From: a virus | Virus record (IMG/VR): IMGVR_UViG_3300007276_000097 | Coordinates: 1 to 42,028 of that record | Length of the DNA stretch: 42,028 bases | Strand: one strand, 5' to 3' | Shown: positions 1 to 42,028 of the stretch, piece after piece | Position numbering within the stretch: position 1 is the stretch's first letter | Layout: every line of letters starts with the position of its first letter | Notes under the pieces: generated by a model | The model's database searches: none | Told to the model about the DNA's origin: nothing | What the model saw: the letters and a program-made list of their open reading frames with translations, nothing else | Position numbers and translations under genes: made by a program

Positions 1-348
1 AACTCTGGTGGCGCAGTTATCATCAACGTATCAGGTGGGCTAACCCCATCCTACCGTGACGGAACAAGTGCTACGACGACAGTCAATAACAACGTTACTG
101 TGACATTCAGTGGCCTGGCGCTCAACACAGAAGTAAGAGTTTACGCTACAACAGGTGGTGCTGAGCTAGCTGGGATTGAGGACTCTGGTACCACCTTTGG
201 GGCCTCTGTTGCGGGTGGTACAGATGTGTACTACACTATTCATAACGTAGAGTACGAGCATATCCGAGTTGAAGACTTTATCTGGCCGGCTAGCGCAACG
301 ACAATACCGATCCAGCAGCGCTTCGACAGCAACTATAAGAACGACTAA
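1..348 (+). CDS. C-terminal part of a tail or virion structural protein (5' partial)
   Basis: The frame is open from base 1 to a TAA at 346-348, so only the last 115 residues are present. The visible part is a beta-rich, Gly/Thr/Val-rich module ending in IPIQQRFDSNYKND. From memory, tail and fibre proteins of many short-tailed phages end in a similar module (a V-SGG-TP start, then a stretch with ELAGIE and a final IPIQQR-D-NY). It probably lies at the end of a fibre or beta-helix protein in the virion. It overlaps the next gene as TAATG, so the two are translationally coupled. The same protein could be the end of the lectin-like gene that runs off the other end of the window, since the frames match, but that is inference. 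Confidence 0.7.
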   Translation, partial: NSGGAVIINVSGGLTPSYRDGTSATTTVNNNVTVTFSGLALNTEVRVYATTGGAELAGIEDSGTTFGASVAGGTDVYYTIHNVEYEHIRVEDFIWPASATTIPIQQRFDSNYKND

Positions 349-1634
349 TGGCTACTGTATTTGATGGAGACACCCTCACGATCACCCTGTCGGCACCGAC
401 AGCAGGTGTGCTTGAGCTGGCCGTCAGCAGGTTGTACTCTGAGTGGAAAGAATGGCAGCTCGCTAGCTTCCAGAACGTGGGGTATCCGCCAGCGTTTCGT
501 GTCGTCGGCGGCGATGACCTGACCCCAGGTATTAAGGCAGGAGCGTACTACTTCCTGCGTAACGACCTCGGCTGGCGCATTAAGTCCACCGAAGAAGACC
601 AGACTATTTATATTGAGGGGAACCTGGCACCGCAGAACGCGGCCCTCGAAGTAGCCAAGCCGACAACGGGTGACTTCACAGTAGCGTTCCTTGGCCTACA
701 GCCAATCACACAGAACGTGGGCGACATACTCGAGATAACACAGGCGAACCAGTACGGTGGTGCTGTGTTCTACGACGAAAGTGCAGTGACCTCCGGCACA
801 GCACGCCCTTTTGGCACAGCATCCTCCCCGGTTAATAACGAGGCCGACCTGCTAGTTGTCGCGGCCAGGGAAAACATCAGGGTTGCGAAGATCAACGGGT
901 CGCTAACGATGACGCAGGCTTACGATGACTGGGCTTTTGAGGGTGACAGCCCAGAGAGTGACCAAGTTATACTGAATGGGCAGAGTGTAAATCACTCAGC
1001 CTTCTCTGAGCTACGTATCGATGGCGATGGAGCGGGCAGTATAGTGTCAATATCTGGCTGTTCGTTACACGGTGTCTCAGGACTTGGCGGCAACTGGAGG
1101 CGCGTCGGCATTGCAAGCACACTGACCCTGACCACCATTCAAACAACCTTACATCACTCTTACTCTGAAGTCCCAGGCTCCGGCCGGCCAGTAGTAGATG
1201 GCAACAACGTGGCCGTGGACTGTGCGTTCCGCGGCTGGATAGGTGGGATGGAGGTAACACGACTGTCTGCTGGTAGCATGACAATAGACGGCGATCCGGT
1301 GCGACTGAGGTTTACTGCCTCATGCACCAACGCGGCGGAATGTGTCGCAGGCGGCAGTGGCATCCTCGACGGAAACTTGGGCACGATCGTACCACTTACT
1401 TCGAGCTTCATATCTGAGCCCACGATTGCTACTGAAGTCATGGCAGCAAACGTCGAAGCTACGTATTCGCTGCAAGATGTGTTGAGATTACTGGGCGCAA
1501 TCGCCGCAGGCGATATTACGCAACAGCTTGACGGAAGTTATGTGATTAAGGGTCTGGACGACAGCACCAGTAGGATTCTGGGGCAACTGGCTACCAACAA
1601 TGGCCGCAACGTGACTAGCCGCAACGTAGCATAA
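348..1634 (+). CDS. Tail or virion structural protein
   Basis: This 428-residue protein starts at an ATG that shares its A with the stop codon of the preceding gene. It is rich in short beta strands, Gly, Ser and Thr, has no membrane segment, and its middle (around residues 200-330) reads like a parallel beta-helix. The last 55 residues (SLQDVLRLLGAIAAG through SRILGQLATNNGRN) resemble a C-terminal module common at the end of phage tail proteins, in which a short helix is followed by the signature of a small beta domain. It closes the plus-strand late operon and faces the minus-strand arm. Assignment as structural is by position and composition; the exact role (fibre, baseplate or needle) is not visible. 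Confidence 0.65.
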   Translation: MATVFDGDTLTITLSAPTAGVLELAVSRLYSEWKEWQLASFQNVGYPPAFRVVGGDDLTPGIKAGAYYFLRNDLGWRIKSTEEDQTIYIEGNLAPQNAALEVAKPTTGDFTVAFLGLQPITQNVGDILEITQANQYGGAVFYDESAVTSGTARPFGTASSPVNNEADLLVVAARENIRVAKINGSLTMTQAYDDWAFEGDSPESDQVILNGQSVNHSAFSELRIDGDGAGSIVSISGCSLHGVSGLGGNWRRVGIASTLTLTTIQTTLHHSYSEVPGSGRPVVDGNNVAVDCAFRGWIGGMEVTRLSAGSMTIDGDPVRLRFTASCTNAAECVAGGSGILDGNLGTIVPLTSSFISEPTIATEVMAANVEATYSLQDVLRLLGAIAAGDITQQLDGSYVIKGLDDSTSRILGQLATNNGRNVTSRNVA

Positions 1635-1643
1635 CGCCGGCCC

Positions 1644-1668
1644 ACGGTCTTATACCGTAGAAAAAAAA
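1644..1668. other. Small hairpin plus A-tract at the convergent gene junction
   Basis: Between the two converging arms, ACGGT (1644-1648) and ACCGT (1654-1658) form a 5-bp stem with a 5-nt loop, followed by eight A residues. The A-tract gives a U-tract only on the minus-strand RNA, where it would precede the hairpin rather than follow it. It is therefore not a normal intrinsic terminator in either direction, though it is the only structure at the junction. Confidence 0.3.
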
Positions 1669-1869
1669 TTACTCCAGGACAAAGTCCGGGTCGAAGTCAA
1701 CAACAACTTCGTCCACTGGCTCGATGCTGTGTAACGATGGGCGAGACGCTAAGCTATCTGGGCCGTACGCTGCAAGCATCGTGGACACCTGGTTGTGAGC
1801 GGCTTGCACATCAGAAGCTTCGATAAAATGCTCCTGCGGAACCATCATCGTGACCTTATATCTTTTCAT
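1669..1869 (-). CDS. Unknown small phage protein (66 aa)
   Basis: I do not recognise this protein. The ATG at 1869-1867 is chosen because GGGAG lies nine bases upstream; a longer frame to 1935 has no ribosome site and would run far into the neighbour. The product begins MKRYKVTMMVPQEHF and ends in an acidic tail (VDFDPDFVLE). The beginning looks like a short beta strand pattern of the kind seen in small phage proteins that modify or bind host factors, but nothing specific can be claimed. It overlaps the DUF3310 gene by 14 bases and is the last gene of the minus-strand arm. Confidence 0.6.
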   Translation of the reverse strand: MKRYKVTMMVPQEHFIEASDVQAAHNQVSTMLAAYGPDSLASRPSLHSIEPVDEVVVDFDPDFVLE

Positions 1870-2164
1870 TTCCGTACTCCCACTCGAGTAACAGCTCGAG
1901 ATAATGTATCGCCTTCTCAATGTCTTGACGACCATTCTTTTGTCGGTGTCGTGTCACGTACTTAATGACATTTCCTTCAATAAACGGGATCTCGTTTATA
2001 TGAATAAACTCGGTAGGTTGCATCTTGAAGCTTGCGTAATGCTCACCACCGACCTGCACTTGGCTCGGCAAATCTTTCATGGGGGCTATTTTACCTTGTC
2101 TTGTACACTCAGGGCAAGCTTCTCTAGTCCATGGAAATGCATGATCCTCTGGGTCATGACTCAT
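1856..2164 (-). CDS. DUF3310-family protein
   Basis: The core VGGEHYASFKMQPTEFIH, then FIEGNVIKYVTRHRQKNG and DIEKAIHYLELLLEWE, is the DUF3310 signature of many phages; the family is small, helical and sometimes labelled a nucleotide-kinase-like protein without direct proof. The ATG at 2164 is preferred over a TTG at 2173. The first 28 residues, with a CPEC pair, are an extension relative to typical family members, which begin close to the VGG motif. Around the internal Met (KIAPMKDL) the DNA closely matches a gene-gene junction at 5535-5552, suggesting that the extension was once a separate small gene. The gene overlaps its upstream neighbour by 11 bases. Confidence 0.8.
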   Translation of the reverse strand: MSHDPEDHAFPWTREACPECTRQGKIAPMKDLPSQVQVGGEHYASFKMQPTEFIHINEIPFIEGNVIKYVTRHRQKNGRQDIEKAIHYLELLLEWEYGNEKI

Positions 2165-2648
2165 CACTGTCAATTTGCTCCTGTCTCCAGCGTTCGTATG
2201 CTGCGTCTTCGTCCTCTGTTAAGTCATCCACTTGCATCCAATCCAAATCTTCGTATTGAACGCCGTCCGTGATGCTGCAGGGCATCTTCTCAGTCATAAC
2301 GTATCTCCAGTCATAACGTGTCTCCTTGTAATTAACCATCACTTTATATGCAAGGTACGACCACCATGTCTTTGTCAGGAATGTCGTTTCAGTTAATTTC
2401 ATTGCCGCGTCTGCCCAGCGGGGCACAAACTCCCAGTCAAAACAGTCATCAAAGCCAAGCACGTCTTGTGCCCATTGGTAGCTGCCTTCAATGTCTTCCG
2501 CAAAGTCAATACACATCATCCTGGCAGTCGCTGCGCCTTCTCCGCCGCGGAGCCAGTCGAACAGCGCGTCGTCTCCGTTAGCTCTGCGAAGTAAACACTC
2601 CTCCCAAAGGCACATTGCCGCCTCACACTCTTTATAACTCTTAGGCAT
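2154..2648 (-). CDS. Unknown phage protein (164 aa, Trp- and acid-rich)
   Basis: I do not recognise a family. The second ATG (2648) is chosen because AGGAG lies seven bases before it, whereas the first ATG at 2654 is only one base away from that site. The product is helical, rich in Trp, Asp and Glu, with four cysteines in the first 75 residues that do not form a clear zinc motif, and a strongly acidic end (DDLTEDEDAAYERW). No signal peptide or membrane segment is visible. It overlaps both neighbours by a few bases, so it belongs to the same transcript as DUF932 and DUF3310. Confidence 0.65.
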   Translation of the reverse strand: MPKSYKECEAAMCLWEECLLRRANGDDALFDWLRGGEGAATARMMCIDFAEDIEGSYQWAQDVLGFDDCFDWEFVPRWADAAMKLTETTFLTKTWWSYLAYKVMVNYKETRYDWRYVMTEKMPCSITDGVQYEDLDWMQVDDLTEDEDAAYERWRQEQIDSDES

Positions 2649-3009
2649 GTCCATGCTCCTGTAATGCTATTGCCCAATCATAAGAATCAATCTTCATGTA
2701 CTTCGATAAAAATACTTTCGAACGGGGTTTCTCCCGTACCCTGTTTATAGTCACACGACAGACGACTATGTCGGATGTATCTTTGAACCTTCCGAGATAG
2801 TCTACACATTGCTCCTTTGTGGGGAGAACATGCCACCCGGACGTGAATCCGGGTGACTTGCCCTTCTTACCGGGGTTCCACACATGCTTCTCTACGGCTT
2901 CGAGGAGTTTATCTTGTGGCAGCTTCCGGCTACCACAATGACCGTGGAAAAGTGTGTGTGGTTGCCCGTCCTTCACACGGAGTAACCTATAAGCTGAGGT
3001 CATCTTCAC
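2641..3009 (-). CDS. Unknown phage protein (122 aa, basic)
   Basis: The product is basic and compact. It has a SGWHVLPTKEQCVDYLGRF stretch followed by a beta strand (DIVVCRVTI) and a KVFLSKYMKI motif; such GWH/F-T-E sequences recur in small phage proteins, but no function is established that I know of. The start is either GTG at 3009, which overlaps the DUF932 stop as GTGA, or ATG at 3003; neither has a strong ribosome site. The gene is coupled to the DUF932 gene. Confidence 0.6.
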   Translation of the reverse strand: MKMTSAYRLLRVKDGQPHTLFHGHCGSRKLPQDKLLEAVEKHVWNPGKKGKSPGFTSGWHVLPTKEQCVDYLGRFKDTSDIVVCRVTINRVREKPRSKVFLSKYMKIDSYDWAIALQEHGHA

Positions 3010-4025
3010 GCTGCTATTTCCAACGCCTTGCTGAATGCTTTCGCTTTTAGCTGTGCACCTTGGCCAAACGATGCGCTGTCAAACCTGCGATCGGTACGCC
3101 CTCGGCGAGCGTGATCTGTGAAGTAGCTTACTGCGTTCACGAGTCCCCAAGTGGTATTGTGAGAAGAGATAAAGTCGGAACCAGGTCCGGACTCGTAGAA
3201 CGACAGCAGCTTCTTAGTAGTCTGTAACTGTCTGCCACTTGCTTCTTCATCAACATCCAGCAGCTCAAGAAAGAAGTCGACTGCCTGGCGCTTAGTAACT
3301 TTGTAATCTGCCAGCTTGGTCACGTTCTCTTGGAAGTTACCCCAGCCTTCTGTGTTCAACTTGCCCATCAAACCGAGCTGCTCTTTGATTGCATCAGCAT
3401 CGAACTCACTGCTGTGCGGAATCTTGACTACACCTGCAGAGCTTTGCCCTTCAAGAGACCAACTTAGCGTGTTCCAGCACACTACACGTACACTTGTGAA
3501 CTGCGCAGTGGTACTGAACTTGCCGTCGTAAGATGTAGCTAACATCAAGTAGCCCTCTACCTTGTCTCCGTCGATCTCGAAGTCTTTACCGGTCTTAGCT
3601 AGCGCCCACACACGGTTGCCGTCTTTGAGTACCCCGGCAGTGTGAATCTCGAAGCCTTGGTCTTCAACCAGGTCACGGAAGAACTCCATAACTTCTCGAG
3701 GCTGCACTACGTTGTATCGATCGGACACAATAGACAAGATGCCGTCTGTGTCGCTACGTGTCAGGATCTTCTTGCCAGGGATAGGTTTGAACGAGAGAAA
3801 GTTCTGGGCGGCAAGCCGTTTGACTGACGCTCCTATGTTCTCGTTGGTAATCCACCTGTTGTTAAAGATAGGAGACTCTGTAACCTCGTAATCCATACCT
3901 GCTCTAGTAAGCCAGGTTTCAAGTGGCTGCCCCGGATCCAGTCGCTCTCCGTATCCATGCCAAGGTGTCTCTCCGGTGTAGGCGATTGCTGCTACGCCCT
4001 TTGTAAAATCTAACTCATGACTCAT
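3006..4025 (-). CDS. DUF932 family phage/plasmid protein
   Basis: The 339-residue product matches the DUF932 (phage/plasmid-like, TIGR03299-type) family. It has an N-terminal ETPWHGYGERL, the conserved SIVSDRYNVVQPREVMEFF segment, FEIHTAGVLKDGNRVWALAK, and a central TAQFTSVRVVCWNTLSW. Members average 300-400 residues, so it is full length. The family is frequent in phages and plasmids; its biochemical role is not established, though a link with nucleic-acid metabolism is often suspected. The ATG at 4025 is chosen because GAGGAAG lies six bases upstream; the longer frame to 4043 lacks this. It overlaps the upstream gene by 11 bases and sits in a short block downstream of a terminator. Confidence 0.88.
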   Translation of the reverse strand: MSHELDFTKGVAAIAYTGETPWHGYGERLDPGQPLETWLTRAGMDYEVTESPIFNNRWITNENIGASVKRLAAQNFLSFKPIPGKKILTRSDTDGILSIVSDRYNVVQPREVMEFFRDLVEDQGFEIHTAGVLKDGNRVWALAKTGKDFEIDGDKVEGYLMLATSYDGKFSTTAQFTSVRVVCWNTLSWSLEGQSSAGVVKIPHSSEFDADAIKEQLGLMGKLNTEGWGNFQENVTKLADYKVTKRQAVDFFLELLDVDEEASGRQLQTTKKLLSFYESGPGSDFISSHNTTWGLVNAVSYFTDHARRGRTDRRFDSASFGQGAQLKAKAFSKALEIAA

Positions 4026-4398
4026 AGTCGTCTTCCTCATCATTGGTATCTACAACACGGTCTCCGAAATGGAGCCGTCCGTCTTTCTCGGTACATCTAA
4101 ACTCTTCATTCATGTGCACTACTGCCCCGCTCATCTCAGCGCATCCCCGGTCACATAGGACGAGGGGAATAGCACCGATCGACCCGGAGTCAACAGGAAG
4201 GTTCACTCCTTCGAAAGGGTACTGTCCGTCACCATACTTCGTGTAGAACGCTGCGCATGTGTGTCCATCGAAATCAAACATGCCACCTCGCGCTCCGTAC
4301 TCAGTAGTTGCCCAGAACTCCCCAAGGTAGTCGTCCCATTTACTGATCACGTAGCAAGGATCACCTATGTAATACTTTCCGGCTGGGAGCTTATCCAT
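4015..4398 (-). CDS. Unknown phage protein with a YYIGDPCYV motif
   Basis: The N-terminus LPAGKYYIGDPCYVI and the later GGMFDFDGHTCAAFYTKYGDG are typical of a widespread but uncharacterised family of small phage and bacterial proteins that begin with an xGDPCYV motif. The product is acidic (ending in DTNDEEDDYES), mainly beta, without membrane or signal segments. GAGG lies eight or nine bases before the ATG at 4398. It overlaps the upstream gene by 34 bases and the DUF932 gene by 11, so all are read together. Confidence 0.7.
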   Translation of the reverse strand: MDKLPAGKYYIGDPCYVISKWDDYLGEFWATTEYGARGGMFDFDGHTCAAFYTKYGDGQYPFEGVNLPVDSGSIGAIPLVLCDRGCAEMSGAVVHMNEEFRCTEKDGRLHFGDRVVDTNDEEDDYES

Positions 4399-5066
4399 TC
4401 TTCAAACCTCTTTGTCTTTGCGCCATGCGCTTCAATTACGATGTGAGACTTACGTCCCTGTGATGTGCCGTTGCACGCTCCGCACTCCATGCATGTCAGC
4501 TTCTTACCTCCTTCCTCGCTAGCAGGACATATGACTTCGTCACGTCGTGACTTAGTTCCTAAGCGGAACGTGCGCCATCCTCTGTCTCTTGCTTCTAAGG
4601 CTTCGGCTTCAGTGTCAACACTGGCCATGCAGTAGTGCTTGTGTAGGGGGTCACAGGTCTTCCACTGATGTGTATAACCTGTGACCATCGAAGCCTGGAA
4701 GCCAATGGCATCCCAGACCTCGAAAGGAACCGCAGCGGGGTCTCCATATGCACCAAACCTCACTGGTTTCCCAGCAAAGCTGTCTGAGCTGAATAATGGA
4801 TATCCGCCGCGCTTCCACGACTCCCAGATAGACCGAGGTCCCTGGAAGGTCGTTACATAGCACCACTTACCTCTCGCTGGGCAATCCCCGCAGACTGCTG
4901 CATCATTGCCGCTCTTGACCGCAGTATGTGGTGCTTCGTTTTGGGCCAGGATCCAAGTCTGAATCATCGGCCCAGTTTTGCGATTGGTCGAGGGGGTTAC
5001 CATTCCTGTCGCAATCGCTACTATCGGGTCGCCGTTTAGCAACGACGGTCCTTCGTAAATAATCAT
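4365..5066 (-). CDS. Conserved cysteine-rich phage protein of unknown function (DUF7227-like)
   Basis: The product has two cysteine clusters, CGDCPARGKWCY near residue 60 and CPASEEGGKKLTCMECGAC near 190-210. Between them are the family signatures PVRFGAYGDPAAVP, TGYTHQWKTCDPL and MASVDTEAEA-RGWRTFR. I know this arrangement from a family found across many phages; the name DUF7227 is from memory. The cysteines could bind zinc or an Fe-S cluster, but no canonical radical-SAM CxxxCxxC is present. GGAG lies six bases before the ATG. A terminator hairpin sits just upstream of the ribosome site, so the gene needs readthrough or its own promoter. Confidence 0.75.
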   Translation of the reverse strand: MIIYEGPSLLNGDPIVAIATGMVTPSTNRKTGPMIQTWILAQNEAPHTAVKSGNDAAVCGDCPARGKWCYVTTFQGPRSIWESWKRGGYPLFSSDSFAGKPVRFGAYGDPAAVPFEVWDAIGFQASMVTGYTHQWKTCDPLHKHYCMASVDTEAEALEARDRGWRTFRLGTKSRRDEVICPASEEGGKKLTCMECGACNGTSQGRKSHIVIEAHGAKTKRFEEWISSQPESIT

Positions 5067-5080
5067 AGTTTCTCCGAATA

Positions 5081-5104
5081 AAAAAAAAGCCCTCCGAAGA
5101 GGGC
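5081..5104 (-). terminator. Intrinsic terminator with UUCG tetraloop
   Basis: On the minus strand GCCCTC and GAGGGC form a perfect 6-bp GC stem (plus-strand 5089-5094 and 5099-5104) closed by a TTCG tetraloop and followed directly by eight T residues. It ends the long replication block after the gene at 5135-5326. Its T-tract abuts the ribosome site of the next gene, so it may act as a partial terminator or attenuator for the DUF932 block. Confidence 0.85.
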
Positions 5105-5134
5105 CAAGCGTTGCCGGCTGGGGGGTTGCCGGGC

Positions 5135-5326
5135 TTAGGCGGGCATTAGCGCACGTTTTATATCTTCGGCTGCACCGCGAGTGGTGAAATCACCAATGCA
5201 ATGCGCGAAGCCGGCGTCATCATGCCCGTAAATCGAGAAGAAATCCGCAAGCTCATCGTCTTCAACGACTTCACATGCATCTGCTACCTCTCGTACGCCC
5301 CTCACTTCCAGTCTTTCAAACTTCAT
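5135..5326 (-). CDS. Unknown small acidic protein (63 aa)
   Basis: I do not recognise this protein. It starts at an ATG with AAGGAG four bases upstream and reads MKFERLEVRGVREVADACEV, then a run of acidic residues (EDDELADFF), and ends IKRALMPA. The size and pattern are those of a small helix-strand protein. It is the last gene before the terminator at 5081-5104 and overlaps the upstream gene by four bases. Confidence 0.6.
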   Translation of the reverse strand: MKFERLEVRGVREVADACEVVEDDELADFFSIYGHDDAGFAHCIGDFTTRGAAEDIKRALMPA

Positions 5327-5538
5327 TGTTCTCCTTCTGTGGTTGGCGCGTATTGCCTCTTAGCTTTTGGTATAAGAGCTATCATTTGATTAACTTCACT
5401 CAACTTTGCCATAGCGCCGTCGAGCGTGCGAAAGTACCAAGGTCCATAGACAACCTGGTTGTGATACTTTCTCACCCGGTAGCGTCGACGGGGTACCTCG
5501 TACCAGAGGCCTTTGGGGAAGCGCGATAATTCTTTCAT
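5323..5538 (-). CDS. Small basic protein, possibly AP2-like fold
   Basis: The product is 71 residues, basic and aromatic, with RYRVRKYHNQVVYGPWYFRT followed by a helix. This three-strand plus helix pattern, with GPWYFRTLDGAM after the strands, is reminiscent of AP2/integrase N-terminal DNA-binding folds, but similarity is weak and no DNA partner is known. The ATG overlaps the stop of the nuclease gene (ATGA). A 22-base sequence around this junction recurs almost exactly inside the DUF3310 gene. Confidence 0.6.
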   Translation of the reverse strand: MKELSRFPKGLWYEVPRRRYRVRKYHNQVVYGPWYFRTLDGAMAKLSEVNQMIALIPKAKRQYAPTTEGEQ

Positions 5539-5951
5539 GGGGCTATTTTACTCTTTTCACCCAAAATTTCAACGATATGATCTGAGAGCTCGTTCATGCT
5601 CATCATTTGGCTTGTGTATGTCAGCCGGCTTATTGGCTGCTGCCAGGAAAGACCAGGGAGATATATATGCCCTTCGGGACTGAATACCACTACTGCGACG
5701 TGTCTTCCCTCTGAGTGCCTATCTTCCAGCCACTGCTGTTGGTGCAAGGTAAGATGTTTTTTATGCTCTGTGAGATCAAGTCGGACTGGTATCCTGTCTA
5801 TCTTTTTATTCTCGATCCACAGGTCCTGATAGAGCCCAGAAGCCCACCAGTCAGGCACCCCTCTCACGTATGAGGCATTGATCTTCCAAGTGTATACTCG
5901 GTCTTTCAGCCTCTTACGGAGTGCCTGCCAGTAGTTGGACTCTGTACTCAT
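5535..5951 (-). CDS. VRR-NUC-like PD-(D/E)XK endonuclease
   Basis: The sequence GVPDWWASGLYQDLWIENKK gives Asp34, Glu47 and Lys49 in the order of a PD-(D/E)XK nuclease, followed by LTLHQQQWLEDRHSEGR and AVVVFSPEGHIYL, as in VRR-NUC domain proteins. Such small stand-alone phage nucleases are thought to cut branched or structured DNA and may act as a resolvase during replication. The length (138 aa) is close to the family norm, so nothing seems missing. It overlaps the upstream gene by four bases (ATGA). Assignment is by motif; the substrate is inference. Confidence 0.78.
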   Translation of the reverse strand: MSTESNYWQALRKRLKDRVYTWKINASYVRGVPDWWASGLYQDLWIENKKIDRIPVRLDLTEHKKHLTLHQQQWLEDRHSEGRHVAVVVFSPEGHIYLPGLSWQQPISRLTYTSQMMSMNELSDHIVEILGEKSKIAP

Positions 5952-6637
5952 GCAACCTTAGATTTCTCTGTTTCAAGCGGCCGGAACAGAAGATCCTGTG
6001 CACTGTCTCGCTTGCTCCAGAACAACTGTAAATCGTCATTCGGGGAAACCATCTCAAATCGCAGTAACGGGTAAGTCTGATCTGGGTCGAAAGAGATCTT
6101 GGTGACTACTTGCACTGGAAGCATATTGTGCTCGGATGCTAACCGCGAGACATACGCATCGAAGTGCTTAAGGCCGCCGGGCGATACATAGAGTGACATG
6201 GGCTCAGCGCCAGCGTCTGCGTCAGGTGGCAGCACGGCCAAACGTCGTTGGTTCTTACAGGCCTTGCCGTTGCCGGAAGGTGCAGACTTCCACTGGTTCT
6301 TGGGGCAATCTTTGCAATCAGTGTGCTGCGGGTCTGCCGCGTCTTCATGTGGCTTAAGCTCGCCGCTCGCTGGGTTCTCCCGGCCAACTGCAAAGCAATT
6401 TGGTTGCTGAGGATTGTTGGCGTTGTACACGCCAGGATAGTTCACCATGAACCAGACAAAATCGAGAATGACAACTTCGATTTCTTTGCCTTTTTGTCCA
6501 TTGGGGAGAGTAAATTCTTTACCTTTTGTTGAGATCTTATTGGAAGGCAGTGCTCCAAGTTGTCCTCGTTGGGCTTGTAGCTGCTTCTTGATCTCGTCTT
6601 CCAAACTCATTGGAAGGGTTTGTTTCTCTTTAGCCAT
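5948..6637 (-). CDS. Putative DNA-binding protein with cysteine motif, SSB candidate
   Basis: The 229-residue product has a helical start, a central CKDCPKNQW...GKACKNQRRL segment that could bind zinc with the earlier Cys in PNCFAVG, and a C-terminal half with alternating strands (SLYVSPGG, PVQVVTKISF, LLRFEMVS). I have seen similar proteins in replication clusters of podovirus-like phages, usually labelled hypothetical. The mix of an OB-like beta region and a cysteine motif in a replication operon without another single-stranded DNA-binding protein makes an SSB role plausible but unproven. It shares its first base with the stop region of the upstream gene. Confidence 0.55.
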   Translation of the reverse strand: MAKEKQTLPMSLEDEIKKQLQAQRGQLGALPSNKISTKGKEFTLPNGQKGKEIEVVILDFVWFMVNYPGVYNANNPQQPNCFAVGRENPASGELKPHEDAADPQHTDCKDCPKNQWKSAPSGNGKACKNQRRLAVLPPDADAGAEPMSLYVSPGGLKHFDAYVSRLASEHNMLPVQVVTKISFDPDQTYPLLRFEMVSPNDDLQLFWSKRDSAQDLLFRPLETEKSKVA

Positions 6638-7020
6638 TACGCTTTCCTTAGATTAATACTACGTTGTATATAAGAGTCTACACCTGGTACGGTTTCTCCA
6701 GATTCCAGTAACTCGCGATACGCTGCCGCGGCTGGTCGCCGTTGCAACAAATAAAGCGCGTCAGTCTGGATAATGTGTTCACCGAAAGTATCCCAGTCTA
6801 TTACCTGTGGCAGGACTGTCTCACCTATACTGATGGTGCCCCTCTTTGATGAGGCCTTGTCCATGCCTTGGTCGTCGAGGCGCGTTAACGCTTCGAACTC
6901 GAGAGATCGCCATTCGTCGTTCAGCTCTTTCTCGCGAGCTTTGATCTTACGCTTCTCTTCTCTAATGTCAACCAACCTAGCTATCAAATCGGCAGTGGTA
7001 AGCGTTTGTTTTTCAGTCAT
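6637..7020 (-). CDS. Unknown phage replication-cluster protein with coiled coil
   Basis: The start at 7020 (MTEKQTLTT) is chosen because GGAG lies six bases upstream. The first 50 residues form a charged coiled coil (DIREEKRKIKAREKELNDEW), and the end GVDSYIQRSINLRKA resembles a motif at the end of a family of small phage proteins that often lie next to the protein encoded at 5948-6637. The two may work together, but that is inference from repeated adjacency. The gene ends against the start of its downstream neighbour and begins two bases after the helicase stop. Confidence 0.6.
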   Translation of the reverse strand: MTEKQTLTTADLIARLVDIREEKRKIKAREKELNDEWRSLEFEALTRLDDQGMDKASSKRGTISIGETVLPQVIDWDTFGEHIIQTDALYLLQRRPAAAAYRELLESGETVPGVDSYIQRSINLRKA

Positions 7021-7021
7021 A

Positions 7022-8464
7022 TTAATCTCCAAGTAGATCAAGTAGCAGTTGCATAGAGCTTAGTTTGCTATCTAGTCGATCGTAAACTTTCTCGTCAACA
7101 GTGTTTTCAGCACACACCAATATTGTCTCAGTTTCATTTGTCTGGCCAGCACGATTGATACGGGCGTTAAACTGTATGTAATGTTCTGAGTTGTATGTTG
7201 GTGACGCCCAGATTGTCGTTGTGCCAGCTGTGAGTGTAAGTCCGTGTCCAGCTGATTGTGGGTGGGCAAAGATAACTTTGATGTTGCCATCTTGAAATCC
7301 CTTAACAGCCTCTTGTCGCTTAGTATCGTTTACACTGCCATCTATAGAAGCAAACGTGAACCCGCGCTTCTTTGCGGCTTTTTCCATTTCTTCACGTTGG
7401 TGACGCCACTGAAACGCAACTACGCATTGCTTGCGTGCATCAATCAAATCCATGATTAGCTCGTAACGTCCGCTGTCTAGCAGTGAGTATGTCCCGTCTT
7501 CTTTGTACACAGCACCTGATGCCATTTGCATGAGCTTTTGGTGAACTGTTGATGCCTGCTGGGCAGATAATATAGATCCGTCATTGAGCATAGTCACTGC
7601 CACATCGAGCATGTCCGCGTATTGCTTCGACGCTCGTAAAGGCAAGTTGTAGTACACCTTATATGGAGCTCCAAACAACTCTGCTTCAGCGGCACGACAT
7701 TTAGCAAACTCATGACGTATAGTCATTTCATCGATCATGGCGTATACCGCATGCTCTGAGCCAGGTTTGTCTTTCCACTGAATATGGTTTGTACTAGGGC
7801 CAACCTGAACTGGCTCACACACAGCGCTGCGAAACTTCCAGAACGAAGTACCTAATGACTCACCATCGTCGAGCAGTTTAACTTGGTGCCAGAACTCAGT
7901 GACTGAGTTTGGATTTGGTGTTCCAGTTAAGAGCTGCCTGTGATCAAACTTCTTCGCAAGATTGTAAACTGCTTTAGAGCGTTTGGCATTTTGATTTTTA
8001 TATGCGGTCGATTCATCTATGACTATAGTGTCGAAGTCATTCCAATAGGAGTCTGGGATGTTACGTACCTTTTTTGTTTTTCCATTACTTTGAACTTCGT
8101 CATGAGTTCCCATTAACCAAGTTACAGCGTCATGATTAGTAATGTAAATATCGACGTCCATGTCGAACGCTTTCTTACGGTTTGTTGCGTACGCACAAAT
8201 GTATCTGGTGCCTGGGAAAAACTTGCTTATGTCGTTGCCCCACGCAGGCTGTAAAATAGACTTAGGAGCGAGTACCAAAGCTTTACCGCCACCTGCCTTA
8301 CGCCGTTCAACGAACGCCCCAATGCTTGGACGCGTCTTACCAGTTCCAGGGTCAGATGTGTCAAAAACACTGCTCTTCCCAGCATCCACCCGGCCTCTGA
8401 TAAATTTGAGCGTTTCATCTTGATGTTCATAATATTCTGGTATCTCCCTAAAGTATCCGGTCAT
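7022..8464 (-). CDS. SNF2-type superfamily 2 DNA helicase
   Basis: This 480-residue protein carries the SF2 motifs in order: I SDPGTGKT (residues 37-44), Ia KALVLAPKSIL, II DEST (150-153), III LTGTP (179-183), and in the second RecA domain IDGSVNDTKRQEAVKGFQ, a GLTLT segment, and VI QFNARINRAGQ. It lacks the large SNF2 insert and is the compact form common in phages, where it is thought to remodel branched DNA or strip proteins during replication and recombination. Full length, no broken motifs. The ATG overlaps the upstream stop codon (ATGA). Confidence 0.9.
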   Translation of the reverse strand: MTGYFREIPEYYEHQDETLKFIRGRVDAGKSSVFDTSDPGTGKTRPSIGAFVERRKAGGGKALVLAPKSILQPAWGNDISKFFPGTRYICAYATNRKKAFDMDVDIYITNHDAVTWLMGTHDEVQSNGKTKKVRNIPDSYWNDFDTIVIDESTAYKNQNAKRSKAVYNLAKKFDHRQLLTGTPNPNSVTEFWHQVKLLDDGESLGTSFWKFRSAVCEPVQVGPSTNHIQWKDKPGSEHAVYAMIDEMTIRHEFAKCRAAEAELFGAPYKVYYNLPLRASKQYADMLDVAVTMLNDGSILSAQQASTVHQKLMQMASGAVYKEDGTYSLLDSGRYELIMDLIDARKQCVVAFQWRHQREEMEKAAKKRGFTFASIDGSVNDTKRQEAVKGFQDGNIKVIFAHPQSAGHGLTLTAGTTTIWASPTYNSEHYIQFNARINRAGQTNETETILVCAENTVDEKVYDRLDSKLSSMQLLLDLLGD

Positions 8465-8832
8465 TTACGATTCCTCTCAATTGTCTCCCAGATCATTTGA
8501 TCTATGCGTTCGGCAATGTCGAGCATGGAACTGCAAGCAACTGCGAGTTCTGGGTCTTTCGGCTGGGTGAGGTACGGCTCGTCGCCTCTTGAAGGCACGA
8601 AGCCACGAACGCTTCGATCTCCGCCTGTCTCGGGTAGTTTTTCAGAAGGATCTTCAGTTGTCGCGTTTGTTCGCGATTCAACTTCTTCACCTCCGATGAG
8701 AACTTTTTGTACGTACTCATAAATTGCTTCCTTTATATCGTTTCTCGTTGCCAGTTTGTGAGGCAGGCTTAGCGTCCTTGCTATTGCCTCTCTCTCCTGG
8801 TCCGTTGTCTCTATTCCTAGATTTGTCTTCAC
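8461..8832 (-). CDS. Unknown protein (123 aa), GTG start
   Basis: I do not recognise this protein. GTG at 8832 is used because AAGGAG lies four bases upstream, inside the end of the previous gene; a nearby ATG is out of frame. The first 45 residues are helical (TDQEREAIARTLSLPHKL, then DIKEAIYEYVQKVL) and could be a small helix-turn-helix, followed by a polar, probably disordered stretch and a C-terminal helix. It is coupled to the helicase by a four-base overlap. Confidence 0.55.
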   Translation of the reverse strand: MKTNLGIETTDQEREAIARTLSLPHKLATRNDIKEAIYEYVQKVLIGGEEVESRTNATTEDPSEKLPETGGDRSVRGFVPSRGDEPYLTQPKDPELAVACSSMLDIAERIDQMIWETIERNRK

Positions 8833-8849
8833 ATCACTCCTTCTCTAAC
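8831..8849. repeat. 19-bp direct repeat, copy A
   Basis: ACATCACTCCTTCTCTAAC occurs here and again at 9060-9078, exactly. On the minus strand it supplies the AAGGAG ribosome site of the gene that follows each copy. The two copies bracket the 74-residue gene at 8834-9058, which could therefore be gained or lost by recombination between them. Confidence 0.85.
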
Positions 8850-9058
8850 TCGATTCTCTCCTGTGCTTCTGATCGCAGGCACCAGGTGCCTACGATGGGG
8901 TCTTCCATTTCCATCCCAACGGGATAAATGTCCACGGCTACACCCTCGTCCGTGCGTCGTACGTACAGACTGAGGTTGTCGATCGTGACCCAAACCGATT
9001 GCGCCTCCTTCTTCAATACGAAGTCCGCGTACTCTTCCTGATGAAGTGCACCGTCCAT
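8834..9058 (-). CDS. Unknown small acidic protein (74 aa)
   Basis: The product begins MDGALHQEEYADFVL, contains beta strands VWVTIDNLSLYVRR and VAVDIYPVGMEMED, and ends in an acidic helix (SEAQERIELEKE). I do not recognise it. The ATG at 9058 has AAGGAG seven bases upstream and overlaps the preceding stop as TAATG. It is bracketed by an exact 19-bp direct repeat, which suggests a removable cassette. Confidence 0.6.
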   Translation of the reverse strand: MDGALHQEEYADFVLKKEAQSVWVTIDNLSLYVRRTDEGVAVDIYPVGMEMEDPIVGTWCLRSEAQERIELEKE

Positions 9059-9264
9059 TACATCACTCCTTCTCTAACCAGGTGTGTACGTCTGTATTCC
9101 TCCGGGTGTGCAGTGGCATGCCAGCTGCCAGTTCTCGATAAGCGATCATAGGGATCACTTATGTGAACCTCAACTGCACGATGCATACGATCTGCTTGTA
9201 TCTGCGCGAATGTAAATGCATATAGATTAGTTGGGAAGTATCTTCCCTCGACCTCGTACTCCAC
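9058..9264 (-). CDS. Unknown small protein (68 aa), GTG start
   Basis: GTG at 9264 is the start because AAGGAG lies six bases upstream; the nearby ATG is out of frame. The protein (MEYEVEGRYFPTNLYAFTF...) has an N-terminal strand pattern, then HRAVEVHISDPYDR and a basic C-terminus rich in His and Arg. I cannot place it in a family. It is in the replication transcript between two other unknown genes. Confidence 0.55.
   Translation of the reverse strand: MEYEVEGRYFPTNLYAFTFAQIQADRMHRAVEVHISDPYDRLSRTGSWHATAHPEEYRRTHLVREGVM
9060..9078. repeat. 19-bp direct repeat, copy B
   Basis: Exact second copy of the 19-bp sequence at 8831-8849. On the minus strand it forms the last codons of the gene at 9058-9264 and the ribosome site of the gene at 8834-9058. 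Confidence 0.85.
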
Positions 9265-9278
9265 ATCTGTCTCCTTAG

Positions 9279-9860
9279 TTAGTCAAGTTGATCGAGTTGC
9301 ACCAGCTGCGCAAGCTCGCCGTCTTGCATCAAGTCTGCGTAACCACTGTCTTCCAGCTTACGAATAGCAATGCGTCCGCGCACCTCGCGTTCTTTACGAG
9401 CGACTGATTTTAGTGATACCAGTGTTTCTGCAAGGATTGACCGTAGCTCTGTAAGCTCTTCTTGCATCTTGTCGTGCTCTTTGACCTTTGCCGCGGTAAT
9501 AAGCGTACTTTTCGTTACGCTAAGCGAGTTGTGATAGTAGCCAGATTTCTTTGGGTTTTTGATTTCGAGCGTAAAGTGTACTTCCCTAGACTCCCATCTG
9601 ATTGCAGTCTCGTTGAGGGTGAGTATCAATCCGAATGGCAACTTTTCTTTTAGTAAGGCTTTGCCGTTCGCGCTCTCTTTTACCTCCTTAGTGAGCTTCT
9701 CGTGCTTAGCTTCAATCGCTTTGATCTGGGCGGTCAAGTCCTTCTTCCGGGCGTACAAGTTGTTCTCGTACTGTGATACAAAGGCTGATACAACGTCGTC
9801 CATTGATATTTGTATGTCAGTTTGCATTGCTTTGAATGCAGTAGTGATATCGTTACTCAT
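9279..9860 (-). CDS. Unknown coiled-coil protein (193 aa)
   Basis: The sequence has two heptad-like regions, residues about 35-70 (KKDLTAQIKAIEAKHEKL) and about 128-175 (KMQEELTELRSILAETL), flanking a beta-rich centre (FGLILTLNETAIRWESREVHF). This looks like a hairpin of two helices with a small beta head, as in some DNA-associated or structural adaptor proteins, but I do not recognise a family. AAGGAG lies eight bases before the ATG, which overlaps the preceding stop as TAATG. No membrane segment is seen. Confidence 0.6.
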   Translation of the reverse strand: MSNDITTAFKAMQTDIQISMDDVVSAFVSQYENNLYARKKDLTAQIKAIEAKHEKLTKEVKESANGKALLKEKLPFGLILTLNETAIRWESREVHFTLEIKNPKKSGYYHNSLSVTKSTLITAAKVKEHDKMQEELTELRSILAETLVSLKSVARKEREVRGRIAIRKLEDSGYADLMQDGELAQLVQLDQLD

Positions 9861-10456
9861 TAAATATACTCCTTGGGGTTATCCCAAATTTGGCGAAAAA
9901 ATTTAGCTTGTTGTTTAGTCGTAGTTGCGCGCACACGTCGCCAGCCTACGATTTCTTGAAACGCTGTGAACATCGTCAAGTGTCGGTCGTATGTTGAAAT
10001 ATGCGGGGGGTAGGTTCTAAACCTAGTATAGAATCCCTGAGCAAAAGCCCGCCACAACTCACGGACATCTCCCTGTGTGGCTTTTGTCTTCTTTCTTTTG
10101 TAGCGTTTGGCGTAACAGAAGCGACTGCCGTGCCGGCCATACTTGTTGCTGTCAGTCCAATCTGAGACGTAGCCCGTCTTTAGCACATCTAGGAGTTCGT
10201 CATCATCGATTGGGATTGTCTTTTTCTTCGATGCCTCAAGCTTGTTAATAAGCCGTTTGACTGCTGCTGTGACCTCGCTTCTTAGTATTACTATGCAGAG
10301 CGTATCACTAGAACTCGGTAGCCATGCGCGATGTGTTCCTACTAAGGTTTCTATCTCGTCTTTGGATATGAACAGGTCGCTTAAATCTTCCATGCTCTTC
10401 GGCTTTGAAATTACAATTTTATACTTTGTTTGCTCGTGGATATCATAAAAATCCAT
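9860..10456 (-). CDS. Unknown protein (198 aa, basic C-terminal half)
   Basis: The ATG at 10456 is preferred because GAGGAG lies seven bases upstream; the longer frame to 10471 lacks this. The N-terminal half is mixed alpha/beta. The C-terminal half is strongly basic and aromatic (RFCYAKRYKRKKTKAT, then WRAFAQGFYTRFRTYPP and IVGWRRVRA), consistent with nucleic-acid binding. I cannot assign a family. It is the first gene after a 133-bp gap downstream of the exonuclease gene. Confidence 0.55.
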   Translation of the reverse strand: MDFYDIHEQTKYKIVISKPKSMEDLSDLFISKDEIETLVGTHRAWLPSSSDTLCIVILRSEVTAAVKRLINKLEASKKKTIPIDDDELLDVLKTGYVSDWTDSNKYGRHGSRFCYAKRYKRKKTKATQGDVRELWRAFAQGFYTRFRTYPPHISTYDRHLTMFTAFQEIVGWRRVRATTTKQQAKFFRQIWDNPKEYI

Positions 10457-10490
10457 TACGTTGCTCCTCATTATTTGGTTACGTTGTAGT

Positions 10491-10515
10491 AGTCCGTTCC
10501 TACGCCGGGTGGACT
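10491..10515. other. Intergenic inverted repeat
   Basis: In the 133-bp gap between the exonuclease and the gene at 9860, AGTCC and GGACT form a 5-bp inverted repeat 15 bases apart. There is no T-tract, so it is not an intrinsic terminator; it could be a processing site or operator. I found no tRNA or convincing small gene in this gap. Confidence 0.3.
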
Positions 10516-10589
10516 AAGCCCCGCACCTGTTCAGCCATACTTCGCGATATCCTAGGTTCGCTTTTCTGTGCTGTTCGATGACTAATCTT

Positions 10590-11312
10590 TTACTTAAATT
10601 TTTCAAACTCCACGTCTTGGTCTTTGCTTAACCCGAGACGATACATTGCTGCCTGTATCATCATAGCTTGTACGATTGCGTCGTAACGAGCATCGTGCGC
10701 CACGCCTGGAACGTCGAACGAGGGGTGCTCAGTGCTACCATTGGGCCATGCCAAGTCTTGCATTGTCCGCACTGAACGGCACTCCCAAAACATCCAAGGC
10801 ATTTTTGCGTCAAGATCTGGATGCTCGTAGTAGTACCGCATAAGTTGCATGTCAAAGTCAGGGTCTTTAGCCCAGTACCGATTTGTTTTAGGCATATCAC
10901 TGAGCCCATCGAAAAATTCTTTGTTAACAAACCGACCTCGTTCATGGCAGTACCTCCATAACTTTTGTAACGCCTCTTGCATTGGCACACAGTCGTCACC
11001 TACAAGGGCTTTGATTGCACCATCATGCTGCTCAAACCACCATCGTAGTGTACCTCCTTCAACGCCCCGGCTGAGATTGACGGAGTCCGACACGTCAACA
11101 CGGATCATCATTGCCCGTTCTGCTAGAGCTTCAGCTGAGTCACAGCTATAAGGGTCAAACAGCACAGCGCCAATTGTTACCACGGGGCTGCCCGCGGTAG
11201 TTCCCAGCGTCTCTATATCGATCATTAGCTCAAGATTGTTGTGTGGCTGCTCGTGGGCTGTGACCAATCCTTGGTTAAAATATCCCATCTTATTTCGAGT
11301 ACTCCTTGGCAT
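10590..11312 (-). CDS. DnaQ-like 3'-5' exonuclease (DEDD)
   Basis: MIDIETLGT gives the ExoI Asp32 and Glu34, WAKDPDFDMQLM supplies the ExoII acidic residue near 152, and AHDARYDAIVQAMMI gives the ExoIII His206 and Asp211. This is the order of a DEDDh exonuclease such as exodeoxyribonuclease VIII or the RNase T/DnaQ families of phages. It degrades DNA or RNA from the 3' end and may supply extra proofreading or primer removal. The ATG at 11312 is chosen because GGAGG lies six bases upstream; it overlaps the polymerase gene by 23 bases. The neighbouring polymerase has its own exonuclease domain. Confidence 0.85.
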   Translation of the reverse strand: MPRSTRNKMGYFNQGLVTAHEQPHNNLELMIDIETLGTTAGSPVVTIGAVLFDPYSCDSAEALAERAMMIRVDVSDSVNLSRGVEGGTLRWWFEQHDGAIKALVGDDCVPMQEALQKLWRYCHERGRFVNKEFFDGLSDMPKTNRYWAKDPDFDMQLMRYYYEHPDLDAKMPWMFWECRSVRTMQDLAWPNGSTEHPSFDVPGVAHDARYDAIVQAMMIQAAMYRLGLSKDQDVEFEKFK

Positions 11313-13167
11313 ATCCGCCCTCCGCATCAAGTGGTAAGTCTCTCGCCCAAACAGGTGGGTGAGTCATAATCTCGATCATCCAGTCCAGGGCTTCTTCTCC
11401 CTTGTTCTCAGGAGCTAAAGCAATGTTCTCGTCGTAGGTGTGCATTACGAGAGGATATCGTGCGGAGATCTGAACCAGGTGATGTGATGTGATGTCTCTG
11501 GCGAATTTCTGGACAATGTTCTCTGCAAGCTTGGCACCGTAAATGTAATGTGTATTGTATGATGGGCCACGCTTACTAAGATACGTGAAGTTCCCATTAT
11601 CGCAATCCAGCCCCGGATAGTAAAGCCATGTTCCATTAGGAAAGAAGATTTTGTTTTCCTTGCCTACGACTTCCAGAGTACCGTTTGCGTACTCCCAAAC
11701 GAAATCTCTGTTCAAGTACATGGCAACTAGCATTTGTTCGCACGCATCCCAGAAGTTTACGATCTTGTAATTTTTCTTACGGTAAACATCGTAGACAATG
11801 CGGTTGGCCTCAACAAGATCAAAGTTTACGTCCAGGCCTAAGTATTGTTTGGCGTCTTTGTCGATCGATTCTTTGAAGTGAATGCCTCCCATGCCAAAGC
11901 CGAGTCCCAGCACTGCGGTCTTCCCGACAAATCCTTCGAAGAAATCGTCTGGATTATTTTTTCTGTCAACTCTTCTTCTGAAAATGTCTGATGCCATTTC
12001 GTTGTATGGATCTCTCTTATCTCTGAAGAGCTGCATGAGGTCTTCTTGTCCAGCAAGGAAGCCAGTCGATCTACACTCAATTTGGCTTGCGTCTGCAACG
12101 ACCAAAACTCTGCCCTCATCCGCCTCAATACAAGTTCGGAGTTTGGAACCACGTTTGAGGTTCGCCGGATTGATTTTATTTCCACCTGTTACTCTCCATG
12201 TGTGTGCTCGTGCGTAGTTGTACGCAACCATAAACAAACCGACTTCTTCGTGCATTTTCTTAAATCGATACGCGCGAGTTTGCGCCTGCGTGCTTTTGAC
12301 CGCAAGGCGACCTTTAGCCAAGGCGGCAAGTCGCTCATCTTCAGATTCGAGCATCGCAATGAATCCTTCATCGGTTTTTGCAAGTGCTGGTATGAGTGCA
12401 CCTTTTGCATTCTCCTTTAGTGGTACTTCGTAACCAAGCGACTCAAGAAATTGAGGGAAAGTTTTGTTGCCCTTCAATATTACCTCAGTTGCTTCGTAGC
12501 TAAGTGCTGCCGAGACTCTTTCGTCTCTGTCCTGATCGGCCTCGCGACATGCTTCTTGTAATACCTTTTCGTTAAATACAAGCTTAGGGTCGCAGAACAT
12601 TTTCAACAGTTGATCCATGATCTTGTGTTCAAGCGCCGGCAAGTGATGTGCGAAGTTGTCATATAATTCTTTGCACGCCCTTACGTCGTCGTTGGCGTAA
12701 GTTAGTAACTCCTCCCACTTATCCTCGGGAATATCTTCAGTCCGCATGTCTTTGATTTCTTTAAGAATGTCGGTCTTGCCGGATTCCCACTTAAGCAGAA
12801 ATTGCATGCATGAGTCCAACCCAGAACTGATGCCGCCCTGATACATTGCATCGATCATGGCTAGTGTGCAGAAGTATTCGTCCGCGACGAAATCGTACTT
12901 GAGGCGTGCAACGGCTCCATCGAACAACACGTTGTGTGCTATGAAACGAATCTTGTAGCCGCGCTCTTGCTGGTCGATCAACCAGGAGAACATGTCTTCT
13001 GTTTGGTCTGCATCGCAGAACTCTGCGTTGCCGTCGTCCACGATGAATGAGCAGCCATGCACCTGGAACTTTTCATGACAAATGTAATCGGTGTATGACA
13101 TGCCAGGCGAGCGGAGTGTATACCTCGTTCCCCAGAATGTCTCAAAGTCAACGAATACATTAATCAT
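11290..13167 (-). CDS. Family A DNA polymerase with 3'-5' exonuclease domain
   Basis: The 625-residue product is a phage PolA. The exonuclease motifs are VDFETF (Asp7, Glu9), HNVLFDG (Asn79, Asp83) and YANDD (Tyr157, Asp161). Polymerase motif A is DASQIECR (Asp359), motif B is GKTAVLGLGFGMGG (Lys416 to Gly428), and motif C is HTYDE (Asp579, Glu580). It copies the genome and sits between the exonuclease and the Cas4-like nuclease. By eye, the residue equivalent to E. coli Phe762 is Leu420, that for Tyr766 is Phe424, and the position of Arg754 is Gly412. GGGAG lies seven bases before the ATG, which overlaps the upstream stop (ATGA). It is slightly shorter than T7 gp5. Confidence 0.93.
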   Translation of the reverse strand: MINVFVDFETFWGTRYTLRSPGMSYTDYICHEKFQVHGCSFIVDDGNAEFCDADQTEDMFSWLIDQQERGYKIRFIAHNVLFDGAVARLKYDFVADEYFCTLAMIDAMYQGGISSGLDSCMQFLLKWESGKTDILKEIKDMRTEDIPEDKWEELLTYANDDVRACKELYDNFAHHLPALEHKIMDQLLKMFCDPKLVFNEKVLQEACREADQDRDERVSAALSYEATEVILKGNKTFPQFLESLGYEVPLKENAKGALIPALAKTDEGFIAMLESEDERLAALAKGRLAVKSTQAQTRAYRFKKMHEEVGLFMVAYNYARAHTWRVTGGNKINPANLKRGSKLRTCIEADEGRVLVVADASQIECRSTGFLAGQEDLMQLFRDKRDPYNEMASDIFRRRVDRKNNPDDFFEGFVGKTAVLGLGFGMGGIHFKESIDKDAKQYLGLDVNFDLVEANRIVYDVYRKKNYKIVNFWDACEQMLVAMYLNRDFVWEYANGTLEVVGKENKIFFPNGTWLYYPGLDCDNGNFTYLSKRGPSYNTHYIYGAKLAENIVQKFARDITSHHLVQISARYPLVMHTYDENIALAPENKGEEALDWMIEIMTHPPVWARDLPLDAEGGYAKEYSK

Positions 13168-13895
13168 CCATCTACTCCCCATGCGCAACTGCTATCGCCC
13201 GACTGTGGTCCAAACGCACACCACTTGCAGTTGATCTTATTTGGTTTAGGCCGGAACTCCCTGTCGCTTGTTACTTTCTCCGCCCTTGCTTGCCACATTG
13301 GCACAAACTTCATAGCCTTCTCACGAGTATATTGTTTCTTCTTTGATGTGAGGCCATGGTCGAGGTATATAAACTCAACATCTACTACTTCTAAAGTTGG
13401 ATACCGAAAGAACGACCCAATAGCATATAGTTGTCCCTGTTGATTGTGCGTGACTTCGTTACCAAACTTTTTACCAGTTTTGTAATCGGTGGGTATGCCA
13501 GCTACTGCTTCGCCGTTATCGTTTCTAGCTGTAATTCGAAAGTTATCAAGCTTCATACGGCACCAGATATCTTTTGCAAACCAATCGCAGGTTTGCCAAT
13601 CGGCGTTGAATCCCCAGTCTTCCTCGACAGTTACGTCGCCGGCTTCGTATGATGATTTTATGTCTACAAAGTAATCTGCAAACTTACTCATCTCTTTGGT
13701 CAGGTCGCCCTCTCCGATGACAAACTTCTCGCAGGCATCATGGACCATTGTGCCTCGGTTGGCAGCCGACATATCTACATGGGACATATCGCGCTTTTCG
13801 CCAGCTTTAAGCCATAGCATCCATGGACATCGTTCGTAGTCTTTTAGTCTGGAAAATGACCAGGCTGTTAACTGCCGTATTGCTTCGTCTGGCAT
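13164..13895 (-). CDS. Cas4/RecB-like PD-(D/E)XK nuclease with Fe-S cluster cysteines
   Basis: The product carries SFSRLKDYERCPW (Cys23), RGTMVHDACEKF, MKLDNFRI, then the nuclease motif IPTDYKTGKK and QLYAIG, and ends with CKWCAFGPQSGDSSC (Cys223, Cys226, Cys237). One early and three late cysteines with a DYKTGK core is the Cas4/AddB-type Fe-S nuclease pattern. In lytic phages such stand-alone proteins process DNA ends for recombination or replication. The ATG at 13895 is chosen because GGAGG lies seven bases upstream; a longer frame to 13913 has a poor site. It overlaps the polymerase by four bases. Confidence 0.88.
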   Translation of the reverse strand: MPDEAIRQLTAWSFSRLKDYERCPWMLWLKAGEKRDMSHVDMSAANRGTMVHDACEKFVIGEGDLTKEMSKFADYFVDIKSSYEAGDVTVEEDWGFNADWQTCDWFAKDIWCRMKLDNFRITARNDNGEAVAGIPTDYKTGKKFGNEVTHNQQGQLYAIGSFFRYPTLEVVDVEFIYLDHGLTSKKKQYTREKAMKFVPMWQARAEKVTSDREFRPKPNKINCKWCAFGPQSGDSSCAWGVDG

Positions 13896-14161
13896 AGGAT
13901 ATCCTCCATCCATTCTTCGTGGGCGTCATCAAGCGTTTCAGCTGCTTCAGATAGAAGCTCGACAAGCGTCAGTTCATCAGCCGTCAGCACCGAATGGGCT
14001 ATTCCAGTTCGGGATCCCCAAACAGCATCTGCTGCATCACGCAGTGCGCCGCTTAGATGGTTGTCTCTTTTTGTAGTTCCGTAAACCCAGGCAGGTTCAG
14101 TCGGCAGATCCAGCCTCTCCAGCTGTTGCCTCATCTTCTCCAGTCTCGTTATGCTCGCCAT
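13868..14161 (-). CDS. Unknown small helical protein (97 aa)
   Basis: The product is mostly helical, with a basic start (MASITRLEKMRQQLERL) and an acidic end. It contains GALRDAADAVWGS and ELTLVELLSEAAETLDDAHEEWME. No family is recognised. The start at 14161 overlaps the upstream gene by 65 bases, more than usual here; a later ATG at 14134 (MRQQLERL) with GGAG nearby would shorten this. Helical content suggests a regulator or a small adaptor in the replication block. Confidence 0.5.
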   Translation of the reverse strand: MASITRLEKMRQQLERLDLPTEPAWVYGTTKRDNHLSGALRDAADAVWGSRTGIAHSVLTADELTLVELLSEAAETLDDAHEEWMEDILCQTKQYGS

Positions 14162-14561
14162 GTCTCAGTACCTCTTTGCCATCTACTGTGGGGTGAAAGA
14201 TAAGCATCCAGGGCTCTTCTGTCTCGGGGTCGAGAAGCAGTCGAGCAGCGAATTCTACCTTTGTCATCTTTGTTGCTTTGAGCTTTTCGCGTTGCCAGTA
14301 CCAATGCTTAAACGGGTACATGATACGTTCTGGTTCAGAGGATAACGCCTTCCCCATGCCCTTCCAACATGAGTCGAGCAGCTCGAATATACGCTTATCA
14401 GCGTTTGTGCTCTTGCCCTGCTTCCACGCGATGGATAGAGACCACACGGTTTGTGTGACATACACGGGAAAGACGTATCCAAATTGGTTTGCCTGCGGTG
14501 TGACTGGTATTAAGTCTTCACCAGGCCAATAGTGATGGTGGATCTGTTGATTATTTTCCAC
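14097..14561 (-). CDS. Unknown protein (154 aa), GTG start
   Basis: GTG at 14561 is the start because AGGAG lies seven bases upstream. The product has a His-rich beginning (NNQQIHHHYWPGEDL), aromatic strands (FGYVFPVYVTQTVWSLSIAW), a helical middle rich in Trp, and an acidic tail (ETGEDEATAGEAGSAD). I cannot assign a family. It overlaps both neighbours by more than 50 bases, so this small cluster is tightly packed. Confidence 0.55.
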   Translation of the reverse strand: MENNQQIHHHYWPGEDLIPVTPQANQFGYVFPVYVTQTVWSLSIAWKQGKSTNADKRIFELLDSCWKGMGKALSSEPERIMYPFKHWYWQREKLKATKMTKVEFAARLLLDPETEEPWMLIFHPTVDGKEVLRHGEHNETGEDEATAGEAGSAD

Positions 14562-14713
14562 TCTGCTTCTCCTGCTATTAGAGCATCTCTGTACTCTTTA
14601 GGTATTCTAAAAGACTGACTAAGCACTGTTTGTGCCCAGCTATCGTGGTCGCGCTGGAACGCGTGAATAAGTGACTCAGATGCCACTGCGCTGTGTGACT
14701 GGAATACTCTCAT
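14510..14713 (-). CDS. Unknown small protein (67 aa)
   Basis: The protein starts MRVFQSHSAVASESLIHAF and reads as two short helices and a C-terminal strand (WKIINRSTITIGLVKT). The ribosome site is weak, an AAGAG about 14 bases before the ATG, so translation may depend on coupling to the gene just upstream, whose stop is two bases before this ATG. It overlaps the following gene by 52 bases. No family is recognised. Confidence 0.45.
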   Translation of the reverse strand: MRVFQSHSAVASESLIHAFQRDHDSWAQTVLSQSFRIPKEYRDALIAGEAEWKIINRSTITIGLVKT

Positions 14714-14715
14714 GA

Positions 14716-14904
14716 TTAGCGCATGAACTCTTCTTCATCATACACTACTGAAAAGTCTGAGATTTCTCCGTCAGGGAGCTCCAGTTCTTTCGCTTCTATG
14801 GCGTTAGCTATAACTTCTGCTAACTGCGTTGCAAGGCTGTAGCGGGATTGCTCAGATATATCCAGCGTCAGTTCAAATTCTACGGTTACGTCCACTTCGT
14901 CCAT
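14716..14904 (-). CDS. Unknown small acidic protein (62 aa)
   Basis: The protein is acidic, with an N-terminal strand (VDVTVEFELTLDIS), a helix (SLATQLAEVIANAIEAKEL) and a final strand. GGAGG lies only one base before the ATG at 14904, which is too close; a GTG three codons later would have a spacing near ten. The start is therefore uncertain. It precedes two small unknown genes and follows the primase-helicase gene. Confidence 0.5.
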   Translation of the reverse strand: MDEVDVTVEFELTLDISEQSRYSLATQLAEVIANAIEAKELELPDGEISDFSVVYDEEEFMR

Positions 14905-14913
14905 ACCTCCATC

Positions 14914-17298
14914 TTAGTCGTAACTGCCTTCAATTTCACTCTTGATCTTCTCTTCGAGATCTGCAGTTATGGGCTTCAAATGAATCTTCAGGTCTGCTTT
15001 GTCCTCGAGTGATATATCCCACTCAACGCGCCAGCCGTGTGCGCGAGCATCATCGTCTCCCCGTAATTTTCTAACGGGATGTCCGCGCTTTGCGGCCATG
15101 CTCTTAAACGCACCTAGCTTGATTCCTTTGTCTCTGCACATTACGACGTGTGCCGCTTTTAATTCTTTAGTTTTTACAAGCGATTCGCGGTCATGCTTAG
15201 CATCATCGATCCAACGTGTTACAGCCTCCTTGAACATAGCAAGTTCTGTGTAGGCCGTGGTTTCCTCATCTGTGCCATCTACGAAATAAGTCAAGTCTCC
15301 GGTGGCTATGGCGTGGAAAAATTCTTCGATCGATGTGCGTGCTGCTTCTTGTAGCTTTTGCTTAGCGTTGTTATCCATTGGCAAGCGCACTGCATCTTCA
15401 TCTACTTTGTAGTGTGTCAGATACCCAGAGAATTGTTGTAGCTCCGCTTCAATCTGGGCCACCTCTTCTTTTGTGATCTCGAGCTTTTTCTCTTGCCGTG
15501 GTGCGACGTTTATACGTCGGTCGCCTTCTTGGATCGGGATTACACCGAAGTCATTCGTCGTGAATATAAAGTTAATAAAGCTATCACAGTCTTTGGCTGT
15601 GGCCTGCATATGTCGTACTGATACGCGAGGCTCGGTAATCCAGTTTTTAAGGTTGTTGATGATAGAACGCCCTATCCTGCCCATGTCATCCGAATTAGCT
15701 TCATCAATATTCAGGAATATAGAGCGCTCCATCCAGCCATTAAAGTTATCAGTAAGATCCCTGAATTGCTTTGTATGACAGTAGTCAGGGCCAAATATAG
15801 GAGTGATGATGTTGTGGAACAAAAGACCTTTGCCTGTACCCGGTACACCATGCAGGACCCACGCTGTGCCTGTCTTCTTCCTCGTCTGCTGGACATATGC
15901 CAGCCAGTTGATAAAGTGGTTGTAGGTCTGTTCGTCATTGCCAGTTACGTGTGTCAATATCTTATCTATGACCGACGGTATGTTAGACCGGAACATAGTG
16001 TTCAGCTGGTACTCGGTTGGTCGCCAGGTATTGAACACATAGTTATCTTCATTCCACTGATCGAATACTGTTGGGTCGAACTTTAGCTCCCACGTTGGGA
16101 TAACAGCTGGGGGTGATGTACTGCCCTTCATAGCAAAGTAATCAGCTACTTTCTTGTCGCTTGCTCCGATGCAGTTTGGCTGTTCCACGATCTCTTTGTC
16201 TTTGCGGAGTCCTGCATAGTATTTGTCGGACTTCATGTCGCGAAAAATAAATGGCCGAGGGCGTTTCTTTTGTAGCTCTTCAAAGTGAGGACGAACATTG
16301 TCAGTGTAAAACTGAGGATCGAACCTCGAAAGACGCATTGACGGCTCGCCCTTGAAGTTATGTAAGTATGGGTCTTCTCTATCTCGGTGGTAGTAATAAG
16401 CGTAGCTGTCGCCACCGTTTATGTTGCATCGCATGAAGTGTGCGTTGTCTTCATGCCATGACGTAATGTACCCAGCGTCGACCAGGCTATCATCAAGAAG
16501 CTCTTTCCCGTCTGGAGTTATCCTGGTGTGTTCTTTTTTACGTGAAACATTTAGCCCAGCATCATATCGTAAGTCGTTGACTTTCTCTCTAACCCGAGAA
16601 GCTACGTCAGAGGGTGATAGTCCAGCAAAAGAGAAAGAGACTCGATCATAGTCTTTTTGCACATAGTCAATTCTGTCTTTGACAGGATCAGGGAAGTTAG
16701 AGCAGTTTGGCGGCGTGACGTATACAATGCGTCCGTTGCGACTTGCTACTCTGTCTAATGGGTAGCTAAGCGCTACACGACTGTTCGACAAAGTTACCTG
16801 GTCGCTTAGTTCAGGATGTGTCAGGTTCACTTCAGCAAGCCACGACTCTATTGCTCTTGGGTCTACCTTGTCATAGAGCATAAAGTATACATGGGCGCGA
16901 ACACCCGGCTTAATTCCTTGACTTGGTGAGTACTGGACCACGTATGACGCAGATTGGAAATGAGGGGGTAGTACTTTGGTTACGAACTCTTCCACAGTTG
17001 CTATGTTACTGAGTCCATCAATGTCAAGCAGAATCCATTCCCGCCGTTCGTTGCTATCGCTAAGTCCTGCTCGACTCTCTTCTTTTATCGGTCTCGTCAG
17101 GCTTGACGTTATTAAGCAGTGACCTGCAGACGCTGCGCTGACCAAGGCCTCCGCAAACTGGGCAATTGTGTCTACATCTTCTACGTAGCTTGTGAAGTTT
17201 GTGACGCCCGGATAAGCGCCACCTATGTAAGATCCGTCTGCCCTTTTCTCGTATGTTTTCGTGAGAGGCACTGCCGCCTGCAGGAATGTTAACTGCAT
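14914..17298 (-). CDS. Primase-helicase: AEP-type primase fused to SF3 helicase
   Basis: The 794-residue protein has an archaeo-eukaryotic primase-like N-terminus, with the metal-binding pair in WILLDIDG (Asp92, Asp94) and RAHVYFM (His136), and a DQVTLSNSRVALSYP segment. The C-terminal part is a superfamily 3 helicase: Walker A GVPGTGKG (484-491), Walker B IFLNIDE (527-533), and motif C NFIFTTND (576-583). It should prime and unwind DNA at the phage fork; it would take the place of a T7 gp4-type protein. GAGGAG lies nine bases before the ATG. The first 239 bases overlap a second frame read from 17488. Confidence 0.9.
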   Translation of the reverse strand: MQLTFLQAAVPLTKTYEKRADGSYIGGAYPGVTNFTSYVEDVDTIAQFAEALVSAASAGHCLITSSLTRPIKEESRAGLSDSNERREWILLDIDGLSNIATVEEFVTKVLPPHFQSASYVVQYSPSQGIKPGVRAHVYFMLYDKVDPRAIESWLAEVNLTHPELSDQVTLSNSRVALSYPLDRVASRNGRIVYVTPPNCSNFPDPVKDRIDYVQKDYDRVSFSFAGLSPSDVASRVREKVNDLRYDAGLNVSRKKEHTRITPDGKELLDDSLVDAGYITSWHEDNAHFMRCNINGGDSYAYYYHRDREDPYLHNFKGEPSMRLSRFDPQFYTDNVRPHFEELQKKRPRPFIFRDMKSDKYYAGLRKDKEIVEQPNCIGASDKKVADYFAMKGSTSPPAVIPTWELKFDPTVFDQWNEDNYVFNTWRPTEYQLNTMFRSNIPSVIDKILTHVTGNDEQTYNHFINWLAYVQQTRKKTGTAWVLHGVPGTGKGLLFHNIITPIFGPDYCHTKQFRDLTDNFNGWMERSIFLNIDEANSDDMGRIGRSIINNLKNWITEPRVSVRHMQATAKDCDSFINFIFTTNDFGVIPIQEGDRRINVAPRQEKKLEITKEEVAQIEAELQQFSGYLTHYKVDEDAVRLPMDNNAKQKLQEAARTSIEEFFHAIATGDLTYFVDGTDEETTAYTELAMFKEAVTRWIDDAKHDRESLVKTKELKAAHVVMCRDKGIKLGAFKSMAAKRGHPVRKLRGDDDARAHGWRVEWDISLEDKADLKIHLKPITADLEEKIKSEIEGSYD

Positions 17299-17488
17299 AT
17301 TCTATTTCTCCTCGGGTTGGAAGATCAGTGTACTCTTGGTCGTCGGCTGCTGCAACTGGTGTTCCATCAATGTCCTTAACCCGTCCACCTTTGGGCAATC
17401 GTTTGGCTAATTCGTAGCTAAAATAGATCTTAACTGCCGCCATCAACGTCAGTTCTGCCAGTGCTATTAGAATCGCTTTGCGGTACAT
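17060..17488 (-). CDS. Small membrane protein whose frame runs into the primase gene
   Basis: Residues about 5-30 (ILIALAELTLMAAVKIY) form a likely membrane helix or uncleaved signal anchor, followed by a basic stretch and an acidic linker. AAGGA lies eight bases before the ATG at 17488, so the N-terminal 63 residues are well supported. The frame then continues 239 bases into the primase gene in another phase, giving an Arg/His-rich tail of about 79 residues that looks like shadow coding. Either the overlap is real, or an indel has removed a stop near 17300. Function unknown. Confidence 0.5.
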   Translation of the reverse strand: MYRKAILIALAELTLMAAVKIYFSYELAKRLPKGGRVKDIDGTPVAAADDQEYTDLPTRGEIEYAVNIPAGGSASHENIREKGRRILHRWRLSGRHKLHKLRRRCRHNCPVCGGLGQRSVCRSLLNNVKPDETDKRRESSRT

Positions 17489-17804
17489 TGAACTGTTCCT
17501 TTATGCGGGTAGAGCTTTGATCTACATAGGTAACTATCCCCGCAGCAGCGGTGCGAAGGGTTTCTAGTAAACTAAGAATTTCTTTGGGATCAGTAAGATC
17601 TTCCAACTTCTCATAGTCTACTTTAAGCTGCTCGAGTTCTTCTTCAAACTCATCGCGCTCATTACAGACATCGTCAAAATCACTTACGATTGTGTCAAAC
17701 GCATTTTCGGCTGTTTCTTTGGCGTCTTCGAGGGTTTTAGTAGCAGTAATCGCTTCTTCCATCGCCCACCAAGCCTGCGTGTCTCTCTTATAACTATTGT
17801 ACAT
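17430..17804 (-). CDS. Unknown acidic coiled-coil protein (124 aa)
   Basis: Residues 20-90 form a long, mostly acidic coiled coil (EEAITATKTLEDAKETAENA, FEEELEQLKVDYEKLEDL), followed by a shorter polar helix and a polar tail ending TGRTDVDGGS. The start at 17804 has GGGAG six bases upstream. It overlaps the membrane protein by 59 bases. The shape suggests a partner or anchor for the membrane protein, as in some two-gene phage units, but this is inference from adjacency alone. Confidence 0.6.
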   Translation of the reverse strand: MYNSYKRDTQAWWAMEEAITATKTLEDAKETAENAFDTIVSDFDDVCNERDEFEEELEQLKVDYEKLEDLTDPKEILSLLETLRTAAAGIVTYVDQSSTRIKEQFNVPQSDSNSTGRTDVDGGS

Positions 17805-17826
17805 GTCCTACTCCCATACATTTTTC

Positions 17827-17844
17827 CCACGCGTGATTACGTGG
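17827..17844. repeat. Inverted repeat CCACG/CGTGG
   Basis: CCACG (17827-17831) and CGTGG (17840-17844) are separated by eight bases in a 125-bp gene gap next to the replication genes. With the stronger inverted repeat at 17859-17883 it forms a compact dyad cluster. There is no T-tract. Confidence 0.4.
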
Positions 17845-17858
17845 ATAAGTGTCTAGCA

Positions 17859-17883
17859 CCGGATCCCAAGTATCAGGATCCGG
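17859..17883. repeat. Perfect 8-bp inverted repeat
   Basis: CCGGATCC (17859-17866) and GGATCCGG (17876-17883) are perfect complements separated by nine bases. No T-tract follows on either strand, so it is not an intrinsic terminator. It may be a protein-binding site or an RNA processing hairpin between the genes at 17930 and 17804. Confidence 0.6.
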
Positions 17884-17901
17884 CGTTTGACTTAAGTGTT
17901 C

Positions 17902-17931
17902 ACATTGAGCGGGTCGGCTTAATGTTTTTTT
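17902..17931 (+). terminator. Terminator-like hairpin on the plus strand (antisense)
   Basis: ACATTGAGC (17902-17910) pairs with GCTTAATGT (17917-17925) with one wobble, and a T-tract follows to 17931. It points along the plus strand although every gene nearby is on the minus strand. It could block antisense transcription. On the minus-strand RNA it is simply a hairpin after the gene ending at 17930. Confidence 0.45.
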
Positions 17932-18289
17932 AGGCAACAATGTGGGCAACGGGATCGGTTTCTTCAGGGTCGGGCCGATACTCGATAAGAACCAAATCGC
18001 GAATACGCTGCTCAAGATCTGCAATGTCTTTCTTGGCGTCCTTTTCAATAGCATCGATACGCTCCTTAAGGTTTTGGATACAAGCGCTAGTAATATCAAT
18101 TCCGCCGGGAACAGCTACTTCGATTTCGTGTTCTGACAGACGTACTGAATCTTCATTGCCGAAGTCATACGACTTTACAACGTACTTGTATGCCAGTTCA
18201 CCGGGCTCGAGATTTTCGAGTTGATACTTAGTTTTTGGCTCTGCAAAAACATATACTTTCGCTTTAATTGTAGCGGGTGTCGATTTCAT
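17930..18289 (-). CDS. Unknown protein (119 aa)
   Basis: The first half has strands (ATIKAKVYVFAEPKTKYQL, then AYKYVVKSYDF and HEIEVAVPGGI), and the second half is a helical coiled coil (LKERIDAIEKDAKKDIADL) with a short acidic end. AGGAG lies eight bases before the ATG, which overlaps the preceding stop by four bases. No family is recognised. Its stop lies in an A-tract (minus-strand reading), directly before the dyad cluster. Confidence 0.6.
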   Translation of the reverse strand: MKSTPATIKAKVYVFAEPKTKYQLENLEPGELAYKYVVKSYDFGNEDSVRLSEHEIEVAVPGGIDITSACIQNLKERIDAIEKDAKKDIADLEQRIRDLVLIEYRPDPEETDPVAHIVA

Positions 18290-18582
18290 TCTGACTTCTC
18301 CTGTTTATGTAAATTAGGTACAAACAACTGAACTACCATTTTGCACTCAAGGCACTCATACATATTGGCTTGTTTGGTCGCTACTAGGGATATCTCTTTG
18401 CAATGAGGACATTCCATAGTATCTTCAGAATCACCTGTGTAGGCCTTGGAGTCATTTAGCCAGTTGTTGAGCCTGGCAAAGTTAACTACGCAGTGGCCTA
18501 CGCCCGGCATTAGTTCTTCGATAATCTCGACTGCTGTTTTTACCATTGCTCGTGCATTTGCAAGATCACGTGCATCGGTCAT
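18286..18582 (-). CDS. Small zinc-ribbon protein (98 aa)
   Basis: CPHC and CLEC, 16 residues apart, make a classical four-cysteine zinc ribbon (residues 58-61 and 78-81). The N-terminal half is helical (DLANARAMVKTAVEIIEEL). Zinc ribbons of this kind in phages often bind DNA, RNA or a host polymerase subunit, but no target is visible. GGAG lies about eight bases before the ATG. The gene overlaps the next one as ATGA. Confidence 0.65.
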   Translation of the reverse strand: MTDARDLANARAMVKTAVEIIEELMPGVGHCVVNFARLNNWLNDSKAYTGDSEDTMECPHCKEISLVATKQANMYECLECKMVVQLFVPNLHKQEKSE

Positions 18583-18595
18583 GTTATTCTCCTTG

Positions 18596-18844
18596 TTAAA
18601 ATGAAAATCGCCTTATAAGTGCTTCTAGCTTAACTATTTTTCGCTTAAGACTAGCGATCTCGTTATCACGTTTCTGTATGCGATCGCCCAGCTTCTCAAC
18701 TGTCTTCTTAGCCTCAAGGCGCTCGATGTGCTGTTCTTGTAGCTGACAGACTGACTGATGCTCGGCGTTATATGCCTCAAGCTGTTCGATACGACAGTCT
18801 TTGCAATTCAGGCTGAGTCCATGTGCGCACCATTCCTCACTCAT
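18596..18844 (-). CDS. Unknown coiled-coil protein with cysteine start (82 aa)
   Basis: The start at 18844 (MSEEWCAHGLSLNCKDC) is chosen because AGGAAGG lies six bases upstream and because the longer frame to 18985 only covers other genes. The three early cysteines and one His could bind zinc. The rest is a coiled coil (QLQEQHIERLEAKKTVEKL and on to the end). Such a small zinc and coiled-coil protein is likely a structural adaptor; function unknown. Confidence 0.6.
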   Translation of the reverse strand: MSEEWCAHGLSLNCKDCRIEQLEAYNAEHQSVCQLQEQHIERLEAKKTVEKLGDRIQKRDNEIASLKRKIVKLEALIRRFSF

Positions 18845-19061
18845 CTTTGTCCTTCCTCTTTCGTAATGCCTTATTTCCGGGGAAATGCATATCCTCAAAC
18901 AAGTACAAAGCGTCCTGAACCAGTTGTATGGCTCCCCAAATATCTTCTGCTTGGTTGTCGTGGTCGGCAAAGTCTGATTCCACATGCGACCCCATAATTG
19001 CTATAGCCATAGTAAGCCTGTTGGCTATTTCATCCTTTGGTTTATTTTGAATGGGTATCAT
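18837..19061 (-). CDS. Unknown small protein (74 aa)
   Basis: The product is helical (DEIANRLTMAIAIMGSHV, then DIWGAIQLVQDALYLFEDM) with a very basic end (ALRKRKDKDE). GGGAG lies seven bases before the ATG at 19061. It overlaps both neighbours. No family is recognised; the charged C-terminal tail may contact nucleic acid. Confidence 0.6.
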   Translation of the reverse strand: MIPIQNKPKDEIANRLTMAIAIMGSHVESDFADHDNQAEDIWGAIQLVQDALYLFEDMHFPGNKALRKRKDKDE

Positions 19062-19305
19062 CTTTGTTCTCCCGCACTAGCTTTACTACTTCCAGAAACT
19101 CTTTCAGCGGTATGTTTACTCTAGAGCTTTGGAAGATACAGTCAATGCCCGCCTCAAGCTCGGCAATACGATCACGCAGCTCTGTTATTTTGTTTTGTTG
19201 AATTATTGACAGGTCACTCATCTTTGCTTCCAGTTCTGTAACACGTTCAATGTTCGCATTAGCCCAATCAACCATTTCCTGATCGTTTAGGGTTAGGTCA
19301 CTCAC
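19042..19305 (-). CDS. Unknown coiled-coil protein (87 aa), start uncertain
   Basis: The body is a coiled coil (ELEAKMSDLSIIQQNKITEL and RDRIAELEAG). GTG at 19305 overlaps the stop of the DUF3846-like gene but has a weak ribosome site. ATG at 19221 (MSDLSIIQQN), with GGAAG five bases upstream, would give a 59-residue protein. The two starts encode near-identical beginnings (MSDLT and MSDLS). The gene overlaps the following one by 20 bases. Confidence 0.5.
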   Translation of the reverse strand: MSDLTLNDQEMVDWANANIERVTELEAKMSDLSIIQQNKITELRDRIAELEAGIDCIFQSSRVNIPLKEFLEVVKLVRENKDDTHSK

Positions 19306-19672
19306 CAGACCATGCTCGAAACATAGGACCTATGGGAGTTAAGTAGCCAAAGATACCCTGTGCCTCTCTTATAGACATTTCGCATTCCGTTGGCTCTCCA
19401 GTATCCCAGTTTACTCCCTGGACTACACATCGGCCGGCAAGCATACCTTCATAGTCTTTTACTGCAAACATCCCAACTTCATTGGCTTGCCCATTTAGCA
19501 GACCTTCATCGTCTACGTAGCCAGTGTGAGTCCCAAGAAGATCAGTGGCTACCGTCGTAAACGTTCGGCATGGCCCACCGATTGTGGGAGTGATATCTCT
19601 CCAAGACTCAATGTCAATCTCGGTAATAAAGTCATCGATGTCTTTCGACGGATCAACTAAAAGTGCTCTCAT
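19298..19672 (-). CDS. DUF3846-like protein
   Basis: MRALLVDP at the start, an acidic linker, IGGPCRTFTTVATD, then GYVDDEGLLNGQANEVGMF and LAGRCVVQGVNWDTGEP form the pattern of the DUF3846 family, which occurs in phages and plasmids and has no proven function. The length (124 aa) is normal for the family. GGAG lies seven bases before the ATG. It is followed by the coiled-coil gene with a short overlap. Confidence 0.7.
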   Translation of the reverse strand: MRALLVDPSKDIDDFITEIDIESWRDITPTIGGPCRTFTTVATDLLGTHTGYVDDEGLLNGQANEVGMFAVKDYEGMLAGRCVVQGVNWDTGEPTECEMSIREAQGIFGYLTPIGPMFRAWSGE

Positions 19673-19675
19673 CTT

Positions 19676-20032
19676 CTATCTCCTTTCTTTCATTGCTTGG
19701 TAATCAATTCCACCGTGTTCCATGAGTGTTTGCTCAACCAAGTACACAGGCACATAACCATAAACAGTCTCAGTCGGCTCATAGCCATTACCATCTATGT
19801 AAGGCATCCACTCTTCTACTTTCTCTGACGGGAAGCCGACTTCTACGGTTACATATCTCTCGGCGTTGTCTGTGCGCGGATCACAGTAGTGGAACGCGCT
19901 CGCCTGAATAGATGCAGTAAAGCCGTCTTTACAAACAACATGTGTCCGTGGCTGTAAATATATACGTCCACTTGAAGACAGTTCTACTTCTTTTGCTGGG
20001 TTTTCTCTTAACATCTCGTTGATTAAGTCCAT
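19676..20032 (-). CDS. Unknown protein (118 aa)
   Basis: The product has a helical start (LINEMLRENPAKEV), strands GRIYLQPRTHVVCKDG and TASIQASAFHYCD, YVTVEVGFPSEKVEEWMPYI, and a final helix. It looks like a compact alpha/beta protein of a kind common in phage early regions. AGGAGG lies six bases before the ATG; the site lies inside the end of the upstream gene. Family not recognised. Confidence 0.6.
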   Translation of the reverse strand: MDLINEMLRENPAKEVELSSSGRIYLQPRTHVVCKDGFTASIQASAFHYCDPRTDNAERYVTVEVGFPSEKVEEWMPYIDGNGYEPTETVYGYVPVYLVEQTLMEHGGIDYQAMKERR

Positions 20033-20034
20033 GC

Positions 20035-20415
20035 TTATCCTCCTGGCATGTTAGGGTTGCAGCCCTCTGGATTTCTAGGCACGCTGTTAAGGGAAGTCGC
20101 GCCATCGTATTGTGTTACCCAAAACACACGTTTGTTAGTCCATATATAAGTGGCGTAGCACTCGGGCGCGCCATAGCCACCGGCAAACGACCAGCCCTGC
20201 ATGAGCGGCATGGCCTCTTCAACAGAAAGTACCTTGCGCCTCATATTCCACGGGATTGGGTTAGGCACCTCTTCTTCGCCCCAACCCAGGTCGCTATAGT
20301 CAGCAGTTTCCAGGTCGGACGGCAGGCTTGACCAGCCGTAGGCACCAAAGCAGATGCCCACGACATATTCGTGTTCTGCCAGTTGCTCGTTGATGTCCAT
20401 CCACGCATTTTTCAC
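20035..20415 (-). CDS. Unknown protein (126 aa)
   Basis: The product is rich in Trp and Tyr (AYGWSSLPSDLETADYSDLG, QGWSFAGGYGAPECYATYIW) and has no basic regions; its tail is Gly/Asn/Pro-rich. The start is GTG at 20415, overlapping the upstream stop with GGAGG five bases before it, or an ATG at 20400. I do not recognise a family. It lies in the middle of the small-gene part of the replication transcript. Confidence 0.55.
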   Translation of the reverse strand: MKNAWMDINEQLAEHEYVVGICFGAYGWSSLPSDLETADYSDLGWGEEEVPNPIPWNMRRKVLSVEEAMPLMQGWSFAGGYGAPECYATYIWTNKRVFWVTQYDGATSLNSVPRNPEGCNPNMPGG

Positions 20416-20849
20416 TTGAGCCTCCTTCCAATATATTCAAACCAGTGTGGTGTGTAGCTAAGGATTTCTTCTCCCTCGTCTTTTTTCAGGGCCTCCACAT
20501 GCTCTAGCATGTGTATACCAAGCTCACGATCGCTCATGCAGGCGAACCGCTTGACGTCTTCTATTGTTTCATTAAGCCTTTGTATTTCGAAGTTATTGCG
20601 GTTATCCCGTTTCCTTGATTTTGCTTGCTCCGATTCTGCTATTGAGATCAGCTGGACTAAGGTCTGTTCAGCAGAGGATCTGCATACTATTACTTCGCCG
20701 TCCTCATCTTCCCAAGTGCCATAACACTTCTCGAGTTGAGGGTCATCAGGGTCCTCTTTTTCATGGTAAGGAGCTCGCTTTGCTAGCAAATCCCAGTTGT
20801 ATAGGCACGATTTTGCTTCCCGTATTATGTTATCTAGGTCGTAGTACAC
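20412..20849 (-). CDS. Unknown protein (145 aa), first gene of the replication block
   Basis: GTG at 20849 has AGGAG nine bases upstream. The product is helical with a CYGTWEDEDGEVIVCRSS turn in the middle and long charged helices after it (SEQAKSRKRDNRNNFEIQRL). No family is recognised. It is the first gene after the control region at 20850-21187 and so is likely the first of the operon that runs to the terminator at 5081. Confidence 0.6.
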   Translation of the reverse strand: MYYDLDNIIREAKSCLYNWDLLAKRAPYHEKEDPDDPQLEKCYGTWEDEDGEVIVCRSSAEQTLVQLISIAESEQAKSRKRDNRNNFEIQRLNETIEDVKRFACMSDRELGIHMLEHVEALKKDEGEEILSYTPHWFEYIGRRLK

Positions 20850-20865
20850 GGTGATATTCTCCTAA

Positions 20866-21079
20866 GGTCCTGTAAATTTGGGGACCTGGTCCAGCTGAGG
20901 TCCATGAGTTGCGCGGAGCTAAGTAACTGAGTACTAAGTAAAAAATGCACTTAGGTCCTTAAGGTCCTCTTTTTTTATATATAGAGAGGTATAAAAATAG
21001 ATATAGTACACAGAGGGGGTATATACATATGTTTCCAGAGCGTAATACCAAAAAATAAAAATGGACCAAAAAGTGGACC
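20866..21079. repeat. Cluster of eight GGWCC motifs (GGTCC/GGACC)
   Basis: GGTCC or its complement GGACC occurs at 20866, 20882, 20888, 20899, 20954, 20963, 21063 and 21075. Three copies share a wider form close to CTWAGGTCCT (20863, 20952 and 20961). By chance fewer than one would be expected in this length. The repeats flank a strongly AT-rich stretch. The layout is that of iterons around an unwinding region. Confidence 0.7.
20919..20931. repeat. Motif CTWAGTAACTGAG, copy 1
   Basis: CTAAGTAACTGAG here differs at one base from CTTAGTAACTGAG at 25807-25819 in the divergent control region. ACTAAGT follows at 20933. The shared motif suggests one protein binding both control regions. Confidence 0.5.
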
Positions 21080-21154
21080 ATGGGTTTTTCACACGGCTAT
21101 TTTCACAGTGGCTTTGTGGCTTAGTAGCCTGGCAAGCCCACGGCCAACCCTCTG

Positions 21155-21178
21155 TTCGTTTTCGTCTTCGTTTTCGTT
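21155..21178. repeat. Four tandem hexamers TTCGTY
   Basis: TTCGTT, TTCGTC, TTCGTT and TTCGTT follow each other without gaps, just before the terminator at 21188. They lie at the edge of the candidate origin and could be short iterons or simple-repeat drift. Confidence 0.7.
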
Positions 21179-21187
21179 GACTTCGGT

Positions 21188-21232
21188 AAAAAGGGGGAGC
21201 AGCAACCACCCCGTGAGGTGATTGCCGCTCCC
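21188..21232 (-). terminator. Strong intrinsic terminator
   Basis: On the minus strand a 16-bp stem (plus-strand 21195-21210 with 21217-21232, two G-U wobbles only) with a 6-nt loop is followed by TTTTT. It lies ten bases after the gene at 21243 and closes the accessory block that starts at 25640. Confidence 0.9.
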
Positions 21233-21242
21233 AAGTGCCAGC

Positions 21243-22019
21243 TTACTGCGCCGCTGATATACGACGACGAGATTTCAACTCGGTGAGTGCGTCACCGTTG
21301 TCTCCATCGCTGGTTGTTGGTGCTGAGCCAGTATTGCCTGACAGGTACTTACGACCCATCATCGAGGCGCTACCCTGATAACCCTTACGGACTATCGCCG
21401 GGACGTTGTACTCACCAGTCTCACCGGTGATTCCGGCGTATATGCCGTCGTACTCGCCAAGCTCGTCATAGGCCAGATCCACCCAAGCTGCTGACTTCTG
21501 ATAGCCAGCGTGCTTTTCGATATCATTGGCACACTGGATATTGGCGTCAGCTCCGAGAAGATACTTTGCGTATTCCTCGAGTTCTGCCTCACCGTTGGTA
21601 GCAGCAAACAGCTGGTAACCAACTTCGTCAGACAGAGGCCACAACACCAACTGGTCAGCCTTCCACTGCCGATCAGCACCGACTAAACGCTTCAGTGCAT
21701 CGTGGTAGGCACGTCCAGCTGCCACAACCTCGTCAACAATCTCACCGCGGGTGTTTTCGTCCGACATCTGTCGTACACGACCCTCATCCAGTGCACCCTG
21801 TGAATCCCGGATGCATTCCTGCAAACGGCTTTCAATCGGAGTGAAGTACGGATTACCGCGCTTGCTAATCTCCACATTGAAACGACGTTGCAGCCAAGGC
21901 GGCACATCGTACCGGTTGGTGGACTGAAGCGGCTCGTTTGCACCAGCCTCTTTGGTGATGATTGCTGTCTCATCATGACCCTGAAGGTGTTCAGGCATTC
22001 TACTTTCTTCGTTGAACAT
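21243..22019 (-). CDS. Unknown protein (258 aa), last gene of the accessory block
   Basis: The product is polar. A disordered start (EESRMPEHLQGHDETAIITK) leads to VPPWLQRRFNVEISKRG, then a helical middle (DEVVAAGRAYHDALKRLVG and WPLSDEVGYQLFAATNGEAE) and a short disordered Gly/Ser/Asp tail. AGGAG lies eight bases before the ATG. No family is recognised. It could be a virion or DNA-associated protein, as it is larger than its neighbours, but nothing specific supports this. Confidence 0.65.
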   Translation of the reverse strand: MFNEESRMPEHLQGHDETAIITKEAGANEPLQSTNRYDVPPWLQRRFNVEISKRGNPYFTPIESRLQECIRDSQGALDEGRVRQMSDENTRGEIVDEVVAAGRAYHDALKRLVGADRQWKADQLVLWPLSDEVGYQLFAATNGEAELEEYAKYLLGADANIQCANDIEKHAGYQKSAAWVDLAYDELGEYDGIYAGITGETGEYNVPAIVRKGYQGSASMMGRKYLSGNTGSAPTTSDGDNGDALTELKSRRRISAAQ

Positions 22020-22065
22020 GTAACGTACTCCTAATGATTAAAGGACACTTCTTTGTTGACAGGAC

Positions 22066-22332
22066 TTAACGAGCCTGTCTATCTCGCTGTGCATTCCTTT
22101 TACAAGATCTACACGGTTGATAACACTGTGGGAACGAACAACCCCGACCATGAGCTGCTCTGTGTATGCCTGTTAAATACTGAACGGCAAAGCCACTATC
22201 GAACTCATCGGATTCTTCTTGTAACAGAATCTCCAGTGGGTCTGGATATGTGCCCACTGTTAACTCTACCTCGATCCAGAGGGTCGCTTTCATCGCCTCT
22301 GATGAACTGTCTAACGACAGGAATATAGCCAT
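22066..22332 (-). CDS. Unknown protein with cysteine-rich tail (88 aa)
   Basis: The product begins MAIFLSLDSSSEAMKATLW and has alternating strands (TLWIEVELTVGTYP), an acidic helix (DPLEILLQEESDEFD) and a C-terminal stretch with four cysteines (GCSFPQCYQPCRSC), which could bind zinc. GGAG lies seven bases before the ATG. No family is recognised. It sits between the signal-peptide protein and the last gene of the block. Confidence 0.6.
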   Translation of the reverse strand: MAIFLSLDSSSEAMKATLWIEVELTVGTYPDPLEILLQEESDEFDSGFAVQYLTGIHRAAHGRGCSFPQCYQPCRSCKRNAQRDRQAR

Positions 22333-22362
22333 GTTTGTACTCCTATGTTAATGGCCAAAAGA

Positions 22363-22725
22363 TCACACAACCTCAACAACAACCGGAGCTTGCGAGGTTG
22401 CCTGCGATACAGGTTCATGCATGTGAAGGGACTGAGCATCGCGATAGACCTCATCGCACTCATCGACTGCCTGCTTTAGCAGTGCAGGCGGGAGCTCGTC
22501 CTCGTCTTCGCTCTTCGTTAGGTACTCGAAGTACCTTATGACTATATCCGAGCGCAACGAGAACATTGCTTTCCATAGTATGAGCTTCTCCTCCTCGCCC
22601 GCCATGATGTACGCACCCGCGCACATCTCTGGGAGCTCGTCTATCTTCATTACTCCGAGTTCCATCTCCTCGGCTCCAGCTAGCGTGAACCAGCTCATTA
22701 GTAAAAACAGCAGCAGTGCTTTCAT
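22363..22725 (-). CDS. Secreted or periplasmic protein with signal peptide
   Basis: MKALLLFLLMSWFTLAGAEE is a clear Sec-type signal peptide with a Lys, a hydrophobic core and an AGA cleavage site. The mature part has two cysteines (MCAGA and ECDE) that may form a disulfide, helices, and a tail of Val/Glu/Pro (SQAPVVVEVV). The tail codons contain one of the three copies of the conserved hairpin. Phage proteins exported to the periplasm are often superinfection exclusion or lysis-related factors, but function here is unknown. GAGGAG lies eight bases before the ATG. Confidence 0.75.
   Translation of the reverse strand: MKALLLFLLMSWFTLAGAEEMELGVMKIDELPEMCAGAYIMAGEEEKLILWKAMFSLRSDIVIRYFEYLTKSEDEDELPPALLKQAVDECDEVYRDAQSLHMHEPVSQATSQAPVVVEVV
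22380..22400 (-). ncRNA. Conserved hairpin, copy 1
   Basis: On the plus strand CAACC (22380-22384), an 11-nt loop GGAGCTTGCGA, and GGTTG (22396-22400). On the minus-strand RNA the loop is TCGCAAGCTCC. It lies inside the last codons of the signal-peptide gene. The stem differs from the two other copies in compensatory ways. It is a candidate structured RNA element, not a proven RNA. Confidence 0.55.
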
Positions 22726-22764
22726 CTTGCAATCTCCTCGTAAGGTATTCAGTCCAGAAGTCGC

Positions 22765-23310
22765 TCATGCTCCTTCCTCTTCGAAGCTCCAATCACATGG
22801 AGCCTGTAAACACATCTTTAGGTATAAGCTGAACCCAACATCCCAATTGTCCTGAAACATATTGAAGATGAGGATCCCGTGGTGTTGCGCGATACGCAAC
22901 GCTTGCCCAGTGCCACCAGTTACTTCGCCATTGGGAGTCCAGCACAGCACAAAGTCTACGGGAGAATTGAGCTCCCAACCGAGTACCTGATGGCAGTTGC
23001 GCGCATGGAACTTTCTCGCCGCGTTACTGCAGCGCTCCCATGCAGGGTGATAAACCTGAGCCATATCATATGCGCGTGGAGTAGCGCCCCAGTAAGGAGA
23101 ATCGTTGTCGTTGAATCTCGCCCATGGCAGGAAGATCTCCTTGTGTTTGGGATCGGATACTCCTCGCTCAAACGCAGCGTCAGCACCTTTGGCACCTCCA
23201 CTGCGCAGGGTGTACCCCACATGCTCGAGGTTGGTGGCTACGTTAGTCATCTCACGTAGAATGTGACCGGGTGTGGCTCGGCTCCCGATGCCGGCATAGG
23301 TAAAGCTCAT
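22765..23310 (-). CDS. SLOG-domain protein (DprA/TPALS-like)
   Basis: YAGIGSRATPGHIL at the start, LRSGGAKGADAAFERG (SGGAKGAD at 37-44), a VDFVLCWTPNGEVTGGTGQALRIA segment and a final GILIFNM strand give a Rossmann-like SLOG domain of the DprA/LOG type. SLOG domains bind nucleotide-derived ligands or nucleotides. In phages, members are scattered and unassigned. Their presence in several anti-phage systems that sense nucleotide signals makes a ligand-binding or anti-defence role possible. GGAGG lies seven bases before the ATG. The full domain is present, so it is probably functional. Confidence 0.82.
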   Translation of the reverse strand: MSFTYAGIGSRATPGHILREMTNVATNLEHVGYTLRSGGAKGADAAFERGVSDPKHKEIFLPWARFNDNDSPYWGATPRAYDMAQVYHPAWERCSNAARKFHARNCHQVLGWELNSPVDFVLCWTPNGEVTGGTGQALRIAQHHGILIFNMFQDNWDVGFSLYLKMCLQAPCDWSFEEEGA

Positions 23311-23322
23311 GATTGCGCCTCC

Positions 23323-23514
23323 TTAATCTAAATCAGTTGGACTGCAAGCCGAATAGGAACTGACAACAGTGTCGAATTGTCTTGCTGTTTGTTCTGCATC
23401 GGCTCTGGTTTTGTGTCGCGATGCCATCCACCAGTCTTTTGTAAAGCCGTTGGTGGTTTTGTATGCACCTGCCAGTTCGTTGCGGATAATGTAAAAAGGA
23501 TCATTGGTTTTCAT
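23323..23514 (-). CDS. Unknown small protein (63 aa)
   Basis: The start MKTNDPFYIIRNELAGAYKT at 23514 is chosen because GGAGAG lies five bases upstream; a longer frame to 23628 lacks a site and overlaps the next gene. The rest is ASRHKTRADAEQTARQFDTV and a short polar tail. The sequence resembles small phage proteins that contain an N-terminal strand, a basic loop and a helix. Family not recognised. It overlaps the upstream gene as ATGA. Confidence 0.65.
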   Translation of the reverse strand: MKTNDPFYIIRNELAGAYKTTNGFTKDWWMASRHKTRADAEQTARQFDTVVSSYSACSPTDLD

Positions 23515-23681
23515 GATTGCTCTCCGCAAAGACGGGTTCCGAGTGGTGTTTGCTCGAACCACATTATATAAACCTGCTGCTGATGCCCGATGCTCAAAGA
23601 TTGGTAGATCTCGAGGGGCATTGCACACCAGTCAAGAAGTGCGTCGCGCAGGTGAGAAGGTAAAACGTAACTGATGCTCAT
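23511..23681 (-). CDS. Unknown very small protein (56 aa)
   Basis: This gene is short but well supported: GAGGAG five bases before the ATG at 23681, a complete frame to a TGA that overlaps the next start as ATGA, and a stop only two bases upstream of the preceding gene end. It reads MSISYVLPSHLRDALLDWCA and later QQQVYIMWFEQTPLG. No family is recognised. The tight fit between neighbours fills a 170-base gap exactly. Confidence 0.75.
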   Translation of the reverse strand: MSISYVLPSHLRDALLDWCAMPLEIYQSLSIGHQQQVYIMWFEQTPLGTRLCGEQS

Positions 23682-23683
23682 GA

Positions 23684-24259
23684 TTACTCCTCATCGATTG
23701 GGTAAGGGAACCCGTTTGAATACATCCAGTTGTTCTCAATGCAATCACGGACTTCAAAGCTCTTCGAAGCCAGTGCTACTTCCGCCGCCTCAAGGTTGCC
23801 GAAATACTCAGACTCTCGTGAGTAGGGTTCGATGAAACCAAACTCATCGTTCCAGCAGACGCGACCTATGTACCAGCCTGCAGCAGATTGCAAACACTGC
23901 AAATCACTAACAGGGATATCATCGAAGGTCATCGGAAATTGCACACCATCTTTCTCAAACACGTCCATATCTTTCTCCAGTTGATTACACTCAAGCCCAA
24001 CAACACCCGGAGCTTGCGAGGGTGCTTCGGGTTTTGCAGGTCTGACGGTGCCCCAAGGTTCACCTGAGAACATATACTTACTCCACGCGCTGTGGATTTC
24101 TTGGCCACCATCCACAGTCTTAGCCAGTGCTTGGAGCTTTTTGCTCGCCTCTTCGCCTGCACGCCACACACGGTGGTCGTCAGAGAATGCGTAGTACCAG
24201 TCGTGCCGTTCGCACATGGTAAAAAAGGTGACAGGGTCTACATTCGTTACGTTGCTCAT
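23684..24259 (-). CDS. Unknown protein (191 aa)
   Basis: The product starts MSNVTNVDPVTFFTMCERHD and has aromatic residues throughout (DWYYAFSDDHRVW, GWYIGRVCWNDEFGFIEP). A linker in the middle (KPEAPSQAPGVVGLEC) carries the second copy of the conserved hairpin. Similar WYYAFSDDHRVW starts occur in phage proteins of unknown role. AGGAA lies six bases before the ATG, which overlaps the upstream stop. The linker divides two domains of about 80 residues. Confidence 0.65.
   Translation of the reverse strand: MSNVTNVDPVTFFTMCERHDWYYAFSDDHRVWRAGEEASKKLQALAKTVDGGQEIHSAWSKYMFSGEPWGTVRPAKPEAPSQAPGVVGLECNQLEKDMDVFEKDGVQFPMTFDDIPVSDLQCLQSAAGWYIGRVCWNDEFGFIEPYSRESEYFGNLEAAEVALASKSFEVRDCIENNWMYSNGFPYPIDEE
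24004..24024 (-). ncRNA. Conserved hairpin, copy 2 (compensated stem)
   Basis: On the plus strand CACCC (24004-24008), the loop GGAGCTTGCGA, and GGGTG (24020-24024). Compared with copy 1 the third base pair has changed on both sides (A to C and T to G), which keeps the stem. It lies in the coding region of the gene at 23684-24259, in the linker between two domains. Confidence 0.55.
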
Positions 24260-24498
24260 GATTCGTTCCTCGTCTGCGTGAGTTCGTTGTGCAGTTCTTG
24301 TTGCGCTTGTGCTTCTTCGTCCATGGCATCGATGAGCTGCTGCTCAACAGTGCGGTTATTGTCAGGCCAATCGTCAGGCCGACGGCTGTCCCAATACCTG
24401 TGCTTCGCTTCGGCTGCCAGCATGCCCGTTATGAGCACAAGGTGCCCGGTGTACACGATGTTCAGTGCTGTGATCGCTGCTCTCATAATGATGTTCAT
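24256..24498 (-). CDS. Small single-span membrane protein (80 aa)
   Basis: Residues 5-30 (AAITALNIVYTGHLVLITGM) form a membrane span, followed by an acidic and polar cytoplasmic tail (PDDWPDNNRTVEQQL and EEAQAQQELHNELTQ). AAGGAG lies six bases before the ATG. It could be a small membrane protein that blocks entry or affects lysis, but no family is recognised. It overlaps the next gene by four bases. Confidence 0.7.
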   Translation of the reverse strand: MNIIMRAAITALNIVYTGHLVLITGMLAAEAKHRYWDSRRPDDWPDNNRTVEQQLIDAMDEEAQAQQELHNELTQTRNES

Positions 24499-24516
24499 AA
24501 CTTTCTCCTTAGGTGC

Positions 24517-24828
24517 CTAGTAATCGGAAGTGCCGCATTTCACGCAGACGCCGTTGACATGCCATGTCTCGCCTTCGTGTGGGTACGGACAGCATGTGTC
24601 GCAAGTCTCCATTTCCGCATAGCGGAATGCAGGGTTGCAATGCACGCAGTCCTCGGGCAGCAAGCAGTGGTCACACTGCCATTCGGTGCCGAGATGGCGT
24701 TCGTCCATGACCGTGCTTGCCTGTGTGACGCGGCACTGTGTGTCACGGTTGAGAACGACCTCGATGATGGGACGAGCCATCTCTTCGGTGCGCTCACCAG
24801 TTGCAAAGTTGTAGATTGCGTAACGCAT
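24517..24828 (-). CDS. Small multi-zinc-finger protein (103 aa)
   Basis: The start at 24828 (MRYAIYNFATGERT) is chosen because AAGGAG lies six bases upstream. The C-terminal half has pairs CDHC, CVHC, CDTCC and CVKC, eight or more cysteines that make two zinc ribbons. The first part is a beta-helix-beta module (IIEVVLNRDTQCRV). The much longer frame to 25314 is antisense-like noise upstream. The presence of a strong ribosome site and many cysteines supports a real gene; function unknown. Confidence 0.7.
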   Translation of the reverse strand: MRYAIYNFATGERTEEMARPIIEVVLNRDTQCRVTQASTVMDERHLGTEWQCDHCLLPEDCVHCNPAFRYAEMETCDTCCPYPHEGETWHVNGVCVKCGTSDY

Positions 24829-25121
24829 TACTTGCTCCTTACCCAGACGACGCTGGGGAGTATGTGGCCGCGACGACGTATCATCTTCGGCTTGCTGGTA
24901 CCTGCTACTGCACGTCCGCCGCGCAGGAAGAACGATATCGCCATGCCTCCGATAACGCCGGTCATCATGCCGGCATAAGAGCCGGAGAACATGAAGACCA
25001 GCAGCCCGGTGCAGGCGATATCTACGATAGGCGCGAAGTTGAACACCTTGCGTAGTCCGAAGTAGGAAAGAATCCAAATGACTGTCGCTGCTGCGATCAT
25101 GCCTTGTGTGATCATGTCCAT
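24828..25121 (-). CDS. Small membrane protein (97 aa)
   Basis: Two or three membrane helices are visible: residues 4-24 (GMIAAATVIWILSYFG), 30-50 (APIVDIACTGLLVFMFSG) and 50-66 (AGMMTGVIGGMAISFFL), followed by a basic tail (KPKMIRRRG). GAGGAG lies eight bases before the ATG, and the stop overlaps the next start. The size and topology are like a small holin or an ion-channel-like phage membrane protein, but neither is supported by neighbours. The frame is continuous. Confidence 0.7.
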   Translation of the reverse strand: MDMITQGMIAAATVIWILSYFGLRKVFNFAPIVDIACTGLLVFMFSGSYAGMMTGVIGGMAISFFLRGGRAVAGTSKPKMIRRRGHILPSVVWVRSK

Positions 25122-25147
25122 GGTTGTGTCTCCTCGTGAGGGTTGGT

Positions 25148-25262
25148 TTATGCGGTGAGTTTGCCAGCTGAGTGCTGGTCGTAAGAAAGATTGCGACGGC
25201 GATCGATGTCAGAGGTGACACCTTTGCCTTTGCAACGGTAGCAAGACCCGCGTGAAACAGGC
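25148..25262 (-). pseudogene. Out-of-frame second half of the zinc finger
   Basis: Read in the next phase, this stretch encodes PVSRGSCYRCKGKGVTSD and then DRRRNLSYDQHSAGKLTA to a TAA at 25148-25150. CYRCKGKG is the second CxxCxGxG of a DnaJ zinc finger. It would continue the 25209-25640 protein if one base were skipped. It fills the gap before the membrane protein gene, which supports a single original gene. Confidence 0.65.
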
Positions 25263-25640
25263 TTGTCGTTCGATGCGTACGATGTACAGGCCGGTGCCTG
25301 CGCAGCGTCCACATGTGTGGGTACCAGCTACGCTAGTGTCGGTGTCAAACACCGTGGCTTCGGCCTTCTCGGCGGCGCGCTGTGAGGCAGGCTTGCGTGC
25401 GGGTACTGAGGTTTCAGCCATTGCGAACTGGCTTACCTTCAGGTACCACTTGCCGTTGGTATCGCCGCGAGCTACGTCGAACGCACACAGGGTAGGGGCG
25501 AACGCTGCAATCAGGCGCTGCATGAGCGCTTCGCTGATCTTACCGTTGGTACGGGTGAGCCCACCAGCTACAGACGGTGCGTCTATGCGGAAGTACGTGT
25601 CGAGGCCATCTACTGCTACCTTCGTGATTCGTGCTGTCAT
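25209..25640 (-). CDS. DnaJ-type zinc-finger protein, truncated by a frameshift
   Basis: The start at 25640 has AGGAG six bases upstream and is the first gene of the accessory block. Residues 1-105 are an unknown domain. THTCGRCAGTG (Cys110, Cys113) is the first half of a DnaJ-like CxxCxGxG zinc finger. The frame then ends in 25 residues of unrelated sequence, while the second half (GSCYRCKGKG) follows in another phase. One extra base near 25255-25265 would explain it. It is either a sequencing or assembly indel, a broken gene, or a programmed +1 shift. Confidence 0.7.
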   Translation of the reverse strand: MTARITKVAVDGLDTYFRIDAPSVAGGLTRTNGKISEALMQRLIAAFAPTLCAFDVARGDTNGKWYLKVSQFAMAETSVPARKPASQRAAEKAEATVFDTDTSVAGTHTCGRCAGTGLYIVRIERQACFTRVLLPLQRQRCHL

Positions 25641-25681
25641 GTCGATCTCCTGATCTTGGATTAAAAACACCCCGCCTTACC

Positions 25682-25706
25682 AACAACCGTAGCTTGCGAG
25701 GTTGTT
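25682..25706 (-). ncRNA. Conserved hairpin, copy 3, in the operon leader
   Basis: On the plus strand AACAACC (25682-25688), the loop GTAGCTTGCGA with one change from the other copies, and GGTTGTT (25700-25706), a perfect 7-bp stem. Unlike the others it is non-coding. It lies 42 bases upstream of the first gene of the accessory block, so it would be in the leader of that transcript. Confidence 0.6.
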
Positions 25707-25797
25707 TGCGACTACGATTGAAATACGTCATCGCTAAAACCGTGCTTTTTCCTGTCACCCCTATGCCACTAAGCTACGTAGTACCTAGTACTGGGAG

Positions 25798-25812
25798 ACT
25801 AAGTGACTTAGT
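25798..25812. promoter_or_regulatory. Perfect 15-bp dyad, candidate operator
   Basis: ACTAAGT, one central G, then ACTTAGT make a perfect inverted repeat. The flanking AGTAACTGAG also occurs at 20922-20931 in the other control region. GTGACTTAGTA recurs within the early plus-strand gene at 26488, and ACTTAGTAAC in the gene at 26055. Confidence 0.55.
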
Positions 25813-25819
25813 AACTGAG
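25807..25819. repeat. Motif CTWAGTAACTGAG, copy 2
   Basis: CTTAGTAACTGAG differs in one base from the copy at 20919-20931. The motif overlaps the right arm of the dyad. Confidence 0.5.
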
Positions 25820-25914
25820 CGGTGGGGTAGGGGTTGGTGAGTCAAAACTCAAAAGAAGGTTCCTTCGTCGAATCTCGTGTTGAACTGTCTGAGCGGACAG
25901 ACTCGATTTTCGTG

Positions 25915-25944
25915 ACTCGGTAACTCGGCAGCTGCGTACCGAGT
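25915..25944. repeat. 8-bp inverted repeat
   Basis: ACTCGGTA (25915-25922) and TACCGAGT (25937-25944) are perfect complements separated by 14 bases. A second ACTCGG lies directly after the left arm. It is likely an operator or a promoter element for one of the diverging operons. Confidence 0.5.
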
Positions 25945-26054
25945 ACCTACGTACATACCTGGCTGTCTATTTTTTGACTTTTTAATATTTTTTGCAGTTT
26001 TTTCAGCCTCAAAATGTTAGTCTTCCTCCTCCCCTACGTATTCAGGAGCCCCAA

Positions 26055-26330
26055 ATGAGATCCATTCTTGACTTGCCACCAGGTATCGAGCCACTTAGTA
26101 ACCAAGTCCCTAAGGGATGTCGCGTGAGGATTACGGTCGATGAACCTGGATTCAGTGATGCTCGAGTAATGCTGAAGTTCCCCAGTGGAGAAGTCGAGTC
26201 TGTTGTTGTTGGCCCAGGTGGATCCTATGAGTTTATACTCAGGTCTCACATCGCCAACCAGGTAATTATCGAGGGCCTGCTACGTGACGGAGATCCCCAA
26301 GATCCCGACATGGAGGGAGGGGCGTGGTGA
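26055..26330 (+). CDS. Unknown small protein, first gene of the plus-strand arm
   Basis: The ATG at 26055 has AGGAG six bases upstream, so the longer frame from 25992 is not used. The 91-residue product starts MRSILDLPPGIEPLSNQVP and looks all-beta (CRVRITVDEPG, ARVMLKFPSGEVESVVV, SYEFILRS), like a small beta-sandwich. The end is acidic (RDGDPQDPDME). No family is recognised. As the first gene it may be expressed early or as a cofactor for the late operon. Confidence 0.65.
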   Translation: MRSILDLPPGIEPLSNQVPKGCRVRITVDEPGFSDARVMLKFPSGEVESVVVGPGGSYEFILRSHIANQVIIEGLLRDGDPQDPDMEGGAW

Positions 26331-26500
26331 CAGAGAAGCTAGTTTGCATACGCTCCGACGCAGGCTATTATAGGTGCCCACAGAAAATGGCGGAGTCCAT
26401 AATATTGTCCGACCACACGTCCGAGTGGGAATACACTTCTAAAGCCGCTTGGAAAAGAAATGGCGGCAAATACATAAAGGCTGAAGCATGGAAGACTTAA
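26327..26500 (+). CDS. Unknown very small protein (57 aa), GTG start
   Basis: The GTG at 26327 overlaps the stop of the preceding gene as GTGA, with GGAGGGAGG before it. The product reads TEKLVCIRSDAGYYRCPQKM, then two short helices and a basic end (AAWKRNGGKYIKAEAWKT). The two cysteines nine residues apart could bind zinc. The frame is complete and its stop overlaps the next start. Function unknown. Confidence 0.6.
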   Translation: MTEKLVCIRSDAGYYRCPQKMAESIILSDHTSEWEYTSKAAWKRNGGKYIKAEAWKT

Positions 26501-26829
26501 TTATGAATGTCATGGACGAAGCAACTTGTGACTTAGTACGAAGTTGCGGAGTACTTAGTTTTGCAGACGAAAACATTGAGGTGTACCGTTTGGTGGACGG
26601 CACTTTATGCTTCTTACCACCTACTGTTCATAACACCGACGAAGCGGCCGTTCACGCTGCAGTGGTGGAAGCGGGCTTTGCAACTGAGGAACTTAGATCT
26701 TGCGTCAAAGAGCTGTATGAGTGCTTGTATGTGCGCATGCTTCAAGAGCCGGCGTCATGCTCATGGTTTACCGATAAAGAGTGGGAAGCCTGCAAGTCTG
26801 CGAAACATCTCCTTGGGCTCGACCCCTAA
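26488..26829 (+). CDS. Unknown protein (113 aa)
   Basis: The ATG at 26488 lies inside the end of the preceding gene with AAGG seven or eight bases upstream. The product is acidic with a helical second half (AAVHAAVVEAGFATEELR, then ELYECLYVRML) and five cysteines spread through it. It includes GVLSFADENIEVYRL and a WFTDKEWEACKSAKHLL end. No family is recognised. It contains two copies of the ACTTAGT motif found in the control regions. Confidence 0.6.
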   Translation: MEDLIMNVMDEATCDLVRSCGVLSFADENIEVYRLVDGTLCFLPPTVHNTDEAAVHAAVVEAGFATEELRSCVKELYECLYVRMLQEPASCSWFTDKEWEACKSAKHLLGLDP

Positions 26830-26832
26830 TCT

Positions 26833-27441
26833 GTGCGTCCCTATCCACAGCTTACTTGTGTAAGGTGCGATGAGACAAAATCTGCGCTTCATTTTCCAAA
26901 GCGCGCAGGCTCGACGTACGCAAAGTATTTATCCCACGACCCCAGGCGTTATGACCCGGTATGCAAATGGTGTAGGAAGCCGCGCAAACCAGGACAAGCC
27001 AGGGAGGATGTGCCGCGCCCGAAAGTAAAGCAGAAACAGAAAGGCGGCAAAGCGCGCATGACGGGGGACTTGAACCCTAGAAAACGAAAAAAGGAACGGC
27101 TCAGTGCAGGCGAATACAAAGCGAGAACGAGGAGTAAGACACGTGTTAAGTCTATGCAGTACCTATCTAAAAAAGGGTGCGAAGAATGTGGGGAACGTGA
27201 TCCACGAGTTTTGGAGTACGACCATAAAGACACAAGCGAGAAAAACGGCACTATCAGTCGCCTCATTATTGATGGGTATGGCTGGTCGTCTAGACGCCTT
27301 CGGACAGAGATCCGAAAATGTAGAATCCTCTGCGCAAACTGCCACCGTAAACATACCATCAAGCAGCAAGGATACTACGCCCAAGAGGAAGTTCAGTGGG
27401 AGCTCAGAATTATCGCGGGACGGTATAAATTTGACCTATAA
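26833..27441 (+). CDS. HNH endonuclease with N-terminal zinc finger
   Basis: The C-terminal part has the HNH pattern: GCEECGERDP (Cys116, Cys119), VLEYDHKD (His131), and ILCANCHRKHT (Cys167, Cys170, His171, His174). The first part has CVRCDETKSALHF and VCKWCRKP (Cys9, 12, 44, 47), a zinc finger, followed by a strongly basic linker. HNH proteins encoded beside terminases take part in packaging cleavage in some phages such as HK97; here two genes separate it from the small terminase. A free homing role is also possible. The GTG start lacks a clear ribosome site, so it may be coupled to the gene ending at 26829. Confidence 0.82.
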   Translation: MRPYPQLTCVRCDETKSALHFPKRAGSTYAKYLSHDPRRYDPVCKWCRKPRKPGQAREDVPRPKVKQKQKGGKARMTGDLNPRKRKKERLSAGEYKARTRSKTRVKSMQYLSKKGCEECGERDPRVLEYDHKDTSEKNGTISRLIIDGYGWSSRRLRTEIRKCRILCANCHRKHTIKQQGYYAQEEVQWELRIIAGRYKFDL

Positions 27442-27667
27442 TTCGCCGCATGACTTTTTGTACGACGTGGCCAGAGGGATATTGCATCCAAGTGAGATAA
27501 CTTTGGAGCAGTGGCTTATTGCCAATGGCTATGCGATGATCGATAGCAAGCTGCCTGATTTAGAGGCGCAAGTGATGATAGGCGGGCAGTTGTTTGGGTT
27601 ACACCATTGTATAAAGAGCGTGCATTATCCAAACCACGCACGGCCATTAATGGAGATAGAACATTGA
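27431..27667 (+). CDS. Unknown small protein (78 aa), TTG start
   Basis: The TTG at 27431 overlaps the end of the HNH gene; GGACGG upstream is a weak site, and a GTG about 13 codons later is an alternative. The product reads DFLYDVARGILHPSEITLEQ and SKLPDLEAQVMIGGQLFGLH. This is a helical pattern like small phage head or packaging helpers, but no family is recognised. The longer frame from 27104 is out-of-phase coding inside the HNH gene. Confidence 0.5.
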   Translation: MTYNSPHDFLYDVARGILHPSEITLEQWLIANGYAMIDSKLPDLEAQVMIGGQLFGLHHCIKSVHYPNHARPLMEIEH

Positions 27668-27933
27668 GTGAATTAGGACCAGACAGCAGCATTCGAGAGT
27701 TGTTTACTGCTATTGAAGTCGAGGAAGGATGCAACGTTGTGCCAGTTAGGATCTCAAAGGCCGACGACGACCAGGCGCGACTGATGATTTGCGTTTGTGG
27801 GAGCCAGGCCGAGGCAAATTTAATAGTCTCGAACCTTATGACATATGTTGATTCCATGTACGCAGCCGCGGCACAGTCAGCAGCAAACGAAGAGGCACTA
27901 AAAGAAGATGGCAACACCATCATCGTACCTTAA
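27664..27933 (+). CDS. Unknown small protein (89 aa), TTG start
   Basis: The TTG at 27664 shares two bases with the stop of the preceding gene, and GGAG lies eight bases upstream. The product has a short acidic start (LGPDSSIRELFTAIEVEEG), strands (CNVVPVRISKADDD, ARLMICVCGS) and a helical tail rich in Ala (YAAAAQSAANEEALKED). No family is recognised. It runs 26 bases into the small terminase gene. Confidence 0.55.
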   Translation: MSELGPDSSIRELFTAIEVEEGCNVVPVRISKADDDQARLMICVCGSQAEANLIVSNLMTYVDSMYAAAAQSAANEEALKEDGNTIIVP

Positions 27934-28438
27934 GCTAACCGCGAAGCAACGCATCTACGTTGACTCGCGGTTATCAGGCCTTACTAAAAAGGCTGCCGCT
28001 GCCGCTGCCGGCGGTGCCGATTACCTGAATTATGAGAAATCGGCGAAAGTAGAAGCAGCGCTCGTCGACATGATGAAGAAGGGTGCAGAGGAAGTTTCGT
28101 TCGGCCGCAAAGAAGCGCACGATATGTACATGGAGGCGTACCACAACGCAGAAACAGCCATGGAACAAGTCGCAGCCGTGAATGCTATGGTAAAATTGCA
28201 CGGGCTGGAGAAACCAAAGCAAGTTGAAGTGCAACACCAGCATGTGCATAGTGGACAAATTGAGCATTTACCCACGGAAGAGTTAATGCGGCTTGCTAAC
28301 ATGGAAAAAACGCTCACTCTTGAGGGTGAGTACAACGAAGTTGAGGAAAAGCCGGTGCTGGAAGCACCTGAAGCCAGGGAAGATAACACTATTGATTCAG
28401 CAGAATTGCAAAACGTGCGAGACGGTTACGGAGCATAG
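27908..28438 (+). CDS. Terminase small subunit
   Basis: The N-terminus KLTAKQRIYVDSRLSGLTKK followed by AAAAAAGGADYLN is the helix-turn-helix pattern of phage small terminases, and a VSFGRKEAHDMYMEAYHNAE helical middle and polar tail follow. It binds the packaging site and hands DNA to the large subunit encoded directly downstream. The size (176 aa) is typical. The start at 27908 overlaps the preceding gene; no strong site is visible upstream. Confidence 0.75.
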   Translation: MATPSSYLKLTAKQRIYVDSRLSGLTKKAAAAAAGGADYLNYEKSAKVEAALVDMMKKGAEEVSFGRKEAHDMYMEAYHNAETAMEQVAAVNAMVKLHGLEKPKQVEVQHQHVHSGQIEHLPTEELMRLANMEKTLTLEGEYNEVEEKPVLEAPEAREDNTIDSAELQNVRDGYGA

Positions 28439-30137
28439 TGAGTCCGGGGCTTGTCTGGAGTGCGAACATCAGTTGGCGCTCTCGCTGAAGTCCGCCTCAG
28501 ACGACTATAGGGCTAACCATAGCAACACTGCCAAGATACGGAAAAAACGTGATAAGGCAGTTAGGCAAAAAGCTGATAAAAAGCGATCGCGCACCAGAAG
28601 CGAGAAGGCCCAAGAAGAATTAGCCAAGCGCGAGTTGGCGAAAAGGCACTTGCTGGCGTTTATCATGCGTTTTGAGCCGACATATGAGGCGGGCTGGTTC
28701 CACAAAGTGTTGGCCGAGCAGCTGATGCAGTTCCTTGATGACGTCGTAGCAAAGAAATCGCCCCGATTGCTCCTTACAGTACCTCCGAGGCACGGAAAAT
28801 CAATGCAGGCGTCGCAATATTTCCCTGCATACAGCCTTGGCAAATATCCAGGTCTTGAGTTTATTAATTGCTCGTATGCGCAATCTCTACAAATGGACTT
28901 TTCGCGCAAAATCCAAGAAATTGTCCGCTCTCCCGACTTCGGCATGCTTTTCGATGGCCTGAAAATCATGAAAAACAACGAGTCTGTCGAACGGTGGGGC
29001 CTGGCGGATAAAGATGGGCGAAGAACAGGCGGCGGGGTGCTTGCAGCCGGCGTGGGAGGCCCAATCACAGGGCGAGGTGCCCATATTTTGCTGATTGATG
29101 ACCCTGTGAAAAACCGCGAGGAAGCAGAGAGCACCACAGTGCGAGAAGCGACCAAGGCATGGTACTCATCCACGGCATACACACGACTCGCCCCCGGCGG
29201 CGGCGTTCTTGTGATTCAAACACGTTGGCATGATGACGATTTATCAGGCTGGCTCTTGCGCGAAATGGAAGACGCCGAGAAAGAGTTCAATGAGACGGAA
29301 GTGTGGCCAGAGGATTCTGACCGATGGAAACATTTGGACTTCCCGGCGATCGCAACGCACGACGAGGAATACCGTAAGGCGGGAGAAGCTCTGCACCCTG
29401 AGCGCTACCCGCTTCCTGCACTCCGCAAGATCAAGAAGACACTTGCTCCTAGAGACTGGGCGGCACTGTATCAGCAGAATCCCCAGGTTGAGGAAGGTGC
29501 CTATTTTTCCAAGAATATGGTACGCTACTACAAGTCCGTCCCGAAGTACTTAGATATATATGCTGCGGGCGATTTGGCTATTTCTAAGAAAGAGCAAGCC
29601 GACTACACGGTGTTTCTCGTAGCTGGCGTTGATGACCAGGAAAACATCTACATGCTTGATTCTTACAAAGGCCGATGGAATGCGGACGAAATTATTGATG
29701 TGATGTTCCAGATTCACAAGAGATGGAAACCACGTCGCTTTGGACTAGAGAAGGGCCACATCAGCATGACGATGGATGCCCCTCTCCAAAGACGCATTAA
29801 AGATGCGAAGATGTATGACTTGCAAGTGGAGGCACTGCCCCCCGGCAAGGCGGACAAGGAACTTAGAGCGCGATCCATCCAGGGCTTGATGGCGCTCGGA
29901 AAAGTGTTCTGGCCAGAAGGAGCCCTGTGGACAGACGACTTCTTAAATGAGATGTTGCGCTTTCCGAACGGTGTAAAAGATGACTGCGTAGACGCCGCTG
30001 CGTGGATTGGCAAAATGCTTGCCATCCAGGGATACATAGGAACTGGAAGGCCCAAGAAGAAAGATAAATCTTGGCGTAAGAAGCTAGCAGGGTATGTCTC
30101 AGGACATAAGGAATCCAATTCGCACATGGCGGCATAA
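28392..30137 (+). CDS. terL: Terminase large subunit with N-terminal zinc ribbon
   Basis: The ATPase half has Walker A VPPRHGKS, Walker B HILLIDDP and the coupling motif IQTRWHDDDLSG. The nuclease half has AGDLAISKKEQADYTV, GLEKGH and KDDCVDAAA with the usual acidic residues. It packages DNA into the prohead. Before the ATPase, CKTCETVTEHSESGACLEC (Cys6, 9, 21, 24) is a four-cysteine ribbon that is kept only if translation starts at TTG 28392, 47 bases inside the small terminase gene. A shorter start would lose it. The basic linker after it may bind DNA. Assignment is secure; the start is not. Confidence 0.92.
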   Translation: MIQQNCKTCETVTEHSESGACLECEHQLALSLKSASDDYRANHSNTAKIRKKRDKAVRQKADKKRSRTRSEKAQEELAKRELAKRHLLAFIMRFEPTYEAGWFHKVLAEQLMQFLDDVVAKKSPRLLLTVPPRHGKSMQASQYFPAYSLGKYPGLEFINCSYAQSLQMDFSRKIQEIVRSPDFGMLFDGLKIMKNNESVERWGLADKDGRRTGGGVLAAGVGGPITGRGAHILLIDDPVKNREEAESTTVREATKAWYSSTAYTRLAPGGGVLVIQTRWHDDDLSGWLLREMEDAEKEFNETEVWPEDSDRWKHLDFPAIATHDEEYRKAGEALHPERYPLPALRKIKKTLAPRDWAALYQQNPQVEEGAYFSKNMVRYYKSVPKYLDIYAAGDLAISKKEQADYTVFLVAGVDDQENIYMLDSYKGRWNADEIIDVMFQIHKRWKPRRFGLEKGHISMTMDAPLQRRIKDAKMYDLQVEALPPGKADKELRARSIQGLMALGKVFWPEGALWTDDFLNEMLRFPNGVKDDCVDAAAWIGKMLAIQGYIGTGRPKKKDKSWRKKLAGYVSGHKESNSHMAA

Positions 30138-30140
30138 AGT

Positions 30141-32405
30141 ATGGCAACACTCATAACGACCAACGAGTTTGGTGGCGACGCAGAGAAGCTTGATAAAGAC
30201 AACTCTCCTGCTTACTCCCCTGAAGAGGTCGATAAGGTAAACCAACAGTGGGCAGCGTATACCAGAGCACGGGACGCTGGCCATTTAGATTGGGTCGAAC
30301 AAGCACGTAAGTTTGACAACTTCTACGTCGGCGAGCAGTGGGCAACAGAAACGCAGCAAACACTCGACGCACAAAAACGACCTCATCAAACTATTAACCT
30401 GATTCTGTCAACGGTCAATGCCGTTGTAGGCGAGTACATTAAGTCTCGCCAAGATATCTCGTTTGTGCCACAGGGCAAAGGTGCCAACCAGGATACAGCC
30501 AAGTCATTGCGATTCCTGTTCAAACAGATAGCGCTTAATAATGACTCAGAAGCCAAAGAGCAACAGATGTTCCTGGATGGATTAATCCAGGATCGTGGGT
30601 ACTGTTACTACTACATGGACTTCTCTGATTCCACAGAAGGCGAGATAAGAGAGCTAATTCTCGACCCTACTGATGTCATTCTTGATGCGGGAGCAAAAGA
30701 GTATGACCCCGACACCTGGGCGGAAGTGTTCATAAGCCGATGGCTAACTCCTGAAGAGATTGGAGCTTTTTATGGGCCAGAATACAAAAACAAAGTCGAC
30801 CTGGCTGCTGCTAGTGGAACTTTTGGGCACGATTCACTTGAATGGGAAGCCCCTAACTTCAGTGGAGACCACTACAATAGCGAAATCTTCTTCCAGAGCT
30901 CCGAGGAAGAGGTCAAGCGAGTCAAACGTGTCCGCGTCATTGAACGACAGTATCGAAAGTTAGTCCGCACACCTTATTTTGTTGACAACACCACTGGCGA
31001 CATGCGCCGAGTACCTGAAGGTTGGTCAAAGGAAGAAACCGAAGCCTTCCAGATTAAGATGCGAGGTGAAATCGGTGTGATGTGGAAGCCTGAGCGTAGA
31101 GTACGGGTAACCATCACCGCGGACCGTTGTTTGTTGCACGATGGCTGGTCGATATTCAACAAGATCTCGATCATCCCATTCTTCCCCTTCTTCAGACGCG
31201 GCAGGCCGTTTGGTCTGGTTCGCAATTTGATCAGCCCACAGGAAATGCTCAACAAGGTAACATCACAGGAACTGCACGTAGTCAACACGACTGCAAACAG
31301 TGGGTGGATGTTTAAGACAGGCACGCTTGTCAACATGGACGCAGATGACCTTGTGCAGCAGGGCTCAAAAACTGGCCTTGTCCTGGAATGGCAGGGCGAC
31401 GCAGCTCCAGAGAAGATCCAACCTAATTCAGTTCCGTCAGGCTTGGATCAGATTTCAGCGAAGTCTGGAATTTATTTCCGGGAGATCTCTGGTGTAAACG
31501 AAGCTATGCTCGGCACCCAACGCTCCGACTCATCAAAGGCGATCGACTCACAGCGCCAAGGTGGCATGGCGCAGCAGGAAATCATATTCGATCACCTAAA
31601 TTACACACGGAAGCTGAGAGCACGATTTATGCTCGAGGCAGTCCAAGCGTATTATACCGAAACACGATTGCTCACAATCTTCGAGAAAAATGAAGACGGC
31701 GATGATGTGCAGCAAGAGCTAGAAGTAAACCAGCCGTACGAGCAGATTGATCCTGAGACACAAGCAGTGATTGAGGAGATCAAGAATGACCTCACCATGG
31801 GTGAGTACAATGTCACGGTCACAAATATTCCTCGTCGTGATACTTACGATGAGGCTTTGTTTGAACAGCTGGCAAAGTTGCGCGAAATTGGCGTACAGCT
31901 ACCAGATCACATTCTTATAGAAAACTCTCAGCTGCCAGATCGCAGAGATGTGTCAGAACAGGTCAAGAAGATACAAGGCCTGGCCGCGCCGACTCCAGAA
32001 GAGATCGAGCGCGCGCAGATACTCGACGAAATGCAGATGCGCTTACTGAACGCAGAGATTATGGAGAAGGAAGCACAAGCCGCAGAACGTCAGGCGAAAG
32101 CGCAGTCCTTACAAGTTGATGCGCAAGTAGCGATGATTACACCAGAGCTCGAGCAAGCCAAAGTCGGAATGCAATACAGGATGGAGACAGAGAAACTGCA
32201 GGCCGAGGAGCGTATGAATACTATGGATCTTATGGCTAGGATACAGCTGATGCAGCAGAAAAACTCTGGTGCGTCAAACGTGGCTACTATACAATCCGCA
32301 ACTAAACGTGTAAGCGATGCCCTACAACGGCAAGCATCAATGGAAACAGCGCTAATCAACGCTTCCACGAAGGAGAAACCCAGCGATGGCCCTAAGAAAG
32401 CCTAA
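30141..32405 (+). CDS. P22-type portal protein
   Basis: At 754 residues it is the size of the P22 portal. The segments VNQQWAAYTRARDAGHLDWV, NLILSTVNAVVGEYIKSRQD, GKGANQDTAKSLRFLFKQIA and FLDGLIQDRGYCYYYMDF match this family, followed by an ISPQEMLNKVTSQELHVVN region (residues around 360-380) and a SDSSKAIDSQRQGGM loop. The C-terminal 150 residues are a long Gln- and Ala-rich coiled coil (EAQAAERQAKAQSLQVDAQV), as in the P22 barrel. It forms the dodecameric head vertex. The ATG is three bases after the terminase stop. Confidence 0.88.
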   Translation: MATLITTNEFGGDAEKLDKDNSPAYSPEEVDKVNQQWAAYTRARDAGHLDWVEQARKFDNFYVGEQWATETQQTLDAQKRPHQTINLILSTVNAVVGEYIKSRQDISFVPQGKGANQDTAKSLRFLFKQIALNNDSEAKEQQMFLDGLIQDRGYCYYYMDFSDSTEGEIRELILDPTDVILDAGAKEYDPDTWAEVFISRWLTPEEIGAFYGPEYKNKVDLAAASGTFGHDSLEWEAPNFSGDHYNSEIFFQSSEEEVKRVKRVRVIERQYRKLVRTPYFVDNTTGDMRRVPEGWSKEETEAFQIKMRGEIGVMWKPERRVRVTITADRCLLHDGWSIFNKISIIPFFPFFRRGRPFGLVRNLISPQEMLNKVTSQELHVVNTTANSGWMFKTGTLVNMDADDLVQQGSKTGLVLEWQGDAAPEKIQPNSVPSGLDQISAKSGIYFREISGVNEAMLGTQRSDSSKAIDSQRQGGMAQQEIIFDHLNYTRKLRARFMLEAVQAYYTETRLLTIFEKNEDGDDVQQELEVNQPYEQIDPETQAVIEEIKNDLTMGEYNVTVTNIPRRDTYDEALFEQLAKLREIGVQLPDHILIENSQLPDRRDVSEQVKKIQGLAAPTPEEIERAQILDEMQMRLLNAEIMEKEAQAAERQAKAQSLQVDAQVAMITPELEQAKVGMQYRMETEKLQAEERMNTMDLMARIQLMQQKNSGASNVATIQSATKRVSDALQRQASMETALINASTKEKPSDGPKKA

Positions 32406-32541
32406 GTCACCAGAGAAAAAGCTTGAACGTAGCAAGCCCTTTACGGAGCCTAAAGCCATTAAGGACTTGAAGGAGCGCTTGAAAAAGCGTAATGAAAAAC
32501 AGAAGCCAATAAGTAAAGGTATCCGGGCACCTAAAGCCTGA
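32386..32541 (+). CDS. Unknown very small Lys-rich protein (51 aa)
   Basis: The ATG at 32386 has GGAG ten bases upstream and starts inside the end of the portal gene. The product reads MALRKPKSPEKKLERSKPF and continues as a Lys/Arg-rich, probably disordered chain (KDLKERLKKRNEKQKPISKG). A small basic gene at this place between portal and scaffold recurs in phages and may neutralise DNA or bind the scaffold. Function is inference; the frame is complete. Confidence 0.65.
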   Translation: MALRKPKSPEKKLERSKPFTEPKAIKDLKERLKKRNEKQKPISKGIRAPKA

Positions 32542-32545
32542 TAAT

Positions 32546-32559
32546 CGCCCTCGAGGGCG
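32546..32559. other. Perfect 14-bp palindrome
   Basis: CGCCCTCGAGGGCG is self-complementary and lies between the small basic gene and the scaffold gene. It can fold as a 5-bp stem with a TCGA loop. No T-tract follows, so it is not a terminator; it may be an RNA processing site. Confidence 0.5.
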
Positions 32560-32581
32560 TAAAACACAACTAGGAGCTATT

Positions 32582-33709
32582 ATGTCTAGCGCAGCAGAAG
32601 ACCGGGGTGACGATCTTGCCCCCGATGCAACCCTCGCGGTTGATATCCCCAACGAAGACGAACGTACTGCCGAACAATTAGAATATTTTGGTGGCGACCC
32701 AGAAGACCTCGACAAAGAGGACTTTTCAGCTGTTGATAGGGGTGACGATATTGATCCCCCGGAGTTAATGGAAGATGCGGAAGAAGAGCAAGCCACAGAA
32801 GATGAGGAAGGGCCTACCGAAGACGAGTCCCTCGACGATGGAGAGGTTGACAGTGACCCCGATTCCGAAGAAGTTGTGGAGGACGATGAAGGAGACGATG
32901 GCGAAGACGATGACAGTGACGTGGCCGAATCAGATGCTGGAGACCCCAGCCAGCAAAAGGATTCTGATGCGCGCGATCAGCGAATCCCGCTCAGTCGATT
33001 CAACGAAGTAAACGAACGTATGAAGCAGGCCGAACAACGGCTTGCAGAGCTCGAAAGAAATGAGGTTGCTGCTGAAGAGGTTGTGAAGGGAACATACGAC
33101 TTCGATCAGGCTGAAGAAGAATACACTGAGCTACTTCTCAACGGAGACACTAAGGGCGCAGCAACTAAGCGCTCAGAAATTCGTAGCGCAGAACGTGAAT
33201 CATTTTTGGTAGAAGCCCAACAGTCAACACAGCAGACTATCACCCAGGATGCAGTTGCTAGTGAGTTGAACTCCTTGGCAGACCAGGCTGCAGAAATGTA
33301 CCCTATATTTAAGGATACCCACCCTGACTTTGACGCAGATGCAACTCAGAAGGTGCTGACGTTTATGCGCGGATACATGTCCGATACGGCTAATCCCATG
33401 CAAGCTTCTGACGCATTTGTTGCAGCACTAGCGGACGGCATTTCGTTGTATGACCTGGATTCCACGTATGGATATAACCAGGAAGAAAGTGATTCAGCTC
33501 CCAAGGATCCAAAAAAGGCTGCTCCGAAGAGAAAGACAAAAGAGAAGATCGGTGTCGCTGCAAAGCAAGCCAGGTCACCGGCCGGCGCAGGCAGAGCATC
33601 TATGGATGCAGGGGCGAACGTACCCGACGTTGATAAGATGAGTGATGCTGAGATTGAAGCGTTACCAGCCGAAACATTGGCACGCCTTAGAGGCGATTTC
33701 ATGGATTAG
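32582..33709 (+). CDS. Scaffolding protein
   Basis: The product is very acidic in its first 130 residues (EDAEEEQATEDEEGPTEDES and later GDDGEDDDSDVAES), has a coiled coil near residues 140-165 (NERMKQAEQRLAELERNE), a helical middle, and a basic stretch near the C-terminus (KKAAPKRKTKEKIGV). This composition and the position between portal and capsid genes are typical of phage scaffolding proteins. It would guide capsid assembly and leave before DNA packaging. AGGAG lies five bases before the ATG. Confidence 0.8.
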   Translation: MSSAAEDRGDDLAPDATLAVDIPNEDERTAEQLEYFGGDPEDLDKEDFSAVDRGDDIDPPELMEDAEEEQATEDEEGPTEDESLDDGEVDSDPDSEEVVEDDEGDDGEDDDSDVAESDAGDPSQQKDSDARDQRIPLSRFNEVNERMKQAEQRLAELERNEVAAEEVVKGTYDFDQAEEEYTELLLNGDTKGAATKRSEIRSAERESFLVEAQQSTQQTITQDAVASELNSLADQAAEMYPIFKDTHPDFDADATQKVLTFMRGYMSDTANPMQASDAFVAALADGISLYDLDSTYGYNQEESDSAPKDPKKAAPKRKTKEKIGVAAKQARSPAGAGRASMDAGANVPDVDKMSDAEIEALPAETLARLRGDFMD

Positions 33710-33735
33710 TTGCTAAGGGGTCGGCAAGCCTCCCT

Positions 33736-33756
33736 AGGGCCCCCTTGTGGGGCCCT
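33736..33756 (+). terminator. Terminator-like hairpin before the capsid gene
   Basis: AGGGCCCC (33736-33743) pairs with GGGGCCCT (33749-33756) with a short loop, followed by TT only. The stem is strong but the T-tract is short, so termination is probably partial, allowing some portal-scaffold transcripts to continue into the capsid gene. Confidence 0.55.
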
Positions 33757-33774
33757 TTGTATATGCGCTATAAT
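33745..33774 (+). promoter_or_regulatory. Putative promoter for the capsid gene
   Basis: A perfect TATAAT (33769-33774) is preceded by TTGTGG (33745-33750) with an 18-base spacer. The -35 element lies in the terminator stem. It would give a capsid transcript with a leader of about 155 bases. Host sigma70-type use is inferred from the sequence alone. Confidence 0.5.
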
Positions 33775-33781
33775 CCAGGTT

Positions 33782-33887
33782 CGTGGATGGCACCACGTAA
33801 AACATTTCGCCGGAGTCGTCCTCCTTAATAGCGTCACACGCCTCGGCAGGCGAAAGAAGCCAAAACTAAACCCGGCCAATAATGGCC
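33782..33887 (+). promoter_or_regulatory. Structured leader of the capsid transcript (three small hairpins)
   Basis: Three perfect 5-bp stems follow each other: CGTGG/CCACG (33782-33797), CGCCT/AGGCG with a CGGC loop (33839-33852), and GGCCA/TGGCC with an ATAA loop (33874-33887). They end about 45 bases before the capsid start. Such leaders can stabilise capsid mRNA. Confidence 0.45.
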
Positions 33888-33935
33888 AACTTTGTTTTTG
33901 TTCCGTTAAATGTGATGTCTCTAGGAGGAAACTTA

Positions 33936-35060
33936 ATGACTGTCACCAATTTTAACGCGCTAACATCAGAGCAGAAGACCGTATGGTCTCGTGATGTTTG
34001 GAAGCAAGCTCGTAACCTGAGCTTTGTATCCAAATTTACGGGTCGTGGTCCAAACTCGATGATTCAGCGTATTACGGATCTTACGAAGTCTGAGAAGGGA
34101 ACTCGCGCAGTAATTACTCTGGTAGCTGATCTTGAAGAAGACGGCGTGGCAGGCGACAACCAGTTGGAAGGCAACGAAGAAGCAATCAAGGCTTACGATC
34201 AAGTAATCCAGATTGACCAGCTTCGTCAGGCTAACCGACATAAAGGTCGTCTTGCTGATCAGAAATCTGTTGTGAACTTCCGTGAACAGTCTCGTGATGT
34301 CCTAGCTTACTGGCTTGCAGATCGCATGGACCAGTTAGCATTCTTGTCTCTATCTGGTGTTGCGTATAGTAATACGAACCGTGGTGCAGCTCGTACAAGT
34401 TCGACCTTTGCTGGTCTGGATTTCGCGGGTGATATCGCAGTTCCGTCTGCTCAACGTCACTATCAGTGGGATGGCGCAGCTTCTAATCTAGTAGCAAGCT
34501 CTCTTGGCACACTAGCACTCGCTGACGACACTCCGTCGTGGGCTATGCTTGTTGAAGCAAAAGCTCTTGCGAAAGAGAAGTACCTTCGCGGTATTAAGGG
34601 TCCAGGCGGCATGGAGTTCTACCATGTCTTTATGACTCCTACCGGGATGGCTAAGCTGCGTCAGGATGCTGACTATCTTGCGAACGTCCGCAATGCTGGT
34701 GTACGTGGCTCTTCGAACGAACTGTTCAAGGGTACGGACACTGTCATGGTCGATGGCCTCATGATTCACGAATATCGTCATGTATTCAACAACTCTGCAC
34801 TGCCTGATGGCTCTCGTGCAGGTGCGTCGAATGACGTAACGTATCAACGTACGCTGTTTGCGGGTGCTCAGGCACTTGGCATGGCTGACATTGGTGCGCC
34901 GGAGTGGATCGAGAAAGGCTTCGATTACGACAACCAGCAGGGCATTAGCATCGCTAAGATGTTTGGCTATCTCAAGCCGCAGTTCTACTCCAACATTGAT
35001 GCATCAACGCAAGACTTCGGTCTGTTGGTCATCGATAATGCTATTGGAGGTAACGACTAA
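33936..35060 (+). CDS. Major capsid protein, N4 gp56 family
   Basis: The product has the family hallmarks KGTRAVITLVADLEEDGVAG, then NQLEGNEEAIKAYDQVIQID and NRHKGRLADQKSVVNFREQS, and DVLAYWLADRMDQLAFLSLSG, ending in GFDYDNQQGISIAKMFGYLK. These are those of the N4 gp56 (Phage_capsid_3/DUF4043) family. It builds the shell of the head. AGGAGG lies seven bases before the ATG at 33936, the best ribosome site in the late region; an upstream frame from 33882 is not used. The size (374 aa) is normal. Confidence 0.92.
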   Translation: MTVTNFNALTSEQKTVWSRDVWKQARNLSFVSKFTGRGPNSMIQRITDLTKSEKGTRAVITLVADLEEDGVAGDNQLEGNEEAIKAYDQVIQIDQLRQANRHKGRLADQKSVVNFREQSRDVLAYWLADRMDQLAFLSLSGVAYSNTNRGAARTSSTFAGLDFAGDIAVPSAQRHYQWDGAASNLVASSLGTLALADDTPSWAMLVEAKALAKEKYLRGIKGPGGMEFYHVFMTPTGMAKLRQDADYLANVRNAGVRGSSNELFKGTDTVMVDGLMIHEYRHVFNNSALPDGSRAGASNDVTYQRTLFAGAQALGMADIGAPEWIEKGFDYDNQQGISIAKMFGYLKPQFYSNIDASTQDFGLLVIDNAIGGND

Positions 35061-35497
35061 TGAGCGTTTTAACTGATGCACGACAAAAGGTCTGCTACGC
35101 TATCGTAGAAGTCGGATTCGCTGATGTTGCCACCACGGCAGCTGAAGTACCGGTGCTTGACCTTCCACAGGGTGCGACTGTTGTTGATATACAGCTCGTC
35201 GTAGATACTGCCTTTGCGGGTGGCACTACGCACGATTTGGATATTGGCGACGTTACGGATCCTAACCGCTACACGCAGACGATCGCTGAGATTGACGCTC
35301 CTGGCATTCCGGCTAATCCGCCGGCAGTCAGTGGTTTCGAGACCACAGCCGCTGAGCCTCAGATTTCGGTAACGCCTACCCATACGGGTGGCTCGCCGAC
35401 TTCTGGTGCCGCACGGCTTATCGTCGGCTATCTTGAAGCAGGACGCCATGACGAAAACTTCGGTGACGGAGTTGAGTTCGCAGGGTCTCCGGCTTAA
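35060..35497 (+). CDS. Small head-associated structural protein
   Basis: The product is all-beta (VCYAIVEVGFADVATTAAEV, VVDIQLVVDTAFAGG, DLDIGDVTDPNRYT, ARLIVGYLEAGRH) and starts at an ATG that overlaps the capsid stop as TAATG. Short beta proteins encoded directly after the N4 gp56-type capsid gene are usually head decoration or stabilising proteins. It has no signal peptide and no cysteine-rich motif. It is followed by a terminator, so capsid and this gene form one unit. Confidence 0.65.
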   Translation: MSVLTDARQKVCYAIVEVGFADVATTAAEVPVLDLPQGATVVDIQLVVDTAFAGGTTHDLDIGDVTDPNRYTQTIAEIDAPGIPANPPAVSGFETTAAEPQISVTPTHTGGSPTSGAARLIVGYLEAGRHDENFGDGVEFAGSPA

Positions 35498-35525
35498 CCG
35501 GCTGCTACCTGTAGGTCCAGCCTAC

Positions 35526-35559
35526 CCCCTCCGGCCTTCTTGGTCGGAGGGGTCTTTTT
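35526..35559 (+). terminator. Strong intrinsic terminator after the capsid unit
   Basis: CCCCTCCGGCC (35526-35536) pairs with GGTCGGAGGGG (35542-35552), an 11-bp stem with one wobble and a TTCTT loop, followed by TCTTTTT. It lies 30 bases after the gene end. The following gene has its own ribosome site at once, so downstream expression needs readthrough or a promoter I cannot see. Confidence 0.9.
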
Positions 35560-35579
35560 GATTAAAAGGAGAAGCCCCG

Positions 35580-36020
35580 ATGAAGGGACTCAAGATTCCA
35601 GACCAACCGGTACTAATGCAGACTAACCGAGATTACCGTCTCTCTAGCCTCAATGGCTACGTTGTAAACTTCCGCGCAGGCCAACCATGCAGGGTTCCCC
35701 CAAATGCTTATTTGGAGGCTGTTAGTGTTGGAGCAGTTATGTGCGATGACCAGCCTGAAGTGGAACCAGAAGAGATAACAGAGAGGCCAAGCATCGCTGA
35801 AACTGCTAAACTAGAGGCGGAAGCAAAGCTTGGCTATATACAGCAGGCTTGCCTCAAAGTGATGGCAGAAAACGATACAAGTTTATTGAAAACAGACGGC
35901 TCGCCAAAGGTAATTGCTGTAATAAGCGCCTTAGAGCCACAAGCACCCCGACCGTCTGCTGCAGAGATTCAGCAGGTGTGGGATCTTATGCAAAGGGACA
36001 TGGATTTGGCTGAGGACTAA
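35580..36020 (+). CDS. Unknown head or connector-associated protein (146 aa)
   Basis: The product starts MKGLKIPDQPVLMQTNRDYR, has a beta N-terminus (SSLNGYVVNFRAGQPCRVPP) and a helical C-terminal half (KLEAEAKLGYIQQACLKVMA). AGGAG lies eight bases before the ATG. A small protein with this two-part layout is often found between capsid and adaptor genes of podovirus-like phages. It may be a connector or head completion protein; no direct homology is claimed. Confidence 0.6.
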   Translation: MKGLKIPDQPVLMQTNRDYRLSSLNGYVVNFRAGQPCRVPPNAYLEAVSVGAVMCDDQPEVEPEEITERPSIAETAKLEAEAKLGYIQQACLKVMAENDTSLLKTDGSPKVIAVISALEPQAPRPSAAEIQQVWDLMQRDMDLAED

Positions 36021-36712
36021 TGGCTACTGCACAGGATATCTTTGATGAAACGCGTCGCATCATTCATGACGAAGAAATTGGTAATTACCGATGGGCAGAT
36101 GCGGAACTCATTGACTATTTGAACGCTGGAACGCGTCAGATCGTTGTCCTGTTGCCAGAAGCTAACTCAATTGAATCTATAGAAGATACCGGACTGTCCC
36201 GAGTGGCACGCCAAGTGTTGCCGGCTGGGGGGATCAAATTTATTCGCGCTGGTAGGAATTACGCGGATGACGGAACTACGCCACAAGGGACTGTCAGGTA
36301 TGTCGAGAAAGACGTATTAGATACGTATGACTTAGATTGGGAATACACGTTAGCCACTGGCGTTGTCGATGGCCCTAACTATTTCCAGCACTATTGTCAC
36401 GACAGTAGAGAACCAAAAACGTACTTTTTATATCCGCCTCCCGCTGCGGACAACAAAAGACTGGCAGTGGTGTACTCAGCTGTGCCCACAGCTATTACTG
36501 CCGTCGGCAATACTTTCCCCCTGGATGATGAGTACATCAACGCAGCCATCCAGTATGTGACTTATCGAGCACTTACCAAAGAGTCTGTACAGACACTGCC
36601 AAGTGCATATCGAGCAGAATTGTGGCAGAATTTCCTTCAGGCTTTGGGCCTACAACGAGCAGCTTCAACTGAGGTTAGCGCGGAAATGAACAGACCCCCG
36701 GACGGTGATTAA
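36020..36712 (+). CDS. Head-to-tail adaptor-like protein (DUF6682-like)
   Basis: The start MATAQDIFDETRRIIHDEEI, then YRWADAELIDYLNAGTRQIV and LPEANSIES, and the later YFLYPPP and DEYINAAIQYVTYRALTKES are the features of phage adaptor proteins (DUF6682-like in my memory) that sit under the portal. The beta middle (LAVVYSAVPTAITAVGN) is typical as well. The gene overlaps the previous one as TAATG and is followed by another adaptor-like gene with the same overlap. Confidence 0.72.
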   Translation: MATAQDIFDETRRIIHDEEIGNYRWADAELIDYLNAGTRQIVVLLPEANSIESIEDTGLSRVARQVLPAGGIKFIRAGRNYADDGTTPQGTVRYVEKDVLDTYDLDWEYTLATGVVDGPNYFQHYCHDSREPKTYFLYPPPAADNKRLAVVYSAVPTAITAVGNTFPLDDEYINAAIQYVTYRALTKESVQTLPSAYRAELWQNFLQALGLQRAASTEVSAEMNRPPDGD

Positions 36713-37419
36713 TGACTGCTATTGCATCTGTATACCCAAAGGTTCGCATTGAAGCACCAGGCGCGCCAGAGCCACTTATCGCAGATGTGGTTGGCGACGC
36801 GATGCGCGACTTCTTCCGAGACACAGAGGTATGGCGACACACCACATCTCCCCTCCTCGACTGGACAACAGGAGCAGTTTTCCCTGCCCTAACCCCTGGC
36901 GCTGAACTTCCTGCCGACACACGCGTAGTGCGCGTGGACGAGGTAAAGTATGCAAACGACGGCACCAACTTGAAGTCAATTTCGTTTAGCACAAGAAGTC
37001 AGCTCGACGGGGAGTTCCCAGATTGGGAAGTACGAACCGGTACTAGCCCACAACGTTGGACAAACGATGGCAACGCAGGATCTCCACGTATAGTTCCTAT
37101 TGCCGATGCAGACGTCCTCAGCTCCCTGCAGATCCGTGTGGTCGTGTCCCCGATAAGTACTATGACCGACGTGCCTGATTGGTGGTACGACGAGTTTCAT
37201 GATATATGGCGCTTCGGTGCTTTAGCCAGGCTTCTTAAAATGCCGGGGCGGGATTGGACAAACCCACCACTTGCGCAGTATTACATGGCATTGGAACGCG
37301 AAGGAGTGAAGATGGCCAAGAGCCGGGGAGATGCGGAGTTCGGAACCCCGAATCGCACGATGTCCTATGGAGGGATAGGCGGCTCCACATATGTCCGCTA
37401 CGACGACTACGGGCGATAA
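36712..37419 (+). CDS. Second adaptor-like or tail-tube-like protein
   Basis: The start PKVRIEAPGAPEPLIADVVG then DAMRDFFRDTEVWRHTTSP, the segments ALTPGAELPADTRVVRVDEV and LQIRVVVSP, and PDWWYDEFHDIWRFGALARL resemble the second ring protein of short-tailed phages. It is mixed alpha/beta. It overlaps the upstream gene as TAATG. The position before the large tail protein fits a gatekeeper or tubular ring. No signature stronger than this is visible. Confidence 0.65.
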   Translation: MTAIASVYPKVRIEAPGAPEPLIADVVGDAMRDFFRDTEVWRHTTSPLLDWTTGAVFPALTPGAELPADTRVVRVDEVKYANDGTNLKSISFSTRSQLDGEFPDWEVRTGTSPQRWTNDGNAGSPRIVPIADADVLSSLQIRVVVSPISTMTDVPDWWYDEFHDIWRFGALARLLKMPGRDWTNPPLAQYYMALEREGVKMAKSRGDAEFGTPNRTMSYGGIGGSTYVRYDDYGR

Positions 37420-37421
37420 CC

Positions 37422-40400
37422 ATGGCTGGGTTCCGATTTAATGTATTCAAGGGTATTCGCCCAAGAGTTTCGAAGCGTAAGCTTCCAGACGGCGAAGCAC
37501 AAACTGCAGAGAATGTTCGCCTAGGCAGTGGCGACCTCGAGGGGTGGCGGCAAAACAAGCTGGTAACAGCCACTAACGATCCGTATCAGACTCGTACTGT
37601 ATTCTTGTATGAGGACACGTCCGCAGATCTAGCATACTGGTTCCAGTGGACAGACTTTGTTGATGTGGCGCGCGGCCCAATCAAGGGCGATTCGTTCGAC
37701 CGGGTGTATTACACCGGCGACGGCACGCCAAAAATGACATACAACACGATCCAAAGTGCGCCTCCATACCCTTCAACGGCGTATGAACTTGGCGTACCCC
37801 AACCGCTTACACGCTTGACGACAGCAGGACAACTATTACCAGAAGATGTCCCAGCTAATATCCGACGTACATCTTCTGATCCAGGCACACGGCCACAGAC
37901 AGGTCAGTTTGAGATCGTAAATGTTGACTTTACTGAATACCCAGGAACGGGTACGTCGAACGACACATGGCGGCTAGCGGCCGGCGCACTTGGCGACATC
38001 TCGTTTCAGTTAGAAGTCGGCGACACGTTGAAAGTCTTAAGTATAGTCGACGCCGACACACTCACTCTTGGAAGTGCCACCGGCACTGGCGCTGTTGCCG
38101 CTACTGCGCAGAACGATAAGACTTCTGTAAACTACTGGCATCCCATGGACGAGCAGGGGTCAACACAGCTCGCCGACTTTATCGGATGGCGTATCCCTGA
38201 TGGCATGGAGGTGACGATTTCTAATCACCGATTGCGCGAGGGCGACGTGATCCGCATCACACGCCTCGACGCTTCTTACGGGCTAAGTTGGTCGTGGGCA
38301 CTTACCAGTGACTTGTTTGAGTTATCCCCCACCGGCGGAACAGGCACCTGGGGCGTACCCTTTCTGGACGACGACAATGTTACCCGACATGAGAACGTAC
38401 GACTCGGCAGGTCGGCTGACGGTGCCACTAAGTTTGAATTAGGTGGTGGATTCTACTATGACGTTGACCGGGCTAGCTCTGACAATGACATCCTGGAAGA
38501 TCGCACATACGTGTATACGTACGTCTCGGCAGTAGGCGAAGAGGGCCCACCCTCTAAGCCTTCCCAGTTAGTACAGGCACTCGATGGAGATGCAGTTACC
38601 TTAACCGGATTTGACCTGGCACCCACTGGCTTTCGGAATATAGATCGCATTCGCATCTACCGCACGAATGCAACCGCGGTCGGCACCGAGTATCAGTTTG
38701 TCAAGGAAGTTACCATTGCGCAGGTCATCTCGGATGGAGGAGCGGTCGACACTGTTTCAGCTGCTGAGCTGGGAGAGGTGATATTCAGTTCAACCTGGTT
38801 CCCCCCTCCTGTTGGGATGCAAGGCATAGTAGGTATGCCTAATGGCATGATGGTTGGATTTGAGGGCAAGAACATTTATTTTGCCGAGCCATTCCAACCA
38901 CACGCTTACCCACCTGAATATGACCAGGCAGTTGATTATGAAGTGGTTGCACTTGCTCCATTTGCCAACTCTGTTGCGGTGCTAACGACAGGCACCCCGT
39001 ACCTTATTACCGGGTCACATCCTCGGAATGCAAACATACGTCCATACAAGATCAACCAGGCGTGTATGTACAAAGAGTCTGTCGCCACAGCAAACGACAA
39101 AGTCTACTATGCATCCCCTGACGGACTGGTTGAAATCGGCGTAAACGGCGCACGGATTACAACAAATCGCCACGTTTGGAAGAAGGAGTGGGCGGATTTT
39201 CAGCCGGAGCTGATGGTCGGCGAGTTCCACGATGATAAGTATTACGGTTTTTTTGGGGCAGACAACACAGTTATCCCTCAACCCACTGGCTCGGTGGTAG
39301 CCACCGGAACACTGGTGACGGACGCAGAGACATTTGAAGCAGAGATAGTGGCCGGGGGCAAAACGCTTATTCTCACGCTGACCAACGATACGTGGGTGAC
39401 AGCAGGTGCCACGTTTGATTCAGTCCGCGATGACATTCTTTTCAGCATAACCTCAAACAACAATGAAGCCTTGGGGTGGAACAACCAGGTCACCAATATA
39501 CCAACAACGGATGTCGTACGCACAAGTGACACAGTGGTTACTATTACTTTGTCGGCCCTATCAGCTTACTCGATCACGGAAGCGGAGATACTTAGTATAC
39601 GTGCCCCCGCATTAGCGCTTACAGGGCAGTCGACGTTAGTAGCGGAAGATACAGCCATTCTTTACAACGATAGCATCTACGCTACCGAGGTAGTCGTTAC
39701 CACCGGATGGTCGGTAAGTGGCCCTGACGGCAACGTACCAGAGGTGTTTGTGTCTGAAGAGAACATCGAGAATTGGGCCCGCATCATTGCACCGAGCGGC
39801 ATTGACCCAGCCAACGCTGTTAACCTGCGCGATGCTGCTTACCACAAGACATTGGGCAGATGGGCCGTGGTTGGGGAAGGATCTCTACAAGCTGATAGGA
39901 CATATATTTATTCGTCGGATGACATTAGAGACTCTAACTCCTGGGTGGAGCGCCTCTCTGACTCACTGCCCCGTCCACGTGTCGCGTTGTATGAGGACAT
40001 CACCGATGCCATCTTCGTAGGTGGCGATGGATGGATACGCACCTCTAATGATTGCATAAACTGGGGGCTCACGCCTCTCCCCGGATCGACTCAGGGCAAG
40101 CAGCTTATGGGCCTGGTCCGTTCGCCCGGCGCAGCAGTAGGAGGCATTCCCTATGTCTATGGGGCATTCGACGATGATAAGCAAGTGGTTCGTAGTGCGC
40201 GCATTGACACCAGTCCACTTTCCACAACATGGACAGTTATCGACACACTGACCGGGGCAGGAGCTGGCGTCACTGCAATTTGCTCAGGCGATGGGGCTGT
40301 TTTTGTCTGCGAAGGTACGAAGCTTGGGTACTATGCTCAAGGTGGGACCACATACACGAACATTGGATCCCTCACAGGAAGCATAGTTGACATGGCTTAC

Positions 40401-41177
40401 GGCAACGGCCGGCTGGTGGCGATCACAGATAACGGGTCTGTTCAGTATGCGGACTCCCCAAATATCCTCACGATCGGCAATTGGTCAGCGCAAGCGGCAG
40501 CGATAGACGGCGGCGTAGGAGCTGGCGATACTTGTAGAATTGAATGGGCCGATGGAGACGACACCAAGATTGGCTACGGCTTCGTGGTTACGTTGTCTGG
40601 CTTCAACGGCAACCCAGGCGACTATCAAGTCTATACCAGCCCTGATGCAGTAACCTGGACGTTACGTGAGACTGTTGCAAACACACAAGATGCGTTTGGT
40701 GTAGGCGTTAAATACCCAGAGACAGATCTCGACGGAGGCGCTGCCAGTACGGGCGTGAATTTGAGTGGTGCTTCAATCCAGTTCTTTTCACGAATCCTAC
40801 CAGCACCCGTCACACGGTTAGTTGTCGGGTCGGACGGCAGAATGTTCAAGCAGAACCTCGGGCTGTCTCCAGTGCAGATATCCCCATCCACCGACTGGAT
40901 CATACCGAACTTCGCTGCTGATACGTTATACGAGTTCCGGGTCACGAATGTAGTACCACTTACCGGTCTAGGAGCCGTCTTTGCCGAATCGCCAGGCACG
41001 GACGGGAACTGGTTTAACCTCGCCGGAGGAGACCTGATATGGTCTGTGCAAGACGCGACCTTCCGGTTTGACCTCGAGGTAAGGTATAATGGCGGCCCGA
41101 CACTAAGCTCAGCACGCTACGTGCTTGCTTCGGAGGCGTATACTGACCCCCGTGACTTCACTCCAGGTGTGCTCTAA
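37422..41177 (+). CDS. Large tail or stabilisation protein (1251 aa)
   Basis: The start at 37422 (MAGFRFNVFKGIRPRVSKRK) is chosen because it follows the preceding stop by two bases; the longer frame from 37254 overlaps the neighbour. The segment LPDGEAQTAENVRLGSGDLE is a signature of the P22 gp10-like or stabilisation proteins that build the tail tube or its distal part. The rest is beta-rich with repeated propeller-like blades (GDGAVFVCEGTKLGYYAQGG, YGNGRLVAITDNGSV). It is much longer than P22 gp10. It probably spans the tail and contacts the receptor-binding part. Confidence 0.7.
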   Translation: MAGFRFNVFKGIRPRVSKRKLPDGEAQTAENVRLGSGDLEGWRQNKLVTATNDPYQTRTVFLYEDTSADLAYWFQWTDFVDVARGPIKGDSFDRVYYTGDGTPKMTYNTIQSAPPYPSTAYELGVPQPLTRLTTAGQLLPEDVPANIRRTSSDPGTRPQTGQFEIVNVDFTEYPGTGTSNDTWRLAAGALGDISFQLEVGDTLKVLSIVDADTLTLGSATGTGAVAATAQNDKTSVNYWHPMDEQGSTQLADFIGWRIPDGMEVTISNHRLREGDVIRITRLDASYGLSWSWALTSDLFELSPTGGTGTWGVPFLDDDNVTRHENVRLGRSADGATKFELGGGFYYDVDRASSDNDILEDRTYVYTYVSAVGEEGPPSKPSQLVQALDGDAVTLTGFDLAPTGFRNIDRIRIYRTNATAVGTEYQFVKEVTIAQVISDGGAVDTVSAAELGEVIFSSTWFPPPVGMQGIVGMPNGMMVGFEGKNIYFAEPFQPHAYPPEYDQAVDYEVVALAPFANSVAVLTTGTPYLITGSHPRNANIRPYKINQACMYKESVATANDKVYYASPDGLVEIGVNGARITTNRHVWKKEWADFQPELMVGEFHDDKYYGFFGADNTVIPQPTGSVVATGTLVTDAETFEAEIVAGGKTLILTLTNDTWVTAGATFDSVRDDILFSITSNNNEALGWNNQVTNIPTTDVVRTSDTVVTITLSALSAYSITEAEILSIRAPALALTGQSTLVAEDTAILYNDSIYATEVVVTTGWSVSGPDGNVPEVFVSEENIENWARIIAPSGIDPANAVNLRDAAYHKTLGRWAVVGEGSLQADRTYIYSSDDIRDSNSWVERLSDSLPRPRVALYEDITDAIFVGGDGWIRTSNDCINWGLTPLPGSTQGKQLMGLVRSPGAAVGGIPYVYGAFDDDKQVVRSARIDTSPLSTTWTVIDTLTGAGAGVTAICSGDGAVFVCEGTKLGYYAQGGTTYTNIGSLTGSIVDMAYGNGRLVAITDNGSVQYADSPNILTIGNWSAQAAAIDGGVGAGDTCRIEWADGDDTKIGYGFVVTLSGFNGNPGDYQVYTSPDAVTWTLRETVANTQDAFGVGVKYPETDLDGGAASTGVNLSGASIQFFSRILPAPVTRLVVGSDGRMFKQNLGLSPVQISPSTDWIIPNFAADTLYEFRVTNVVPLTGLGAVFAESPGTDGNWFNLAGGDLIWSVQDATFRFDLEVRYNGGPTLSSARYVLASEAYTDPRDFTPGVL

Positions 41178-42028
41178 TGGCAGGACTGATTGTATTTGAC
41201 CCGGATAACGAAGAAGTCGGCCTTTCCACCGGAGACGACGTCGCGGTCAACACGTACCTAGACATTCAGAACGATAACTTGTACTTCACCGATGGACTGT
41301 CCATTTATTCGTGGGATAACGACCCCGACGGGTACAGGCAAACATACACCTGGCGCTCCGGCGAAATCCGTATGCCATCCCCCGTAAATATGGGAGCTGC
41401 GATTGTCGAGGCAGAACTTTACGCCGAAACCATAGGCGAAGTTATAGGGGACCCGTATATAGCCGATGTTGTTTTGTGCGCGGGGTTCGATGGCATAAAC
41501 CTCGCAACAGCATACACGGAAGTTGCACGAGACGAACCTGGCGTATTCTTAGGCAATGCACAGCTTAATACCACAGTAAAAGCGGGAGGCACAGCCTCTT
41601 TACTGCTTGACGGCACTGGCGACGTCGTACAGTTTGGTCCAGACGCTGCTTCAGCAGCAGCATATACTATAGGCGCAGCTGGCACTGCTACTGTAGAAGG
41701 GTTCGTTAACCTCAGCCAATTGCCGTCAGCAAGTCAGCGGATGGCTATCATTGCGCATGACAGTGCTGATGTTGCGTCATTTTTTGTAGAGATATACAAC
41801 AATGCGGGAACGTACCAACTCCGAGCTGATTTTGGTAACGGCAATTTTACCAACACCGCTATTACGATTACACCCTCAATAAATCAGTGGTATCACTTCG
41901 CAGTTCAGTTCGTTGCTAACAGCTACATGGAATTTATGTGGACTGAGTACAATGGTGTTGGCAGCATTGGCGCTGCCATGACTAACTATGCCTTTATAGC
42001 AAAGCAAGGCAGTGGACCACAGACGCCG
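41177..42028 (+). CDS. Lectin-like (LamG-type) virion protein, 3' partial
   Basis: The frame is open from the ATG at 41177 (TAATG overlap with the preceding gene) to the window end, giving 284 residues. The N-terminal 115 residues are beta-rich (DNEEVGLSTGDDVAVNTYLD). The second half is a concanavalin-like/LamG fold (TATVEGFVNLSQLP, AIIAHDSADVASFFVEIYNN, and NQWYHFAVQFVANSYMEFMW), typical of adhesion or receptor-binding domains. The lectin domain seems unfinished at the end. The frame is in phase with the open frame at base 1. Confidence 0.65.
   Translation, partial: MAGLIVFDPDNEEVGLSTGDDVAVNTYLDIQNDNLYFTDGLSIYSWDNDPDGYRQTYTWRSGEIRMPSPVNMGAAIVEAELYAETIGEVIGDPYIADVVLCAGFDGINLATAYTEVARDEPGVFLGNAQLNTTVKAGGTASLLLDGTGDVVQFGPDAASAAAYTIGAAGTATVEGFVNLSQLPSASQRMAIIAHDSADVASFFVEIYNNAGTYQLRADFGNGNFTNTAITITPSINQWYHFAVQFVANSYMEFMWTEYNGVGSIGAAMTNYAFIAKQGSGPQTP

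Follow-up and report, generated by a model that had tools for sequence, protein, structure and literature searches.

Three copies of a start-associated element, a candidate RNA stem-loop, in one operon of a distant relative of phage KPP25

In this study we describe an element of about 44 nt with sharp edges that is present in the leftward operon of a phage in three same-strand copies (22364-22407, 23988-24031 and 25668-25711). We interpret the copies as one start-associated regulatory element that most likely acts in the mRNA as a protein-bound leader or intercistronic stem-loop, a reading to which we assign a probability of about 0.42. The copies occur far above chance, share about 44 nt of homology between unrelated flanks, conserve their pairing and are placed before three gene starts. 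From these observations we infer folding in RNA, binding by a factor and an effect of that binding.

The window, i.e. the whole analyzed stretch of 42,028 nt, represents a viral fragment of 42 kb. A further contig of 50.4 kb is 99.99% identical across the overlap and adds the other 26 kb, which gives a whole phage genome of about 68 kb. Judged by its terminase, portal, primase, helicase and polymerase, the phage is distantly related to KPP25 of Pseudomonas and phiA008 of Aeromonas. The leftward operon spans 3-25.7 kb of the window, and from 26 kb on virion genes run rightward. Searches with five phage proteins as queries recovered near-identical contigs as well as distant relatives. One of these contigs, L004, is 99.97% identical and contains all three copies of the element; the further contigs of the same phage recovered by this protein-guided search end before the element region. 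In addition, the motif ACTWAGTNAC was observed in the window (25768-25815, 26090-26107, 20918-20942 and 4534-4559; 41 matches with at most one mismatch vs 14.5 expected). In the intergenic region between the divergent genes its matches are grouped, as GACTAAGTGACTTAGTAACTGAG, possibly as an operator or promoter array.

All copies are read from the minus strand. In copy 1 the stem is formed by 22402-22396 (GGCAACC) and 22384-22378 (GGTTGTT) and encloses the loop 22395-22385 (TCGCAAGCTCC), followed by 14 nt of conserved spacing down to 22364. The stem of copy 2 comprises 24026-24020 (AGCACCC) and 24008-24002 (GGGTGTT) with the loop at 24019-24009. Copy 3 is located in the non-coding leader of the first gene and has its stem at 25706-25700 (AACAACC) and 25688-25682 (GGTTGTT) and its loop at 25699-25689 (TCGCAAGCTAC). 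Successive copies are spaced by 1624 and 1680 nt. An earlier note on this DNA had reported three hairpins, and we reproduced its coordinates, loop, stems and spacings as well as the change on both sides of the stem in copy 2. Its statement that all copies are sense to the same transcript also held, with 3/3 on one strand of the leftward operon. The loop sequence given there was right, but it was that of the plus strand; as the operon is on the minus strand, the RNA loop is the reverse complement UCGCAAGCUMC. Similarly, the pairing was kept as claimed, but a stem of 5 bp in copies 1 and 2 was too short, since on the mRNA strand all copies form 7 bp when G.U pairs are counted.

The core CCNNAGCTTGCGAGG matched exactly three times in the window and on one strand only, and the reversed control pattern gave 0 matches. 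A fourth copy was found neither in the window nor in the rest of the genome taken from the 50.4-kb contig. Families of 25-mers with at least three dispersed copies (up to 4 mismatches) arose in none of 60 order-2 Markov simulations; two-copy families arose in 19 of 60. Identity between the copies amounted to 80-100% across most of the 25-nt stem-loop and to 60-70% in the next 10-14 nt. Beyond the hairpin it fell to background within about 5 nt on the upstream side and 15 nt on the downstream side, and the flanks are unrelated. The 14 nt located 3' of the hairpin aligned without gaps and ended with GTG in 3/3 copies.

The distance from the 3' base of the hairpin to the next ATG is 45 nt in copy 1 (22332), 33 nt in copy 2 (23968) and 41 nt in copy 3 (25640). 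Hairpin-sized slots 30-50 nt upstream of leftward starts make up 3.6% of the operon, so that 3/3 by chance would have a probability of about 5e-5; this estimate was made from mechanically listed starts, and 23968 and 25640, absent from that list, rest on the match to p37 of phage PaP2 and on the visible Shine-Dalgarno sequence (SD) and ATG. The earlier note had placed two copies in coding sequence and one in a leader. The leader position of copy 3 is correct, but the two coding copies sit at gene junctions and all three are start-associated. Copy 1 lies in the last codons (ATSQAPVVVEVV and stop) of an ORF at 22363-22725 (minus strand) that has no family match and whose only relative is found in the near-identical contig. 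The ORF downstream of it (22066-22332, minus strand) likewise has no family match. This downstream ORF has an odd-looking C-terminal tail and another frame appears more protein-like; L004 has the same sequence here, and there may be an overlapping gene or a further difference in frame. The first gene of the operon, located behind copy 3 (25148-25640, minus strand), differs from that of L004 by 2 nt at 25269-25270 (minus strand), which shifts its frame in the window. In L004 the protein is intact, 164 aa long and Cys-rich, and the difference may be genuine or may stem from the assembly.

Copy 2 encodes the linker of a two-domain ORF (23684-24259, minus strand) with matches to phrog_16661 in residues 6-77 and to phrog_15544 in residues 114-163. 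In Vibrio phage D486 the phrog_16661-like first part forms the end of its gene. The second part is the free-standing gene p37 in Pseudomonas phage PaP2, whose start aligns to MDVFEKDG, i.e. to the beginning of a putative original downstream gene (23684-23968, minus strand) with its own SD (GGAG) and the ATG at 23968. On the basis of these relatives we regard the ORF as two genes fused, with copy 2 at the seam. Since the two families are separate elsewhere and the SD and ATG are found 33 nt past the hairpin, copy 2 would also be an intergenic leader which is now read through, with a predicted downstream start.

In mRNA sense each copy can form a hairpin with a 7-bp stem and the 11-nt loop UCGCAAGCUMC, this asymmetric loop being the best conserved part of the element. 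The stems read GGCAACC/GGUUGUU in copy 1, AGCACCC/GGGUGUU in copy 2 and AACAACC/GGUUGUU in copy 3. One pair is altered on both sides (A-U to C-G in copy 2 compared with copies 1 and 3) and two pairs alternate between A-U and G.U. Accordingly, 21/21 stem cells are paired on the mRNA strand vs 18/21 on the opposite strand, where G.U becomes A.C. As the G.U pairs survive on the mRNA strand only, this strand is favoured. At the transition rates used, random substitution with an equal number of stem changes retained full pairing in 0.2-1.5% of trials; this simulation has few changes to work with and uses a structure picked from the same sequences it tests. In a pair-shuffle control of the 7-bp helix, which has little power with three rows, 164 of 500 shuffles reached the observed covariation. 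RNAalifold chose the same helix on the alignment and added a weaker outer helix past a conserved A.G mismatch, with 3/4 pairs formed per copy and one further double change (U-A to C-G). Taken together, these results argue modestly for pairing of the element in RNA.

In folds of longer transcripts the predicted probability of the hairpin was near zero because the 5' arm pairs with a downstream G-rich sequence. In copies 1 and 3 this competing hairpin is predicted to have the lowest energy of all folds. A UUUUU run comes right after it in copy 3, which gives it a terminator-like look not seen in copy 2. We rejected it as a conserved structure, as its register differs between the copies. Since the predicted folding of longer RNA disfavours the hairpin, a DNA site has to be considered as a serious rival. 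Here, a phage-specific promoter or dyad operator would stand before three genes that are each transcribed or controlled separately, which we consider somewhat unlikely. The nearest known kind of element is the start-associated inverted repeats of actinophages (ESAS), whose function is unproven, and by analogy the phage element is a variant of these. In cluster K mycobacteriophages the ESAS comprises about 46 nt with an inverted repeat and is found in one orientation upstream of several start codons. Its imperfect arms are 17 bp long and are linked to a 13-bp SAS (GGGATAGGAGCCC) at the ribosome-binding site, with about 7 copies per genome (PMC3203893, PMC11373665). Pope et al. reported that departures in the ESAS fail to support RNA pairing (PMC3203893), and putative SigA-like promoters within the ESAS were described later (PMC11373665). 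Like the ESAS, the phage element is repeated in one orientation and precedes an ATG by 33-45 nt in 3/3 copies. In contrast to the ESAS, it has 7-bp arms with a broken 4-bp outer extension, it keeps its pairing, its loop is the most conserved part and it occurs three times. Moreover, the sequences before the ATGs at 22332, 23968 and 25640 share no common 13-mer of the SAS type.

A DNA site would agree with the position, the single orientation, the length of about 44 bp and the inverted repeat with its 11-nt spacer, all of which are ESAS-like, and with the poor folding of the hairpin in its RNA context. However, no sigma-70-type -35/-10 pair was found at any copy and the total of the scan was at chance level. 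As DNA the dyad is imperfect, with 18/21 Watson-Crick cells, and its asymmetric centre is best conserved; such asymmetry would be expected of a loop that is bound rather than of an operator, which is symmetric. The early promoters of the N4 virion RNA polymerase are also hairpin-type sites, three in number (PMC4496689). The plus (template) strand of the element carries the heptamer CCGGAGC, one base off GCGGAGC, the heptamer that we deduced for N4 from its template positions -8 to -14 as published, and this 6/7 likeness holds in two copies. Unlike the N4 promoters (PMC4496689), the element has C at -8 rather than the required G, and in every copy a C.C mismatch disrupts the N4-type hairpin with a 3-nt loop. 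The N4 virion RNA polymerase itself had no sequence match in either phage contig by tblastn and phmmer with 3008 of about 3500 residues, and tblastn recovered N4 itself.

An alternative without any control function is that the copies are recombination seams. Direct repeats would bound two cassettes of 1.62 and 1.68 kb as footprints of gain, duplication or exchange. The location of the copies at gene junctions, the near-equal length of the cassettes and the gene fusion at copy 2 are in line with this, but the flanks have no homology, so that duplications must be tiny or old, yet the core is nearly unchanged. Besides, tyrosine integrase (PF00589) and serine resolvase (PF00239) were absent from both phage contigs with positive controls, and seams leave the kept pairing unexplained. 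We therefore regard this explanation as improbable.

Far less credible still is a Ser-Gln-Ala-Pro linker common to two proteins with the leader copy as a relic, since, although copies 1 and 2 share the reading frame (ATSQAPVVV and APSQAPGVV), both changes at the paired positions of copy 2 are non-synonymous (Thr to Pro, Val to Gly), the identity between the copies runs beyond these codons, and copy 3 lies outside any ORF in this frame with a TAG just upstream, which bears out the earlier remark that such a tract cannot account for the leader copy. With all copies start-associated and copy 2 at a fusion seam, the peptide would be a by-product, and a repeat at the protein level appears largely refuted by the sequence comparison.

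Inverted repeats before translation starts have also been described for Microbacterium phages of clusters EC and EG, where motifs are repeated 14-30 bp upstream of the starts within one operon; they differ in sequence from the phage element, and the EG spacer has 2 bp (PMC7302621). Similarities to antitermination sites were found as well. The put RNA of HK022 is a stem-loop RNA from an early operon whose copies share sequence, and putR is located inside the operon about 270 nt in (PMC9378689). However, each early operon has a single put, whose roughly 70 nt form two stem-loops (PMC9378689), in contrast to one main hairpin in three copies within one operon here. A second conserved stem-loop of the put type was not seen, RNAalifold giving one main conserved helix, and the element had no Rfam match above the gathering score. 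The lambda nut sites, at a junction or leader of an early operon, combine a boxA with a small boxB hairpin whose GNRA-like loop has 5 nt. The phage element shares with them the small hairpin and the location between genes or in a leader, and differs in its 11-nt loop. By eye no boxA was seen near the copies, no member of the NusG family was found in the phage, and N-like proteins are not recognisable by family search. These searches gave no support to the nut/put or processing role at which the earlier note had guessed; a nut/put-type antitermination role for the element is possible.

The earlier note had proposed a covariance model search for more copies in related phages. In 724 kb, comprising relatives, the rest of the phage and the window, the model found only the three window copies, so this expectation was not borne out, and 28 distantly related contigs, KPP25 and phiA008 yielded no copy; the best other match of the model had an E value of 0.69. 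The 28 relatives had been found through the primase (about 30% identity), and each contributed at most 10 kb of the operon next to it. At about 30-53% protein identity, the distance of the relatives is too large for the absence of the element to mean much. De novo scans of the relatives for dispersed hairpins sharing one loop among themselves revealed no comparable family of their own either. In one distant relative (L057, 3525-3733 and 17028-17821, plus strand) an unusually conserved, SAS-like ribosome-binding and start sequence, GAGGTGAAGCCGTGAGCACG, was observed at several starts. The KPP25 record contains three 49-nt tandem repeats (26618-26833; L043 12619-12834) in the large gap between ORF029 and ORF030, perhaps a promoter or origin region.

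In the viral collection the core pattern matched 18 loci, of which only L004 belongs to the same phage. The other 17 were judged to be chance matches since, by our estimate, roughly that number was expected. Flexible DNA patterns matched two contigs in the bacterial collection, which is within chance expectation. Among the viral matches with a long stem and the same loop, eight (L007, L010, L011, L013, L014, L015, L019 and L020, contigs mostly of 8-20 kb) represent a single conserved hairpin rich in GC, GCGCCGTCC-TCGCAAGCTGC-GGGCGGCGC, which we judged unrelated: its 11-nt loop is almost identical, but there is no synteny with the phage. So far the element thus appears to be confined to one phage, the sole other carrier being the 99.97% identical contig.

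An RNA stem-loop read at its near-invariant loop accounts best for the position, the orientation, the conservation of the loop and the kept pairing. In such a mechanism each copy, about 40 nt before a start codon, would adopt the 7-bp stem during transcription and present the invariant loop core UCGCAAGCU. The loop and the stem would be recognised by RNA polymerase itself or by a protein of the phage or the host, and this recognition would set the expression of the genes behind each copy, be it by processing or protection of the 5' end, by control of translation or by loading of an antiterminator. The RNA reading is weakened by covariation taken from three sequences, by the long folds that disfavour the hairpin, by the other phages in which the element is lacking and by the fact that no partner protein was identified. 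Moreover, ribosomes from upstream would traverse copy 2 and most or all of copy 1. Nevertheless, the pairing is kept despite amino-acid changes, and chance and protein coding are both disfavoured, in agreement with the earlier suggestion of a shared element. A bolder proposal, which we consider doubtful, is that the copies represent a new class of RNA leader repeated within a phage, with one protein-bound stem-loop reused before three operon genes to reload an antitermination, processing or translation factor per segment.

In several actinophage groups it is unsettled whether start-associated inverted repeats act as RNA or as DNA. In the phage described here the pairing is kept while the letters change and the loop is near-invariant, which makes the RNA alternative directly testable with few mutants. 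If the element is an RNA signal, a phage could by this simple means place the segments of one operon under the control of a single factor.
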